Below, piece after piece: positions 1 through 60,521 of a stretch of DNA of 60,521 nt. The position numbers and the translations under genes were made by a program. The notes below the pieces were generated by a model. It did no database searches and was not told the origin of the DNA. It saw nothing but the letters and a program-made list of their open reading frames with translations. Source of the DNA: SAR92 clade bacterium (GTDB lineage: Bacteria > Pseudomonadota > Gammaproteobacteria > Pseudomonadales > Porticoccaceae); NCBI GenBank assembly GCA_014381985.1, contig JACNKP010000056.1, positions 1 to 60,521 of the forward strand, in the 5' to 3' direction. Position 1 is the stretch's first letter. Each line of letters begins with the position of its first letter.

Positions 1-1
1 G

Positions 2-316
2 GCGACCGTCGTCCAAGGGATTCGAGAGTCAGGAGGCATTGCGGTATAAGCCCACCCAAGCAAGTACAAAATGCCCCGCACAAAGCTCAAGGAGCTACTC
101 ACGGATTTTGGCAGTGCGGGCGGGGAGGGCATGGAAGTTATTTCTGGCCTTCAAGTACCTGCCGTTACTAGAGATTTAGCCACTTTATGTAATCAATATG
201 GTCTGCTTGCCTCCTGCGGGTCAGACTTTCACGCTCCAGGAATGAAGTGGGCAGCCCTTGGCTTAGTGAGCAGCCTGCCTGACAATTGCAATCCTATATG
301 GCATCGATGGGCATAA
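2..316 (+). pseudogene. rnm: 3' end of PHP-domain RNase AM (YciV/TrpH family), interrupted by an in-frame stop
   Basis: This is the C-terminal part of a PHP-family metal-dependent 5'-3' exoribonuclease/phosphoesterase; the 5' part lies outside the window. Reading from base 2 gives a GGIAV segment, a TAA stop at 47-49, then AHPSKYK in the same frame. In the family this stretch reads GG-x-AV-(V/L)-AHP-x-(K/R)Y, so the stop sits exactly where one hydrophobic residue is expected (TTA to TAA would do it). The metal-site motif GSDFH and the normal C-terminus follow intact to 316. Either the gene has a recent nonsense mutation, or the window edge carries a sequence error. Translation could restart at the ATG at 71, but that would lack the AHP histidine and most of the domain. 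Confidence 0.6.
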
Positions 317-412
317 TCAGACGACAGCCAATTCCTAAGACTATCATTCATGTGTATAATTCACGCCGCGCTGACTTAGCGCTCCAAAAACTTAGCCAAA
401 GAGTGTAAATAC

Positions 413-847
413 GTGGATATTTTTATTTTTGCAAGTGAGCAATGGCTCCTAATAAGCATATTACTGGTGCTTATCTATATTTTTGCATTGACCGAACGGA
501 CGAAAGGCGGAAGGCCAATGACTTGCTCACAGCTTGTGTCTTTAATGAATGCAGACCAGGCTGTGCTTGTGGATGTTCGTGCAAACGCTGATTACCAGGC
601 AGGCCATGTTCATGGTGCGATCAACATCCCCCATACTAAAATAGCGACTCGGATAAGTGAGATTGAGAAACACCGCGAAAAAATTATAGTGTTAACCGAT
701 CAGATGGGCCAACACGCCGGTGGTGCTGGAAAAGAGATGACCAAACAAGGCTACACGGTTCGTCGATTGAGTGGCGGAATGAGCGAATGGCAGCAACAAA
801 ACATGCCAGTAGTCCAAGGCAAAAAGGCTAGCCCAAAAAAATCATAA
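413..847 (+). CDS. Membrane-anchored rhodanese-like protein (YibN family), active-site Cys absent
   Basis: 144 residues, with one N-terminal transmembrane segment (about 10-26) and a single cytoplasmic rhodanese domain (about 40-135) showing the family landmarks VLVDVRANADYQAGHVHGA and the C-terminal LSGGMSEW. The catalytic loop should begin with Cys, but the aligned residues 95-100 are TDQMGQ, so sulfurtransferase activity by the usual persulfide mechanism is not expected. The start is GTG at 413, which includes the membrane anchor. It is followed 22 bases later by grxC and then secB, an order known in pseudomonads and close to the yibN-grxC-secB order of enterics. A structural or binding role is inferred; function is not established. 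Confidence 0.88.
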   Translation: MDIFIFASEQWLLISILLVLIYIFALTERTKGGRPMTCSQLVSLMNADQAVLVDVRANADYQAGHVHGAINIPHTKIATRISEIEKHREKIIVLTDQMGQHAGGAGKEMTKQGYTVRRLSGGMSEWQQQNMPVVQGKKASPKKS

Positions 848-869
848 CGACATTATTAAGGGTGCTTAC

Positions 870-1154
870 ATGCCTCAGGTAGTACTATATGGAACACGAT
901 TCTGCCCTTATTGCACTGCGGCTCGACATCTCCTCAGCACGCGCGATGTTAGCTTTGATGATATTTCGGTAGATTCAGACATGGACTTGCGTCGAGAGAT
1001 CATGGAAAAGAGTGGTCAGCGCACTGTTCCGCAAATTTGGATTGGCGAAACACATGTTGGGGGTTATTCTGAGTTGCAGCAATTAGAGACTCTTGGCGAA
1101 TTAGATGCTCTTTTGAAAAATGGGGTTGAATTGGATGAAACTGACGCCATATAA
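870..1154 (+). CDS. grxC: Glutaredoxin 3 (GrxC)
   Basis: A 94-residue thioredoxin-fold dithiol glutaredoxin. The redox motif CPYC is at residues 12-15, followed by the glutathione-binding TVPQIW segment (cis-Pro) and a GGYSEL motif that matches the family GG-(F/Y/C)-(D/S)-(D/E)-L signature. It reduces protein disulfides and ribonucleotide reductase with glutathione in the cytoplasm. It is slightly longer than the roughly 83-residue enteric protein because of an acidic C-terminal tail. It lies between the rhodanese gene and secB on the same strand and is probably co-transcribed with them. Identification is secure. Confidence 0.95.
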   Translation: MPQVVLYGTRFCPYCTAARHLLSTRDVSFDDISVDSDMDLRREIMEKSGQRTVPQIWIGETHVGGYSELQQLETLGELDALLKNGVELDETDAI

Positions 1155-1200
1155 AGATCATGGCAACACATTAATCCACACACAATTAAAGGTTTAAGTA

Positions 1201-1731
1201 ATGACTGATGAAACTTCCTCTACTGACCAAGCTGCGGCTGTAGCCACAGAAGATACTGGGCCCAAGTTTGCTGTGCAGCGAATCTACCTCAAGGATCTCT
1301 CTTTTGAAACTCCTCAGGGAGTGGCTGCATTTCAAAAACAATGGCAACCCAAAGTAAGCCAAGATCTAAACACCAAAAGCAGTAAGGTTGGAGAGGGTGT
1401 ATACGAAGTTGCTCTTCGACTAACGATTACTGTTACCGACGGTGAAGAGACTATTTACTTGATCGAAGTAGAGCAGGCAGGCCTGTTTACAATTCAAGGG
1501 ATTGAAGGCCAGCAGTTGACTCAAGTAATTAACACTACCTGTCCGTCAATGCTGTTCCCCTACGCCAGAGAAACAATTGACAGCACACTTACCAAGGGAT
1601 CGTTCCCTCCCTTGATGATACCGCCGATTAATTTTGATGCCCTCTTTGCCTCTGCTGTTCAACAGGCGGAAGCCCAAGCCGAGGAAACAACTGAGCCGAC
1701 TGAGACAAAAGGCGACGACACAACACACTAA
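1201..1731 (+). CDS. secB: Protein-export chaperone SecB
   Basis: 176 residues, the cytoplasmic tetrameric chaperone that holds preproteins unfolded and passes them to SecA. Family motifs are clear: the N-terminal FAVQRIYLKDLSFETP, the central LTVT-like strand (ALRLTITVTDGEETIYLIEVEQAGLF, residues about 71-96), and the C-terminal CPSMLFPYARETI and PPLMIPPINFDALF. It is about 20 residues longer than the E. coli protein because of a low-complexity Glu/Thr tail after residue 155 and a short acidic N-terminus. It closes the rhodanese-grxC-secB group and is followed at once by a rho-independent terminator. Confidence 0.96.
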   Translation: MTDETSSTDQAAAVATEDTGPKFAVQRIYLKDLSFETPQGVAAFQKQWQPKVSQDLNTKSSKVGEGVYEVALRLTITVTDGEETIYLIEVEQAGLFTIQGIEGQQLTQVINTTCPSMLFPYARETIDSTLTKGSFPPLMIPPINFDALFASAVQQAEAQAEETTEPTETKGDDTTH

Positions 1732-1753
1732 GACTGGACCTCAAGAGTTGACT

Positions 1754-1782
1754 AACCCTGCCCTAATTTGGCGGGGTTTTTT
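1754..1782 (+). terminator. Rho-independent terminator after secB
   Basis: A 9-bp stem (1754-1762 with 1770-1778, one G-T pair) around a 7-base loop runs into a T tract. It sits 23 bases after the secB stop and just before the convergent end of ntrC, so it separates the two transcription units. Confidence 0.85.
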
Positions 1783-1795
1783 ATGGATTTAATAC

Positions 1796-3217
1796 CTAGA
1801 TACCCTGACTTTCCATACCGTATTCTTGAAGTTTTCTGGTTAGCGTATTTCTACCCCATCCAAGCAGCAAAGCCGCATCTTTCTTTCGCCCGCCAGTGTG
1901 CGCTAAAGCTGTTTCAATCATAGTCATCTCAAAAGCGGGAAGGGCCTGCTCAAGGATGCTTTTGCGTCCAGACTTTAATTCTCTCTCACTCCAGTGCCTT
2001 AGCATCTGTTGCCAATCTCCTTGGATTAGAGATTCTTTCTCAGCACTCTCAGTCTTTAGTTCTGGTGGTAGATCCGAGAGAAGCACTTCTCGTCCGGCCG
2101 CCATAACAGTTAGCCATCGGCATATATTCTCTAGCTCTCTGACATTTCCAGGCCAAGGCAAATTGTAGAAAATCTCCTCAGCCTCGTGAGATAAAACTTT
2201 GGGCTCCATATCCAACTCTTTAGCAGCAAGATGAAAGAAGTGCGTCATAAGTTGAGGGATGTCTTCGCGACGATTGGCTAATTTTGGCAAATGAACACGA
2301 ATAACATTTAGCCTATGAAATAAATCCTCTCGAAAGCGATTAGCCGCAACTAATTCTTCTAGGTTTTGATGGGTTGCTGCAATAATCCGCACATCCACCT
2401 TAACCGCTGTATGGCCACCAACACGGTAGAACTCGCCATCTGCCAAAACCCTCAATAGTCGGGTTTGGGCTTCGGAAGGCATGTCTCCAATCTCGTCCAA
2501 AAAGAGCGTGCCACCATCGGCTTGCTCAAACCGACCTTCACGTCGCTGGGCCGCACCAGTAAAAGCGCCTTTTTCGTGGCCGAACAACTCTGATTCAATT
2601 AAGTCATGCGGAATAGCAGCCATATTAAGGGCTATAAATTTAGCTGTTTTCCGCGGGCTATGTTTATGAAGCGCATGAGCTACCAACTCTTTACCCGTGC
2701 CTGATGCGCCATTAATTAACACTGTTATGTTGGAATTGGACAATCGGCCTATTACTCTGAATACTTCCTGCATCGCCGGAGCCTCGCCAATAATCTCCTG
2801 AACCATGGGACTAGCCACTGCTGCTTGTACGGTAGATTTTTGTTCTCTGGAGAATGAGATGGCGCGGCGCGCAACATCTACTAATTCGTCTAGATCGAAT
2901 GGCTTTGGCAAATATTCAAATGCGCCACCCTGATAGGCCGCCACCGCACTGTCTAAATCGGAATGAGCGGTAGTAATAATAACGGGTATGTCCGCATGCT
3001 TGCTGTGAATTTCTTTCAGTAACTCCAAGCCATCAATACCTGGCATACGGATGTCGGAGATGATAATTTCTGGTTGAGCACTTTTAAGAGCCCTAAGTAA
3101 ATCATTACCCGTCTCAAAACTACGAACGTCGATACCTTCCCGGCTAATCGCCTTTTCCATCACCCAGCGCAATGAGCGATCATCTTCTGCTATCCAAATT
3201 TCCGATTTGTTTTTCAT
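1796..3217 (-). CDS. glnG: Nitrogen regulation response regulator NtrC (NR I)
   Basis: 473 residues in the standard three-part NtrC layout. A receiver domain (about 5-120) has the acidic pocket EDD and phospho-acceptor Asp55 in the ISDIRMPG segment. A sigma-54-interacting AAA+ domain (about 138-368) carries Walker A GASGTGKE (170-177), the sigma-54 contact loop GAFTGA (217-222) and LFLDEIGD. The C-terminal Fis-type helix-turn-helix ends AALLLGWGRNTLTRKLQE. When phosphorylated by NtrB it activates sigma-54 promoters of nitrogen-assimilation genes. It starts one base after the ntrB stop, so the two are translationally linked. NtrC-type palindromes upstream of ntrB and glnA indicate autoregulation and local targets. 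Confidence 0.97.
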   Translation of the reverse strand: MKNKSEIWIAEDDRSLRWVMEKAISREGIDVRSFETGNDLLRALKSAQPEIIISDIRMPGIDGLELLKEIHSKHADIPVIITTAHSDLDSAVAAYQGGAFEYLPKPFDLDELVDVARRAISFSREQKSTVQAAVASPMVQEIIGEAPAMQEVFRVIGRLSNSNITVLINGASGTGKELVAHALHKHSPRKTAKFIALNMAAIPHDLIESELFGHEKGAFTGAAQRREGRFEQADGGTLFLDEIGDMPSEAQTRLLRVLADGEFYRVGGHTAVKVDVRIIAATHQNLEELVAANRFREDLFHRLNVIRVHLPKLANRREDIPQLMTHFFHLAAKELDMEPKVLSHEAEEIFYNLPWPGNVRELENICRWLTVMAAGREVLLSDLPPELKTESAEKESLIQGDWQQMLRHWSERELKSGRKSILEQALPAFEMTMIETALAHTGGRKKDAALLLGWGRNTLTRKLQEYGMESQGI

Positions 3218-3218
3218 G

Positions 3219-4298
3219 TTAATCCCTTATTGGTAAATAAATAGCGAACCTAGTATTCCCTGGCTCAGAATCGCATTCAATAATGCCTTGATGTCCGTTT
3301 ACCGCTGTCTGGGCAATCGTGAGTCCGAGTCCAGATCCGTTGCTGCGACCACTAATCATTGGAAAGAATATCCGCTCAAAGATTTCCTCAGAAACCCCCG
3401 GACCGTTATCAATAACATCAATTCGGCATACAACCCGGTGACGCTTACCTCCAATAGTGAAGCTCCTCTGAATGCGTGACTTAATCGTCACTAATGGGTC
3501 AGACCGACCCGACTCCAGGACCGCTTGCATTGCATTGCGGGCGACATTAAGTACCGCCTGAATAAGCTGAACTCTATCCCCTTGAATATCGGGAATACTC
3601 GGATCATAGTCTCTTAAAATCACTAAAGAGCCTTGCGCTTCGGCTTCTAACAAGGCAGCCACATGTTCAGTCACCTCGTGAATGTTTATTTGTTCAAAGC
3701 TAGGAATTTGATTAGGCCCCAATAGCCGATCAACAAGGTTGCGTAATCGATCAGTCTCCGTCGTAATAATTTTGCAGAGTTCACGTGTTTCGTCGTCTAA
3801 CCCAATGCTTGCAATCTCTTGATCTAATAGCTGGGCGGCGCCACGAATACCACCCAGTGGATTTTTTATTTCGTGCGCTAATCCTCTAATCAAGCTCTTT
3901 GATGTGTCGTGTACCGACAACAACGCCTCTTCTCGATTTATTTTTAGGAACCGATCAATGGGCTGCATTTCCATCAAGAGCATTGGCTCAAGATTTACCT
4001 CTACCGGGGTGACCGTGTAATCAACTTGAAACAGATCCATCGACGCTAACGCTCTGATATATTCATGCCGGCGAGTATGTGCTAGGTTCTTTTCTAAAGC
4101 CTCCAAGAGATTCCCCTTTGATGATTCTCCGTCACTAAACAACTCGCTAACGTTAGAACCTATCAATCGAAGACTGCTCACTTGTAATAGCGACTCGGCC
4201 GCCGAATTAACATAATTAATGGATAACTCCGCATCCAGCAGTAATACCGCCGTATTTAGATTATCTAGTAACAATTGATGGAGTTGATTTGAATTCAT
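3219..4298 (-). CDS. glnL: Nitrogen regulation sensor kinase NtrB (NR II)
   Basis: 359 residues: an N-terminal PAS domain (about 10-115, NLNTAVLLLDAELSINYVNSAAE), a HisKA dimerisation/phospho-acceptor helix with His142 in GLAHEIKNPLGG, and a C-terminal HATPase with the N box (NVARNAMQAV), DNGPGV and GSGLGLTIA. No transmembrane segment is seen, as expected for the cytoplasmic kinase that senses nitrogen status through PII. It is the first gene of the ntrBC operon; a sigma-54 promoter lies about 65-80 bases upstream of its start. Identification is firm from motifs and from its pairing with ntrC. Confidence 0.96.
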   Translation of the reverse strand: MNSNQLHQLLLDNLNTAVLLLDAELSINYVNSAAESLLQVSSLRLIGSNVSELFSDGESSKGNLLEALEKNLAHTRRHEYIRALASMDLFQVDYTVTPVEVNLEPMLLMEMQPIDRFLKINREEALLSVHDTSKSLIRGLAHEIKNPLGGIRGAAQLLDQEIASIGLDDETRELCKIITTETDRLRNLVDRLLGPNQIPSFEQINIHEVTEHVAALLEAEAQGSLVILRDYDPSIPDIQGDRVQLIQAVLNVARNAMQAVLESGRSDPLVTIKSRIQRSFTIGGKRHRVVCRIDVIDNGPGVSEEIFERIFFPMISGRSNGSGLGLTIAQTAVNGHQGIIECDSEPGNTRFAIYLPIRD

Positions 4299-4364
4299 AA
4301 GCCCTTGGACGCTGATCCATTTACACGCCCTTAAGCGTGCTATTGATTAATATGTCTTAGTACT

Positions 4365-4380
4365 AGCAATAAGCAGGCCA
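4365..4380 (-). promoter_or_regulatory. Sigma-54 promoter of ntrBC
   Basis: On the minus strand this reads TGGCCTGCTTATTGCT, matching the -24/-12 consensus TGGCACG-N4-TTGCW with the diagnostic GG-N10-GC spacing. Transcription would start near 4353, leaving a leader of about 55 bases before ntrB at 4298. NtrC-type palindromes lie about 90-125 bases further upstream. The match is by eye. Confidence 0.75.
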
Positions 4381-4441
4381 ACACTTAATCCACCGTGAGC
4401 CCACAAGAATAAGGGCCGCAACCGATTAAAAGACTAAGTAC

Positions 4442-4479
4442 AAAGGTGCCGCACCTTTATTATGCACCATTATAGTGCA
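4442..4479 (-). promoter_or_regulatory. NtrC enhancer region upstream of ntrBC
   Basis: Two palindromes lie side by side. TGCACCATTATAGTGCA at 4463-4479 has the NtrC half-site spacing GCAC-N7-GTGC. The perfect 17-base inverted repeat aaaggtgc-c-gcaccttt at 4442-4458 has its half-sites in the opposite orientation, and whether it binds NtrC is uncertain. They are centred roughly 97 and 118 bases upstream of the predicted start from the sigma-54 promoter at 4365-4380, a usual enhancer distance. Confidence 0.65.
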
Positions 4480-4705
4480 AGCACTAAAGCATCGCACCTG
4501 CCAAGCATGAGTATCGGAGCAGAATTTAATCCAAAATAGGCCTAAAATGCGGTCTAGAGAGTAAAAAGAGAGGGTGGCCTAAGGTAATCTGTAGGCTCAG
4601 GACGCTAAACAGGCTTAAAATGGATTGCATATTTTTGGTCTGGTGAAAGCACGAAAAGACAGCAGGGTAGTAAAGGAGGTCTATCGGCTATAACGCATTA
4701 AAGCT

Positions 4706-4732
4706 GCCCTGAGGGAAGGAATCCCTCAGGGC
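4706..4732 (-). terminator. Strong hairpin downstream of glnA
   Basis: A perfect 11-bp stem (4706-4716 with 4722-4732) with a 5-base loop begins 7 bases after the glnA stop. In the glnA direction it is followed only by a weak T run (AGCTTTAAT), so it may act as an attenuator or a 3'-end stabiliser that lets some transcription continue into ntrBC rather than a full terminator. Confidence 0.6.
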
Positions 4733-4739
4733 GACTAAT

Positions 4740-5750
4740 TTACGCCAAAGCTTCTTTGGTGGTTTTGATGATGGCTGCGGCAACCTTATAGGGGTCCGCG
4801 TTGGATGATGTTCGGCGATCTTCTAGACGGCCTTTCCAGCCATCTTCAACAGTGCCAATCGGAATCCGAATAGAGGCTCCACGATCTGAAACGCCGTAGC
4901 TGAACTCATTAATAGACTGAGTTTCATGCTTGCCTGTTAGGCGCTGGTCGTTGTCCGCACCATAAACGCTAATGTGGCGCTCAATGTTTTTACCAAATTC
5001 TTCGCATATTTTGGTAAAAACAGTTTCATCTCCAAGGTCGCGCATAGCGCCATTAGAAAAATTGGCATGCATGCCTGAACCATTCCAGTCCGTATCACCT
5101 AGAGGCTTAGGGTGATAATTGATCGCATAGCCGTACTTTTCACCGGTTCTCTCTAACAAATACCGAGAAACCCAAATTTCATCTCCGGCTTGTTTAGCAC
5201 CCTTTGCAAAACATTGAAATTCCCACTGGCCTGCTGCGACTTCAGCGTTAATGCCTTCAACATTAAGGCCGGCTTCCAAGCAAATATCAAAATGCTCTTC
5301 AACACAATCACGCCCGAAGGTATTAGCAGCGCCAACAGAACAGTAATAAGGTCCCTGAGGAGCAGGAAATCCACCATGAGGAAAGCCAGGTGGTAATTGC
5401 GTGTCAACATCCCACAAGAAATACTCTTGCTCAAAGCCGAACCAAAAGTCATTGTCGTCATCGTTAATAGTCGCTCGGCCGTTGGTTGCGTGGGGAGTCC
5501 CATCGGCATTCATGACTTCAGTCATGACCAAAAAGGCATTGCTTCTGTCTGGGTCAGGATAAATCGCAACAGGCTTTAGCAAGCAATCTGAGGCATTGCC
5601 TTCAGCTTGGTTTGTAGAACTTCCATCAAAGCACCACATAGGGCACTCTTCTAAAGTTCCACCAAAATCGTGTCGAACCTGAGTTTTACTGCGCAAACAT
5701 TGAGTTGGCGCCGTACCATCTAACCAAATATATTCTAACTTTGCTTTCAT
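4740..5750 (-). CDS. glnII: Type II (eukaryotic-type) glutamine synthetase
   Basis: 336 residues, the length of GSII; the usual bacterial GSI is about 470. It makes glutamine from glutamate, ammonia and ATP. Recognisable GSII motifs are MWCFDGSSTNQAEG near the N-terminus, FWFGFEQEYFL (metal/glutamate site), GINAEVAAGQWEFQ, the NGSGMHANFS segment and GVSDRGASIRIP near the C-terminus. The GSI adenylylation tyrosine loop is absent, so GlnE-type control should not apply. It lies upstream of ntrBC on the same strand, with its own sigma-54 promoter and two NtrC palindromes. In related bacteria this position by thiI-typA and ntrBC is held by a GSI, so GSII here looks like a replacement or an additional enzyme; whether GSI exists elsewhere cannot be seen. 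Confidence 0.95.
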   Translation of the reverse strand: MKAKLEYIWLDGTAPTQCLRSKTQVRHDFGGTLEECPMWCFDGSSTNQAEGNASDCLLKPVAIYPDPDRSNAFLVMTEVMNADGTPHATNGRATINDDDNDFWFGFEQEYFLWDVDTQLPPGFPHGGFPAPQGPYYCSVGAANTFGRDCVEEHFDICLEAGLNVEGINAEVAAGQWEFQCFAKGAKQAGDEIWVSRYLLERTGEKYGYAINYHPKPLGDTDWNGSGMHANFSNGAMRDLGDETVFTKICEEFGKNIERHISVYGADNDQRLTGKHETQSINEFSYGVSDRGASIRIPIGTVEDGWKGRLEDRRTSSNADPYKVAAAIIKTTKEALA

Positions 5751-5951
5751 TTTTGATGACTCTCCGTTTAAATTAATTCACTTCTATTGCAACACCGATA
5801 CGGATCATAGACCATTTTTACGTCAAGTAAAAATGACTCTTTTACATTGCATTTAAGTATTCCTAAACCAGTAGCTGCCCGTATTATATATGCAGTCCAA
5901 ACCTCTAACCTTAACCTAACCTGCACTTTAGCTATTCCACTGCTTACATAG

Positions 5952-5967
5952 TGCAATTGTCATGCCA
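5952..5967 (-). promoter_or_regulatory. Sigma-54 promoter of the GSII gene
   Basis: On the minus strand this reads TGGCATGACAATTGCA, a near-perfect match to TGGCACG-N4-TTGCW with GG-N10-GC spacing. The predicted start is near 5940, giving a leader of about 190 bases before the gene at 5750. Confidence 0.8.
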
Positions 5968-6075
5968 ATGGGCTCTTTTAACTTGCCTTACACAAAAGCC
6001 GCCGCAAACGATAGAGACTCTAAGGGAAAGTCTTCCCCCTATCGCCACAACAAAGCCAATCAAGCGATTTGTAGC

Positions 6076-6120
6076 GCACCATAAAGGTGCTATACCTACA
6101 AAGACGCACCGTTATGGTGC
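6076..6120 (-). promoter_or_regulatory. Tandem NtrC binding sites upstream of the GSII gene
   Basis: Two perfect palindromes of the form GCACC-N5-GGTGC occur at 6076-6090 and 6106-6120, centres 30 bases apart (about three helical turns). This is the arrangement of the classic glnA enhancer. They are about 140-175 bases upstream of the start predicted from the sigma-54 promoter at 5952-5967. They might also affect the divergent rhodanese gene at 6249, but no sigma-54 promoter was seen in that direction. Confidence 0.82.
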
Positions 6121-6248
6121 TAATTAGATGCAAGAAGGATCATTTTAGGTGCTAACGCTCTTTAAAGTCCGCACCCAAGATTGTCGCGCGCACTATATTG
6201 CTTTTTCTTGCTAAAATACTGGGCTATTAAGCTGTTGGTGCGCTAAAA

Positions 6249-6554
6249 ATGACATTGCTTACCAAACAATACGCAAAACCAAACATCGCGACCGTCGATA
6301 TGCCGGCGCCGGGCGATATTGTTATCGATGTTCGCCATCCGCAAGAAGCTGCTGATTCGCCGCTAGAATTGAATTTTAATGAGGTTATTCTAATCCCTTT
6401 CTTTAACTTAGACGCGCAACTTTCAGAGCTCGACAACATGCCGACCTACCTTATCTACTGCGACAAAGGCATCATGAGTCGACTCCAGGCCAATATTATG
6501 CGTGATCGCGGTTTTAAGAATGTCGGAATTATGAATCGGCCAAAGCCTGACTAA
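6249..6554 (+). CDS. Free-standing ThiI C-terminal rhodanese domain
   Basis: 101 residues that match only the C-terminal rhodanese domain of ThiI, the tRNA 4-thiouridine synthetase/thiazole sulfur carrier. GDIVIDVRHPQEAADSPLEL corresponds to the domain start. The active-site loop YCDKGIMSRLQA keeps the persulfide-forming Cys (Cys71, equivalent to Cys456 of E. coli ThiI), and GFKNVGIMNRP ends it. The THUMP and ATP-binding PP-loop domains are missing. It sits between glutamine synthetase and typA, exactly where full-length thiI sits in pseudomonads. The ORF opens at ATG 6249 after a stop at 6228. The intact catalytic Cys suggests a working sulfurtransferase piece rather than decay, but its partner is unknown. 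Confidence 0.82.
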   Translation: MTLLTKQYAKPNIATVDMPAPGDIVIDVRHPQEAADSPLELNFNEVILIPFFNLDAQLSELDNMPTYLIYCDKGIMSRLQANIMRDRGFKNVGIMNRPKPD

Positions 6555-6653
6555 GCCTTGATTTAAGCGCATATTTAGGGTCAATCAGCGTCAGCATTTA
6601 AGTGCAATAAAGGAATCACTGAAAAGATCAATGGTAGTTTCTGAGAATTCCAC

Positions 6654-6659
6654 TATAAT
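6654..6659 (+). promoter_or_regulatory. Candidate -10 element for typA
   Basis: A perfect TATAAT lies about 30 bases before the typA ATG at 6690. The -35 position at 17-base spacing is poor, so this is only a probable promoter. Confidence 0.4.
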
Positions 6660-6689
6660 CGCGACCTTTTGACCCAACTGGTAGCCCCC

Positions 6690-8501
6690 ATGTCAATAAG
6701 TAATTTGCGCAACATCGCCATTATCGCCCACGTCGATCACGGCAAAACAACCTTGGTTGATAAACTTCTAAGCCAGTCAGGCACCCTAGATCGAAAGGAT
6801 GTGGGTTCAGAACGATTGATGGACTCCAACGACCAAGAAAAAGAGCGCGGCATCACGATTTTGGCGAAAAATACTGCTATTAACTGGAACGAATACCGAA
6901 TCAACATTGTAGACACTCCTGGACACGCCGATTTTGGCGGAGAGGTTGAGCGCGTATTGTCGATGGTCGATTCTGTTTTATTGCTTGTTGACGCCGTTGA
7001 TGGGCCTATGCCGCAAACCAGATTTGTGACATCAAAAGCTTTTGAGCAGGGTTTGCGCCCGATTGTTGTTATTAATAAGATCGATCGTCCCGGCGCGCGA
7101 CCAGACTGGGTATTGGACCAGGTTTTTGATCTCTTCGATAACCTAGGCGCAACTGATGAACAGCTTGATTTCCCGGTGATTTACACGTCAGCGGTAAATG
7201 GTATTGCTGGTAATGATTATAAAGATATGGCGGAAGATATGACGCCACTCTATAAAATGATTATCGCCGACGTTCCAGCACCTCAGGTTGATGTCGAGGG
7301 GCCCTTTCAAATGCAGGTTTCGGCTCTAGCCTATGACAGCTATGTTGGCGTTATTGGTGTTGGCAAAATTACTCGAGGAAAACTCAAACCTGGCCAACAA
7401 GTCATCGTAAAAAGTGCTGGCGGTGAGCAGCGAAAAGGTAAGGTTCTCAACGTCAAAGGCTACCTTGGTCTTGAGCAGATTGAAACTCAACTAGCCGGCG
7501 CAGGCGATATCGTTTGCATCAACGGAATTGATGGCCTCGCCATCTCCGACACTCTATGCGACCCAGACCATATTGAAGCGTTGCCGCCCCTGAGTGTTGA
7601 CGAGCCCACCGTAAGTATGACGTTTATCGTCAATGACTCTCCTTTTGCTGGTTTAGAAGGGAAATATGTAACCACACGGAATATCAAAGATCGCCTTAAC
7701 CAAGAGCTAATTCACAACGTAGCACTTAGGGTTAAGCCTGGGGATACGCCCGATAAATTTATTGTCTCTGGTCGTGGCGAATTGCACCTTTCTGTTTTGA
7801 TCGAAACAATGCGGCGCGAAGGGTTTGAGATGGGTGTGTCTCGACCCGAAGTGGTTAAAAAATTGGTCGATGGCAAAGTGTATGAGCCGTTTGAACAAGT
7901 CGTCATTGATGTCGAAGAAAAGCACCAAGGTTCAGTGATGGAAGAGCTAGGCATGCGGAAAGCAGAACTGACTAACATGTCTCCTGACGGTAAGGGTCGC
8001 GTCCGCCTAGAGTTTTCTATGCCCTCACGTGGGCTAATTGGCTTTCGAGGCGCATTTCTGACACTGACCTCAGGATCAGGAATCATGACCAGCATTTTTG
8101 ACTGCTACGCCCCAGCCAAAGAAGGTGAAAAATTCACACGCAAAAATGGCGCACTAGTGAGCATGGTTAAAGGCAAAACTGCAGCCTTTGCTCTTTTCAA
8201 TATTCAAGCTCGAGGCAGGCTCTTCTTAGGCCACGCCATTGATGTTTATGAAGGCCAGGTGGTCGGCATTCATTCACGATCAAATGATCTAGTCGTTAAC
8301 CCCATCAAAGGGAAACAGCTGACCAACGTGCGTGCGTCAGGTACTGATGAGGCCTTAACGCTCGTCCCTCCAATCAAACACACATTGGAGCAAGCTCTTG
8401 AATTTATTGAAGACGACGAGCTCGTCGAAGTCACCCCTAAAAGTATTCGCTTGCGTAAAAAGCTTCTAACGGAGACCGCTCGAAAAAGGAACTCAAGATA
8501 A
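6690..8501 (+). CDS. typA: Ribosome-associated GTPase TypA/BipA
   Basis: 603 residues from the ATG at 6690. The open frame extends to a TTG at 6669, but family members begin M-x-(0-3)[17 protein letters not shown], which fits 6690. The order is a translational GTPase G domain (P-loop AHVDHGKT at 13-20, the ERGITI switch, [19 protein letters not shown]), the EF-Tu-like beta barrel, two EF-G-like domains, and the BipA-specific C-terminal domain ([23 protein letters not shown]). It binds the ribosome at the EF-G site and aids assembly of the large subunit, particularly in cold or stress. The neighbour relation to glutamine synthetase and thiI is conserved in pseudomonads. A single-gene unit is likely. 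Confidence 0.96.
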
Positions 8502-8604
8502 CGCTTACATGTAGTCCAATGCTACTACCACTCAGCGTAGATCAAGTGCTAATCTAGTAGCAACTCACTATATAGCCGGCTCAAGGACGAGCAGATTACC
8601 CGCA

Positions 8605-9630
8605 ATGATAGCCACCGAATTTAAAATCAACGTAGATTCTCTATTTACGGCGCCTGTGTCGGTGATGGTACAGGCCGCTTTTGCGCTGTCATTCGCCTAT
8701 TATTTTTACCTCGATCACGAGCTAGATTTGGTTGCCTTTTATCTAGGTACGGGTAGCTCACTGCTACTTAGTCTCATCTTCTGGAATTCTAAGTTCAAAA
8801 AGATTGCCCAAGTTTTAGTCGTCGGAACACTTTTCCCAGGTTTTTTATATTCCTTAACACATAGCTTTAGCGCCCTATCATTAGCCTGGTGCCTATCAAG
8901 CCTCCGCACTATTATGGAGGTATGCCCTAGGCCGGCAAACCTGCCAGTGGGCGCTACCTTACTTTGCGTTGCAAGCATAATCCTATTTAGCCCAACAACT
9001 ATTCTTAGCCCTTACTCGACCACAGAATCACTGCAGTTTATATTGCTCTGCTTTGTGACCATGATTTTTGTTTATGAAGCTTCTTCATCGCGAGGAAAAT
9101 ACGCACACAACATTGATCATTTATCCTTACAGATCGACCAATTCCAACTCATAGATGCCTTAACCGGACTGTATAATCGCCAACATGCAGAGCGTTATCT
9201 GAAGGAAAAATACAGCAAACCCCAAGGCGAAGAGAGCTCATTTGGCGTGATTTTAGCTGATCTAGATAATTTTAAATCAATCAACGAACGATACGGCCTT
9301 GCTGTTGGCGACAACGTTTTAACCATAGTGGGACAGCTTTTAAGCGACAGCCTGTCTGAAGAGTACAAGCTAGCCCGATGGGCAGGTAATACCTTTATAG
9401 TTATAATGCCCCACAATGAATCCAGCGCGAGCAATATCATTGCCGATGTGTTGTTGCAAAAAATAAGTAACCTAGAGATAAATGCCAAGGGCGCCAAATT
9501 TACAGTATCAATAAGCATTGGCATTGCCATGCAAAATAAGTGTAATGATTTAAATGACCTCATATTCTCAGCTGAAAACAGTCTATATCAGGCTAAGAAC
9601 ATGGGTGGTAACTTGGCGATAACAAGCTAA
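8605..9630 (+). CDS. Membrane GGDEF-domain protein with degenerate active site
   Basis: 341 residues. The N-terminal half is hydrophobic with about six transmembrane helices (roughly residues 15-160). The C-terminal half is a GGDEF domain beginning DALTGLYNRQHAERYL, with LADLDNFKSINERYG (substrate/metal Asp region) and the VSISIGIA segment. The signature loop reads A-G-N-T-F at about 260-264 in place of GGDEF, and the inhibitory-site RxxD is not evident. Diguanylate cyclase activity is therefore doubtful; such proteins often act as GTP/c-di-GMP sensors or scaffolds. It ends 1 base before the convergent tag gene. The ligand sensed by the membrane domain is unknown. Confidence 0.85.
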   Translation: MIATEFKINVDSLFTAPVSVMVQAAFALSFAYYFYLDHELDLVAFYLGTGSSLLLSLIFWNSKFKKIAQVLVVGTLFPGFLYSLTHSFSALSLAWCLSSLRTIMEVCPRPANLPVGATLLCVASIILFSPTTILSPYSTTESLQFILLCFVTMIFVYEASSSRGKYAHNIDHLSLQIDQFQLIDALTGLYNRQHAERYLKEKYSKPQGEESSFGVILADLDNFKSINERYGLAVGDNVLTIVGQLLSDSLSEEYKLARWAGNTFIVIMPHNESSASNIIADVLLQKISNLEINAKGAKFTVSISIGIAMQNKCNDLNDLIFSAENSLYQAKNMGGNLAITS

Positions 9631-9631
9631 T

Positions 9632-10201
9632 TTACAGTCCAGTAGGGCACTTAAAGCACTCTTTCAGATGGTCATTAACCATTCCCATTGCTTGCATATA
9701 GGCATAGCAGATCGTACTACCAAAAAAACGAAACCCTCGCTTTTTCATGTCTTTGCTAATTCGATCAGACATTGATGTGGTAGCGGGTATAGCTTCGATC
9801 CCTGACCATTGGTTAATCATAGGTACATGATCTATATAACCCCAAATAAAATCACTAAAGCTACCATATTCTCTTTGGATCTCCTGATACAGGCGAGCAT
9901 TGGATATCGCACTCTCGATCTTTAGTCGGTTTCTGATAATGCCAGAGTCCTGCATCAAACGTGCTACATCATCATCGTTAAATTTTGCCACCCGATCGAC
10001 GTCAAATTGCGCAAAGGCCAGGCGATAGTTTTCTCTTCTACGTAAAATGGTAATCCACGACAACCCTGCTTGGGCACCCTCCAAAATCAAAAATTCGAAG
10101 AGCTTTACCTCATCTCTGCACGGGACTCCCCACTCAGTATCATGATATTGACGATAAATAGGGTCCGTTCCGCACCAGTCACATCGAACAATCTCAGTCA
10201 T
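9632..10201 (-). CDS. tag: DNA-3-methyladenine glycosylase I (Tag)
   Basis: 189 residues. This monofunctional glycosylase removes 3-methyladenine from alkylated DNA in base-excision repair. Family motifs are the N-terminal zinc-site segment RCDWCGTDPIYRQYHDTEWGVP, the catalytic-pocket LEGAQAGLSWITIL, and the C-terminal zinc ligands in NDHLKECFKC (His and Cys). Length matches the E. coli enzyme (187). It is transcribed toward the GGDEF gene and away from pip. No operon partner is seen. Confidence 0.96.
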   Translation of the reverse strand: MTEIVRCDWCGTDPIYRQYHDTEWGVPCRDEVKLFEFLILEGAQAGLSWITILRRRENYRLAFAQFDVDRVAKFNDDDVARLMQDSGIIRNRLKIESAISNARLYQEIQREYGSFSDFIWGYIDHVPMINQWSGIEAIPATTSMSDRISKDMKKRGFRFFGSTICYAYMQAMGMVNDHLKECFKCPTGL

Positions 10202-10322
10202 CTACAAGCCCCCATAACCTAAAATGTATTTTATAAACCGCTAAAATAGAACAGTTGAGTTTTTTTGTCTATCTCTCCCGCTTTGCGCTAATATTAAGGA
10301 TTAGAATAAAGGCCACCGACAA

Positions 10323-11282
10323 ATGAAGAAAGCATTCCCGGCAATCCGGCCCTATCACACGCGATCGCTTGCTGTGACTGCTCCTCATATCCTGCATGTC
10401 GAAGAATCTGGGAACCCAGAAGGTATTCCCGTTCTATTTGTCCATGGCGGTCCTGGCGGGGGGGCGAATCCGACCGATCGGTGTTTTTTTGATCCCGAAA
10501 AATACCGTATTATTTTGTTCGATCAGCGCGGTGCTGGGCAGTCAACGCCCCATGCTCTGTTAGAAGACAATAATACTGCCGCATTGATCGCCGACATCGA
10601 GGTTATTCGTCAAGCCCTTAACGTCAAACGCTGGGTTGTTTTTGGAGGCTCTTGGGGCTCTACGTTGAGCCTTGTTTATGCGCAAACCTTTCCAGAGTTA
10701 GTCTTGGGTCTAGTATTGCGAGGTATTTTTCTTTGTCGAGACGAAGATATTTCATGGTTCTATCAAGACGGCGTAAAGCATATCTTCCCTGACTACTGGA
10801 AGCACTTCATTAATGTCATTCCCGAAGCAGAGCACCACAATCTACTCAGCGCATTTTATCGCCGTCTCACCGGTGATAATGAGTTGGAACAGATGGCCGC
10901 GGCGAAAGCCTGGTCTCTGTTAGAAGGCCGCTGTGCGACACTGCACCCCAATGAAGATGTCGTTGGGCATTTTGCCCACCCTCATATGGCCATGGCTATT
11001 GCCAGGATAGAAGCTCATTACTTTATTAACAAAGCGTTTTTAGAGCCTAACCAAATTATTAGCAATGCCGATAAGCTAAGAGGCATTCCCGCTACGATCG
11101 TTCACGGACGCTATGACATGGTATGCCCCGTCAATCAAGCTTTTGCTCTGAGTGAAGCTTGGCCAGAGGCCCAGCTGGATATTATCGCTGATGCAGGGCA
11201 CTCCTCTAGTGAGCCGGGCATAACCGACGCCCTGATCAGAGCTACCGAGCGGCTAGCTCATCACTTAAATAGTCAAGAGTAA
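10323..11282 (+). CDS. pip: Proline iminopeptidase
   Basis: 319-residue alpha/beta hydrolase of family S33 that releases N-terminal proline from peptides. Visible features are the oxyanion motif HGGPGGGAN (41-49), the nucleophile elbow GGSWGS with Ser110, the acid region GRYDMVCP and the catalytic His in AGHSSSEPG. No signal peptide, so cytoplasmic. It is followed after 5 bases by dtd, and the two probably form an operon. Length and motifs agree with the Pseudomonas/Xanthomonas-type enzymes. Confidence 0.94.
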   Translation: MKKAFPAIRPYHTRSLAVTAPHILHVEESGNPEGIPVLFVHGGPGGGANPTDRCFFDPEKYRIILFDQRGAGQSTPHALLEDNNTAALIADIEVIRQALNVKRWVVFGGSWGSTLSLVYAQTFPELVLGLVLRGIFLCRDEDISWFYQDGVKHIFPDYWKHFINVIPEAEHHNLLSAFYRRLTGDNELEQMAAAKAWSLLEGRCATLHPNEDVVGHFAHPHMAMAIARIEAHYFINKAFLEPNQIISNADKLRGIPATIVHGRYDMVCPVNQAFALSEAWPEAQLDIIADAGHSSSEPGITDALIRATERLAHHLNSQE

Positions 11283-11287
11283 CTACT

Positions 11288-11725
11288 ATGCTCGGATTAG
11301 TTCAGCGCGTTTCTAGCGCATCTGTATCGATCGAAGGATCCATAACAGGGGAAATCGGCCAAGGGATTTTGCTTTTGCTGGGTGTTCAAAAAAATGACTC
11401 TAAGGCCGATGCTGAAAAACTTTTACAAAAAATACTAAGCTATAGAATCTTCTCTGATGACGAAGAAAAGATGAACCTGTCTCTCTCAGATGTTAGTGGC
11501 GGCCTACTAATCGTTTCCCAATTCACTCTAGCAGCTGACACTAAAAAAGGGCTTCGACCAAGTTTTTCTGCTGCCGCGAAACCCGATCATGCTGAATTTC
11601 TTTATGACCATTTTGTTGCGCAGGCGGCAAAAATTCACCCTATCACTCAAAATGGTATTTTCGGCGCTAATATGCAGGTGTCACTATGCAACGATGGCCC
11701 AGTAACTTTTATGCTAAGTAGCTAG
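11288..11725 (+). CDS. dtd: D-aminoacyl-tRNA deacylase (Dtd)
   Basis: 145 residues, the normal length. It hydrolyses D-aminoacyl-tRNAs (and Gly-tRNA-Ala) for chiral proofreading. The two signature motifs that form the active site across the dimer are present: SQFTLAADTKKGLRPSF (the S-Q-x-T motif) and the C-terminal NDGPVTFML (Gly-cisPro). It follows pip by 5 bases, and its last 4 bases overlap the end of the convergent mpl gene. Confidence 0.96.
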   Translation: MLGLVQRVSSASVSIEGSITGEIGQGILLLLGVQKNDSKADAEKLLQKILSYRIFSDDEEKMNLSLSDVSGGLLIVSQFTLAADTKKGLRPSFSAAAKPDHAEFLYDHFVAQAAKIHPITQNGIFGANMQVSLCNDGPVTFMLSS

Positions 11726-13092
11726 GAAGAAAGTGCTGCAGTGAGCTTAGCGTGAAAGCCTTCAAAACCGCCATTACTCATCACCACAATATGTCTGTTG
11801 GGTGCTGCGGGCTTCAACGCTAGCTTAAGTAAAACTTCGATACTGTCTGTCGATTGAGAACATACCAAACTTGCTTTAGCTAAGGCTCCAACATCCCAAT
11901 CGACGGCAGCATTTTGATACCAATAAACTTGATCCGCACTGCCCACCGAGGCACTCAAAGCAACTTGGTGCGCACCCATACGCATGGTTGCAGAGCGCGG
12001 CTCAATGATGGCTATGATGGTTTCGTTGCCTACCTTTGCTCGCAAACCCTCTAATGTCGTCTTTATTGCGGTCGGATGATGGGCAAAGTCATCATAGACC
12101 GTTATTCCTGGCCCTTGATAAATGACCTCCATCCGCCTTTTTACACCAACAAACTCACTTAAAGCGGCACAGGCCTGCTCAACCTTAACCCCAACTTGGT
12201 GTGCAGCAATAACTGCAGATAATCCATTCATCACATTGTGCAATCCACTATGTACCCACTTTACCGTCCCACGGGAAACTTCGTGTCCAGCTTGATCTGA
12301 CTGAATGACATCAAACTGTGATCCATCGCCAGAGCTCAGGGTGTATTTCCACTCACCGTCGTGATCGCCGAAACTCTCCTGACTACTCCAGCACCCCTGG
12401 TCAAGAACTGCAGTAACATTGGCATCAACGGATGGAGAAATGACGGCCCCGGTGCTGGGAACGGTTCGCACGAGATGATGAAATTGCCGTTGGATGGCCG
12501 CCAAGTCGTCAAAAATATCAGCATGGTCGAATTCAAGATTATTAATAATGAGCGTGTTAGTAAAATAATGGACAAATTTAGAGCGTTTATCGAAAAAAGC
12601 ACTGTCGTACTCATCTGCCTCAACCACAAAATAATCACTGTCGCTAAGACGCGCTGAAATACCAAAGTCTTGGGGGATGCCGCCAATTAAAAACCCAGGC
12701 TGAAGCCCTGCGAAATCAAGAATTTTAGCTAACATGCTACTGGTAGTAGTTTTTCCATGGGTTCCCGATACCGCAAAGACATGTTTATCTCTTAGAATAT
12801 TTTCTCCCAACCACTGAGGCCCAGAGATATAGGCTAGCCTATTGTCGAGCATATATTCCACACAAGGATTCCCTCGAGACATAGCGTTCCCAACGACAAC
12901 TAAATCTGGCGCGGGGCATAACTGCTGAGGATCAAATCCCTCGATTAATCGTATACCGCTTTCCTCAAGCTGTGTACTCATCGGTGGATAGACATTAGCG
13001 TCAGACCCCGAAACTTGATGGCCGGCTTGCTTGGCAAGTAGGGCAAGGCTACCCATAAATGTACCGCAGATACCGAGAATATGAATATGCAT
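11722..13092 (-). CDS. mpl: UDP-MurNAc:L-Ala-gamma-D-Glu-meso-DAP ligase (Mpl)
   Basis: 456 residues, a Mur-ligase-family enzyme of peptidoglycan recycling that joins recovered tripeptide to UDP-MurNAc in the cytoplasm. It opens MHIHILGICGTFMGSLA (Rossmann UDP-binding, typical of Mpl rather than MurC). The ATP P-loop SGTHGKTTTSSM is at 109-120, the Mur-ligase motif EADEYDSAFFDKRSKFVHY follows, and NNLEFDHADIF and the C-terminal Mur-ligase domain with VYDDFAHHPTAI complete it. It overlaps dtd tail to tail by 4 bases and diverges from the phosphofructokinase gene. Confidence 0.95.
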   Translation of the reverse strand: MHIHILGICGTFMGSLALLAKQAGHQVSGSDANVYPPMSTQLEESGIRLIEGFDPQQLCPAPDLVVVGNAMSRGNPCVEYMLDNRLAYISGPQWLGENILRDKHVFAVSGTHGKTTTSSMLAKILDFAGLQPGFLIGGIPQDFGISARLSDSDYFVVEADEYDSAFFDKRSKFVHYFTNTLIINNLEFDHADIFDDLAAIQRQFHHLVRTVPSTGAVISPSVDANVTAVLDQGCWSSQESFGDHDGEWKYTLSSGDGSQFDVIQSDQAGHEVSRGTVKWVHSGLHNVMNGLSAVIAAHQVGVKVEQACAALSEFVGVKRRMEVIYQGPGITVYDDFAHHPTAIKTTLEGLRAKVGNETIIAIIEPRSATMRMGAHQVALSASVGSADQVYWYQNAAVDWDVGALAKASLVCSQSTDSIEVLLKLALKPAAPNRHIVVMSNGGFEGFHAKLTAALSS

Positions 13093-13214
13093 AAGATGGC
13101 CTACCTAAACATCAACTTGAGGACTAATGGGCACTATAACCTAAAACAAGTTAGTTTCCGCTTTCACCTTAGCCTGCAAGGGACTAAAATAAAAGTCTAA
13201 CAAACAGGAACTTT

Positions 13215-14492
13215 GTGAGAGCCTTACCCATGGATAAGAAAAATGCTTTTTATGCACAATCTGGAGGCGTAACGGCCGTCATCAATGCATCAGCCTCAGG
13301 CGTTATAGAGGCTGCACGTGAAAATAAGGCAATAATCGGCAAACTATACGCAGGCTTAAATGGCATTGTCGGCGCCCTGCAAGAAGAACTTATCGATACC
13401 AGCAAAGAATCTTTATCTGATATCGCCGCGCTTAAACATACGCCTGGTGGCGCGTTTGGCTCTTGCCGCTACAAGATGAAAGATTACAAAGATAGTCCGG
13501 CAGAATACGATCGGCTTATTGAGGTATTTAAGGCCCACAATATAGGGTACTTTTTTTATAATGGCGGTGGGGACTCAGCAGACACCTGCCTCAAAGTGTC
13601 TCAAATTTCGGCAAAACTAGGCTACCCTATCCAAGCGATTCACATCCCCAAAACTATTGATAACGATCTACCTCTAACGGACTGTAGCCCTGGGTTTGGT
13701 TCAGTGGCGAAATATATTGCCACCTCAACCAAAGAAGCCAGCCTAGATATTGAGTCAATGTGCGGCTCCTCGACGAAAGTATTTATTCTTGAAGTAATGG
13801 GCCGTCATGCCGGATGGATTGCCGCTTCTGGAGGCCTTGCGGCAGAACACGCGGGCGATCCTCCGCACATTATTCTCTTCCCTGAAATTCCTTTTTCTCG
13901 AGAGCTATTTATTAAAAAGGTTGAGCAAACTGTTCATGAAAAAGGCTTCTGCGTTATTGTCGCTTCCGAAGGAGCACAATATAGTGATGGTGCCCATATT
14001 TCTGGATCGATAAATAAAGATGCTTTTGGGCATCAGCAGCTTGGCGGCGTAGCGCCAACCCTAGCCAGCATGATTAAACAGTCTACGGGCTATAAATATC
14101 ACTGGGCTATGGCTGACTATTTACAACGGTCAGCACGTCACATCGCCTCAAAGACCGACGTAGACCAGGCCTATGCTGTGGGTCGAGCAGCCGTTGAAAT
14201 GGCGGTACAGGGTAAGCATTCTGTGATGGTTTCCATCGAGAGAGGGCCAGGTAAGAAATACAGCTGGTCATTGGGTGAGGCCCCACTAGAAAAAGTGGCT
14301 AATATGGAAAAGAAGATGCCTCGCTCATTTATCACTAAGGATGGTTACGGTATCACCCAGCAAGCTCGTGATTATTTAGAACCCTTAATCGCCGGAGAAG
14401 ATTACCCGCCCTTTAAAAATGGCATTCCCAGCTATGTGCGTCTGAAAAATGTATTAGTGCCTAAAAAATTACCTAGTGGCTTTAAGGTTTAA
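13215..14492 (+). CDS. pfp: 6-phosphofructokinase, pyrophosphate-dependent type
   Basis: 425 residues of the phosphofructokinase fold. Phosphoryl-donor determinants point to PPi: the loop is GGGDS (117-121), with Asp at the position that is Gly in ATP-dependent enzymes, and PKTIDND (145-151) has Lys where ATP enzymes have Gly. The VMGRHAGWIA segment binds fructose-6-phosphate. The long C-terminal part is typical of the PPi clade. The GTG at 13215 has an AGGA 5 bases upstream; an ATG at 13230 starts closer to where homologues begin, so the start is open by five codons. A reversible PPi enzyme serves both glycolysis and gluconeogenesis. No operon partner. Confidence 0.88.
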   Translation: MRALPMDKKNAFYAQSGGVTAVINASASGVIEAARENKAIIGKLYAGLNGIVGALQEELIDTSKESLSDIAALKHTPGGAFGSCRYKMKDYKDSPAEYDRLIEVFKAHNIGYFFYNGGGDSADTCLKVSQISAKLGYPIQAIHIPKTIDNDLPLTDCSPGFGSVAKYIATSTKEASLDIESMCGSSTKVFILEVMGRHAGWIAASGGLAAEHAGDPPHIILFPEIPFSRELFIKKVEQTVHEKGFCVIVASEGAQYSDGAHISGSINKDAFGHQQLGGVAPTLASMIKQSTGYKYHWAMADYLQRSARHIASKTDVDQAYAVGRAAVEMAVQGKHSVMVSIERGPGKKYSWSLGEAPLEKVANMEKKMPRSFITKDGYGITQQARDYLEPLIAGEDYPPFKNGIPSYVRLKNVLVPKKLPSGFKV

Positions 14493-14517
14493 ACATACAA
14501 GAGGGTTGTATCCTGTA

Positions 14518-15477
14518 TTAATTGACCTGATTTCTTGGTTCACCTGCAAGAAATCCTTGCACATTCTCAACGACTTGGCCCACCAGCCTCTGGCGCGACT
14601 CACGAGCAATCCAGGCTACATGGGGTGTAACGATCAAGTTGGGGATATAATTATCGATGAGCACATTCCCTTCAGAGGGCGGCTCAACGCTAAGGACGTC
14701 AAGAGCAGCGCCAGCAATGATCCCCTCAGTCAGCGCATTCCTTAAGGCTTGCTCATCAATAAGGCCGCCGCGCGCGGTATTAATCAGAAAAGCTGATTTT
14801 TTCATTGATTGCAGTTCCTTTGCTCCAATTAATTTGGTCGTTTCTGCGGTTAAAGGGCAATGCAAACTGAGGATATCGGCTTCTTTTAGTAGCACCTCAA
14901 ACGGCATTCGACTGTCTTGGTTTGAATGAGATCGACCGGGTAAGCCCGCAAAGAACACTTTCATTCCGAAGGCTTCAGCGATTTTTGCCACACCTAAACC
15001 TAGCTCACCAGCCCCTATAATACCGAGCACTTTACCCTCAAGTTCTTGTACTGGAGAATCCAGCAAACAGAAAAATCGACTGTTACGCCACCGGCCATCG
15101 ATTGATGCCTTGCTATGCTCTTTGAGGTTTGTAGTTAACGCCAAAATCAGCGACCAAACGTGTTGAACAACCGAGGCTGTACCGTAGCCAACCGCATTAC
15201 TCACTACTATGTTTTTTTCGCTCGCTGCGACTAAATCGACAATATCCGTTCCTGTGGCAAACACTGAGATGAGTTTTAGAGACTTAGATTGATCCATTTC
15301 TGATGCGCGAATTGCCGTCTTATTAGTCAGCACAATATCCGCGTTGGCAATGCGTTCGGCTACCTGTGAGGCCAAGCAATCGGGATAAATTTCCCACTCA
15401 ACGGGCAATTTATACAGTGCAGTCAGATCGAGATCTGTCGGCCCTATGCTGTCAAAGTCTAAAATAACACCCCTCAT
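14518..15477 (-). CDS. D-isomer-specific 2-hydroxyacid dehydrogenase (glycerate dehydrogenase-like)
   Basis: 319 residues. A Rossmann NAD(P) motif GIIGAGELG (152-160) sits within the split catalytic domain. The catalytic Arg is in NTARGGLIDEQAL, the Glu in DVLSVEPP, and the His in TPHVAWIARE. The sequence resembles glycerate/hydroxypyruvate dehydrogenases (HprA) of gammaproteobacteria more than lactate or formate dehydrogenases, but substrate cannot be settled from sequence alone. It would interconvert hydroxypyruvate or glyoxylate with the D-hydroxyacid in serine/glycerate metabolism. It stands alone, convergent with the phosphofructokinase gene. Confidence 0.88.
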   Translation of the reverse strand: MRGVILDFDSIGPTDLDLTALYKLPVEWEIYPDCLASQVAERIANADIVLTNKTAIRASEMDQSKSLKLISVFATGTDIVDLVAASEKNIVVSNAVGYGTASVVQHVWSLILALTTNLKEHSKASIDGRWRNSRFFCLLDSPVQELEGKVLGIIGAGELGLGVAKIAEAFGMKVFFAGLPGRSHSNQDSRMPFEVLLKEADILSLHCPLTAETTKLIGAKELQSMKKSAFLINTARGGLIDEQALRNALTEGIIAGAALDVLSVEPPSEGNVLIDNYIPNLIVTPHVAWIARESRQRLVGQVVENVQGFLAGEPRNQVN

Positions 15478-15547
15478 GGCTTCCCCAAATATCTCAATCC
15501 AGTTATTGTTTTGAAGAAGCCATTATTCATCAAAACCCTTTCAGGGG

Positions 15548-16429
15548 CTAGACCTTCGGTCGAGCAAGGATTAGTGATGGTGTTGATTCTATATAGGCAA
15601 TATAGTCTGGATCAGCTCCCCATTTCTTCAGAGCTAGCCGGTCTAATAGCGGTATACCACTAACTCTAGTTAATAATAGATATACAAATATCGGTGAAAT
15701 CAATGTACATAGTTGCCAACCAGATAGCACCGGCAGTGCTACCAGCGCTAAACCAAACCACAGTGTTATTTCTCCAAAGTAATTAGGATGCTGTGACCAC
15801 GCCCATAGTCCAGACTTGATAAAACGCCCTTTATTTTCAGGCAACGCCTTAAAGCGTCGTTTTTGCGCGTCTGCAGCAACTTCCACTGCAAATCCAAATA
15901 GCCACAAAGAGATTCCAATGTAGGACAACACCCCAAGGGGCTCTGTGATATTAGACGTTATCGCCGCAAGTCCTGCCGCCATCGTCACCAAGACCCAAAG
16001 CCCACCCAGAGTCCAAGTCATCAGGAACCATATGAACTGTGTTTTCATAACAATAAAGCGAGTGTCTTGGCCGTCTTTTTTTATTCGCCAGAATAAAAAA
16101 GATCCTAGCCGAACCGCCCAAATGACAATCATGGCGCAAATAATAAGATCCCTAAGGTCTAGGGACGAGCTCAATATTACCGCTGCGACTACGGTGGTGA
16201 TGTAAGATATTGACCCAGTTAAATCAAAATAGTGCTCGGTTTGGAATGCGTATGCGGGAACGAACATCAACCAATGAAGAATAAACCCTATGGCGCCACA
16301 TAGCGCAAACAAAGGCAGGTTATCCATCTGAAGGCTTCCTTGGCTACCCCCAAGTAATATCAGACTACCGATGACTAAGGATGCGAATATAGCAACAATA
16401 CTGTTTGATCTTTTCATGACTAACCCCAT
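15548..16429 (-). CDS. DUF1295 integral membrane protein (steroid 5-alpha-reductase/ICMT-like fold)
   Basis: Up to 293 residues with about seven hydrophobic helices. The C-terminal half has the family signature: SGLWAWSQHPNYFGEITLWFG (about 205-225), where the HPNY histidine belongs to the NADPH-binding region of the steroid-reductase/isoprenylcysteine-methyltransferase superfamily. Bacterial members are annotated DUF1295; substrates are unknown but are presumably lipids. There are two candidate starts 4 codons apart (16429 and 16417), and neither has a clear ribosome site. The promoter would lie in the AT-rich interval shared with the divergent RND gene. Confidence 0.85.
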   Translation of the reverse strand: MGLVMKRSNSIVAIFASLVIGSLILLGGSQGSLQMDNLPLFALCGAIGFILHWLMFVPAYAFQTEHYFDLTGSISYITTVVAAVILSSSLDLRDLIICAMIVIWAVRLGSFLFWRIKKDGQDTRFIVMKTQFIWFLMTWTLGGLWVLVTMAAGLAAITSNITEPLGVLSYIGISLWLFGFAVEVAADAQKRRFKALPENKGRFIKSGLWAWSQHPNYFGEITLWFGLALVALPVLSGWQLCTLISPIFVYLLLTRVSGIPLLDRLALKKWGADPDYIAYIESTPSLILARPKV

Positions 16430-16693
16430 TTTTCTTATTGTTTTTGAACTATCAGCGTTGCCTTAGATTAACGAGACAGCCTACCTTCTGCGCCAGATAC
16501 GAAATTATCTATTTTATTTAAATAAAAGGCACTATTTAGCTTACGTAAAGACTCATTAAAGCAGATGATAATTTCAATCTCAAAAAATATTGACCAGACT
16601 GCCCAATGTTACGTCTCCAGCCTATAAATTTAGCCTGCAAAACCGCATAATGGCGCATCTTTATCGATTACTATTTTAAGGCTCGCTGTCACC

Positions 16694-19243
16694 ATGCAAT
16701 CTTCCCTATTTAAAATGTATGACAAGACAATTTTGCAACATCCATTGGCGGCGATACTGACGATCCTGTTACTGACCATTGCCATGGCAATGGGCTTACC
16801 CAACTTCAAACTAGATGCGTCAGCTGACTCTTTAACACTGGAACATGACGATGACTTAAACTTCTTTCGTGAGGTCGTTCAGCGTTATGGTAGCGATAAT
16901 TATCTGATCGTCACCTTTTCGCCTAAACAAGGCGATCTATTTGATGAAGACAACCTTCAGGTTCTAAAAGCTCTGCGTGCCGAGCTGCTTACTATTAAAG
17001 GCGTCGAGAATGTTCTGTCTATGCTCGACGTGCCGCTACTCTATAGCCCCAAGATTGAGATTTCAGAGCTAACTGACGAGCTGAATACACTACTTACCGC
17101 GGGCGTTGATAAACAGCTGGCAAAGCAAGAATTCCTAAATAGTCCAATTTATAAGGATGTTATTCTCAGTGCCGATGGACAAACCACCGGTATCCTAGCG
17201 ACCTTAAAGCTAGATGAGACCTATTTGAAGTTAGTTACAGAACGTGATGATTTACGCCTAGTGCGCGATACTGTCGGTCTTACCGCAGAGCAAAAGAGCC
17301 GGCTAGATGCAGTCAGCCTAGAATTCCTTAACCATCGCACTGCCAAAGCTTCAGAAGATCATGAGAGAGTCGATGCGGTGCGTGGCCTAATTAATGGCTA
17401 CCGCGGTCAAGCCACTATTTTTCTGGGCGGTCCAGATATGATTACCGCTGACATGATCGATTTTATTAAAAGCGATCTACAAGTTTTTGGCGCCGGTATT
17501 TTGCTGTTTATCATTGCTACCTTGTCTCTTATCTTTCGACAAATTCGGTGGGTTGCTCTACCGTTGCTGACCTGTGGTCTTTGCCTGACTATTATACTTG
17601 GATTTTTAAGTTGGATTGACTGGCGATTGACGGTTATATCGTCTAATTTTGTTTCCTTGCTACTGATCATAACATTAGCGCTGACTATTCATCTCATCGT
17701 CCGCTATCGTGAACTACAAGCCGCTAAACCAGATGCGACGCAGCATGAATTGGTTAGCGGCACTGTTATTTCTATGGCCAAACCCTGCGTGTATACCGTA
17801 CTCACTACAATTGTTGCTTTTACATCTTTGGTCGTCAGCAATATTAGGCCTGTTATCGATTTCGGCTGGATGATGACGATGGGTATCAGCCTTGCGTTAT
17901 TAGTTTCCTTTGTGGTGGTACCCGCCGGCATGATATTACTTGGCAAAGGCAACAGCTCTGCAGCCGCTGATAACTCTGGTGTAATTACGACGAAATTTTC
18001 ATGGTTTACCGAGCACTATGGGTCAGCAGTTCTGCTCATCGCATTGGCTCTGGCTATTCTTTCGGGTTATGGAATCACCAAGCTAGAGGTTGAAAACCGC
18101 TTTATCGATTATTTCCGCGCAGACACTGAAATCTATCAAGGAATGGAAATAATAGATACGGCGCTTGGCGGCACAACGCCTCTAGATATCATAATTCAAG
18201 CTCCAGTATCTATGACACTAGCGACTAGTGACGCTGAAGCTGCCGAAGATGATTATGGCTTCGGTGATGAAGATGATTATAATTTTGATGAAGGTGAGTT
18301 TCGTAGTGAAGAAGACGCTCTAACCGATAGCTATTGGTTCTCATCTACTGGGTTAGCCGATTTAAGTAAACTACAGCGTTTTATTGAATCTCAACCCGAA
18401 GTTGGCAAGGTAAGCTCGCTGGCGCAGATCAATGAAGTCGCGACAGATCTTCTTGGACATCCATTAAACGATTTTGAAATTGCCTTTATGCGGCAAAGTC
18501 TAGGAGAGGATATTTATCAGCAGATGGTGGGACCCTATCTTCTCGAGGACATTGATGAATCTCGCATTCAGCTTCGCGTTAAGGAGACTGGTGGTCAATT
18601 GCGTCGTGCTGAGTTACTTAAGAAAATTCGCGACTATGCCGAAAATGAAGTCGGTATAGCGCCTGAAAATATTCGATTTACCGGTCTGTTAGTGCTGTAT
18701 AACAATATGCTTCAGAGTTTATATAAATCCCAAATACTCACTTTAGGCGCAGTTTTCGTCGGCATAATGATTATGTTCTTAGTGCTTTTTCAATCCATAA
18801 AAATATCTATAATCGCTATCTTGCCTAATTTCTTAGCAGCAGGAATTGTTCTCGGTAGCATGGGAATTATGTCTATTCCTCTGGACATGATGACGATCAC
18901 TATCGCGGCGATCACTGTCGGCATTGGGGTAGATCACGCGATTCACTACCTCACTCGTTTCACCCGCGAATTTAGCGTCGATAAAGACTATATAGCCTCA
19001 ATGCATCGTGCGCATGCCAGTATAGGCCAAGCCCTTTTTTATACTGCGACTACCATTATTGTTGGGTTCTCAATCTTGACCTTATCAAATTTCATTCCTT
19101 CGGTTTATTTTGGACTTCTGACCAGCCTGGCCATGTTGGCTGCCTTGCTTGGATCAATGACATTACTGCCCAAATTAATCTTAATAACTAAGCCATTTGG
19201 CCCCGACAGTGCAAAGCAACCCTCAATTCTAGGCGACGACTAA
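16694..19243 (+). CDS. RND-superfamily exporter (MMPL/HpnN-like)
   Basis: 849 residues in two repeats. Each has one helix, a large periplasmic loop and a block of five helices (roughly residues 257-415 and 678-835), 12 helices in all. Features include ITLALTIHLIVRY in the first helical block and ITVGIGVDHAIHYLTRF in the second, typical of the RND/SSD exporters related to hopanoid or lipid transporters. The second periplasmic loop contains an unusual acidic stretch (about 512-545, mostly Glu, Asp and Tyr). No membrane-fusion partner is adjacent, which fits the single-component lipid-type RND proteins. Substrate unknown. Five bases separate it from uup. Confidence 0.88.
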   Translation: MQSSLFKMYDKTILQHPLAAILTILLLTIAMAMGLPNFKLDASADSLTLEHDDDLNFFREVVQRYGSDNYLIVTFSPKQGDLFDEDNLQVLKALRAELLTIKGVENVLSMLDVPLLYSPKIEISELTDELNTLLTAGVDKQLAKQEFLNSPIYKDVILSADGQTTGILATLKLDETYLKLVTERDDLRLVRDTVGLTAEQKSRLDAVSLEFLNHRTAKASEDHERVDAVRGLINGYRGQATIFLGGPDMITADMIDFIKSDLQVFGAGILLFIIATLSLIFRQIRWVALPLLTCGLCLTIILGFLSWIDWRLTVISSNFVSLLLIITLALTIHLIVRYRELQAAKPDATQHELVSGTVISMAKPCVYTVLTTIVAFTSLVVSNIRPVIDFGWMMTMGISLALLVSFVVVPAGMILLGKGNSSAAADNSGVITTKFSWFTEHYGSAVLLIALALAILSGYGITKLEVENRFIDYFRADTEIYQGMEIIDTALGGTTPLDIIIQAPVSMTLATSDAEAAEDDYGFGDEDDYNFDEGEFRSEEDALTDSYWFSSTGLADLSKLQRFIESQPEVGKVSSLAQINEVATDLLGHPLNDFEIAFMRQSLGEDIYQQMVGPYLLEDIDESRIQLRVKETGGQLRRAELLKKIRDYAENEVGIAPENIRFTGLLVLYNNMLQSLYKSQILTLGAVFVGIMIMFLVLFQSIKISIIAILPNFLAAGIVLGSMGIMSIPLDMMTITIAAITVGIGVDHAIHYLTRFTREFSVDKDYIASMHRAHASIGQALFYTATTIIVGFSILTLSNFIPSVYFGLLTSLAMLAALLGSMTLLPKLILITKPFGPDSAKQPSILGDD

Positions 19244-19248
19244 ATTTT

Positions 19249-21120
19249 ATGCCCCTAATTACTCTGCAAGATGTTTTTTTAAGTTATGGCCAACCACCCC
19301 TTATTGACCATATAAACCTCGTTATTGAACCCGGCGAGCGCGTTTGTCTAATTGGTAGAAATGGTGCCGGAAAATCTACTTTACTGAAGATCATAACTGG
19401 TCAAATTATTGCAGATGAGGGCCTCATTAAGCGCGCCAGTGGCGTAAAAGTAGCTCAATTAGAGCAATCTGTTCCGCATGATACCCAAGGCAATGTGTTC
19501 GATGTTATTGCTGACGGCTTGGGCGCCGAAGGCAAGCTAATTCAACAATTCCATCATCTTACTCAGCAATTAAGTCATGACTCTAGCCCCAAGATATTTA
19601 ATCAATTAGAGCAGTGCCAGGCTGAAATCGAGCGTATTGATGGATGGGATATCAACCAACGCGTTGAATCCATCATTACAAAAATGGATCTTGATCCAGA
19701 AGTCGATATTGCCAGCTTATCAGGCGGCTATAAACGCAGAGTTCTGCTGGCCAGAGCGCTGGTCTGCAATCCTGACCTACTGCTGCTCGATGAGCCCACC
19801 AACCACTTAGACATAGAGGCTATTCAGTGGGTAGAACAATTTCTACTTAAATGGGAGGGCTCATTGCTCTTTATTAGCCATGACCGCCGTTTTATGGATA
19901 ACCTGGCTAATCGATTCATCGAAATTGACCGAGGGAAATTAGCTGAGTTTAACTGTAACTACAGTACATATCTGGTCAGAAAAGAAGAAAATTTAGAAAT
20001 TGAAGATCGGCAAAATGCTCTGTTTGATAAACGCCTATCACAAGAAGAAATCTGGATTCGCCAAGGCATTAAAGCTCGTCGTACGCGCAATGAAGGGCGG
20101 GTGCGATCTCTCGAAGCTATGCGCAACGAGTATGCCGAGCGACGCAAACGTCTAGGCACGGCTAAAATGGATATTCAGCACGCAGAAAAATCTGGCAAAA
20201 TAGTCGCTGAGGCTACCAATATTACATTTTCCTTTGATCAGGATACGGTAGTTAGTAATTTCTCAACGCTTATTCAGCGAGGCGATAAAGTGGGTTTTAT
20301 CGGTCGTAATGGCGTTGGGAAAACGACTCTTATTAAATTATTGTTAGGTGAGCTAACCCCTCAACAGGGCTCCATTAAAATCGGGACTAATCTAAACGTA
20401 GCCTACTTTGATCAATATCGTTCTGCATTAGATGAGGAGAAAACAGTTCAAGATAATGTGTCCGGTGGTCGCGACATGCTCGAGGTCGGCGGCAAAAGTC
20501 GTCATGTAATTAGCTATTTACAAGATTTTTTGTTCGCGCCAGATCGATGCCGCCAACCGGTTAAAGCGCTATCGGGAGGAGAGCGTAATCGTTTGCTGTT
20601 AGCTAAATTATTCACGATTCCTTCAAACATACTCGTGCTTGATGAGCCAACTAACGATCTGGATATTGATACTTTAGATTTACTCGAAGAGCTGTTGATC
20701 GATTACAAAGGGACGGTCATCTTGGTCAGCCACGATCGTGCCTTTCTTAATAATGTCGTCACTAGCACCTTAGTTTTTGAAGGTGATGGGACCATCAATC
20801 AGTATGTTGGGGGTTATGATGATTGGTTAAGACAACGAAAAACTATAGAACAATCAACATCCACAACTGGCGTAAAAATCAAGCCTAAATCACTTCTAGA
20901 GGTTAAAAAACTCTCCTATAAAGACCAGCGCGAATTGGATGAGCTGCCCAAAAAAATTGAGTTACTGGAGACCCAGATTCAGAGTATTTCAGCAACGATG
21001 AGTGAAAGCGAATTTTATCAATCGACGAGACTGGAAATACAAAAAACTGAAACTCAACTCGCTGAGTGGCAATCTCAACTAAGTAAGTGCTACGAACGAT
21101 GGGAGCGACTAGAACTGTAA
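19249..21120 (+). CDS. uup: ABC-F ATPase (Uup)
   Basis: 623 residues with two ABC ATPase domains: Walker A GRNGAGKST near 36-44 and GRNGVGKTT near 352, signatures LSGGYKRRV and LSGGERNR, and Walker B LLLLDEPTNHLD and LVLDEPTNDLD. No transmembrane segments. The two domains are joined by the basic linker typical of ABC-F factors, and the C-terminus (about 545-623) is a coiled coil like the DNA-binding tail of Uup. Uup acts on ribosomes or replication intermediates and limits precise transposon excision. It starts 5 bases after the RND gene, probably translationally coupled. Confidence 0.93.
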   Translation: MPLITLQDVFLSYGQPPLIDHINLVIEPGERVCLIGRNGAGKSTLLKIITGQIIADEGLIKRASGVKVAQLEQSVPHDTQGNVFDVIADGLGAEGKLIQQFHHLTQQLSHDSSPKIFNQLEQCQAEIERIDGWDINQRVESIITKMDLDPEVDIASLSGGYKRRVLLARALVCNPDLLLLDEPTNHLDIEAIQWVEQFLLKWEGSLLFISHDRRFMDNLANRFIEIDRGKLAEFNCNYSTYLVRKEENLEIEDRQNALFDKRLSQEEIWIRQGIKARRTRNEGRVRSLEAMRNEYAERRKRLGTAKMDIQHAEKSGKIVAEATNITFSFDQDTVVSNFSTLIQRGDKVGFIGRNGVGKTTLIKLLLGELTPQQGSIKIGTNLNVAYFDQYRSALDEEKTVQDNVSGGRDMLEVGGKSRHVISYLQDFLFAPDRCRQPVKALSGGERNRLLLAKLFTIPSNILVLDEPTNDLDIDTLDLLEELLIDYKGTVILVSHDRAFLNNVVTSTLVFEGDGTINQYVGGYDDWLRQRKTIEQSTSTTGVKIKPKSLLEVKKLSYKDQRELDELPKKIELLETQIQSISATMSESEFYQSTRLEIQKTETQLAEWQSQLSKCYERWERLEL

Positions 21121-21132
21121 AAATCAAAACTT

Positions 21133-21141
21133 TGATATACT
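21133..21141 (+). promoter_or_regulatory. Possible extended -10 promoter of gpmI
   Basis: TGATATACT fits the extended -10 pattern TGn-TATAnT. It lies about 55 bases before the gpmI start, in the gap after uup. No good -35 is seen. Confidence 0.35.
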
Positions 21142-21195
21142 GCAATTAGTTTTTGTAATGACTGGTAATCCCCCAAAAAAAGGAATCCTGAACTC

Positions 21196-22731
21196 GTGAA
21201 AAGAAAACCTGTGGTACTGATGATCTTGGATGGTTGCGGTCACAGCGACAACACGCATTTCAACGCTGTAGCCAATGCAAAAGCACCCATTTGGGAGAAT
21301 CTTTGGGTGGATAATCCAAGTACCTTTATCGCCACTTCAGGGGAGGATGTTGGTTTACCCGAAGGACAGATGGGCAACTCCGAAGTTGGGCACATGACTA
21401 TCGGTGCAGGCCGGGTCATCTATCAGAATTTCAGCCGTATTAATAAAGCTATTAGTGATGGTGATTTTTACACTAATTCGATTTACTGCGACGCAATAGA
21501 TAAGGCCGTTAAGACTAACCGAGCAGTGCACATTCTTGGCTTACTTTCCGCTGGCGGAGTCCATAGTCATGAAGATCATATTAACGCTATGATTGAGCTA
21601 GCGGCACAACGCGGGGCTAAGAAAATATATGTACATGCGTTCTTAGACGGCCGCGACTGTCCTCCGCGTAGCGCCCAGCCGTCGCTAGAAAAAACACATC
21701 GGTTATGCGAAAGCTTAGGGGTAGCAAAAATTGCTTCAATAATCGGTCGTTTTTATGCCATGGATCGGGACAACCGCTGGGAGCGAATCAATCAAGCGTA
21801 CCAGCTAATTACCGAGGGTGTAGCCAATCACTCTGCCATTGATCCCCTCACTGCACTTGAAGATGCTTATACCCGCGGTGAAGATGATGAGTTTGTGAGT
21901 GCTACCAGTATAGGTAAGTCAGACGACGTCCCCGCAGTATTAGAAGATGGAGATGCGGTGATTTTCATGAACTTCCGCCCAGACCGTGTTCGACAGCTTA
22001 CTCACGCGATAGTTGACCACGAATTTACTGGCTTCGATCGCAAGGTTGTTCGCTTGCCCAGCACCTTTGTTACAACTACCGAATATGAAAGCACGTTGAA
22101 CTGCCCCCTTGCCTTTCCAACAATCCCAATCGTTAATTCTCTTGGTGAGTTTCTATCGGACCAGGGTAAGTATCAACTACGCATTGCCGAAACCGAAAAA
22201 TATGCCCACGTTACGTTTTTTATGAGCGGTGGCCGAGAGGCCATGTATCAAGGTGAAGAGCGCAAACTGCTGCCTTCACTGGACATTGCTACCTACGATC
22301 AACAGCCAGAAATGAGCGCGCTAGAGGTCACCGATAAATTAATAGAGGCTATCGAGTCTCACCAGTTCGACACTATTATCTGCAACTATGCTAACTGTGA
22401 CATGGTGGGGCACACAGGAGATTACCAAGCAGCTATGCTCGCCGTTGAAGCAGTGGACGGCTGCTTAAAAAGAGTTTTAGCTAGTTTGGCCCTGGTAGGG
22501 GGCCAAGCCCTAATAACAGCCGATCACGGTAATGTGGAAATGATGTTTGATGACGTAGCAAATCAACCTCATACCCAGCACACTACTTTGCCCGTGCCAC
22601 TCGTTTATGTTGGCAGGCCTGGAGTGAAGCTTGATGGGGGCGGCTCTCTCGCCGATATTGCTCCCACCATGTTGGCTATGATGGATATGGAACAGCCAGT
22701 AGAAATGACTGGCCGCTCTTTACTTTTATAG
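21196..22731 (+). CDS. gpmI: 2,3-bisphosphoglycerate-independent phosphoglycerate mutase
   Basis: 511 residues of the alkaline-phosphatase-fold, Mn-dependent mutase interconverting 3- and 2-phosphoglycerate. Motifs: VLMILDGCGH (first metal Asp), GQMGNSEVGHMTIGAGR with the phosphoserine Ser62, the HAFLDGRDCPPRS segment, GRFYAMDRDNRWER, and the C-terminal metal site ITADHGNVE with QPHTQHTT. The start codon is GTG. Its stop shares one base with the start of the next gene (TAGTG), so it is coupled to the EnvC-like gene; gpmI-envC-ctpA is a common gammaproteobacterial order. Confidence 0.97.
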   Translation: MKRKPVVLMILDGCGHSDNTHFNAVANAKAPIWENLWVDNPSTFIATSGEDVGLPEGQMGNSEVGHMTIGAGRVIYQNFSRINKAISDGDFYTNSIYCDAIDKAVKTNRAVHILGLLSAGGVHSHEDHINAMIELAAQRGAKKIYVHAFLDGRDCPPRSAQPSLEKTHRLCESLGVAKIASIIGRFYAMDRDNRWERINQAYQLITEGVANHSAIDPLTALEDAYTRGEDDEFVSATSIGKSDDVPAVLEDGDAVIFMNFRPDRVRQLTHAIVDHEFTGFDRKVVRLPSTFVTTTEYESTLNCPLAFPTIPIVNSLGEFLSDQGKYQLRIAETEKYAHVTFFMSGGREAMYQGEERKLLPSLDIATYDQQPEMSALEVTDKLIEAIESHQFDTIICNYANCDMVGHTGDYQAAMLAVEAVDGCLKRVLASLALVGGQALITADHGNVEMMFDDVANQPHTQHTTLPVPLVYVGRPGVKLDGGGSLADIAPTMLAMMDMEQPVEMTGRSLLL

Positions 22732-23906
22732 TGAATGCTATGCAGCGATTAAGCGCGATAACCCTATTGCCTTGCCTGCGTAGACTTGTTATCTGTGTAT
22801 TTGTCAGCCTAATTCTCAACCCAGCTGCTATCGCCGATGACGGCTCGAAAGTTGAACTCGGCCGTCTCAAACAAACTATAGCAGCCCTTGAAAAAACCCT
22901 AGCAGCTAGCAGTGAGGAACAAAGCGGAATAGAAGCCGAGCTAGTTCAGGTCGAAATTGAAGCCAGTGAAATCACAGCCAACATTCGTCTAATCCTTCAA
23001 AAAATTGGATCGGCGGAGACTATAATCGCTGAAAAAGAGAAGAATAAAATTTCTATAGAGCGGCGTATCACCCAACAAAATAGCGCGATCGCGGAACAAA
23101 TAAGGGCTGCACACAAACTCGGCGACCAAGAACCAATCAAACTACTACTTAATCAAGAAGATCCAAAAGCAATTTCTCGGATGTTCAAATACTACGATTA
23201 CTTTCTTGAAGCTCGGAGCGAAAAAATTGAAGAGTATCTGACTGATGTTCAAGCATTGACCAAGGTCATTGAGGATATTAATAAAAACAAACTAGAATTA
23301 GTGGCGTCAAAGAAGTCTCTTTCTCTTCAGCAGGAAAATCTATCCGTTCAGGTTGCGAAAAGAACGTTGTCCTTAGATAAAATGCAGCTAACGATGTCTG
23401 ATGACAAGAAAAGACTACGTGGGTTGCAAAAACAACGCGGACAATTAGAACAGCTACTTAACGCAGTACAGGAAGCGGTAGCAGATTTAATTTTACCCTC
23501 TCCGTCACAATCGTTTGTGTCGCGGAAAGGGAAACTTCCGTGGCCACTTAACGGCCGTATTGCCCATCGTTTTGGTAGCGCACGCAATGGTCCGATAAAA
23601 TGGCAGGGATGGCTGATAAACGCCAATAGCGGCACAGAGGTAAAATCAGTTCACCAGGGTAGGGTCGTTTTCTCTAACTATTTGAGAGGATTTGGCCTCC
23701 TCTTGATCATAGAACACGGCAATGGTTATATGACGCTCTATGGTCACAACCAAGAACTATTGAAAGATACCGGTGACTCAGTGCAAACTAACGAGGTAGT
23801 GGCGCGATCTGGCAATACTGGCGGACTAGACAAATCGGCACTTTACTTCGAAATCCGCAGCCAAGGCAAACCAGCCAACCCAAAAAAATGGATGGCGAAA
23901 TCCTAA
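22731..23906 (+). CDS. envC: Murein hydrolase activator, EnvC-like
   Basis: 391 residues. An N-terminal signal sequence (about 15-36, ending near AIADDGS), a long periplasmic coiled coil (about 40-250), and a C-terminal LytM/M23 domain (about 265-391, TLYGHNQELL and NTGGLDKSALYFEI). The last catalytic motif, normally H-x-H, reads LYFEI with Tyr in place of the first His, and the first metal motif is also not intact. As in E. coli EnvC this implies a non-enzymatic activator of amidases (AmiA/AmiB) at the division septum. The start is GTG at 22731, overlapping the gpmI stop by one base. Confidence 0.9.
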   Translation: MNAMQRLSAITLLPCLRRLVICVFVSLILNPAAIADDGSKVELGRLKQTIAALEKTLAASSEEQSGIEAELVQVEIEASEITANIRLILQKIGSAETIIAEKEKNKISIERRITQQNSAIAEQIRAAHKLGDQEPIKLLLNQEDPKAISRMFKYYDYFLEARSEKIEEYLTDVQALTKVIEDINKNKLELVASKKSLSLQQENLSVQVAKRTLSLDKMQLTMSDDKKRLRGLQKQRGQLEQLLNAVQEAVADLILPSPSQSFVSRKGKLPWPLNGRIAHRFGSARNGPIKWQGWLINANSGTEVKSVHQGRVVFSNYLRGFGLLLIIEHGNGYMTLYGHNQELLKDTGDSVQTNEVVARSGNTGGLDKSALYFEIRSQGKPANPKKWMAKS

Positions 23907-23965
23907 CCGAGAGACTAAGGCTTAGTTTTGCGATTACAATTGAGTGAGACCTAAGGGACCCAACA

Positions 23966-25303
23966 ATGCTAAGAATTTCCACAGCTGTATTACTTTTATT
24001 AACACTGCTACCAGCCTACGGGGAAACCCCAGAGCAAACTTCAGCCTTGAATAAAAAAGTGACTGTCGAAGAACGACTACCCCTGCAAGAATTAAGGCTG
24101 TTTACTCAGGTTTTCGAACAAATTCGCCAAGGCTATGTCGAAGAAGTCTCTGACACAGAGTTACTAGAGAATGCCATCGCTGGCTTAGTGACCGGATTAG
24201 ACCCCCATTCTACCTATCTTAAGGCAGATGATTATGGCGATCTTCAGGAAAACGCCACTGGAGAGTATGGTGGTCTCGGCATGGAAGTCGGTGCAGACAA
24301 TGGCATGATTAGAGTTATCTCGCCTATTGATGATACGCCAGCTGCCAAGGCTGGTATTGAAGCAGGCGATCTAATTGTCGAAATGAACGATTCGCCAGTA
24401 CGAGGTATCGGCCTACAAAAAGCTATCGACAAACTACGCGGAGAAAAGGGCACTAGCATTAAGCTGACCATCTATCGCGAAGGAGAAGAGGGTCCCCTGA
24501 CCTTTAATATTGTTCGTGATGTTATTCAAATAAGTGCTGTACGCAGTCGCCTGCTAGAGCGGGGTTACGGTTATGTGCGCATTGCCCAATTTCAAGCCAG
24601 TTCCGGAGACGACTTTATTGAGGAAGTTGAAAAGCTGAAGGCCTCAAGCCTTTCTGGGGAGGATCCAAAGGCTCAAGGTCTCAAGGGTTTAGTGATAGAT
24701 TTAAGAAATAATCCGGGTGGCCTTGTGCCGGCTTCAGTTAAAATTGCCGACGCCCTGCTGGACAGCGGCACTGTGGTTTACACCGAGGGAAGACTGCCCA
24801 GCGCGAATCATCGATTTGAAGCGCAAACCGGGGATATCCTCAATGGCTTACCCGTAGTAGTGCTGATCAACGGTGGTAGCGCCTCAGCGTCAGAAATTGT
24901 TGCTGGTGCGCTACAAGATAATCGTCGCGCCGCCATTGTTGGCACCCAGAGTTTTGGTAAGGGATCTGTACAAACAGTGATGCCTCTTGGCGATGGACGA
25001 GCAGTAAAGCTGACTACAGCCCGTTATTTCACTCCCAATGGCCGCTCTATTCAAGCAGAAGGAATCGTCCCTGATATTATCATCGAACGCGCTGAAATTC
25101 GGCCCTACAAAACCCCCGATAGGGTTAAAGAAGCTGACCTTGACGGTCATTTAGAGGCTGAAGAAAAGGTAAATGAAGGGGATGATTCCCTAGCAGACAA
25201 CGCCGAGAATCAACCTCCGGCCATTGACGACAATCAACTCTATGAGGCTCTCAACTTACTAAAGGGTTTTCACCTTTTAGGCCACAGCGCTCTAATAGAT
25301 TAG
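23966..25303 (+). CDS. ctpA: Carboxy-terminal processing protease CtpA (S41)
   Basis: 445 residues. Signal peptide (about 1-20, cleavage near AYG-ET), a PDZ domain (about 95-185, YGGLGMEVGADNG and AGIEAGDLIVEMND), and the S41 protease core with the Ser-Lys dyad: Ser307 in GGSASASE and Lys332 in SFGKGSVQT. It cleaves cell-wall hydrolases and other periplasmic proteins; in Pseudomonas it works with the lipoprotein LbcA. The final 60 residues are acidic. The GGA-rich spacer after envC and the same strand suggest the gpmI-envC-ctpA operon. Its stop codon lies inside a 22-base perfect palindrome. Confidence 0.95.
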   Translation: MLRISTAVLLLLTLLPAYGETPEQTSALNKKVTVEERLPLQELRLFTQVFEQIRQGYVEEVSDTELLENAIAGLVTGLDPHSTYLKADDYGDLQENATGEYGGLGMEVGADNGMIRVISPIDDTPAAKAGIEAGDLIVEMNDSPVRGIGLQKAIDKLRGEKGTSIKLTIYREGEEGPLTFNIVRDVIQISAVRSRLLERGYGYVRIAQFQASSGDDFIEEVEKLKASSLSGEDPKAQGLKGLVIDLRNNPGGLVPASVKIADALLDSGTVVYTEGRLPSANHRFEAQTGDILNGLPVVVLINGGSASASEIVAGALQDNRRAAIVGTQSFGKGSVQTVMPLGDGRAVKLTTARYFTPNGRSIQAEGIVPDIIIERAEIRPYKTPDRVKEADLDGHLEAEEKVNEGDDSLADNAENQPPAIDDNQLYEALNLLKGFHLLGHSALID

Positions 25304-25308
25304 AGCGC
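25287..25308. terminator. Perfect inverted repeat at the ctpA stop
   Basis: gcgctctaat-ag-attagagcgc: two perfect 10-base arms with a 2-base centre, spanning the ctpA stop codon and lying 22 bases from the convergent end of parC. There is no T tract on either side, so termination is a guess from its position. Confidence 0.45.
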
Positions 25309-25329
25309 CATGATTAAAAGGATGCAGGT

Positions 25330-27585
25330 CTATTTGCCCGCATCGACGTCCAAGCGGTCAACTTTCTGGAATCCCCGAGGCAACTTATGCCCGCGCCTAC
25401 CTCGCTCGCCACGGTAATGCTCTAAGTCTTTAGGCTTCATTAAAAGATAGCGTTTTCCCGAGTGAACGACTAGCGAATCACTTTCACCCACCACCGCATA
25501 ATCAACTACAAATTCTTCTCGGCTTTGCAATCTAGAACTAGGAATACTAATGATTTTATTGCCTTTGCCTCGCGCTAATTCCGGGATATCGCCGACAGGG
25601 AAAACCAACATACGCCCTTCATTGCTCACCGCGGCGATGTAGGCGTCATCTTGACTCACCATCTTTGGCTGTAAAATGCGACCACCTTTGGGAATGCTGA
25701 CTACGGCCTTGCCCGCTTTATTCTTAGTAAATAGATCGCCAACTTTGGTAATAAAACCATACCCAGCATCGGTACCCATTAGTACCTTTTGGTCATCAGC
25801 ACCCATAATTACGTCGGTGAATAGTGCGCCTGACGGCAGATTTAACCGCCCAGTGGCAGGTTCACCCTGACCTCGAGCCGATGGCAGGGTATGCCCCGCC
25901 AGAGAGTAGTAGCGCCCTGTAGAATCTTGCAAAAAGACATTCTGGTTACTACGCCCAAAGGCTGACGAGAGAAATTTATCTCCCGACTTATAACTGAGCG
26001 TGGTTGGGTCAATTTCATGTCCCTTAGCTGCTCTCACCCAGCCTTTGTCTGACAGCACAACTGTAATGGGTTCCGCCGTCAAAAGATCTTTTTCATTAAA
26101 CGCCTGAGCTTCACCTCGCTCCTTTAATGGCGACCGGCGAGCATCACCATATTCATCTGCGGTGCTTTTTAACTCATTCTTCACCAGAGTTTTCAAGCGG
26201 ATGTCTGAACCCAGTAGCAATTCAAGCTCAGCTTTCTCAGTCGCTAATTCATCCTGCTCCCCACGAATTTTAAATTCTTCTAGACGAGCTAACTGGCGTA
26301 ATTTGGTGTCCAGAATATATTCAGTCTGAGTATCTGACAAACCAAATCGAGCGATCAATGCTGGCTTAGGTTCGTCCTGAGTGCGGATGATATTAATCAC
26401 CTCGTCGATATTCAAAAAGGCGATCAACAAACCATCCAATAGGTGCAAACGCTTGTCTACTTTCTGTAACCGATATTCAAGACGGCGGCGAGTTACATCG
26501 ATACGAAAACGTAACCACTCTTTGAGAATCTGCCGTAAATTCATTACCGACGGCTTTCCATCAATGCCGATAATATTTAGGTTAATACGATAACTACGCT
26601 CTAAGTCAGTCGTAGCAAAAAGATGGTCCATCAGGGCATCTATATCAATCCTGTTAGAACGCGGAGTAATCACCAGGCGCGTTGGATTCTCATGGTCAGA
26701 CTCATCGCGTAAATCTTCCACCATTGGTAGTTTTTTATTGCGCATTTGCGCAGCAATTTGCTCAAGGATCTTTGACCCCGAAGCCTGGAATGGTAGGGCG
26801 GTGACGATCACGTCGCCATCTTCTTTATGCCAAATACCACGCATCTTCACCGAGCCACGGCCCGTCTCGTAGGTATTTAAAATATCTGCCGGTGAGGTAA
26901 TAATTTCGCCATCGGTGGGAAAGTCTGGCGCTTTGATGTAATCCATTAACTCTGGAATGGTCGCCTTGGGGTTGTCTAACAAATGCAGGCAGGCATTAAC
27001 CACTTCATTAAGATTGTGCGGCGGTATGTCGGTGGCCATGCCCACCGCAATGCCGGTAGTGCCATTGAGCAACACATTGGGCACTCGGGCTGGGAGAATT
27101 TCAGGCTCATCCATCGTGGCATCAAAATTAGGTCGCCAGTTAGCCGTGCCCTGACCCAGTTCAGACAGCAATACGTCTGCATACGCAGATAGTTTTGATT
27201 CGGTATAACGCATTGCTGCAAAGGATTTTGGGTCATCCGCCGAACCCCAGTTGCCCTGGCCGTCCACCAAAGGGTAACGGTACGAAAAAGGCTGGGCCAT
27301 TAACACCATCGCTTCGTAGGCAGCACTATCGCCGTGCGGGTGGAACTTACCGATAACATCGCCCACGGTACGCGCAGATTTTTTGTACTTGGCGCTGGCT
27401 TTCAGACCAAGCTCACTCATGGCATAGACAATTCTGCGCTGCACAGGCTTTAAGCCATCGCCAATATGAGGCAGCGCGCGATCCAGAATCACGTACATTG
27501 AATAATCTAAATATGCTTGCTCGGCATAAACGCTCACGGGCCTGCTTTCAAGGCCCTGATCATTAAAGGTTACGATATCGCTCAT
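25330..27585 (-). CDS. parC: DNA topoisomerase IV subunit A (ParC)
   Basis: 751 residues. N-terminal winged-helix/tower breakage-reunion domain with the catalytic Tyr127 in [10 protein letters not shown]. The quinolone-determining region [13 protein letters not shown] keeps Ser87 and Glu91 (the wild-type Ser/Glu pair). The C-terminal beta-pinwheel repeats ([25 protein letters not shown] and similar) match ParC rather than GyrA: the GyrA box is absent and the length suits ParC. It decatenates daughter chromosomes together with ParE. It lies 24 bases downstream of parE on the same strand, as in many gammaproteobacteria. Confidence 0.96.
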
Positions 27586-27609
27586 CGGTTTTCCTGTGTT
27601 GTAAATACT

Positions 27610-29502
27610 CTAAAGTTTGTTGGCATCGGTCAAATTACCTTTACTTTCCAACCAGTTACGTCGATCTGGGGCACGTTTCTTGGACAGCAACATATCCATC
27701 ATACTGTCCGTATTATCGCCGGGCTCTAACGTAAGTTGCACTAAACGTCGAGTATCTGGGTCCATGGTTGTTTCACGTAATTGCAGTGGATTCATCTCGC
27801 CTAGACCTTTAAAGCGCTGCACATTGACTTTGCCGCGCTTCTTTTCAGCTTGAATGCGATCGAGAATGCCCTGCTTTTCAGCCTCATCCAATGCATAGTA
27901 AACATCTTTACCAACATCGATTCTAAACAGTGGTGGCATCGCCACATAAACATGCCCTTGGCTCACTAAGGGTCTAAAATGCCGAACGAAAAGAGCGCAC
28001 AGTAGCGTGGCAATATGTAAACCGTCAGAGTCAGCATCGGCCAAAATACAAACCTTGTGATAGCGCAAGGAGTCTAAATCATCGACGGCAGGATCCACCC
28101 CCAGCGCGACAGAAATATCATGCACTTCTTGAGAGCCTAAAATCTCTTGAGAATCGACTTCCCAGGTATTCAGAATTTTACCGCGCAGCGGCATGATCGC
28201 CTGATGTTCTCGGTTGCGAGCCTGCTTGGCTGAGCCCCCAGCGGAGTCTCCCTCTACCAAGAAAATCTCACAACGCTCTGGTTCGCCACTGGAGCAATCA
28301 GCTAGCTTTCCTGGAAGTGCAGGCCCCTGAGTAATTTTTTTACGCACCACCTTTTTACTTGCTCGCATACGGCGTTGCGCGGCGTATATACACAGCTCAG
28401 CCAATTTTTCGGCGTCTTCGGTATGTTGGTTTAACCATAGACTAAAAGCATCTTTAACAACCCCAGAAACAAAGGCTGCTACTTCTCGAGAAGATAGTCG
28501 GTCTTTGGTCTGACCGGAAAATTGCGGATCGGCCAGCTTAGATGAGAGGACAAAACTACATCGGTCCCAAATGTCATCTGGGGCTAATTTGATGCCCCTA
28601 GGCAGTAAGTTTCTAAACTCGCAGAATTCACGCATCGCCTCTAAAAGACCCGTGCGCATGCCATTTACGTGGGTGCCGCCTTGAGGGGTAGGAATTAGAT
28701 TCACGTAACTTTCTTGAACTAACTCACCTCCCTCTGGCATCCATTGAACAGCCCAATCTACCGCTTCATTTTCCGCAGCAAAGATGCCGATAAACGGCTC
28801 CGCAGGTAGTACTTCCCATCCATGCAAGGCGCCTGCGAGATAATCTTTTAGACCATCTTCGTAATACCACTCTTCACTGTCTTTGGTGTTTTCATCATGA
28901 AAACTGACAGTCAATCCGCCGCATAGAACTGCCTTAGCCCGAAGCACATGACGCAATCGTGACACAGAGAATTTGATAGAATCAAAGTAAACCGCGTTTG
29001 GCCAAAACCGCAAGATGGTGCCTGTATTACGTTGCCCGCAGGTGTCAATAACCTTCAGGTCTGAGGTTTTTTCACCGTTGGCAAACATCATTTGATGTAC
29101 CTTGCCGTCACGCTTTACCGTGACCTCTAAGGTATTTGACAAAGCATTAACAACCGATACACCTACACCATGAAGTCCCCCTGAAAACTGATAGTTATCA
29201 TTGGAGAATTTACCTCCAGAATGCAAGGTTGACAGAATAACTTCAACACCAGGAACCTGTTGCTCTGGATGAATGTCCACTGGCATACCACGGCCATCGT
29301 CGCAGACCGACAATGAACCATCTTTATGCAGAGTGACCTCCACTCGGCTGGCATGACCAGCCAGAGCTTCATCGACGCTGTTATCGACAACCTCTTGAGC
29401 TAGATGGTTTGGTCGGGTAGTGTCGGTGTACATGCCCGGACGTTTTCGAACAGGGTCTAGCCCGGTAAGAACCTCGATATCTTTTGCGTTATAGTTGCTC
29501 AT
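27610..29502 (-). CDS. parE: DNA topoisomerase IV subunit B (ParE)
   Basis: 630 residues. GHKL ATPase domain (YTDTTRPNHLAQEVVDNSVDEAL, DDGRGMPVDIHPE, GGLHGVGVSVVNALS), transducer domain, and TOPRIM domain with EIFLVEGDSAGGSAKQARNREHQAIMPLRGK and the metal motif DADSDG. The short length, lacking the 170-residue GyrB insert, separates it from GyrB. With ParC it forms topoisomerase IV. It heads the parE-parC pair and lies 13 bases downstream of yqiA, so the larger unit nudF-yqiB-cpdA-yqiA-parE-parC keeps the classic gammaproteobacterial order. Confidence 0.96.
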   Translation of the reverse strand: MSNYNAKDIEVLTGLDPVRKRPGMYTDTTRPNHLAQEVVDNSVDEALAGHASRVEVTLHKDGSLSVCDDGRGMPVDIHPEQQVPGVEVILSTLHSGGKFSNDNYQFSGGLHGVGVSVVNALSNTLEVTVKRDGKVHQMMFANGEKTSDLKVIDTCGQRNTGTILRFWPNAVYFDSIKFSVSRLRHVLRAKAVLCGGLTVSFHDENTKDSEEWYYEDGLKDYLAGALHGWEVLPAEPFIGIFAAENEAVDWAVQWMPEGGELVQESYVNLIPTPQGGTHVNGMRTGLLEAMREFCEFRNLLPRGIKLAPDDIWDRCSFVLSSKLADPQFSGQTKDRLSSREVAAFVSGVVKDAFSLWLNQHTEDAEKLAELCIYAAQRRMRASKKVVRKKITQGPALPGKLADCSSGEPERCEIFLVEGDSAGGSAKQARNREHQAIMPLRGKILNTWEVDSQEILGSQEVHDISVALGVDPAVDDLDSLRYHKVCILADADSDGLHIATLLCALFVRHFRPLVSQGHVYVAMPPLFRIDVGKDVYYALDEAEKQGILDRIQAEKKRGKVNVQRFKGLGEMNPLQLRETTMDPDTRRLVQLTLEPGDNTDSMMDMLLSKKRAPDRRNWLESKGNLTDANKL

Positions 29503-29515
29503 GACACTCTTATGG

Positions 29516-30103
29516 TTAGTTTATGGTTGAATCTAAAATCAGGAACTGGTGAATCGCTTCCAGATGCTGATCATAATCTATAAAGCTGTGGTCGCCACCC
29601 TGTTCGACAATTATTTTTGCTCCAGTATAACGAGCCTGAGCATCTCGGCAATCAAGTACTTCATCACCTGTTTGTAACAATACCAAATAGTTAGCCAAAT
29701 GCTTTATTTGAACGGGATCTAGGTGCCGAAACTCTTCAATATGATTTTTCTCGAATACCCACTTCTCACCCGTTACATAATTAGCATTTTCGCCCAGCCA
29801 ATGATCTAGTCCGCGAGCGGGACTAACCACTGGATTAATCAACACGCTTCGCAGGTTGTATTGTTCCGCCAAGCAGGTAGCAAAAAAACCGCCCATAGAG
29901 CTACCGACAACAAAGAGCGGCTCAGGCAAATGATCTTCTACTATTGATCGCAGTATTTTTAACGCGGCGTTACCAAAGGGTGGCAATGCTGGACAAAGGA
30001 ATTTTATGTCAGGAGCATTAAGCGCTAGCCACTGTTGTGTTTGAATGGCTTTTTTCGATTGAGGCGAACTGTTAAACCCGTGTAAATAGAGCAGTGTTGG
30101 CAT
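29516..30103 (-). CDS. yqiA: YqiA-type esterase
   Basis: 195 residues of the alpha/beta-hydrolase UPF0227/YqiA family. It starts MPTLLYLHGFNSSPQSKKA (oxyanion region). The nucleophile elbow is GSSMGGFFA, the acid lies in LLQTGDEVLDCRDA, and the catalytic His is in QGGDHSFIDYDQH. E. coli YqiA hydrolyses short acyl esters such as palmitoyl-CoA in vitro; the physiological substrate is not settled. It is between cpdA and parE on the same strand, as in E. coli. Confidence 0.92.
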   Translation of the reverse strand: MPTLLYLHGFNSSPQSKKAIQTQQWLALNAPDIKFLCPALPPFGNAALKILRSIVEDHLPEPLFVVGSSMGGFFATCLAEQYNLRSVLINPVVSPARGLDHWLGENANYVTGEKWVFEKNHIEEFRHLDPVQIKHLANYLVLLQTGDEVLDCRDAQARYTGAKIIVEQGGDHSFIDYDQHLEAIHQFLILDSTIN

Positions 30104-30171
30104 AGGGGACTACTCTTCAAATCAATCTGTATTATAGCGAAAGATCAGAAGAGTCGTTGATTGTTTTTGCC

Positions 30172-30960
30172 TTAGTATCCGGTAGTATGGATGTCGGGCC
30201 TCTGCTGGAAACCAGTAATAAATTCGACACCTGTTTCCATTGCGCCACTAGCCTTTAAGTTGAGCCAACGATAGCCAGGAGGTTGATCTGACAGGGCAAA
30301 ATCATCACTATTCTGTCTAAATTGAATGCAACTAGATGGTGTCGTATGGAGTATTAGCTCACCCCATAACCCGTCAAAATGCTGATGCACATGGCCTGTG
30401 ATTACCGCCTTCACGTTGCCATGCTGTATGAGAAGATTATACAAGGCATCAGCGTTTTGGATTTTTTGTGCATCCAGCCAGCGGCAGCCAACCTCAACAG
30501 GGCTGTGGTGCATAGCGATTAAAACCGCCCTCCCAGCGAGCTGCTCCAAACCCACCTTTACCTGCTGTAGTTGGGCTTCAGAAATATGGCCAATCGGTGT
30601 GCCAGGTTGCGAGCTATCTAAGGTTAAGATTCCCCATTCACCCATTTCTACGACAGCGCGATGAGGATAATTAATTAAGCCCTTTTGCATTAATTCAGAA
30701 TCATCATGATTACCAGGCAACCAGATTATCTGTTTGCCCTTTTCTACTAATAATTGATTGAGGAGAACATAGGCCTCAGCATTCGATTCTCCGGATAGAT
30801 CTCCGGATAATAGTAACAGGTCATCCCCACGCCCCTCATCATCAAGGGCGTTAAGAACCGCTTTAAAACTATCGAGAGTATTAACGCCCCCCACTGTCGC
30901 GTTTTTGTCTGATCCTAGGTGGAGATCGGTAATCTGGGTTATTTGAATGCAGTCCTTCAT
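30172..30960 (-). CDS. cpdA: 3',5'-cyclic AMP phosphodiesterase (CpdA)
   Basis: 262-residue metallophosphoesterase. The five metal-ligand blocks are visible in order: QITDLHLG, LLLSGDLSGE, LPGNHDDSEL, AMHHSPVEVG and ITGHVHQHF. It hydrolyses cAMP, lowering signalling through CRP. It starts 2 bases after the yqiB stop, so the two are co-translated. The gene order yqiB-cpdA-yqiA-parE is the E. coli order, which strengthens the CpdA call over other calcineurin-like phosphoesterases. Confidence 0.92.
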   Translation of the reverse strand: MKDCIQITQITDLHLGSDKNATVGGVNTLDSFKAVLNALDDEGRGDDLLLLSGDLSGESNAEAYVLLNQLLVEKGKQIIWLPGNHDDSELMQKGLINYPHRAVVEMGEWGILTLDSSQPGTPIGHISEAQLQQVKVGLEQLAGRAVLIAMHHSPVEVGCRWLDAQKIQNADALYNLLIQHGNVKAVITGHVHQHFDGLWGELILHTTPSSCIQFRQNSDDFALSDQPPGYRWLNLKASGAMETGVEFITGFQQRPDIHTTGY

Positions 30961-30962
30961 TA

Positions 30963-31403
30963 TTAAGCTTCCGAGGCCATAATGCCGTGGTGCAAACCGT
31001 AAGCCAGAACCTCACCTAGAAAAATATTCCACTGCCACTTTTCATCTACAGCCTGTCGACCGACTGTCTCAGTTAAAGCCCAGGGAATCGTTCGATCTGA
31101 GCACCATTCAATGACCTCAGCCATTTTTGCATCTCGATATGAGCGTACCTTTACCTCTATTTTAGGCATCCAGTACGGTCCCACCTGTTCGGTAATAATA
31201 TTCAAGGTGCTGGTGTACTTAGCCACTTCAATCACCTCGATAGATAACCCAGACGTTGGCCGCTCCTGAGAATGAAGTAGTACCTTTGAGCCCAGCTGTG
31301 TTGAATCTATGGCCGTTTTCTGTAGACGACGATAATTACGTTCGCATTCATCATGCAACTCCGTCAAATCAAGATGTCGTCTTCGATTTTCAAAAAAAGC
31401 CAC
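30963..31403 (-). CDS. yqiB: YqiB family protein (DUF1249)
   Basis: 146 residues, a small soluble protein of the DUF1249 family with no known function. Family landmarks are the N-terminal RRRHLDLTELHDECERNYRRLQK, the central YWMPKIEVKVRSYRDAKMAEVIEW and the C-terminal KWQWNIFLGEVLAYGLHHG. No catalytic motif, membrane segment or signal is visible. Its fixed place between nudF and cpdA across gammaproteobacteria, including here, is the only clue to a role. Confidence 0.88.
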   Translation of the reverse strand: MAFFENRRRHLDLTELHDECERNYRRLQKTAIDSTQLGSKVLLHSQERPTSGLSIEVIEVAKYTSTLNIITEQVGPYWMPKIEVKVRSYRDAKMAEVIEWCSDRTIPWALTETVGRQAVDEKWQWNIFLGEVLAYGLHHGIMASEA

Positions 31404-31478
31404 TTCTTTTTCCCTTAATCCTATTTTGCTATCACTATCAATATTAGCTTCATCTTACTATTAAATCTGCTGACTTTT

Positions 31479-32081
31479 TCACAAATTTTTATGGTGTTGC
31501 TGAAGCCACAGTAAGCCAATCGTTACCGCGGCACTATTGAGTACCCCATCAATTAATGCCTGCTGAGCCTCATGATAAGACCACACATGCAATAATATAT
31601 CTTCATTCTCGCTCTCCAAACCAAAGACACCCTGCTTGTCTCGCAAATCGACCAAACCACAAAACATATGCATTTTTTCATCAGTGCCACCGGCACTAAC
31701 CAAATAGTCACACATAGGAATTAACTTTTCCACTGCCAGTCCAGCTTCCTCCTGCAACTCTCGATGAGCCACATCGATTGGCATTTCGCCAGGCTCCATC
31801 ATTCCAGCCACTACTTCATATTGCCAGGGCCCCTGATTATCATCTAGCGCCCCGATTCGAAATTGTTCAACTAAACCGACTAAATGATTTACCGGATCGT
31901 AAAGTAGCACTCCAACGGCTGCGCCGCGCTGAAATAATTCCCGCGTTATTGGAGCGCTCCAACCACCCTTAAAGAGGCGATGGCTTACCTTCAGTTTTGC
32001 AACCCTAAAAAACCCTTGGAATACAGTTTCCGTCGCTTCAACGTGAACATCTGACTGATTAAATTGGTGTTTTTTGACCAT
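31479..32081 (-). CDS. nudF: ADP-ribose pyrophosphatase (NudF)
   Basis: 200 residues, a Nudix hydrolase splitting ADP-ribose into AMP and ribose-5-phosphate. The Nudix box is complete (residues about 98-120): it begins AGMMEPGE and continues to RELQEEAGL, fitting G-x5-E-x7-REUxEExGU. The preceding LVGLVEQFRIGALD and the following YLVSAGGTDEKMHMF are ADPRase-family features. It is first in the nudF-yqiB-cpdA-yqiA run and diverges from tolC, the same arrangement as in enterics and pseudomonads. Confidence 0.94.
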   Translation of the reverse strand: MVKKHQFNQSDVHVEATETVFQGFFRVAKLKVSHRLFKGGWSAPITRELFQRGAAVGVLLYDPVNHLVGLVEQFRIGALDDNQGPWQYEVVAGMMEPGEMPIDVAHRELQEEAGLAVEKLIPMCDYLVSAGGTDEKMHMFCGLVDLRDKQGVFGLESENEDILLHVWSYHEAQQALIDGVLNSAAVTIGLLWLQQHHKNL

Positions 32082-32340
32082 TTTTAACTTTTCACTCGTA
32101 TAAAGTTGCCTATATAGTACGTTAAAATAACATGCTTAAGACCGCTTGATTAATTATAAGGTCAACGAATTGGGGCAAGACACGTTTGGTTCTATTTAGT
32201 AGCTTTTTGTAACCATTTTGAATCTAATGCTATCTGTAACAGCGTCTTAGTTAAGGGAATTTGCTAATCACTATAACCTAGACAAGTCTGGTAAAATGCC
32301 CGTTTAAAGCGCCCACAATGGAAATTATCATGGAGTTTGT

Positions 32341-33738
32341 ATGTTGAAGGTAAGACAAGGATTTTTAACACTTTGCAGTGTTCTCTTAATATCGCAGGGT
32401 AGTGCGGCGGATTCTTTAAAAGATATTTATGAACTAGCACTGCAGAGCGACCCAACCTTGCGTGCTGCGCGTGCTAATTTTCAAGTAGGTCGAGAAACTG
32501 AAAATATCAGTCGCGCCTACTTACTCCCAGTTATTTCAGCTTCAGCTGACTTCAGCCAGGCAGAAAGAAACAGTGAATCATCGCAAGTCTATTCGTTTAT
32601 CTCAGCTAATCCTTTTGTCAGTAAAAACTTTTCAGATACTGACTCAACGACCTATAGTGTTTCACTAACCCAAGCCATATTTGATATGCCCGCTTGGTAT
32701 CAGTTTCAGCGTGGCAAAGCGCTCAGCAAAAGTGCGGCTGCGCAGTTTGCCGCGGAACAGCAGACTTTGATCTTAAGGGTCAGCAGTGCCTATCTAGCTA
32801 CACTACGCGCCTATGATAACCATGAAACACGTAAGGCAGAGCAACGAGCCATTCAACGACAACTAGAGCAAACTAGAGAGCGTTTTGAAGTAGGTTTGCT
32901 ACCAGTAACAGATGTTCATGAAGCCCAAGCAGTTTTTGACGATGCCTTGGTGAATAGTCTTGAAGCCCGCGGCGCTGTCAACATCGCCTTTGATGCGTTG
33001 CAAGTGCTCACCGGTAAAAACCATAGTGTTCTGTCAGGATTGAAAGCAGAGTTTATGGCGGTTAATCCGGTCCCTCTTGATAGTCAAGATTGGGTAAATT
33101 TTTCTCTCAGCAACAACTATCAATTGAAAGTTTCTAAACTTGGTAAAGACGCCTCTTATAACGAAGCCAAGGCGGCTACAGCACAACTTTTCCCAAAGGT
33201 TACTGCTAATGCGCGTTATTCAGATTCAGATCAAGATGGAACGCAAGTTAGCTATCTTCCTTCAGAAAGTATTTCTGAAATCTCATCTTTAAGTGATGGT
33301 CATAGTTTTGGTATTTCGGTGAGTATGCCAATATGGGCTAGCGGCATCAATGCCGGAAGAAGGCAAGCAAAACAACGCGCAATTGCATCGAGTGAAAATT
33401 TCGAAGTAGCAACGCGCAATACAGTGCAAACAGCGCGCAGTCGTCATCAGCTAGTCATTACCAACGCTGCTCGCGTTAAAGCGCGTAACCAGGCCATTAC
33501 CTCAGCCCAAAGTGCTCTGGGGGCCACCCAAGCTGGATACGAAGTTGGCACGCGCAATATTGTTGATGTGCTTGCAGCTCAGCGCTCTGTTTTCCAGGCC
33601 AAACGAAACTATGCCAATGCGCGATACGACTATATTTTCGCTATGATGAGTTTAAAAGAAGTGGCAGGGCAGTTGTCACCCGATGACATATACCAACTGA
33701 ATGCCTGGTTAGATCCTAGTTTAGCTGTGTCTAAATAG
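32341..33738 (+). CDS. tolC: TolC-family outer membrane efflux channel
   Basis: 465 residues. A cleavable signal peptide (about 1-22, ending GSAA-DS) is followed by the two OEP repeats that form the trimeric beta barrel and alpha-helical tunnel (DIYELALQSDPTLRAARAN and YEVGTRNIVDVLAAQRSVFQAKRNYANARYD are the matching repeat landmarks). It is the common exit duct for type I secretion and RND/ABC efflux. No inner-membrane partner is adjacent. It is divergent from nudF and overlaps the end of convergent waaA by 8 bases. Confidence 0.94.
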   Translation: MLKVRQGFLTLCSVLLISQGSAADSLKDIYELALQSDPTLRAARANFQVGRETENISRAYLLPVISASADFSQAERNSESSQVYSFISANPFVSKNFSDTDSTTYSVSLTQAIFDMPAWYQFQRGKALSKSAAAQFAAEQQTLILRVSSAYLATLRAYDNHETRKAEQRAIQRQLEQTRERFEVGLLPVTDVHEAQAVFDDALVNSLEARGAVNIAFDALQVLTGKNHSVLSGLKAEFMAVNPVPLDSQDWVNFSLSNNYQLKVSKLGKDASYNEAKAATAQLFPKVTANARYSDSDQDGTQVSYLPSESISEISSLSDGHSFGISVSMPIWASGINAGRRQAKQRAIASSENFEVATRNTVQTARSRHQLVITNAARVKARNQAITSAQSALGATQAGYEVGTRNIVDVLAAQRSVFQAKRNYANARYDYIFAMMSLKEVAGQLSPDDIYQLNAWLDPSLAVSK

Positions 33739-34999
33739 CCTGGGCAATAATGACAAGCAACCTATCTAGGGCGCCGCGGTTAGCAACCGCTACGTGGCGT
33801 GCTGCTTCACCCATTTGAATTCTATGGGTCTCATCTTGCAGTAACATCACAGATTGATTGGCAAGATCATCGACATCTTGACAGACCTTCATCCCTCCAG
33901 CCTCCGTCAGTAAATGAGCTATTCCGGTGAAATTAAACAGGTGTGGTCCTGTTAATACCGGGACTCCCCAAGCGGCTGGCTCAATCATGTTATGCCCACC
34001 TGTTGGCACGAAACTCCCGCCAACAAAAGCTAGGTCGCAAGCACCAAAGAAAGCCATCAATTCTCCCATGCTATCGCCAAGTAATATGTCAGCCTCGGCA
34101 ACTGTAGCGTTTTCACTCCGCCTCGCGATACTAAAGCCTGCCGATTTGCATAGATTGGCAACCTGATTAAACCGTTCTGGGTGGCGCGGAACTATAACTA
34201 GGAGCACAGATTCTAGCTGTGCTTTTATTTCAGCAAAGGCTGCCAAGATTATTTCGTCTTCCCCTTTATGGGTACTGGCGGCTAAAAACACTCTTCTCTG
34301 GGTAGTGCCGCGCCAGTCTTTAGATAATTGCTCCACCGTACCCATTAGAGAAGGGTCTATCTTTAAATCAAACTTAATGTTTCCAGTCACCGTCACCGCA
34401 GTATCTGGCAACCCGAGACTTTGAAAGCGTTGAGCATCATCATTATGCTGTGCCGCCACTGTGTGTAGGCCATGTAACATTGGACGAACCAAGCTACTAA
34501 TGTGCTGATAAGCCCGAGCAGACTTTTCAGATAGTCGTCCATTGGCCAAGATGACTGGAATATCACGTTTATTGCACGCAGCAATAGTATTTGGCCACAA
34601 TTCGGTTTCCATAATAATTAATAATTTTGGTCGTACCCTACCTAAAAATCTGGCAACCGCATCAGGCATATCATAAGGCGCATAACTATGTTCTACAGAA
34701 TCACCAAAAGCCGCCAAAATGCGCTCTGAGCCGGTTGGCGTCATACTGGTTACCATCAACCGATGTTCGGGGTATTTCTCCTGTAGGGCATTAACCAGAG
34801 GCACTGCGGCTAGGGTTTCACCCACAGATACTGCATGCAGCCAAATAATCTCCTTGTTCGAATCAAGATCATTCACAAATCCAAATCGTTCTGCCCAACG
34901 TTTGGCATAGTTGGGTGATTTAACCGCACGCCAAAGCAACCGCAGGCAGATGACCGGCAGTAAACAATAAAAAAATGCTGTATATATAAACCTAGGCAT
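33731..34999 (-). CDS. waaA: 3-deoxy-D-manno-octulosonic acid (Kdo) transferase WaaA
   Basis: 422 residues. An N-terminal hydrophobic anchor (about 4-22) and a GT-B glycosyltransferase with the GT30 motifs WLHAVSVGETLAA (catalytic Glu), MTPTGSERI, MIMETELWPN, and FVGGSFVPTGGHNMIEPAAWG near the CMP-Kdo site. It adds Kdo to lipid IVA at the inner face of the inner membrane, an essential step of LPS core assembly. It is convergent with tolC (8-base overlap) and divergent from the LtaS-like gene; the next genes also concern envelope glycans. Confidence 0.96.
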   Translation of the reverse strand: MPRFIYTAFFYCLLPVICLRLLWRAVKSPNYAKRWAERFGFVNDLDSNKEIIWLHAVSVGETLAAVPLVNALQEKYPEHRLMVTSMTPTGSERILAAFGDSVEHSYAPYDMPDAVARFLGRVRPKLLIIMETELWPNTIAACNKRDIPVILANGRLSEKSARAYQHISSLVRPMLHGLHTVAAQHNDDAQRFQSLGLPDTAVTVTGNIKFDLKIDPSLMGTVEQLSKDWRGTTQRRVFLAASTHKGEDEIILAAFAEIKAQLESVLLVIVPRHPERFNQVANLCKSAGFSIARRSENATVAEADILLGDSMGELMAFFGACDLAFVGGSFVPTGGHNMIEPAAWGVPVLTGPHLFNFTGIAHLLTEAGGMKVCQDVDDLANQSVMLLQDETHRIQMGEAARHVAVANRGALDRLLVIIAQAI

Positions 35000-35249
35000 A
35001 GTGGGTCTAAATAACCTTTAATAAATAAAAAACGATTGCACTCAAAATTACCAAGAATGAGTAAAACGACTATCGTAACCTAGTAGAATTTTTCGTCGAC
35101 AACTAATGATAACCTATCTGCAACTAGGTATGTTTTTAAGGGTCGACCTACCGAGAGAAATCCACAGGTTTGGTTTCATGATAAAATATTAACTGGTCAA
35201 TTTAATTATTCGTTGCCCTCCATCGACAAGCAGAGTCCGAGACTATTTT

Positions 35250-37286
35250 ATGACACAAAGAAGTCCCAATAATCTCAGCATCACATCAAATTCAGCAGCG
35301 TATGTGCGAGTCCTAGCGTCTTTAATAAGCGTAGTTATGATCTGTGCCGCTCTGTTTTTGGTCGCGCGTTTGACTACTTGGCTATCTTATCCTCGCCCTG
35401 AAAGCATTGCCAACAACAGTGACTTATGGCGTGCCCTATGGACAGGCTTTCGTTTTGATATGGCAGTCGTTATCCGGGCCAATCTACTGGGATTGTTTAT
35501 CAGCATCTGTTGCATCCCTCTGCCGGCAATGGCATCTCATTTTGGATGGTTGCTGAATCGCTATTGGGGCGGTTTAATTTTAGTTATTGCTGTTTGGGCG
35601 TCTATTCTCAATTTCAGCTATATCGGTTTTTTTAATCGACCCATCGATAGTTTTGCTTACGTTGGCTTGAACTACGGTGCAGCTACAATTTGGCCGACCG
35701 TGATAAGCATGGACCCCTATGGTTTACGTCTACTTGTCGGGCTATCTGTAACCGCTTTGACACTGTGGAGCTACAGGAAAATAGGTGAGAAAATAATCGA
35801 ATTGATTGGCTTTGTGCACGTTAGAAGAATCCCCTTTTTTACACTGGCTATCTTACTGCCCCTGATGTTTTTAATGGCGCTCGGCCGAGGCACTGTCTCA
35901 ACCTTCCCCCTGTCTCAAAGACACCTTATCGTGTCATCTGAAACGGCTGTCAACAATATCGTACCTAATGGGATTGTTGCGCTCTACTATGGCTACAAGG
36001 AATTTGAGCAATCCAAAACAATTAGTCCCGCTCTGGATGGTGAAGGGCGCGAACTGTTTAAAGCTTTTTATGGCGAACCTCCCTTGGACCAGCCCCTTTT
36101 CTCGCAATTTTTTGCGCAAACCCCTAGCTCTATCTTTCTCGAGAAGAACCCTCCAAATGTGGTGTTTAATCTCATAGAAAGTATGGGCAATGCTTTATTA
36201 CTCCCCACGTTTAATCCTGGGACAGACCTTGCTGGTCAGATGCGTCAACACTTAGATGAGGATTATTATTTCAACCGATTTTTACCCGCACATGATGACA
36301 CTCAACAATCACTGATGAGCTTGATGGTTAATACTGAGTACAGCACTATTAGTTACTCAAGCCATCAACACATTCCCCTGCAAACTTCCGTGGCGAGAGT
36401 GTTTAAAAAATCAGGTTATAGAACCGTTTTTGTCTATGCGGGGTTTGAGGGACTATCAAATCGCAGTGATTACTTAAAGACCCAAGGCTTCGATGAGTTT
36501 ATTGGCGCTCACCAATTGCGCGAGCGTTATCCCACAATGGAATCAAGCGTTTGGGGAGGGGAAGACAAATTTGTATTTGAAGAGACTATTAAGCAACTAC
36601 TGGACAATAATGAGCATGGCAAACCCCTGTTTATCGTGACTTTAACCGTCACTAATCATCCGCCTTATCAGTTACCAAAACATCACAATTTAACCTTGTC
36701 CCCGCCAGCTGATAGTTTATCCGCAAAGCTTCAAGATCTACCACCAGAATCCCTAGATACCTATAGATACACGAACGATCAGCTAGGGCAGTTTATGTCA
36801 GCGGTAAAAAATAGCCGACTCAAAAGTAATACTATTGTCGCAGCAACTGGGGATCATGCGATTCGTGGCATGAGCTATAACTCAGCTGAGCGCCTACACG
36901 AACTCAGCGTTCCCTTTTATCTTTATTTGCCCGCTAGCTATCGTCCTAGCCTGCAACCAGACACCGACCAGATAGCATCTCACAAGGATATTATGCCAAC
37001 CCTCTATAACGCTGCGCTATCCAATGCCCGTTATCCTAATCTTGGACGCAATTTACTCGCGCCAAAAGCAAATGAGAAGTATCATAATTTTGCCTATCAT
37101 GCCGAGTATTTAGTTATCGATGAAAGGGCCTATTCAAAGGGGGGGCTGGGCAGACAGGTTACGCCTGAATTTATGCTAGCTCCTAATGCTATAGGCGTCG
37201 AGAAAACGTCGAATAGGAGCCGAGTTTATAGTCAAACAATAGACTGGCTAACCCGTTTTCAACTGGCTAATGACCCTGCAGACTGA
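35250..37286 (+). CDS. LtaS/OpgB-family membrane sulfatase-fold transferase
   Basis: 678 residues. The N-terminal part has about five transmembrane helices (roughly 20-235), followed by an extracytoplasmic sulfatase/alkaline-phosphatase domain. Metal-site blocks are VFNLIESMGN, DDTQQSLMSLMVN (candidate nucleophile Thr), VWGGEDKFVFEE, LTVTNHPPYQ and ATGDHAIRGM. Gram-negative members transfer phosphoglycerol or phosphoethanolamine to periplasmic glucans, LPS or capsule; lipoteichoic acid itself is not expected. Nearby waaA and a small glycosyltransferase point to LPS or surface-glycan modification (inference). No regulatory site is clear. Confidence 0.88.
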   Translation: MTQRSPNNLSITSNSAAYVRVLASLISVVMICAALFLVARLTTWLSYPRPESIANNSDLWRALWTGFRFDMAVVIRANLLGLFISICCIPLPAMASHFGWLLNRYWGGLILVIAVWASILNFSYIGFFNRPIDSFAYVGLNYGAATIWPTVISMDPYGLRLLVGLSVTALTLWSYRKIGEKIIELIGFVHVRRIPFFTLAILLPLMFLMALGRGTVSTFPLSQRHLIVSSETAVNNIVPNGIVALYYGYKEFEQSKTISPALDGEGRELFKAFYGEPPLDQPLFSQFFAQTPSSIFLEKNPPNVVFNLIESMGNALLLPTFNPGTDLAGQMRQHLDEDYYFNRFLPAHDDTQQSLMSLMVNTEYSTISYSSHQHIPLQTSVARVFKKSGYRTVFVYAGFEGLSNRSDYLKTQGFDEFIGAHQLRERYPTMESSVWGGEDKFVFEETIKQLLDNNEHGKPLFIVTLTVTNHPPYQLPKHHNLTLSPPADSLSAKLQDLPPESLDTYRYTNDQLGQFMSAVKNSRLKSNTIVAATGDHAIRGMSYNSAERLHELSVPFYLYLPASYRPSLQPDTDQIASHKDIMPTLYNAALSNARYPNLGRNLLAPKANEKYHNFAYHAEYLVIDERAYSKGGLGRQVTPEFMLAPNAIGVEKTSNRSRVYSQTIDWLTRFQLANDPAD

Positions 37287-37377
37287 GCTATTGTGACGTG
37301 TGGTTTCGCTGGAAAAGAAGGATGCAACATCAAATCATGGCGTCTTTACATTATTTTTGTGATGAGCATCATAGTTT

Positions 37378-38112
37378 TTAATGCCAGTGATTCTGAACCC
37401 AAGTCGCGGGCTTAAATCGTCGATACCACTTTCCACTAACCCCAGCAATCGCTTCATGGGGGTCGGGTTTCCCATGAAAGACTAAAACTCGGGTATCAGC
37501 TGGCATCGCTGTATCACGCGCAAGAAAAAAGGAAAATGGCTTTATACAATGTCGCTTGAAACTACGGCACCAATGATCCGGCCAATACACCAGTGAATTT
37601 TTTGCCATCATCGCGGCAGATAAATACTCCTGCTCATTACGATGGATCTTTTTAATCTGCTCAAATGAGCGCTCAAATTCAGCTAGCACCTCAGCATGAG
37701 CGCCCACTTCAAATCGATAGACCGAAGAATTTCCGGTACCGTCCTTCTTAATCCAATCTTTAATAATCATCACGTCTCCTGGATAATCAAAAAGATCATC
37801 CAGACTACCCGTGATAATTAAGTCTAAGTCCAGGCACAGTACCTTGCCCTCGAGGTCATAGAGAGTTTCAGCAAAGACAGCTAGCTTATTCCAACCGCGC
37901 TCTGGGCCACCTAAATCGACTGATAACTCAGGCAGCGGAAAAACTTCAATATTTCCATGCAGGCCGGCGCCATCTTCCGTCAAACAAACGAAGCGGAACT
38001 CTCTACTCATGTTACGCGAAACCATTGAATAGAGTGTATTCACATAATCAGCGGAATACTTAGTACCCCACTTCATGCACAGAACATTGACGATTTCGCT
38101 TGCTACTGTCAT
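37378..38112 (-). CDS. Putative small glycosyltransferase (GT-A, DxD type)
   Basis: 244 residues, cytoplasmic, no membrane segment. The GT-A fold is suggested by an early nucleotide-binding block (VNVLCMKWGTKYSADYVNTLY), GWNKLAVFAE and the DxD-type motif CLDLDLIITGSLDDLF (about 94-109), with a late VLVFHGKPDP block that contributes a metal His in GT8-like enzymes. The exact family and sugar are not identified. It is convergent with the LtaS-like gene and adjacent to ilvE; a role in LPS outer-core or surface-glycan synthesis is a guess from the waaA neighbourhood. Confidence 0.75.
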   Translation of the reverse strand: MTVASEIVNVLCMKWGTKYSADYVNTLYSMVSRNMSREFRFVCLTEDGAGLHGNIEVFPLPELSVDLGGPERGWNKLAVFAETLYDLEGKVLCLDLDLIITGSLDDLFDYPGDVMIIKDWIKKDGTGNSSVYRFEVGAHAEVLAEFERSFEQIKKIHRNEQEYLSAAMMAKNSLVYWPDHWCRSFKRHCIKPFSFFLARDTAMPADTRVLVFHGKPDPHEAIAGVSGKWYRRFKPATWVQNHWH

Positions 38113-38157
38113 GGCATAAATTCCAGTTCGACCTAATTGTTATTTAACAAACGGCAC

Positions 38158-39087
38158 TTATTCAGTTACCGGCGCCAACCAATCCTGGTACTTAGCATTT
38201 TTACCCTGGACAAGGTCCGAGTATGCAGTCTGGAGAGCTGTCGCCACTGGGCCACGCTTACCATCGCCAATAATGCGGCTGTCATATTCCCGAATAGGGA
38301 CGATCTCTGCCGCTGTTCCGGTAAAGAAGGCTTCATCAGCAATATACACCTCATCTCGAGAAATACGCTTTTCACGGATTTCTATGCCCTTGTCAGCAGC
38401 TAGCTTAAACACAGTGTCTCTCGTAATACCATCGAGGCATGAGGTTAAGTCTGGCGTGTAAATCACCCCATCCCGTACCATAAAGAAATTCTCTGCACTG
38501 CCTTCAGAAACATAGCCCTCAGGGTCTAACATGATCGCTTCATCACACCCCGAATCTAGCGCTTCTCGCAAAGCCAGCATTGAATTCAGATAGTTGCCAC
38601 TTGCCTTTGCTTTGACCATCGTAATGTTGACATGATGACGAGTATAAGAGGAAGTGCGTACTTTAAGGCCTGAGGCTAAGGTCTCTGGAGGCATATAAGA
38701 CGGCCAATCCCAAGCAGCAATGCCAAGGTGTATTTCTAGGCTTTCGGCCCTAAGTCCCATTCCCTCAGAACCCAAAAATACCAGCGGCCGAATATAAGCA
38801 GCATCTAAATTATTGGCCCGTACCACCTCACGATGAGCAGCGCAGACTTCCTGCTGGCTATAAGGAATAGTCATATGTAGAATTTTGGCTGAATTGAATA
38901 AGCGCTTAATATGATCTTCAAGCCGAAAGATACAGGTGCCCGCACTCTCAGTTTGATAGGCTCTTATGCCTTCAAAAACCGCGTTACCGTAGTGCAACGA
39001 AGACGTTAGAAAGTGTGTTTGGGCATCACGCCAATCGATCAACTTACCATCCATCCAAATAAAACCATCGCGATCTGCGAACGACAT
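38158..39087 (-). CDS. ilvE: Branched-chain amino acid aminotransferase (IlvE)
   Basis: 309 residues, a fold-type IV PLP aminotransferase catalysing the last step of Leu, Ile and Val synthesis. The PLP lysine is Lys161 in AKASGNYLNSM. DEAIMLDPEGYVSEGSAENFFMV and CLDGITRDTVFKLA are the phosphate-cup and substrate segments, and TGTAAEIVPIREYD is at the end. The N-terminal YGNAVFEGIRAYQ is the BCAT signature. ilvD lies about 1.8 kb away on the other strand. The gene is divergent from argA across a 397-base interval. Confidence 0.96.
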   Translation of the reverse strand: MSFADRDGFIWMDGKLIDWRDAQTHFLTSSLHYGNAVFEGIRAYQTESAGTCIFRLEDHIKRLFNSAKILHMTIPYSQQEVCAAHREVVRANNLDAAYIRPLVFLGSEGMGLRAESLEIHLGIAAWDWPSYMPPETLASGLKVRTSSYTRHHVNITMVKAKASGNYLNSMLALREALDSGCDEAIMLDPEGYVSEGSAENFFMVRDGVIYTPDLTSCLDGITRDTVFKLAADKGIEIREKRISRDEVYIADEAFFTGTAAEIVPIREYDSRIIGDGKRGPVATALQTAYSDLVQGKNAKYQDWLAPVTE

Positions 39088-39484
39088 CGACCTTTTCCTC
39101 TCGTTAATTAATCTTTACTAAAAATGTAATATTACTCTCTCTGATCGGCAATGCCGATTAGGGCGTTATCGCAACCCATAAGCTGCCATGAATTTTATTG
39201 CTGAATTCACTCCACTGCAACCAACAGGTATAGGATGTTAGCGAGACCTTGTATAAGATGCGAATTGAACCATAAATTAAGTGTTAACGATAGCACTCCC
39301 CGCTTAGCTCGCTGCTGTAATTATTGTTATTTTTAGTAGCTTAAATCGTTTTTGTTGCTTACAGTTTCGCCAGCGCCCTAGGCGTCAGCAAGAGCATGCG
39401 AGGATAAAAATAGGTTAAAAATTGCGTATTGACGGCTAAAAGTAGTCAAAATAACAGTTATTTGACTAACAACGAGTCTTTTAT
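39088..39484. other. Intergenic interval between ilvE and argA
   Basis: A 397-base divergent control region for ilvE and argA. The only structure I can point to is the small Cys-rich ORF at 39235-39336. No clear ArgR box, terminator or RNA fold was found by eye. Confidence 0.5.
39235..39336 (+). CDS. Possible small Cys-rich protein (33 aa), unrecognised
   Basis: ATG at 39235 with an AGG 6 bases upstream opens 33 codons. The product has Cys at 6, 9, 27, 28 and 31 (PCIRC near the start, RCCNYCYF at the end), a C-x2-C plus C-C-x2-C arrangement like a compact zinc knuckle. Its net charge is basic. It lies in the argA upstream region on the same strand, 148 bases before the argA open frame. I do not recognise a family. 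Five cysteines in 33 residues is more than chance would usually give, but the ORF is short enough that it may not be translated. Confidence 0.3.
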   Translation: MLARPCIRCELNHKLSVNDSTPRLARCCNYCYF

Positions 39485-40825
39485 ATGAACTTATTGGGCT
39501 CTGTTGCTTATAATCGCGCCATGAAAGATAAAAACTACGTAAAGTTCTTAAGACAGACTTCGCCCTATATCCATTCTCACAGGGGCAAGACCTTTGTTGT
39601 CGCCATCTCTGGGGACTCTGTGCTGCAATCCAATTTCCACAGCATGGTACATGATGTTGCTCTTTTACAAAGTCTTGGAATACGTATCGTTCTAGTACAT
39701 GGCGCAAGACCACAGATCAACAAACGTCTGACTCTCTCAAATATTGAAACAAACTTTGAGCAGCACTTACGCATTACCAGCAGTGAGTCAATGCTCTGCA
39801 TAAAAGAGGCTGTGGGTAGCACGCGATTAGTGATCGAGTCTGAACTCTCCATGGGTCTGCCGAGTTCGCCAATGCATGGCGCACGTGTTCGCGTGATCGG
39901 AGGCAATTTTGTTACAGCAAAACCTGTCGGTGTTCGCGATGGAATTGATTTTCGCCGTACCGGAGAGGTTCGTCGTATCGATAGCCAAGCTATCAAGCAT
40001 CAACTGGACGATAACTCGATGGTACTTATATCGCCAATAGGGTTTTCAGCCACCGGAGAAGCCTTCAATTTAAATTATCAGGACTTGGCCGCACAAGTGG
40101 CTATCGCTTTGGAGGCGGAGAAACTGATTCTAGTCAGTGATTCTCGCGGTGTCATGGATAAAGGCAGCTTGCTGCGCACACTGTCACTGCCGCAACTCAC
40201 AGAGTTACTCGAGACAACTAAAGATGCTCATCAAGTCGGACTTTTAAGCGCGGCAGTCCATGCTTGTCAGAGCGGTGTCGAACGCGTTCATTTGGTGGGC
40301 CACGAAGAAGATGGTGCTTTACTGTCAGAGTTGCTGACACGCGATGGTAGCGGTACTTTAATCAGTAAAGATTACGGCGAAGTCATTAGGGCAGCCACAA
40401 TTGAAGACGTTGGGGGCATATTGGCGCTAATTACACCTCTTGAAGATCAGCTAGTGTTAGTTAGACGATCTCGCCAGCTTCTGGAAACGGAAATATCTCG
40501 CTTTACCGTTGTCGTTCATCCTGAAGGTTTAATTGTCGGCTGTGCCGCGCTTTACCCCACTGCAGATAAGCAGATGGGGGAGGTGGCCTGCGTGGCAATA
40601 CATATAGATTTTAATGGCCAAGGTATTGGGTCAAGGCTATTTGACCAAATTGAATTCGACGCTCGACAACAGCGCATGTCCAGTTTGTGTGTAATGACGA
40701 CTCAGGCTGCCCATTGGTTTTTGGAAAAAGGTTTTGTTAGCGCTGAGGTGTCAGATCTGCCTGCGAACAAACAATCGATGTATAATTACCAGCGAAATGC
40801 TGGAGTCTTTCGAAAAGCCATTTAG
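39485..40825 (+). CDS. argA: N-acetylglutamate synthase ArgA
   Basis: 446 residues from the ATG at 39485; a second ATG at 39521 would remove 12 residues and gives a start closer to E. coli ArgA, and neither start has a strong ribosome site. The amino-acid-kinase-fold domain (about 25-290, SPYIHSHRGKTFVVAISGDS, LGIRIVLVHGARPQI) carries feedback regulation. The GNAT acetyltransferase domain (about 300-446, VACVAIHIDFNGQGIGSRLFDQIE) does catalysis with acetyl-CoA. This is the first committed step of arginine synthesis in the classic linear or cyclic pathway. It is followed by ilvD on the same strand after 75 bases. Confidence 0.94.
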   Translation: MNLLGSVAYNRAMKDKNYVKFLRQTSPYIHSHRGKTFVVAISGDSVLQSNFHSMVHDVALLQSLGIRIVLVHGARPQINKRLTLSNIETNFEQHLRITSSESMLCIKEAVGSTRLVIESELSMGLPSSPMHGARVRVIGGNFVTAKPVGVRDGIDFRRTGEVRRIDSQAIKHQLDDNSMVLISPIGFSATGEAFNLNYQDLAAQVAIALEAEKLILVSDSRGVMDKGSLLRTLSLPQLTELLETTKDAHQVGLLSAAVHACQSGVERVHLVGHEEDGALLSELLTRDGSGTLISKDYGEVIRAATIEDVGGILALITPLEDQLVLVRRSRQLLETEISRFTVVVHPEGLIVGCAALYPTADKQMGEVACVAIHIDFNGQGIGSRLFDQIEFDARQQRMSSLCVMTTQAAHWFLEKGFVSAEVSDLPANKQSMYNYQRNAGVFRKAI

Positions 40826-40900
40826 ATATGATCGGCGTTTCAGGTGTGCTCCAGCCCCTAATTAGATTAAGACGTATAACTACAGTATGAGACTTTAAAA

Positions 40901-42733
40901 ATGCCTAAATATCGTTCGCACACTACTACTCAAGGCCGGAATATGGCTGGGGCCCGAGCACTCTGGCGTGCAACCGGAATGAAAGATGGTGATTTTGATA
41001 AACCCATTATTGCTATTGCCAACTCCTACACGCAATTCGTACCAGGCCACGTACACCTAAAAGATATGGGTGATCTGGTCGCCGGTGAAATCGCCAAAGC
41101 AGGTGGCGTTTCCAAAGAATTTCACACGATAGCGGTAGATGATGGTATCGCCATGGGTCATGACGGTATGCTCTATTCGCTTCCCTCGCGAGATATTATT
41201 GCTGACTCAGTTGAGTATATGGTTAATGCCCACTGCGCCGATGCTCTGGTATGTATTTCCAACTGCGATAAAATAACGCCCGGGATGTTGATGGCAGCAA
41301 TGCGTTTAAATATTCCCGCGATCTTTGTCTCAGGCGGCCCAATGGAGGCAGGAAAAACCAAGCTTGCGGATCATAAACTAGATTTAGTTGATGCGATGGT
41401 CATTGCAGTGGACGATAGCGCTAGTGATGAAAAAGTAGCTGAGTACGAACGCTCAGCCTGCCCAACCTGCGGGTCGTGTTCGGGTATGTTTACAGCAAAC
41501 TCCATGAACTGTCTTACTGAAGCGCTCGGGTTATCACTGCCGGGCAATGGCACTGTTCTTGCCACTCACTCAGACCGCCGTGAGCTATTTTTGGAAGCAG
41601 GCCGAACGATTGTTAAAATGGCCAAGCAGCATTACGAAAACGATGACGACTCGGTCTTGCCTCGCTCAATTGCAAACTTTCGTGCCTTTGAAAATGCGAT
41701 GACCTTAGATATTTGCATGGGTGGCTCGACTAATACTATTCTGCACTTATTAGCCGCTGTGCAAGAAGCTGGAATAGACTTTAATCTTTCACATATTGAT
41801 CAGCTTTCTAGGGTAGTGCCACAATTGTGCAAAGTAGCGCCGAGCACACCTGAATATCATATGGAAGATGTACATCGTGCCGGTGGCATCATGGGGATCT
41901 TGGCTGAGCTTGATCGAGCTGGGCTAATTCATAGTGATCTACCTACGGTACACTCGGCAACCATGAAAGAAGCCTTAGATAAATGGGATATTGCTGGCCG
42001 ACCAAGTGAAGCAGTCAAAACCTTTTATAAAGCTGGGCCAGCGGGAATACCAACGCAAACCGCGTTTAGCCAAAGTACTCGCTGGCCGTCAGTCGATGTG
42101 GACCGAGCCAATGGCTGCATACGTAATTTAGAAAATGCCTTTAGCCTGGAAGGCGGTCTAGCAATCCTGACAGGCAACTTAGCACCTGATGGCTGTGTCG
42201 TTAAAACATCGGGAGTCGACGAGTCTATTCATGTTTTTGAAGGACCCGCGTTTGTCATTGAGAGTCAGGATGCCGCTGTGGCAGCGATACTTAATAACGA
42301 GGTAGTTGCCGGTGACGTAGTCGTCATTCGTTATGAAGGCCCTCGCGGAGGACCTGGCATGCAAGAGATGCTCTATCCAACCAGTTACATTAAATCAAAG
42401 AACCTAGGTAAGGCTTGCGCCCTTATTACTGATGGCCGTTTCTCAGGGGGCACCTCAGGTCTCTCGATAGGGCACGTCTCACCTGAGGCTGGCGCTGGTG
42501 GTACTATTGGCTTAGTAAAGAATGGTGACAGAATTAAAATTGACATCCCTAATCGCACTATCGACATTTTAGTGCCGGACCAAGAACTCGCCGAACGTCG
42601 TAAGCAACAAGATCAACTAGGCTGGCAGCCAGTGGAGGAGCGACCCAGAAAGGTGACTGCTGCGCTAAGAGCTTACGCAAAGCTAGCCACTAGTGCGGAC
42701 AAGGGCGCTGTGCGAGACCTCTCTCAGCTATAG
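40901..42733 (+). CDS. ilvD: Dihydroxy-acid dehydratase (IlvD)
   Basis: 610 residues, an iron-sulfur dehydratase of valine/isoleucine and pantothenate synthesis. The cluster ligands are visible in [12 protein letters not shown] and [19 protein letters not shown], along with the N-terminal [16 protein letters not shown] and the C-terminal [19 protein letters not shown]. Length is close to E. coli IlvD (616). It acts just before IlvE in the same pathway; ilvE lies nearby on the opposite strand. A 16-base triplicate repeat and a terminator follow it. Confidence 0.97.
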
Positions 42734-42748
42734 CCCCTTATTAACATA

Positions 42749-42796
42749 GCTTAGGACATAAAAGGCTTAGGACATAAAAAGCTTAGGACATAAAAA
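42749..42796 (+). repeat. Three tandem copies of a 16-base unit after ilvD
   Basis: The unit gcttaggacataaaa(a/g) occurs three times head to tail, at 42749-42764, 42765-42780 and 42781-42796, differing only at the last base of the first copy. It begins 16 bases after the ilvD stop and runs into the ascending arm of the terminator, so it is transcribed in the 3' UTR. It probably arose by slippage. Confidence 0.92.
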
Positions 42797-42824
42797 AAGC
42801 CCGGTTAACTATCCGGGCTTTTTT
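42795..42824 (+). terminator. Rho-independent terminator after ilvD
   Basis: A 10-bp stem aaaagcccgg/ccgggctttt (42795-42804 with 42813-42822) with an 8-base loop and T tract. The A run on the other side means it could also end transcription from the minus-strand TPR gene, whose stop is at 42855. Confidence 0.88.
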
Positions 42825-42854
42825 AAATTGCTCAAAATCGTATTTAGATATTAT

Positions 42855-44258
42855 CTAAGCCTTGTTACAACCCGGTACTGTTGCACCCACATCTCGTAAT
42901 CTCTGCAGTCTAGTGCCTTCAGCATCAGCAAACTTAATCCATTGCCTAGGAAAGCGCTTAGTCTTTTTTGTCTTTGCCGCTTTCACTGATTTTTTGAACG
43001 CAGAGATAGCATCTTTGTAACAATGTAAGTTAATCAAGGCACTACCCATAGTGGCATAATTTGATGACTCATTTTTAACCGAACCTTTCTTTGCCGCCTT
43101 CTGAGCAGCCTTATACGCCTTCTTATCATCACCTAAATCAAGGTAGATAGCCGCAATCCGCGATTGCAATTCACCACTATCGGACTCTTTGGACGCTCTT
43201 TCAAACGCTTTAAGTGCTCTAGGTAAATCTTTAGCTGCCCACCAAGCTTGGCCTAGAACCTCAAGATTTTTGGCCGTCTTTTCAATAATCTCATCACTCA
43301 TACCTTTATCGATAATCTTAGCTGCTCGATACGGTACTTCGGCGCCTAGATACATGTAAGCCATGCTCATCACCTGGCTTTCAGTAGTTAACTGATCGTT
43401 TAGATACACCATCTCTATAGCCACTAACTGATCCATTTCACGCTCTTGAGAGCCATACATACCACCCAACTGCTTCCAGTAAGTCCATTTAGGGTAGTGC
43501 TTCACCAATTTTTGTAGAATAGAGGTAACCTTCTTAATATCATCTTTCTCATAATAAAGTACTCTCTGGAGCGACCACATGGTCTCTTTGGGCAAGATGG
43601 CCTTCGCCTCGGACTCATCGATAGCAATTTCTACCATTTTTAAAGCATCGGCTTTACGCTCCAGTTGATAATAGAGCTGCGCAAGAAGCATACGCGCGTC
43701 CAGTCCAACAATAATGGCGGCGTCTATCCATATTTCCAACTGCTCAACAGCTAAGGCATATTTTTCTTGCATTGCATAAAATTGAGCCAGCGTATAGCGC
43801 GTGTCTAACTTCATCTCAGGCGGAGTTCCAACGCCCTCAACCACTTTTTTGTAGTAGCCCGTCGCGCCAGTAAAGTCATCCATAGAATAATGAACATAAC
43901 CAAGCATATTCCAAACCTGACTCTGCTCGTAATCTGAAGCGCAGACCTTTGGGCGTCTTTCGATATCACTAAGCATCGATTTTGCCTCCAACCATAACGC
44001 GGAGCCATCTTCTTTTTCGCCCAATTCCCCAGCTGCAGATATAGGACCTTTTTCGCCTTGAACCCTATCTAAGGCCTTTGCGCAAGTTTTACCGACCGAC
44101 TGTCTTTTGCGAGTTTTTACGTCTTTATACTTTGGCTCTTTCTTTTCAGCAGCGACAGCGCTCATCGACATGACAGAGTCGGGCGAGCCAACTGACACCA
44201 TTAATGGCAGTAAAAAAGCGGCACCGACTACTGCTAGAACTTTTAATCTACTAAACAT
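42855..44258 (-). CDS. TPR protein of the TonB2-type operon
   Basis: 467 residues from the ATG at 44258, which has AAGGAG 6 bases upstream; the open frame reaches 44333 but that extra part overlaps the tonB end and lacks a ribosome site. A signal peptide (MFSRLKVLAVVGAAFLLPL and following) sends it to the periplasm. Tetratricopeptide-like helical repeats occupy most of the rest (about 95-440), and the tail is Lys-rich. Equivalent TPR proteins end TonB2 clusters in Vibrio/Shewanella-type genomes and are thought to assist TonB complex assembly; a direct role here is inferred. It is last in the six-gene operon, 10 bases after tonB. Confidence 0.88.
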   Translation of the reverse strand: MFSRLKVLAVVGAAFLLPLMVSVGSPDSVMSMSAVAAEKKEPKYKDVKTRKRQSVGKTCAKALDRVQGEKGPISAAGELGEKEDGSALWLEAKSMLSDIERRPKVCASDYEQSQVWNMLGYVHYSMDDFTGATGYYKKVVEGVGTPPEMKLDTRYTLAQFYAMQEKYALAVEQLEIWIDAAIIVGLDARMLLAQLYYQLERKADALKMVEIAIDESEAKAILPKETMWSLQRVLYYEKDDIKKVTSILQKLVKHYPKWTYWKQLGGMYGSQEREMDQLVAIEMVYLNDQLTTESQVMSMAYMYLGAEVPYRAAKIIDKGMSDEIIEKTAKNLEVLGQAWWAAKDLPRALKAFERASKESDSGELQSRIAAIYLDLGDDKKAYKAAQKAAKKGSVKNESSNYATMGSALINLHCYKDAISAFKKSVKAAKTKKTKRFPRQWIKFADAEGTRLQRLRDVGATVPGCNKA

Positions 44259-44268
44259 AGGTGTCTCC

Positions 44269-44874
44269 TTATTTAGCCATCTCGAAGCTGAATTTATACA
44301 AGACGCCAGGAACTTCTTGGCCAACGCCATCAACCACTCTGGGGTTGTACTTTAATTTTAATGCCGCTTTCACTGCTGCTCTACCGAAACCCCAGCCTTC
44401 TGGAAACTCTTCGATCATAATAGGGTCACGAACACCACCGGTGGAGGTAATAATAACTTCAACAACCGCGTAACCTTCTTTGCCTCTGGTCTGAGCCCGA
44501 CGTGGATATTGCGGCTGCGGCACATACACAGGAATATAGTCTGAATCCCTAGAAAAGCTGCCTAGCCCTACTTTCATACCACCACCAACTTTAGGGGCTG
44601 CCATGCTCACAACATTATCAGGAATTTCAAATTCCAAGTTCTCTTCTGGAATCTCCGGTGGTGGCGTCTCAGGATCTTCAGGTTTTTCAACCTCTGTCTT
44701 CTTTACATTCTCACTGACATCTCTATCGACATGTAAGAAATCAGGTATCTTAATGGTAGGCCCTTCGTCTAGCTCTTTGCTACCTGAGTCGATTAATGTA
44801 TACATCAACATTACTAACCCAAAAGTAGTCAACAAACCTAGTCCGGCGGAAATTCCAACTCTCATTACATCCAT
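44269..44874 (-). CDS. tonB2: TonB-family energy transducer (TonB2 type)
   Basis: 201 residues. One N-terminal transmembrane helix (about 8-28) without the SxxxH motif of E. coli TonB, a Glu/Pro-rich linker of only about 60 residues, and a TonB C-terminal domain (about 110-201) with PQPQYPRRAQTRGKEG (the YP motif) and GYAVVEVIITSTGGV. It would carry proton-motive energy from the ExbB-ExbD pair to outer-membrane receptors. The short linker and gene context match the TonB2 class. The stop is 10 bases before the TPR start; exbD precedes it by 9 bases. Confidence 0.92.
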   Translation of the reverse strand: MDVMRVGISAGLGLLTTFGLVMLMYTLIDSGSKELDEGPTIKIPDFLHVDRDVSENVKKTEVEKPEDPETPPPEIPEENLEFEIPDNVVSMAAPKVGGGMKVGLGSFSRDSDYIPVYVPQPQYPRRAQTRGKEGYAVVEVIITSTGGVRDPIMIEEFPEGWGFGRAAVKAALKLKYNPRVVDGVGQEVPGVLYKFSFEMAK

Positions 44875-44883
44875 ACTATTAAC

Positions 44884-45288
44884 TCAGTCGTTTTCAACAG
44901 AAATCGCTACCGGAGAAATACCGATATCGCGCGCGATATCAGCAACTTTGGCAACCGATTCAATATTAGACTCATTATCGGCTTGTATGACCATGCCGCC
45001 CTTTGGGTTTTCGTTAAACATTCTCGTTAGATTGATTTTTAAGGCGGATGGTTCAATACGTTTTTTATCAATCCAAAACTCATTGTTCTCGCTGACTGCC
45101 ACTAATATCTGGACCTTTTTGTAGGAGTCCTCTGTGACCGTATCCATCTTATTGACTTCCACGCCGGGAAGCTTAATAAATGTTGCGGTAACAATGAAAA
45201 AGATAAGCATAATGAAAACCACGTCAAGCATTGGGGTCAGATCAATTGTCTGGCCCTGATCTTGTGATTTACCTGTTCTATTGCGCAT
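44884..45288 (-). CDS. exbD: ExbD-type proton-channel subunit
   Basis: 134 residues. A short cytoplasmic N-terminus, one transmembrane helix (about 20-42) holding the conserved proton-path Asp22 in TPMLDVVFIMLIFFIV, and a periplasmic domain (about 60-134). It pairs with ExbB in the inner membrane and drives TonB using the proton gradient. Both ExbB-like genes lie upstream on the same strand and tonB follows directly. Length and motif are standard for the ExbD/TolR family; the context excludes TolR. Confidence 0.94.
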   Translation of the reverse strand: MRNRTGKSQDQGQTIDLTPMLDVVFIMLIFFIVTATFIKLPGVEVNKMDTVTEDSYKKVQILVAVSENNEFWIDKKRIEPSALKINLTRMFNENPKGGMVIQADNESNIESVAKVADIARDIGISPVAISVEND

Positions 45289-45340
45289 AGTTGTCTCTCA
45301 TAGGTGTTACTGCTATTAACTTAAAAATAGCAACCACCAT

Positions 45341-45865
45341 TTAATGATCCATGGTCAAATGATCTTCCAGTAACTGCTGTTCCCGGATAGCCATTCTATC
45401 AACGTAAGTCATAGCAAATACACCAGACAGTGCGGCAACCATTCCTGACATAGTAGGAACTGTCGCCTGAGAAACACCCCCAGCCATTGCCTTAACATCA
45501 CCACCGCCTGTGAAGGCCATGACATCAAATACGGTAATCATTCCGGTGACCGTGCCCAACAACCCAAATAACGGGGCTAAAGCAATCAGCGTTTTAATCA
45601 TCATCATGTTGGTGTTGATCTCAAGGCTAACCTCAGAGATTATCTTTTCTCTAACCTGGTGAGCGTGCTTAGATTTTCTCTCTTTGCGCGCTTCCCAGGT
45701 ATCGATAGCTCCCTTAACATCATCGGTAACACTAGATCGGAGATACCACAATCGCTCAAAAATAAGAGTCCACATGACGAACAGCAGGACAACAATGGCC
45801 CATAGGACTGGGCCACCTGAATCCATAAACTTTCCTACTTCCGCAATCGTATCTTCGAAAAACAT
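45341..45865 (-). CDS. exbB: ExbB-type proton-channel subunit (short)
   Basis: 174 residues, a MotA/TolQ/ExbB proton-channel protein. First helix about 15-33 (GGPVLWAIVVLLFVMWTLI), second and third helices about 90-160 with the family motif ALAPLFGLLGTVTGMITVFD and GGVSQATVPTMSGMVAALSGV. It is the ExbB2 counterpart of the longer ExbB/TtpC encoded 1 base upstream, so the operon has two ExbB-like proteins with one ExbD. A 52-base gap separates it from exbD. Confidence 0.94.
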   Translation of the reverse strand: MFFEDTIAEVGKFMDSGGPVLWAIVVLLFVMWTLIFERLWYLRSSVTDDVKGAIDTWEARKERKSKHAHQVREKIISEVSLEINTNMMMIKTLIALAPLFGLLGTVTGMITVFDVMAFTGGGDVKAMAGGVSQATVPTMSGMVAALSGVFAMTYVDRMAIREQQLLEDHLTMDH

Positions 45866-45866
45866 C

Positions 45867-47234
45867 TTAACGGGCCTCTACTGAACCAGCCACAATGCCA
45901 GCACTCTGCTCTTCTAAGACATGCAAGATGCGCTGTGCTTTACCGTTCACTAGGGTGTGCATTAGTACGGTTGGAATAGCCACAACGAGTCCCAATACAG
46001 TAGTGATCAACGCCTGAGAGATACCACCGGCCATAGCCTTAGGGTCACCAGCACCATACAGAGTAATCATCTGGAAGGTAATAATCATACCGGTTACCGT
46101 TCCCAAAAGGCCCATCAACGGCGCAACCATGGAGATAACCTTTAGTAGGTTTAGGCCAGCCTCAATTTCAGGACGCTCTTTAAGCACTGCTTCGTGCAAC
46201 TTAAGTTCCAGCGATTCGGGGTCTAAGCCTGCGTTATCAGCACCCACTTGCAGCACACGACCAAGAGGATTAGTGACATCAGGTGCAGCTTCAGATAGCT
46301 GAGCACTTACTTTGCCTGACATCCCTTGGAGAACCACAAAGCGCCAAATGGCGAGGGCAATAGCAAACGCAAATACAGCTGTGATGACATAACCAACGAT
46401 ACCGCCGAAGTGCCACCGCTCAATTAACGTCGGAGTGTTAATCAAGGCGCTAAGTAGACCTCCACCAAGTGGTCCCGTTGGATCTAGGCCCGTTTTAGTG
46501 AACCCAGATTCTGCAGCTTGAAGATCTGATGCAGATGATTGGTGAGAATTAGGCTGACGCGCCAACTGCGAGACCAAACCACTTTCAGGGCTATACTCTA
46601 AGTACATGCCATCTGAAACTAGATTGTAAGTACCCACTCGAACAACTTCCATTTCGGCTTGATCACCATTAGTCAGCAACACGGAACGGTTAAATTTAAC
46701 AACGCGTGAACTTTCAACCATCTCTCGCTGCTGCTCGTACCAAAGTTTTTCAATATCTTCGATTGACGGCAAGCGAGTATCACTGCTCATTTTATCAATC
46801 AACTCGTCCAAGAATTCCGTACGACCTGGAATCTGAGCACTGACAATTGACTGATTAAGATTGGCACGAATATCACCAGCAGCACCAGTGAGATGACCAA
46901 ATAGCTCTTTTAATGAGCCTAGACGCTTGTCACGCTGCTCTCGCAAGCTGATGATAAGAGCGTCATTATCACGAATAGTTTGCTCTAGGCGGTCTGATCG
47001 ACGCTCTTCGGCGGTTTTCGTATTTTGAGCCTGCTTCAGCAACTGGTCCTGCTTGCGCTGATCACTCTTGAACGCCGCTTCGCGCTTACGGTAATCTGCT
47101 GTTTCTGAGATTGAAGAAGTCTCAATCATCTGTAACAGCTCGTCTAAGGTTTTTGCATCTTGAGCCATCGCAGGCATAGAAAAGGCAGCAACGGCAACAA
47201 CGGCCATGATACCTTTAGCGAATTTAATTTTCAT
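45867..47234 (-). CDS. Long ExbB-like protein (TtpC type)
   Basis: 455 residues. A signal peptide (about 1-24, SMPAMA-QD) is followed by a periplasmic coiled-coil region rich in Gln, Arg and Glu (about 30-125), a beta-rich region, then a transmembrane helix (about 280-300) and a MotA/TolQ/ExbB domain (about 320-455) with APLMGLLGTVTGMIITFQ and GGISQALITTVLGLVVAIPTVLMH. This fits TtpC of Vibrio TonB2 systems, which is required for TonB2 function and may extend the complex into the periplasm. Its ATG overlaps the DUF3450 stop (ATGA). Confidence 0.92.
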   Translation of the reverse strand: MKIKFAKGIMAVVAVAAFSMPAMAQDAKTLDELLQMIETSSISETADYRKREAAFKSDQRKQDQLLKQAQNTKTAEERRSDRLEQTIRDNDALIISLREQRDKRLGSLKELFGHLTGAAGDIRANLNQSIVSAQIPGRTEFLDELIDKMSSDTRLPSIEDIEKLWYEQQREMVESSRVVKFNRSVLLTNGDQAEMEVVRVGTYNLVSDGMYLEYSPESGLVSQLARQPNSHQSSASDLQAAESGFTKTGLDPTGPLGGGLLSALINTPTLIERWHFGGIVGYVITAVFAFAIALAIWRFVVLQGMSGKVSAQLSEAAPDVTNPLGRVLQVGADNAGLDPESLELKLHEAVLKERPEIEAGLNLLKVISMVAPLMGLLGTVTGMIITFQMITLYGAGDPKAMAGGISQALITTVLGLVVAIPTVLMHTLVNGKAQRILHVLEEQSAGIVAGSVEAR

Positions 47235-48013
47235 TGTGCTGTCTCCGGCGCTGTAATTGGCATTTCCATAACATCCTGAGGCGATAGTTTCTTCGCGATT
47301 CGGATACCTTGGTCTACCGCTCGACGATACTCACTACCAAGCGTATCCCAAGAACCTGTAGTCTTGTTCCATGCACCAGTCTGTGATTTGTCTTTAGTTT
47401 GGTACATCAGGGCAACTCGCCCAATACGAAGCATTTCTACTTCTACTTCTGAGCCATCAGAATTTATGTCAACCATATCCCGGTAAGATTCCAAAGATAG
47501 ACTGTAAGCCGACTCAATATCATAGACTTCTAGAATCTGGCGGAATTTCTCGGCCGCAGAAAACTTAGCGCTATCAAGATTCATATTTAAATCAGCAATC
47601 GCTTCGCTACGCGCTTCTGTTTTAAACGGCATATCCAGTTCGATAAAATCACCCAACCCATCCAGCATGCTTGCCATTAGCGGTGAGATCCCTCGCTCGA
47701 TAACAGTAGCATTCTTGATCGACTCTTGAAGTTCAGACATCATCGTCTTCTGGCTAACAATCTGGCGATCTAGCTGCGAGTTATACACCCTCAGTGATTC
47801 GATCTGCTTGTTGACCTGTTTGAATTCTTGCAGAAGCCCATCCGTTTGATCAGCAATGCGATCAACTTTGGTCTGCGCTACTTTGGCTGTTTTAACCTTT
47901 ACGGCTCCAGCTTTTAACACGTCGTTTACCTCAGCTGCCTGAACTGCACTTGCAGTCAGACCACCGATGAGCGCAGCGACAAGTGCCAATGCTTTTAGTG
48001 GTTGCTTATTCAT
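47231..48013 (-). CDS. DUF3450 periplasmic coiled-coil protein (TonB2 operon)
   Basis: 260 residues: a signal peptide (about 1-27, SAVQA-AE), a long coiled coil (about 30-105, with heptad-like VDRIADQTDGLLQEFKQVNK), and a globular DUF3450 C-terminal part. The family is found almost only as the first gene of TonB2/TtpC operons; its molecular role is not established, though a periplasmic partner of TtpC is a reasonable inference. It overlaps the next gene by 4 bases and is the promoter-proximal gene of the six-gene operon. A GTTACC-type palindrome is about 180 bases upstream. Confidence 0.88.
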   Translation of the reverse strand: MNKQPLKALALVAALIGGLTASAVQAAEVNDVLKAGAVKVKTAKVAQTKVDRIADQTDGLLQEFKQVNKQIESLRVYNSQLDRQIVSQKTMMSELQESIKNATVIERGISPLMASMLDGLGDFIELDMPFKTEARSEAIADLNMNLDSAKFSAAEKFRQILEVYDIESAYSLSLESYRDMVDINSDGSEVEVEMLRIGRVALMYQTKDKSQTGAWNKTTGSWDTLGSEYRRAVDQGIRIAKKLSPQDVMEMPITAPETAQ

Positions 48014-48188
48014 AGTTCCCTCAATTTGGGTCTACCAGATTAGTGTTCTAAACAGTGCTTAACATCAGCACAATCGTTATAAGAGAAACCTTACTTTTTC
48101 CTCAGCGCACCTTTGTAACAGTCTCATCTTAAAGAATCAATTTGGCCGCTTCGAAAACGTTACCTTTAAAGCACGAAGTTTCAATTTT

Positions 48189-48203
48189 GTTACCTAAGGT
48201 AAC
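48189..48203. promoter_or_regulatory. Palindrome GTTACCT-A-AGGTAAC upstream of the TonB2 operon
   Basis: A perfect 15-base inverted repeat with a single central base, within the 218-base gap between folA and the DUF3450 gene. A half-site GTTACCT occurs about 30 bases nearer the operon. It resembles a dimeric regulator operator; the regulator is unknown. A similar element is at 58538-58552. Confidence 0.4.
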
Positions 48204-48231
48204 ATCTTAGGTTTAATGAATCCATCGAAAG

Positions 48232-48729
48232 TTAAATGCGCTCTAACACTAAAAAACGATAGGCCGGGCTATCCGTTCCTTCGGGGTGCTCAACTTTAAC
48301 TTGCTTCCATGCGCTTCTGTTAAATTCGGGGAAAAAGGCATCTCCCTTGATCTCAGCATCGACCTCGGTGAGATAAATGCGATCTGCTACCGCTAGAGTG
48401 ATTCGATAAATCTGCTCACCGCCGATCACCATAACCTCTTCGCCGCCACTCTCTTCACAAGCCTGCCGCCCTAAAAGCATCGCTTGGTCTAAAGTCTGCG
48501 CAATTTTGACACCAGGTTGGATCCAGTTTGGGTTGCGTGTAATAACAATATTGCACCGGCCAGGCAGTGGCCGACCGATGGAGTCAAATGTTTTTCGCCC
48601 CATGATAATGGGCTTGCCCATTGTCACTGATTTAAAATACTTAAGGTCCTCTGACAAATGCCAAGGCAACCTATTATCCAAACCAATAACTCCATTACGA
48701 CTCATTGCCACTATTAAAGATAGTTTCAT
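48232..48729 (-). CDS. folA: Dihydrofolate reductase (FolA)
   Basis: 165 residues from ATG 48729 (a GTG directly before it, at 48732, touches the thyA stop and is a possible alternative). The DHFR motifs are LIVAMSRNGVIGLDNRLPWHLSEDL (Asp27-equivalent substrate acid in the P-W-x-L-x-x-D pattern), MGRKTFDSIGRPLPGR, and VMVIGGEQIYRITL (NADPH site). It regenerates tetrahydrofolate consumed by thymidylate synthase, whose gene lies 3 bases upstream; lgt-thyA-folA form one operon. Confidence 0.96.
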   Translation of the reverse strand: MKLSLIVAMSRNGVIGLDNRLPWHLSEDLKYFKSVTMGKPIIMGRKTFDSIGRPLPGRCNIVITRNPNWIQPGVKIAQTLDQAMLLGRQACEESGGEEVMVIGGEQIYRITLAVADRIYLTEVDAEIKGDAFFPEFNRSAWKQVKVEHPEGTDSPAYRFLVLERI

Positions 48730-48732
48730 CAC

Positions 48733-49638
48733 TTACACCGCAACTGGGGCTGAGATGGGATCATGAGATTGATAATGTTGCAATTCGAAATCCTCAAAAA
48801 CAAAATCAAACAGGTTGCTCACCTCCGGATTAATCTTAAGAGTCGGTAGCGGAAACGTGGTACGGGATAGCTGCTCATTAACCTGATCCATATGGTTAAG
48901 ATAGAGATGCGCATCTCCAAAAGTATGGACAAAATCACCGGGCTTTAAGCCTGTGACTTGAGCGATCATTAACGTGAGTATCGCGTATGAAGCAATGTTA
49001 AAGGGTACCCCAAGAAAAACATCGGCGCTACGCTGATAGAGCTGGCAGCTTAACCGCCCCTCAACCACGTAAAATTGAAACAAGCTATGACAAGGCGGCA
49101 ACCCGGACTTGACCATCACTGGGATATCCTGAGGATTCCAAGCAGAAACAATTAAGCGTCGAGAGTCCGGATTAACATTAATGTCATCAACTAATTGTGC
49201 CAGCTGATCAACGCCACCGAAATCGCGCCATTGCTTGCCGTAGACCGGGCCTAGGTCACCATATTTATCCGCAAAGTCGGCATCCGTCTTAATGCGCTCA
49301 ATGAACAACCTCTTCTGAGCTGTCCATTCGGGCGAGTACATAACTAAATCCTTATCGCCACCTGTCTCTCGTAGCCAACTTTGGTATGGCCAATCATTCC
49401 AGATGCCCACCCCATTGTTTACCAAATAACGGATGTTAGTATCACCACGGATGAACCATAGCAGCTCATGAATAATTGACTTTAGATGTACTTTTTTACT
49501 CGTGACCAAAGGAAACCCCGCGGCCAAGTCAAATCGCATTTGATGACCAAAAATACTCACCGTGCCGGTTCCCGTGCGGTCTTCTTTTTTAACGCCATGA
49601 TCGCGGATATGCCGCATTAAGTCTAAATATGGCTTCAT
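48733..49638 (-). CDS. thyA: Thymidylate synthase (ThyA)
   Basis: 301 residues, converting dUMP to dTMP with methylene-tetrahydrofolate. Signatures: [15 protein letters not shown], the catalytic Cys in [12 protein letters not shown], the dUMP-binding [19 protein letters not shown] and the C-terminal [10 protein letters not shown]. It is longer than the 264-residue E. coli enzyme because it keeps the internal segment (about 90-125) found in many bacterial ThyA proteins. Its start overlaps the lgt stop (ATGA) and folA follows after 3 bases. Confidence 0.97.
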
Positions 49639-50456
49639 GAGGAACTCACCGAATTATCGAACAACCGCTGGAGGCTTTTGCGCATAAACCAGAGGCCTAG
49701 GAGGATCATAGGAATACACAATGTCTGCCCGCGCGTCATCCAGCTAAAAGACTCTACGAGAGCTGACTGACCCAAAAACTGTGCGTCCGGCTGCCGGACA
49801 AACTCCACCGCAAACCGAAACATTCCATAGAGAATCAAAAACAATCCTGTTACGTGACCGTATAATCTAGGCTTACGAGCAAACCAATTAATAATCAAAA
49901 ATAATAAAAGCCCCTCTAAAGCCGCCTCATAAAGCTGTGAGGGATGCCGGGCGAGTTGCTCTGGGTCAGCTGGAAACACCATTCCCCAAGGAGCATCAGT
50001 AGGCCTCCCGTAGAGTTCTTGCCCAATGAAGTTACCCAATCGGCCAAATAGTAATCCCGCAGGGACGAGCGGCGTTGCAAAATCAGTCAACGCGAGAAAT
50101 GAAATTTGGTACTTGCGGCTATAAATCAATATGGCTATTGCAACGCCAATTAAACCGCCATGAAAGGACATGCCGCCCTCCCAGATACGAATCACCATGG
50201 CTGGGTCAGCTAGCCATTTGTCGAAACTGTAAAAAAACATATAGCCCAGACGACCACCTACAATAACGCCCCATGCGCCATAAACGATTAAGTCTTCTAC
50301 CTGATTCTTTTTAATAGGAGACCACGGCCTCTGGCTATTACGCAGAGCCAAGCGCCAAGCCACAACAAAGGCCAACAGGTACATCACGCCGTACCAATGC
50401 ACTTGCAATGGACCAATTGATAAAGCCACTGGGTCAATGGTTGGATAAGTTAGCAT
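49635..50456 (-). CDS. lgt: Prolipoprotein diacylglyceryl transferase (Lgt)
   Basis: 273 residues from the ATG at 50456, where homologues begin with M-L-x-Y-P-x-IDPVA; the frame stays open to 50495 (13 more residues), without a ribosome site. About seven transmembrane helices. Signature blocks: [26 protein letters not shown], the Lgt motif [12 protein letters not shown] (essential His) and [16 protein letters not shown]. It transfers diacylglyceryl from phosphatidylglycerol to lipobox cysteine in the inner membrane. It heads lgt-thyA-folA. Confidence 0.95.
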
Positions 50457-50561
50457 TGGGGGAGGGTGCTCCAAAAATAATAGTGCGCTGATCATAGCGT
50501 TTTATGGCCATTACTGCCAAGAAGGATGACGGACAAAAGCAGAAATAGCTATACTCCGCAC

Positions 50562-51344
50562 ATGTGTTTACTTGCTGTAGCTTTTCATTGTCATTCCGAT
50601 GCCCCTCTCATCGTTATCTCTAATCGTGACGAATTTTACGAACGTCCAACCTTGCCGATGCATTGGTGGGCTGATAGCCAGATTTTAGCGGGTAGAGATC
50701 AACAAGCAGGTGGCACATGGCTAGGGCTGAATCGCAACGGTCGATTCGCCGCTGTAACTAATTTTCGGGACTTCCATAGCGATAAGATCCCCAAACTAAA
50801 ACCTCTCTCTCGAGGCAACCTGATCACTGATTTTTTATCGTCGAATGACAGTGTTCAACAGTGGGCCGACTCAATCGAAAATCGACTATCTGACTATGAT
50901 GGTTTTAACTTATTAATTTACGATGGAGTATACCTACTCTATCTAAATAACCAAGGCGGCCAAAGGGCCATCTTAGAACCTGGAGTATACGCCCTAAGCA
51001 ACCACGTCCTAGATAGCCCGTGGCCCAAGGTTGAGCATGCTCGCGTACAACTATCACAGGCAATAGTAGACCGGAAAATGGACGCCGGGGCGTTACCACT
51101 ATTACTGGACTCTTTATCTTTGCAAAAAACTTATGCCCCTCATTTACTACCTAGTACGGGCGTGCCTGCAGAATGGGAAACTTTACTTTCCTCTCCCTTT
51201 ATTGTCGCTGAGGATTACGGCACCAGAGCCGCCACGGCGATTATAATGTCCAGCAAAGGTGAGGCTAATGTAGCAGAACAATGCTTTGAGGCAGGACATA
51301 GACAGGACTTCAATCAGTTTAACTTTAAAATACTAGGCAATTAG
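50562..51344 (+). CDS. TANGO2/NRDE-family protein
   Basis: 260 residues from the ATG at 50562; the frame opens at 50526 but the family starts M-C-L with a conserved Cys2, which fits MCLLAVAFH here. The NRDE motif is intact in VISNRDEFYERPTLPMHWW, followed by AGRDQQAGGTWLGLNRNGRFAAVTNFRD. The family (human TANGO2; bacterial homologues) has an Ntn-hydrolase-like look; roles in heme handling or acyl-lipid metabolism have been proposed and are unsettled. It is the only plus-strand gene in the rppH-ptsP/lgt-thyA-folA block and overlaps the end of ptsP by 12 bases. Confidence 0.87.
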   Translation: MCLLAVAFHCHSDAPLIVISNRDEFYERPTLPMHWWADSQILAGRDQQAGGTWLGLNRNGRFAAVTNFRDFHSDKIPKLKPLSRGNLITDFLSSNDSVQQWADSIENRLSDYDGFNLLIYDGVYLLYLNNQGGQRAILEPGVYALSNHVLDSPWPKVEHARVQLSQAIVDRKMDAGALPLLLDSLSLQKTYAPHLLPSTGVPAEWETLLSSPFIVAEDYGTRAATAIIMSSKGEANVAEQCFEAGHRQDFNQFNFKILGN

Positions 51345-53639
51345 CTTGGATGTTTCTGTTCGCCGCTTGGGCGTCGCACTTAGGAGTTTAGCTACTTCTG
51401 GCTGATTTAATGCTTCAGCCATGAACTTATAAATCGCGTTTGAATCTGGCATCTTTAATGCACGCCGCGCTAAAATCTCCGCATCTTTACAAGATACATT
51501 TAACAGCATCGACTTAACCCGCATTAGACTACTGGCACTCATTGAGAATGTTTCATACCCAAGACCTAAAAGAACAACAACACTAAGAGGATCTCCGGCC
51601 ATTTCACCGCAAATACTAAGCTGGCATTTCACCGAAGAAGCTTGTTCGATAATTGATTTCAACGCCCTCAAAACGCTTGGATGCAAGGTATGGTAGAGGT
51701 CTGCCACTCTGGGATTGTTTCGATCTACAGCCAATAAATACTGAGTAAGATCATTAGTTCCCACCGACAAGAAATCTACCCGACGGCCAATTTCCTTTAC
51801 TTGATAAACCGCGGCCGGCACCTCTATCATGGCTCCAATGAGAGGACGTTTAATACTGTAACCTTCCTCCTCCGTTAATTCTCCATAGGCTCGATCAATC
51901 AATTGGAGCGCTCTCTCAAGTTCTGGAATATTACTGATCATGGGCAGCATAATCCGTAGATTATTAATGCCCTCACTGGCGCGCAACATAGCTCGAATTT
52001 GCACCAAAAAAATCTCTGGGTGATCAAGTGATATGCGAATGCCCCGCCACCCTAAAAAAGGATTTTCTTCTTCAATAGGAAAATAAGGCAAATCTTTATC
52101 TCCACCGATATCTAAGGTTCTCATGGTGACTGGCCGTGGAGAAAAAGCGACAAGCTGCTCTCGATAGATTTCTATCTGCTCATCCTCAGTAGGAAAACTA
52201 GAGCGCATCAGAAAAGGGATTTCGGTCCGAAATAGACCGACCGCCTCAGCGCCACTTTTTAAAGATTGCAAAGTATCTTGACGTAATCCAGTATTTACCC
52301 AGAGCGAAAATCGTTTTCCATCTGGCGTGTGGCAGGGAATATCTCTAAGCTTTTCAAGATCCTTATTAAACTGTCGCTCTTCTCTCTGCCGCTGCACATA
52401 ATTCCGGCGCACAGTCCGTGTCGCTCGACTAATAACTTCGCCAGTCGACCCATCTACAATTAATTCTTGCCCCTCAAGCTCAGTCCAAGGTAAGTTAACA
52501 GCGCCCATCACGGTAGGAATACCAAGAGCCCGCCCAACAATTGCCATATGTGAATTACTGGACCCTTTGAGTGAAATGATACCCACCAACCGACTAACAG
52601 GGATGTCAGCAAGCGCAGTAGCGGAGAGGTCCTCTCCTACCAAAACAATGCGCCGCGGCAGGGATGTCTGCTCTGTATCCTTTGCTTGTAAATAACCAAG
52701 GACTCGCCTACCAAGATCATTCACATCGGCCGCGCGCTCTCGTAAATAGGGGTCATCCATTTTTTTGAAAGTACGCACATGTTTGAGGATAACAGAACTC
52801 CAGGCGCTAGTTGCTGCTCGACCCTGTTTAATAGCGTCTTTCACCTCACGGACTAACGAGCGATCATCCAGCATTCGGATATAGACTTCAAAAAGCGCAA
52901 ACTCCTCCTCACTCAATTTGCTCGCCAAGCCGTCGCCCAAATTGCGCATATCTCTCTTGGTTGCTTTCAAAGCCTCAAGAAATATTTTTATTTCTGCTGC
53001 GGGATCCTTAGTGAACCGCTCTGGTACGGCTGAGAGGTCAGTGCTGGAGGACACCAGTACTGCACGGCCAATTCCCACTCCAGGAGAACTCGCTATGCCT
53101 TGGAATATAGCTTCGCGGCTTTTCCCTCGCCCAGCCGAAGCTAGTTGGCGCAAAGCGCCTGTAGCCTCAGCGTGCGCAATAGCACCAGAAAGCTGCGCAC
53201 AAACCGTCACCACAAAAGCCTCTTCTTCAGAGGCAAACCGCCGTTGCGTTTCTTGCTGTAACACTAACACCCCCAACACCTTACGGTGATGAATGATGGG
53301 GACACCTAAAAACGAATGAAACGGTGATTCGCCTGTCTCTTCAAAATAAGCGAAATTAGGGTGTTGATCTGCATCTTCAAGATTTAAAGGCTCTTGCTTT
53401 GCTGCAACTAGCCCAACCAATCCTTCTCTCATGCCCAAGCGAACATTACCAATCGATTCTTGCCGAAGGCCCTCAGTCGCCATGAGCACATAACGCTGAT
53501 CAGTCTCGTCAAATAGATAGGCCGAGCATACTCCGGCCTGCATTGCTGAACGTACCTCTGTCACTATAATCGTCAGCACTTCGGGCAGGCTGCGAGCACT
53601 ATTAACCTCCTGAACAATGGCGCGCAAAGATGCCAACAT
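51333..53639 (-). CDS. ptsP: PEP-protein phosphotransferase EI-Ntr (PtsP)
   Basis: 768 residues. N-terminal GAF domain (about 15-160), PEP-utiliser N-terminal and swivelling domains with the phospho-His364 in GSSNSHMAIVGRALGIP, and the C-terminal PEP-binding barrel (about 420-740) with GLFRTEIPFLMR, LDIGGDKDLPYF and CGEMAGDP. It starts the nitrogen-related phosphotransferase chain to NPr and EIIA-Ntr, which signals nitrogen and potassium status; the other parts are not in the window. It begins 2 bases after the rppH stop, the usual rppH-ptsP pair. Confidence 0.96.
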   Translation of the reverse strand: MLASLRAIVQEVNSARSLPEVLTIIVTEVRSAMQAGVCSAYLFDETDQRYVLMATEGLRQESIGNVRLGMREGLVGLVAAKQEPLNLEDADQHPNFAYFEETGESPFHSFLGVPIIHHRKVLGVLVLQQETQRRFASEEEAFVVTVCAQLSGAIAHAEATGALRQLASAGRGKSREAIFQGIASSPGVGIGRAVLVSSSTDLSAVPERFTKDPAAEIKIFLEALKATKRDMRNLGDGLASKLSEEEFALFEVYIRMLDDRSLVREVKDAIKQGRAATSAWSSVILKHVRTFKKMDDPYLRERAADVNDLGRRVLGYLQAKDTEQTSLPRRIVLVGEDLSATALADIPVSRLVGIISLKGSSNSHMAIVGRALGIPTVMGAVNLPWTELEGQELIVDGSTGEVISRATRTVRRNYVQRQREERQFNKDLEKLRDIPCHTPDGKRFSLWVNTGLRQDTLQSLKSGAEAVGLFRTEIPFLMRSSFPTEDEQIEIYREQLVAFSPRPVTMRTLDIGGDKDLPYFPIEEENPFLGWRGIRISLDHPEIFLVQIRAMLRASEGINNLRIMLPMISNIPELERALQLIDRAYGELTEEEGYSIKRPLIGAMIEVPAAVYQVKEIGRRVDFLSVGTNDLTQYLLAVDRNNPRVADLYHTLHPSVLRALKSIIEQASSVKCQLSICGEMAGDPLSVVVLLGLGYETFSMSASSLMRVKSMLLNVSCKDAEILARRALKMPDSNAIYKFMAEALNQPEVAKLLSATPKRRTETSKLIA

Positions 53640-53641
53640 AA

Positions 53642-54139
53642 CTAGGCGCCTCTTGATTGCTGTTGGAAGCGTATGTTTGGCTGAGAAAATTCCTGTAGCG
53701 CATTACGATAAACATTGCGCTTAAAAGAGATGACAGCGTTGATCGGATACCAATAGTTGACCCATTCCCAGTCGTCAAACTCAGGTGTCCCAGAGGTATC
53801 AAAGCGAACCTTTGCCGCATCTCCGGTCATTTGCAGAAAGAACCACTTCTGTTTCTGACCTATGCAAAGTGGTTTTGAGCGCTTGCGCTGCATAGCTTCC
53901 GGGATGCGGTAATGTAACCACCTTTTAGTACGCTGAATGATTTTCACATCTGAAGACTCCAAGCCCACCTCTTCATATAACTCCCGATATAAAGCTTGCT
54001 CTACAGATTCACCTTTATCAATGCCGCCCTGAGGGAACTGCCATGATTGCTGACCTACTCTTTTTGCGAGAAATACCTTGCCCTTGCCATCACTGATAAC
54101 AATGCCGACATTAGCGCGAAAACCGTCTTTATCAACCAC
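53642..54139 (-). CDS. rppH: RNA pyrophosphohydrolase (RppH)
   Basis: About 165 residues from the GTG at 54139, where the reading M-V-D-K-D-G-F-R-A-N-V-G-I-V matches the family start (MIDDDGYRPNVGIV in E. coli); the open frame runs to a TTG at 54205, but those 22 residues have no family counterpart. The Nudix box is intact: QFPQGGIDKGES followed by RELYEEVGLESSDV. It removes pyrophosphate from the 5' end of mRNA, which triggers RNase E-dependent decay. WLHYRIPEAMQRK and KQKWFFLQM are typical RppH segments. It forms an operon with ptsP. Confidence 0.92.
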   Translation of the reverse strand: MVDKDGFRANVGIVISDGKGKVFLAKRVGQQSWQFPQGGIDKGESVEQALYRELYEEVGLESSDVKIIQRTKRWLHYRIPEAMQRKRSKPLCIGQKQKWFFLQMTGDAAKVRFDTSGTPEFDDWEWVNYWYPINAVISFKRNVYRNALQEFSQPNIRFQQQSRGA

Positions 54140-54272
54140 TATTTTGTACCTGTGATGGGGAATGATGAATCTTTCTATTGTTCCATAGTATTGGGGTATC
54201 GGCAATTTTCTCTTGAGCCGCCGCTAGTTGATCGCTATCCTTTCAATCATTCTCATAATTCTGGTTTAATTA

Positions 54273-54929
54273 ATGGCTATAGCAATCTTTGATTTAGACA
54301 ATACCTTGATTGCGGGCGATAGCGACCACAGCTGGGGCGAGTTTTTAGTTACCCATAATCTGGTCGATCAAGGTCATTACAAAGCCATGAACGACACATT
54401 CTACGCTGACTATGAAAATGGCTGCTTAGATATATTTAAGTATCTTGAATTTTCACTAAAGGCTCTCGTTGGTTTATCCCAGAATAAGCTCATAACCCTG
54501 CATCGCCAGTTTATGGAAGAGATGATCGAGCCGTTAAAGCTACCAAAAGCCGCACACCTGATAGAGCAACATCGTTCAGCGGGAGACCGGCTGCTAGTGA
54601 TCACAGCTACCAATTCTTTTGTTGCCGAACCTATCGTAAAGTCACTTGGCATAAGCGAGCTTTTAGCCACAGACCCAGAAATAATTGATGGCTTTTTTAC
54701 CGGAAAAATCGTCGGGACCCCAACCTATCAATATGGGAAGGTCGAACGATTAAATAGCTGGCTACAAGAAAACAATGAAACCTTGGATGGGAGCTGTTTT
54801 TATAGCGACTCCATTAACGACCTGCCTTTACTCCTGGAGGTGGCCTGCCCTATTGCCGTAGACCCAGACGATGCTTTGCGTCAAGAGGCCTTGCGCCGAC
54901 ACTGGAAAATAATCTCACTTCGTAGCTAA
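54273..54929 (+). CDS. HAD-family (subfamily IB) hydrolase, SerB-like phosphatase
   Basis: 218 residues. HAD motif I is FDLDNTLIAGDSDHSW (nucleophile Asp and general acid Asp), motif II lies in LLVITATNSF, motif III Lys is in YGKVERLNSW, and motif IV is FYSDSINDLPLL. The helical cap after motif I places it in HAD-IB with SerB and related phosphatases. Substrate is not clear; annotations in relatives range from phosphoserine phosphatase-like to histidinol-phosphatase-like. It is divergent from rppH with a short gap and has no partner downstream. Confidence 0.9.
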   Translation: MAIAIFDLDNTLIAGDSDHSWGEFLVTHNLVDQGHYKAMNDTFYADYENGCLDIFKYLEFSLKALVGLSQNKLITLHRQFMEEMIEPLKLPKAAHLIEQHRSAGDRLLVITATNSFVAEPIVKSLGISELLATDPEIIDGFFTGKIVGTPTYQYGKVERLNSWLQENNETLDGSCFYSDSINDLPLLLEVACPIAVDPDDALRQEALRRHWKIISLRS

Positions 54930-55001
54930 ATTGATATAATCAGGAAAATCTTGACGTCCGGTTAAGGGACAATTGCGCTAATTAACACCGAATTTAGATT
55001 C

Positions 55002-55391
55002 CTACTCGTCTTCAATCGCCATAAGGTAGCGCTCAGCATCCATCATATCGTCAAGCTCACTAGGATTTGATACCTTTATCCTAAAAAACCAACCATCTGC
55101 ATAGGGAGAATGATTGACAGTCTCTGGCTCATCTTCCAGCGCAGGATTAACCTCAATGACTTCGCCGGTCACGGGTGAATAGATATCCGAAGCTGCTTTG
55201 ACAGATTCGATAACAGCAATCTCTGCCCCTGCATCAACCTCAGCACCAATCTCAGGGAGCTCAACGTAAACGACATCGCCAAGAGCCTCCTGCGCGTGAT
55301 CTGTAATGCCTATCACTACAGTACCGTCACTGTCTAACCGCGCCCATTCATGGCTAGGCGCGTATTTTAATTCTACTGGCAACTCACTCAT
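55002..55391 (-). CDS. gcvH: Glycine cleavage system H protein
   Basis: 129 residues, normal length. The lipoyl-carrying Lys65 is in [20 protein letters not shown], with [27 protein letters not shown] before and [22 protein letters not shown] after, both standard. It shuttles the aminomethyl group between the P, T and L proteins; here gcvT and gcvP are not adjacent, so the gene stands apart from the usual cluster. It runs from a 142-base gap after srkA and shares no overlap with its neighbours. Confidence 0.96.
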
Positions 55392-55533
55392 GGTTAGTCC
55401 TTAACTTTATCCTGTCAATAATACTCGTTGTTTTAAGGCTATTGTAGTTTTAGTTTTGCTAACCAGCCCGTTGAGGGGGTGGGGAAAATCGATCGAAAAT
55501 TAAATCTTGGCGTGAACTATAGCTGGTAAAAAG

Positions 55534-56526
55534 CTATAGCCGAACTTCGAGCGGCGGCTCATTTAGCACCGCCAGCTGCTCACGAAGCGCAAGAATATGG
55601 TCGCTCCAATATCGTGGAGAATCAAACCAAGAAAATGCTCGAGGAAATGCAGGGTCTGTCCAGCGTCTTGCGATCCAAGCACTGTGATGCATGATTCTTA
55701 GCGTCCGAAACACTTCGATTAATCTCAATTCTCGATAATCAAAGTCATAAAACTCATTGTAACCTTCTACTATTTCAGTCATTTGCGCAGTCTGCTCCTG
55801 CCGGTCGCCCGATAACAGCATCCAAAGATCTTGAATGGCTGGCGCCATTCGCGCGTCATCAAAATCGACGAAATGCGGGTAGTCATCGCGCCACAATATA
55901 TTGCCTGAATGGCAGTCGCCATGGACGCGAATATTATTGACCTCGCCATAGTCGGCAAGAATCCGATCAATAGCTTTGAGAACATCCAGCGCTAAGGAAT
56001 CATAAGCGGGGCTTAACTCTTTTGGCATAAAATCTTTACTGATAAGCCTGTATGAGTCCCAACCAAAATTTTTGGCATTTAAAGTGGGCCGGTGCTTAAA
56101 CTTGCTAGCAGCGCCAATTCCATGAAACCGGCCCAATAATCTACCTAAAATAAGTAGATTGTCTAGATTATCTAACTCTGGCGCATGACCCCCTTTGCGC
56201 TCATAAAGCGCGAACCGGAATCCCGCATAGTGACTAATGCTCTTTTTCTTTGTGTTAATCCAGGGACAGACGACAGGCAGCTCCTGCTCTTTAAGCTGGA
56301 AGCAATATTGATGCTCTTCATCAATTTGCTCATCAGTCCAGCGCTCGGGGCGGTAAAATTTCACAATCATGGGGGTTTTGTCTTCAATGCCGATCTGATA
56401 GACACGATTTTCATAGCTATTTAACGCCAAAAACCGGCCATCACAGAGAAAGCCTTGGCTCTCAACAGCATCGATTAGCACATCGGGTGTTAGCGCATCA
56501 AACGGATGGCTATTAAGTTCGCTCAT
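55534..56526 (-). CDS. srkA: Stress response kinase A (SrkA/YihE)
   Basis: 330 residues, an aminoglycoside-phosphotransferase-fold Ser/Thr kinase. Motifs: NSYENRVYQIGIEDKTPMIVKFYRPERW (nucleotide-binding Lys), the catalytic loop RVHGDCHSGNILWRDD and the metal motif HFVDFDDARMAPAIQDLWMLL. In E. coli it counteracts MazEF-linked and reactive-oxygen-linked cell death; its substrates are not well defined. It is last in a four-gene minus-strand run (FAH, DUF1653, arfB, srkA), 5 bases after arfB. Length matches E. coli (328). Confidence 0.94.
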   Translation of the reverse strand: MSELNSHPFDALTPDVLIDAVESQGFLCDGRFLALNSYENRVYQIGIEDKTPMIVKFYRPERWTDEQIDEEHQYCFQLKEQELPVVCPWINTKKKSISHYAGFRFALYERKGGHAPELDNLDNLLILGRLLGRFHGIGAASKFKHRPTLNAKNFGWDSYRLISKDFMPKELSPAYDSLALDVLKAIDRILADYGEVNNIRVHGDCHSGNILWRDDYPHFVDFDDARMAPAIQDLWMLLSGDRQEQTAQMTEIVEGYNEFYDFDYRELRLIEVFRTLRIMHHSAWIARRWTDPAFPRAFSWFDSPRYWSDHILALREQLAVLNEPPLEVRL

Positions 56527-56531
56527 AAATT

Positions 56532-56948
56532 CTAGTCCAGATTAGGTTTGCCGCGCATGGTCTTCTTTTTACCGTGCTGAGTCTTTTTGTCCACTCGCCT
56601 GACTTGCGAGCCTCGTGTCGGCTTGGTCGGCCTTCTTGCCTTGGCGGTAAAGCCGGCAGATTGAATCAATTGTTGCAACCGCTCGATGGCCTCAATCCGA
56701 TTTTTGTCCTGGCTCCGATATTGTTGAGCCTTAATAATAACAATGCCATCTTTGGATATTCTATTATCACTTAAGCGCAATAGTCTTTGTTTGTAAAAAT
56801 CTGGGAGTGAGGATTGACTAATATCAAAACGCAGATGGATGGCCGAGGACACTTTATTGACGTTTTGCCCACCTGGCCCCTGAGCCCGTATCGCTGAAAA
56901 ATCAAGCTCGGCCTCGGAAATTGAAACATTACTAGAAATAATCAACAT
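56532..56948 (-). CDS. arfB: Alternative ribosome-rescue factor ArfB (YaeJ)
   Basis: 138 residues. The class I release-factor motif GGQ (26-28, in RAQGPGGQNVNKVSSAIHLRF) hydrolyses peptidyl-tRNA on stalled ribosomes, and the basic C-terminal tail (about 105-138, rich in Lys and Arg: KARRPTKPTRGSQVRR) enters the empty mRNA channel. Length and layout match E. coli ArfB (140). Its ATG overlaps the stop of the DUF1653 gene by one base (TAATG), so the two are translationally coupled. Confidence 0.95.
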   Translation of the reverse strand: MLIISSNVSISEAELDFSAIRAQGPGGQNVNKVSSAIHLRFDISQSSLPDFYKQRLLRLSDNRISKDGIVIIKAQQYRSQDKNRIEAIERLQQLIQSAGFTAKARRPTKPTRGSQVRRVDKKTQHGKKKTMRGKPNLD

Positions 56949-57166
56949 TAGTCACCGGGCTCAACAAAACTAAATCGAGGTACCTGCTCGCCTTCAAACG
57001 ACACCAATTCTCGAAACATGCCCAAGGGTCTTACCCACATGCTGTAATCACCGTAAAGTGTTCGATAAACAACTAGCTCCTCCTGCGTCTCACTGTGGGT
57101 GGCTACTTCTATGACCTGATAGAGATCGCCTTTGTAATGCTTGTAGATGCCTTTTGCGATACTCAT
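56948..57166 (-). CDS. DUF1653 small protein
   Basis: 72 residues. It shows the compact DUF1653 fold pattern: [45 protein letters not shown] and a final [12 protein letters not shown]. The family is widespread and uncharacterised; the beta-rich layout resembles small SH3-like domains. No catalytic residue stands out. It is coupled to arfB downstream (one-base overlap) and lies 4 bases after the FAH gene, so it belongs to that operon. Confidence 0.9.
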
Positions 57167-57170
57167 AAAA

Positions 57171-57845
57171 TTACCTTGCGGAGGAACCGACTTCAGTTAT
57201 GCAATGGATACTCTCCGATAGGCTGAGGCTTAATTGATCACCGATTTTCAACGGCCCAACCCCTGCAGGAGTTCCAGTCAGCACTATATCACCAGGCAAC
57301 AATGTAAAAAACTGACTGATGTAAGACAGTAAGCCTAACACCGGCATTAGCATATCTGCTGTATTACCGTTTTGCTTTATCTTCTGATTTTGTCGCAAAA
57401 CGATCTGCTGATTTTGTAAATTGGTGCTTTCAGTGATAGGCACAAAGTCAGAAACCGGACAGGCTCCATCAAAAGATTTGGCTTTTTCCCATGGCAAGCG
57501 TTTTTCTTTGAGCTCCTGCTGTAGGTCTCGAAGAGTTAGATCTAGCGCAAGACCAATTCCGGCTATAGCTGTAGACGCTTGATCTTCGGTGCAGTTACTA
57601 AGCGATTGTCCAATAAGAATACTCATCTCCGCTTCAAAGTGGCATTCACCAAGATCAGTGGGTATAACTAAGGGCTCGTCAAGTTTCACCAAGGCCGTAC
57701 TTGGCTTCATAAATAAGACAGGCTCGGTCGGCACCGGATTATTTAATTCTTTAGCATGAGCCGCATAGTTTCTCCCCACACACACGACTTTCCCCAAAGG
57801 CAAGTCGCTTACCTCCCCTCCAACAAAATGTTGGTAATTTTGCAT
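57171..57845 (-). CDS. Fumarylacetoacetate hydrolase-family protein (YcgM-like)
   Basis: 224 residues, a single FAH domain. The opening [34 protein letters not shown] is typical of the short FAHD1/YcgM branch, and the metal ligands are in [11 protein letters not shown] and in [31 protein letters not shown] closes the domain. Members act as acylpyruvase or oxaloacetate decarboxylase and similar; the exact substrate is open. It is the first gene of the FAH-DUF1653-arfB-srkA run. Confidence 0.9.
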
Positions 57846-57910
57846 ATGAATTCCTAGTGTCAGTATCTCAGGCCAAGTTAGTTAGGCTTAACCTAAGTTT
57901 GAAAGATCAG

Positions 57911-58276
57911 TTAAAAAATAATCGGCTTATCGTCATTGAGATAAATTGCACCCTTAACAATGCGATATATTAACCAAACAGTGACCACTGCCGCGCTGAG
58001 CCAGCCGAGCAATATAAGCCACGATAGCCACGCTAAAATAGTCCACAACAAGCCATACCAAAAAGTGTTTACCTGCCAGCGAAAGTGCCCCTCTAACCAA
58101 CTTTCGCTAACGTCATCCATTTTAAGGTAGTTAATGACCAATGCAGCAATAGCAGTTAGGCCCCCAGTAACAAAACCCAGAGCTTGTAATAAATAAACTA
58201 ACAGCGTTAGATTCTTGTTTTTAGATGGGCTAGGCATCTTCCAGATGTCATCCCTATCATTGGCATCCTTATTCAT
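57911..58276 (-). CDS. Small integral membrane protein (DUF4870-like)
   Basis: 121 residues with about three transmembrane helices (roughly 24-48, 68-90 and 88-108, the last two nearly continuous). An N-terminal polar tail, the segment GHFRWQVNTFWYGLLW and the final YRIVKGAIYLNDDKP are the pattern of the DUF4870/Tic20-like small membrane family. No enzymatic motif is seen and no function is known. It is a single gene on the minus strand, following a gene-poor interval that also holds the cold-shock control region. Confidence 0.75.
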   Translation of the reverse strand: MNKDANDRDDIWKMPSPSKNKNLTLLVYLLQALGFVTGGLTAIAALVINYLKMDDVSESWLEGHFRWQVNTFWYGLLWTILAWLSWLILLGWLSAAVVTVWLIYRIVKGAIYLNDDKPIIF

Positions 58277-58801
58277 TGCGAATATTTTCCTTATTTAATC
58301 ATTTAATCCAGATTAAAAACATACTTTGGAACCGTAGTTTTTGATCCTGGAAACATTGCAAAGTCCGGAAAATCGCAATGGTTTTAATATGCTTAATGGT
58401 AACATAAGGTTATTGTGTTGACGGCTCAACCTCTAGCTAGAAAAATATTTTAGGGTACTTTTATACGACCTTAAGGACAAAAATAGTGGCAATCCAGAAA
58501 TGGCTCAACATCGCAAAAATAGATATTTTCCGTATTTGTTACCTTAAATAACCCTATTTAACAAAAAAATACCACCAAATAAGCATTTATTGGTCCTAAA
58601 TTTAAACAAAATTAGCCAAATCGATAAAAAACCCGTACACTTGCGCGCTCTTGGGCCAACTGCCGTTTTATTTGGTTGTATGATCCTGAGTCGCTTCCGA
58701 ACCATAGTTTACAATTTGATAAGGAAGTGTTGGCTAGCCCCGTGATGAGGCTGGATATTTTTAATGCCTTAAACGGTATACATTTTTTAAGTGAGGTTAT
58801 T
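58277..58801. other. AT-rich gene-free interval upstream of cspA
   Basis: 525 bases between the divergent DUF4870-like gene and cspA. I see no gene and no RNA fold I can name. It contains GTTACC-type elements (58398-58414 and 58538-58552). Roughly the last 150 bases are probably the long 5' leader of the cold-shock mRNA, ending in a GAGG ribosome site at 58793-58796. The leader happens to be open in the cspA frame from an ATG at 58676, which I regard as chance. Confidence 0.55.
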
Positions 58802-59014
58802 ATGTCAGGGGAAAGAGTTTCTGGCACTGTTAAGTGGTTTAACGACAGTAAGGGTTTTGGATTCATTGAACAAGAAGGCGGCGGTGACGTATTTGTTCAC
58901 CACAGCGCTATTCAAGCTGATGGATTTAAATCATTGAAAGAAGGTCAGGCAGTAACGATGGAAGTTACTCAAGGCCAAAAAGGCGCTCAAGCTGAGAACG
59001 TAGTTGCCGATTAA
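58802..59014 (+). CDS. cspA: Cold-shock protein (CspA family)
   Basis: 70 residues from the ATG at 58802, with GAGG 5 bases upstream; the frame is open to 58676 but the extra residues do not match any cold-shock protein. The single OB-fold has the RNP1 motif KGFGFIEQ and the RNP2-like VFVHHSAI, plus [10 protein letters not shown]. It binds single-stranded RNA and DNA and melts mRNA structures, especially in the cold. A long leader precedes it and a strong terminator follows, so it is a single-gene unit. Which CspA paralogue it is cannot be told. Confidence 0.95.
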
Positions 59015-59055
59015 TTTCTTCCACTGTCGCTAGATGGTTGTAAGAAAATTTTAAG

Positions 59056-59087
59056 AAACCCCAAACAGCAATGTTTGGGGTTTTTTT
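59056..59087 (+). terminator. Rho-independent terminator after cspA
   Basis: A perfect 12-bp stem aaaccccaaaca/tgtttggggttt (59056-59067 with 59072-59083), a 4-base loop gcaa and a T tract. Confidence 0.93.
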
Positions 59088-59123
59088 ATGCCTCGATGGC
59101 ATCTATCCATAAAACTAATCGAC

Positions 59124-59152
59124 AAAAAAAAATCCTACCATTAGGCAGGATT
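59124..59152 (-). terminator. Rho-independent terminator after rpmG
   Basis: On the minus strand a 9-bp stem (59131-59139 with 59144-59152, one G-T pair) with a 4-base loop runs into a T tract of nine, 42 bases after the rpmG stop. It closes rpmB-rpmG. Confidence 0.9.
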
Positions 59153-59193
59153 TCTTTACTACGCTAAGAATAGCTGCTGCTATACCGAGAGTA

Positions 59194-59361
59194 TTACTTA
59201 ATTTTTGCTTCTTTGTAGATTACGTGCTTTTGAATAGTGGGATCGTATTTTTTGATCTCCATCTTCTCAGGCATGTTCCGCTTGTTCTTGTCAGTAGTAT
59301 AAAAGTGCCCAGTACCTGCACTAGATACTAACCGAATTTTTTCTCGAGCTGATTTAGCCAT
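59194..59361 (-). CDS. rpmG: 50S ribosomal protein L33
   Basis: 55 residues. The start [20 protein letters not shown] and the end [10 protein letters not shown] are characteristic of L33, with [21 protein letters not shown] between them. The zinc-binding Cys pairs found in some L33 proteins are absent, so this is the Cys-minus form usual in gammaproteobacteria. It starts 11 bases downstream of rpmB on the same strand; rpmB-rpmG is a conserved ribosomal pair. Confidence 0.97.
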
Positions 59362-59372
59362 CAGTAAACTCC

Positions 59373-59609
59373 TTAGAATTTTTCGCCACGAGCACGAAGC
59401 TCGGACAAAACGGTTTCAATGCCATTTTTATCGATGATGCGCATTCCCTTAGTAGAGACACGCAACTTTACAAACCGCTTCTCTGCCTCAACCCAAAAAC
59501 GGTGAGTGTGCAGGTTCGGCTCAAAACGACGACGTGTTCTATTTTTCGCGTGAGATACATTGTTTCCAGCCATTGGGCGCTTGCCTGTGACTTGACATAC
59601 TCTGGACAT
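59373..59609 (-). CDS. rpmB: 50S ribosomal protein L28
   Basis: 78 residues, the exact usual length. [34 protein letters not shown]-like [15 protein letters not shown], and the terminal [25 protein letters not shown] are standard L28. It precedes rpmG by 11 bases in the same operon and lies downstream of radC, the same radC-rpmB-rpmG order as in E. coli. Confidence 0.97.
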
Positions 59610-59797
59610 TTATCCTGCCTCTGATTCCGATTATTGTCTAGGGAAAACTCCTTGTGACAAAAGTATTCCAAAAAATTACCACCTTGTTTTTGGGCGGTCT
59701 CTTAAAGAGGCGCGTTTTATACCAGAAAGACAACGCCTAATCAAACGAAAACAGTGTAATCAGTGGATTTAGCTGTATTTTTATCATTAACTGCAAA

Positions 59798-60472
59798 TTA
59801 AATTTTTCCTTGATCGGCTAAAGAAGTTATCTCTCCTTGACCAATAATAAAGTGATCCAACAATCGAATATCAACTAATTCGAGTGCCGCCTTTAAACGT
59901 TGCGTGATTAGGATATCAGATTGACTGGGGTCGGCGTTACCAGAAGGGTGGTTGTGGGCAACTATTATGGCTGCTGCGTTCTTGTGTAATGCTAACTTCA
60001 CCACTTCACGAGGGTGGACAGACGTTGTATCTATTGTACCGTGAAAAAGCTCATGGTAGCCAAGCAATTGATGGTGAGTATCCAGTAATAGAACGCTGAA
60101 GACTTCTCGCTGATAGTCACGCATCTGCACCGCCAGATAGTCTTTCACCTGCTTAGGCTTGGTGAAGATAGGCTTGCGCTGTAGCTGCTCTCCAAGATAG
60201 CGCTGTGTCAATTCCAGCGTAGCCTGCAATTGACAGTACTTCGCAGGACCCAAGCCTTTGGCTGCGCAAAAGCTATTTTGATCTGCCTTCAGCAGAGGGC
60301 CAAGACCACCAAAGCGCTCCAGCAAAGTCTCCGCTAGATCGATGGCACTCATCCCCTGCACACCGGTACGCAAAAAAATTGCGAGTAATTCTGCATTAGA
60401 AAGAGCCTTCGCTCCAAGTGTTAAAAGCTTCTCCCGCGGCCTTTGATGACGCGGCCATTGACGTATAGCCAT
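59798..60472 (-). CDS. radC: RadC-family JAB-domain protein
   Basis: 224 residues. An N-terminal helix-hairpin-helix region (RPREKLLTLGAKALSNAELLAIFLRTG, about 10-75) and a C-terminal JAB/MPN metalloprotease-like domain with the zinc motif HNHPSGNADPSQSD (His-x-His plus Ser and Asp), plus an upstream Glu in REVFSVLLLD. Once thought to be a DNA-repair gene, its role is now uncertain. It heads radC-rpmB-rpmG on the minus strand. The frame is complete; upstream only 49 bases remain to the window edge. Confidence 0.94.
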   Translation of the reverse strand: MAIRQWPRHQRPREKLLTLGAKALSNAELLAIFLRTGVQGMSAIDLAETLLERFGGLGPLLKADQNSFCAAKGLGPAKYCQLQATLELTQRYLGEQLQRKPIFTKPKQVKDYLAVQMRDYQREVFSVLLLDTHHQLLGYHELFHGTIDTTSVHPREVVKLALHKNAAAIIVAHNHPSGNADPSQSDILITQRLKAALELVDIRLLDHFIIGQGEITSLADQGKI

Positions 60473-60521
60473 AGTAAGTCCTTATTTATCACTGTAGAAT
60501 TCCTTTTCGAAATGTTATATT

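Follow-up and report, generated by a model that had tools for sequence, protein, structure and literature searches.

What work is left for ThiI once only its rhodanese domain remains? The question is raised by a short ORF in the window, the 60,521-nucleotide stretch of DNA analyzed here, which is one contig of a SAR92 clade genome. SAR92 bacteria live in the sea, and the host is probably a marine gammaproteobacterium. The ORF (6249-6554, + strand) opens with ATG and encodes 101 aa. It matched the NCBIfam model TIGR04271 (ThiI_C_thiazole) at 98 bits (E 2.6e-28; curated cut-off 70 bits) over positions 14-99, and the Pfam Rhodanese model at 24.6 bits (E 3.5e-5; cut-off 22.2). The model of the ThiI THUMP and PP-loop core, TIGR00342, gave no match to it. 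A previous reading, made from the sequence only, had identified the product as the ThiI C-terminal rhodanese domain with the persulfide cysteine in YCDKG, and the searches bore this out: the cysteine is residue 71 (codon 6459-6461, + strand, within YCDKGIMSRLQA). It lies in an active-site loop of the form C-x-x-G-x-M (YCDKGIMS), so that the loop of the family's full-length ThiI proteins, C-x-x-G-[IVML]-M-S, is retained in the stand-alone domain.

A chance ORF was rejected on the TIGR04271 score, on conservation, and on the start codon and reading frame, which are intact in the close relatives L078-L081. The AlphaFold2 model, for which five sequences were aligned, is moderately reliable (mean pLDDT 72.6). 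When it was compared with the PDB by Foldseek, the 50 matches listed of 422 were mostly rhodanese or rhodanese-like domains with probabilities near 1, and none of these 50 reached an E value of 0.001 or better. The window carries a second rhodanese-domain ORF (413-847, 144 aa) with a hydrophobic N-terminus. The NCBIfam models for GlpE and PspE were both listed for that protein, and neither was listed for the ORF at 6249-6554 at E values up to 1.

Where the gene lies tells us how it arose. Upstream, on the opposite strand, is a type II-like glutamine synthetase (GlnII; 4740-5750, - strand; NF041605 at 397 bits, below the cut-off of 500). Downstream, on the same strand, is an ORF that we take to be typA (6690-8501, + strand), a similar gene being present at the corresponding position in relatives; we placed its start at the ATG at 6690, the listed ORF opening at a TTG at 6669. 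The ORF thus sits between glutamine synthetase and typA, as had been proposed. In pseudomonads a full-length thiI occurs in the same gene order, and in the order relatives L022, L023 and L025 typA is present and adjoined by full-length ThiI frames of 487-526 aa. A glnA-type gene lies upstream, facing away, in all 14 further loci read from the window's genus (g1), and the neighbours at two loci of a second genus, g143, match those of the window. These conserved neighbours therefore indicate that thiI was trimmed in place.

The surroundings of the gene show several further features. A putative -10 element, TAAAAT (6212-6217, + strand), extended to TGCTAAAAT at 6209-6217, lies 31 bases before the ATG; TGCTAAAAT is identical across all five aligned sequences, and the element may function as a promoter. 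Two GCACC-N5-GGTGC palindromes (6076-6090 and 6106-6120; 2 found, 0.04 expected) and one site facing glnA, TGGCATGACAATTGC (5953-5967, - strand; 1 found, 0.16 expected), are presumably NtrC and sigma-54 motifs, respectively, and because of them the intergenic region looks like a nitrogen-regulated glnA control region. The GlnII-like enzyme occupies this place in the window's group and in g143, and other g1 members (L009, L013, L015, L017, L020, L248, L249) have there a different glutamine synthetase, 25-29% similar, an apparent replacement in place within the genus. At L006, L009, L012-L018 and L020 the position that typA holds in the window, downstream of the rhodanese gene, is taken by a membrane-protein-like ORF that runs off the retrieved sequence and is at least 354-462 aa long.

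We then asked whether the remainder of ThiI is encoded elsewhere. The sequence-only reading had named a full-length thiI at another site as the finding that would speak against it, and a search of the own genome (2.5 Mb assembly, completeness 98.16%) with the ThiI core profiles found none. PF02568 and TIGR00342 each matched one frame, of 371 aa, far below the TIGR00342 cut-off, and this frame is MnmA (463 bits). The sole THUMP match fell in a 725-aa frame that we take to be an RlmL-type methyltransferase. With MnmA as the only core match and THUMP confined to the 725-aa frame, we rejected a hidden full-length thiI. The genus behaves alike: the ThiI core scored above its cut-off in 0/23 g1 genomes, compared with 8/13 outgroups from the order. 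Remnants beside the ORF fared no better as a candidate. When 12 full-length ThiI proteins of the family were compared with window positions 5600-6700, strong matches occurred only in the C-terminal domain (E 1e-18 to 3e-23); for the THUMP and PP-loop parts, the best of many short matches had an E value of 0.15, and the best at the loci of seven relatives was 0.032, which is chance level. The two domains are thus gone without recognizable remnants, as had been claimed. Since no ThiI core was found elsewhere, the gene content suggests that tRNA s4U8 has probably been lost.

In contrast to its missing partners, the domain itself has been kept. Our sample comprised 112 genomes of the family, 50 of them from g1. 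The stand-alone domain, whole or partial, was present in 43/50 g1 genomes and in 3/3 of g143, so that single-domain homologues, which had been suggested as something to look for at the locus in relatives, do exist there, with conserved neighbours. Full-length ThiI frames (about 486-535 aa) occur in the sister genus g15 (15/17 genomes), in g16 (3/3), in g150 (7/7) and in others. Neither form was found in the 2/2 genomes of g17 or the 14/14 of g18, although other frames in two of the latter matched weakly. Seven g1 genomes did not yield the domain: G004, G007, G009, G013 and G441, all of 1.2-1.4 Mb, G422, which is 74% complete, and G423; the weak match in G004 is another protein. A TrmA tree of 15 loci, whose deep forks are open and whose g143 row is long, so that nothing was drawn from it on g143, groups four of the small g1 genomes together (100/99), with G018 as their neighbour (90/88). 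Because of this grouping, loss of the domain in these four looks secondary. Two genomes of 1.6-1.7 Mb, G431 and G430 (L251 and L252), carry strongly diverged copies (74.5 and 61.5 bits) that keep the cysteine, and these may represent an intermediate on the way to its loss in the genomes of 1.2-1.4 Mb.

The sequence-only reading had argued from the intact active-site cysteine that the domain is under selection. The cysteine is invariant in 46/46 copies, a count that includes G016, whose copy is frameshifted and was read in its second piece, and the contig-end piece of G421. Within g1, pairwise dN/dS over the whole protein had a median of 0.179 (33 pairs, range 0.067-0.482), and over the core, 0.128 (30 pairs, range 0.039-0.472). 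These are simple Nei-Gojobori estimates from pairs that are not independent, some of them near saturation, and the medians used 40/46 copies (without G016, G421, G434 and the three g143 copies). A separate comparison of 44/46 copies left out G016, which is in two pieces, and G421, which is cut by a contig end, and has a wrong row for G434. The same core within full-length ThiI gave 0.072 (33 pairs). By these estimates the stand-alone domain is under purifying selection, weaker than in ThiI, and it is a lasting trait of the genus. The selection claim is thereby upheld, with a core ratio of about 0.13, far below 1, and homologues that had lost the cysteine or the constraint, which would have told against it, did not appear. 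The lower constraint (0.128 vs 0.072) counts somewhat against a conserved carrier function.

One established role for such a domain is to donate sulfur to ThiS/ThiG for thiazole synthesis, and this had been one of the two proposals for the present ORF. In its favor, the excerpted text of PMC5372745 cites work in Salmonella in which the rhodanese domain was both necessary and sufficient for thiazole synthesis. Full-length ThiG was found in two of the 50 g1 genomes, G001 and G439 (matches over 330 bits). Their loci apparently read thiO-thiS-thiG-thiDE, all names besides ThiG being our assumption from the ORFs, and they too speak for this role. The own genome, however, gave no ThiG match. Ten g1 genomes have partial ThiG matches of 18-29 bits, at about positions 120-225 of 247 and within longer frames; we left them uncounted, though some lie just above the Pfam cut-off of 23. 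A TPP riboswitch was found once each in 21/23 g1 genomes. Its surroundings were read in the own genome only, and there the single riboswitch precedes a TonB-dependent receptor (L173:1653-3095), an arrangement that fits thiamine uptake and argues against the donor role. So does the ThiF of G001 (g1) and of G319 (g15), which is encoded near thiG and ends in a fused rhodanese domain of its own (L227:5514-6626 and L223:3488-4624); G001 is the sole g1 genome with a thi locus read as far as thiF. In g15, ThiG occurs in 3/17 genomes (G100, G319, G450) and full-length ThiI in 15/17, and retention of the rhodanese domain is therefore not tied to ThiG in the family. With no full-length ThiG found in 48/50 g1 genomes, the own genome included, and the riboswitch placed before a TonB receptor, we rejected the thiazole role, which we regard as nearly refuted.

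The domain seems, consequently, to have persisted after both established functions of ThiI were gone. As it is retained where neither known outlet was found, we infer a third outlet. Our preferred explanation is that trimming of ThiI in place has produced a persulfide carrier of one domain, its acceptor being left open, and we assign this explanation a probability of roughly 0.6-0.75. Stand-alone copies throughout g1 and g143 next to sister genera with full-length ThiI, the invariant cysteine and low dN/dS, and the failure to find either the ThiI core or, in nearly all g1 genomes, ThiG argue for it. In this carrier model, IscS would load sulfur onto Cys71, and the domain would hand it to an acceptor other than tRNA U8 or ThiS/ThiG: not tRNA U8, because no ThiI-type THUMP/PP-loop enzyme was found, and not ThiS/ThiG, because no ThiG was found. 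The loading step would have a precedent in E. coli, where the ThiI rhodanese domain takes sulfur from IscS (excerpts of PMC5372745 and PMC5372717). As acceptor we favor an unlinked thiolation enzyme, which was the other of the two earlier proposals. The favored candidate is a shortened Tus relay, IscS to ThiI-C (the stand-alone domain) to TusE to MnmA, which would yield s2U34 with ThiI-C standing in for TusA and TusBCD. This assignment is tentative, and we consider it rather unlikely in absolute terms.

The gene content that suggests the Tus relay is as follows. TusA was found in 13/13 outgroups from the order but in 0/23 g1 genomes; across the family it occurs in 19/112 genomes, with 0/50 in g1. 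TusE, in contrast, is present in 45/50 g1 genomes. In G203 and G462, tusD, tusC and tusB precede tusE (Pfam in G203: DsrE, DsrE, DsrH, DsrC). Used as queries, these genes had no match at 12/12 g1 tusE loci (ThiI-C being present in seven of the genomes and not found in the other five, which are small), nor at one tusE locus each of g15, g17, g18 and g143, the comparison covering tusE loci only. TusE itself carries an extra cysteine, in the motif RPLC, in 44/45 genomes of g1 (L208:3754-4056 is one of the g1 loci), and the single g143 protein parsed has it as well. At this position the family's other parsed TusE proteins show I, V, T, A or S (32/32, thus 0/32 with the cysteine), and some from g18 have extra cysteines elsewhere. 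TusE was parsed at 78/81 loci, G462, G408 and G411 being left out, although G408 reads RPLC; in G001, G022, G336 and G439 the match spans one stop, which we took to lie before the start, leaving an open frame of 100 aa. MnmA of the own genome has both of its cysteine motifs, which we take to be catalytic. In E. coli, IscS hands sulfur directly to ThiI as well as to TusA, according to the excerpted text of PMC5372717. We hypothesize that in g1 and g143 the ThiI rhodanese was co-opted so that one protein replaces both TusA and TusBCD, passing sulfur from IscS to a TusE with a second cysteine and serving s2U34; this fuller version we hold to be unlikely.

Several observations weaken the Tus route. 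TusE is present without either ThiI-C or TusA in the small g1 genomes G004, G007, G009, G013 and G441, in 2/2 g17 genomes and in 12/14 of g18, and thus TusE can do without the domain. The small g1 genomes also have the RPLC cysteine. In g15, TusA is missing, and so is tusBCD at the one locus read, yet full-length ThiI is kept, so that Tus loss is wider than thiI trimming. The match between trimming and the extra cysteine counts for little, because each may represent one event on the same branch. Moreover, s2U forms in vitro with no proteins beyond MnmA and IscS, as stated in excerpts of the review PMC11784392.

A carrier fed by IscS could instead serve TtcA (s2C32) or MoaD (molybdopterin). TusA is the normal MoaD donor in E. 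coli (PMC5372717, in excerpt), and as TusA was not found in the genus, the MoaD step would be left open too, if the pathway exists. However, neither a TtcA nor a molybdopterin gene was recognized beside the domain gene at the 14 listed g1 loci, and we judge these acceptors quite improbable. A different proposal is that the protein is a general rhodanese of the GlpE/PspE kind, which would act on thiosulfate, cyanide or excess persulfide and be tied to no particular biosynthetic acceptor. Single-domain rhodaneses of E. coli do such work, as the excerpted PMC2593051 describes, and the few solved sequence relatives of the ORF include the rhodanese domains of CoA-persulfide reductase and NADH oxidase as well as a rhodanese-like protein. 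Yet the ORF scores as ThiI_C, the GlpE and PspE models are not listed for it, and the ThiI loop has been retained; a general rhodanese is thus an unlikely explanation. The idea that the domain is a vestige about to be lost would fit its absence from the small genomes, the frameshift in G016, which may be a read error, and a constraint weaker than inside ThiI. Against decay stand the cysteine kept in every copy, the intact start codon and frame of close relatives, and a dN/dS that stays well under 1 between highly diverged copies, and we consider a relic very improbable.

How does the proposed carrier compare with known systems? It resembles the C-terminal domain of E. coli and Salmonella ThiI in family score (TIGR04271) and active-site loop, and the full-length gene of order relatives likewise adjoins typA; it differs in that the THUMP and PP-loop parts are missing and no ThiG was found in the genome. 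With GlpE and PspE it shares one rhodanese domain with a catalytic cysteine, but it matches neither model, and by place and sequence it descends from ThiI. With TusA it would share a role, that of passing on sulfur from IscS, as suggested by gene content. The TusA fold differs from the rhodanese domain, and we know of no sequence kinship between the two.

The trimming itself has been published for insect symbionts. In the Arsenophonus of Ornithoica turdi, thiI is cut to its rhodanese domain (288 bp, about 95 codons), and the same shortening is said of Wigglesworthia and Candidatus Pantoea, according to excerpts of PMC10654098. That Arsenophonus, by the same excerpts, keeps other thiamine genes and encodes no thiamine transporter, whereas here ThiG was not found and a riboswitch-linked TonB receptor is present; the relatives in our case are metagenome genomes of the SAR92 type rather than insect symbionts. 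No report of a trimmed thiI in marine bacteria appeared among the papers listed by our literature searches, from which subscription papers were mostly absent.

A lineage that has kept the domain and its cysteine, and in which neither partner was found, points to a third acceptor for the ThiI rhodanese, and natural genomes such as these are a place to find it. The retention of TusE and MnmA without TusA, and without tusBCD at the tusE loci, is relevant to the question of which components the 2-thiouridine relay really requires. For E. coli, the review PMC11784392 states in the excerpts that definitive proof of a direct transfer from TusE to MnmA is still lacking. If the domain was indeed recruited to the Tus relay, a trimmed s4U enzyme would now serve s2U34.
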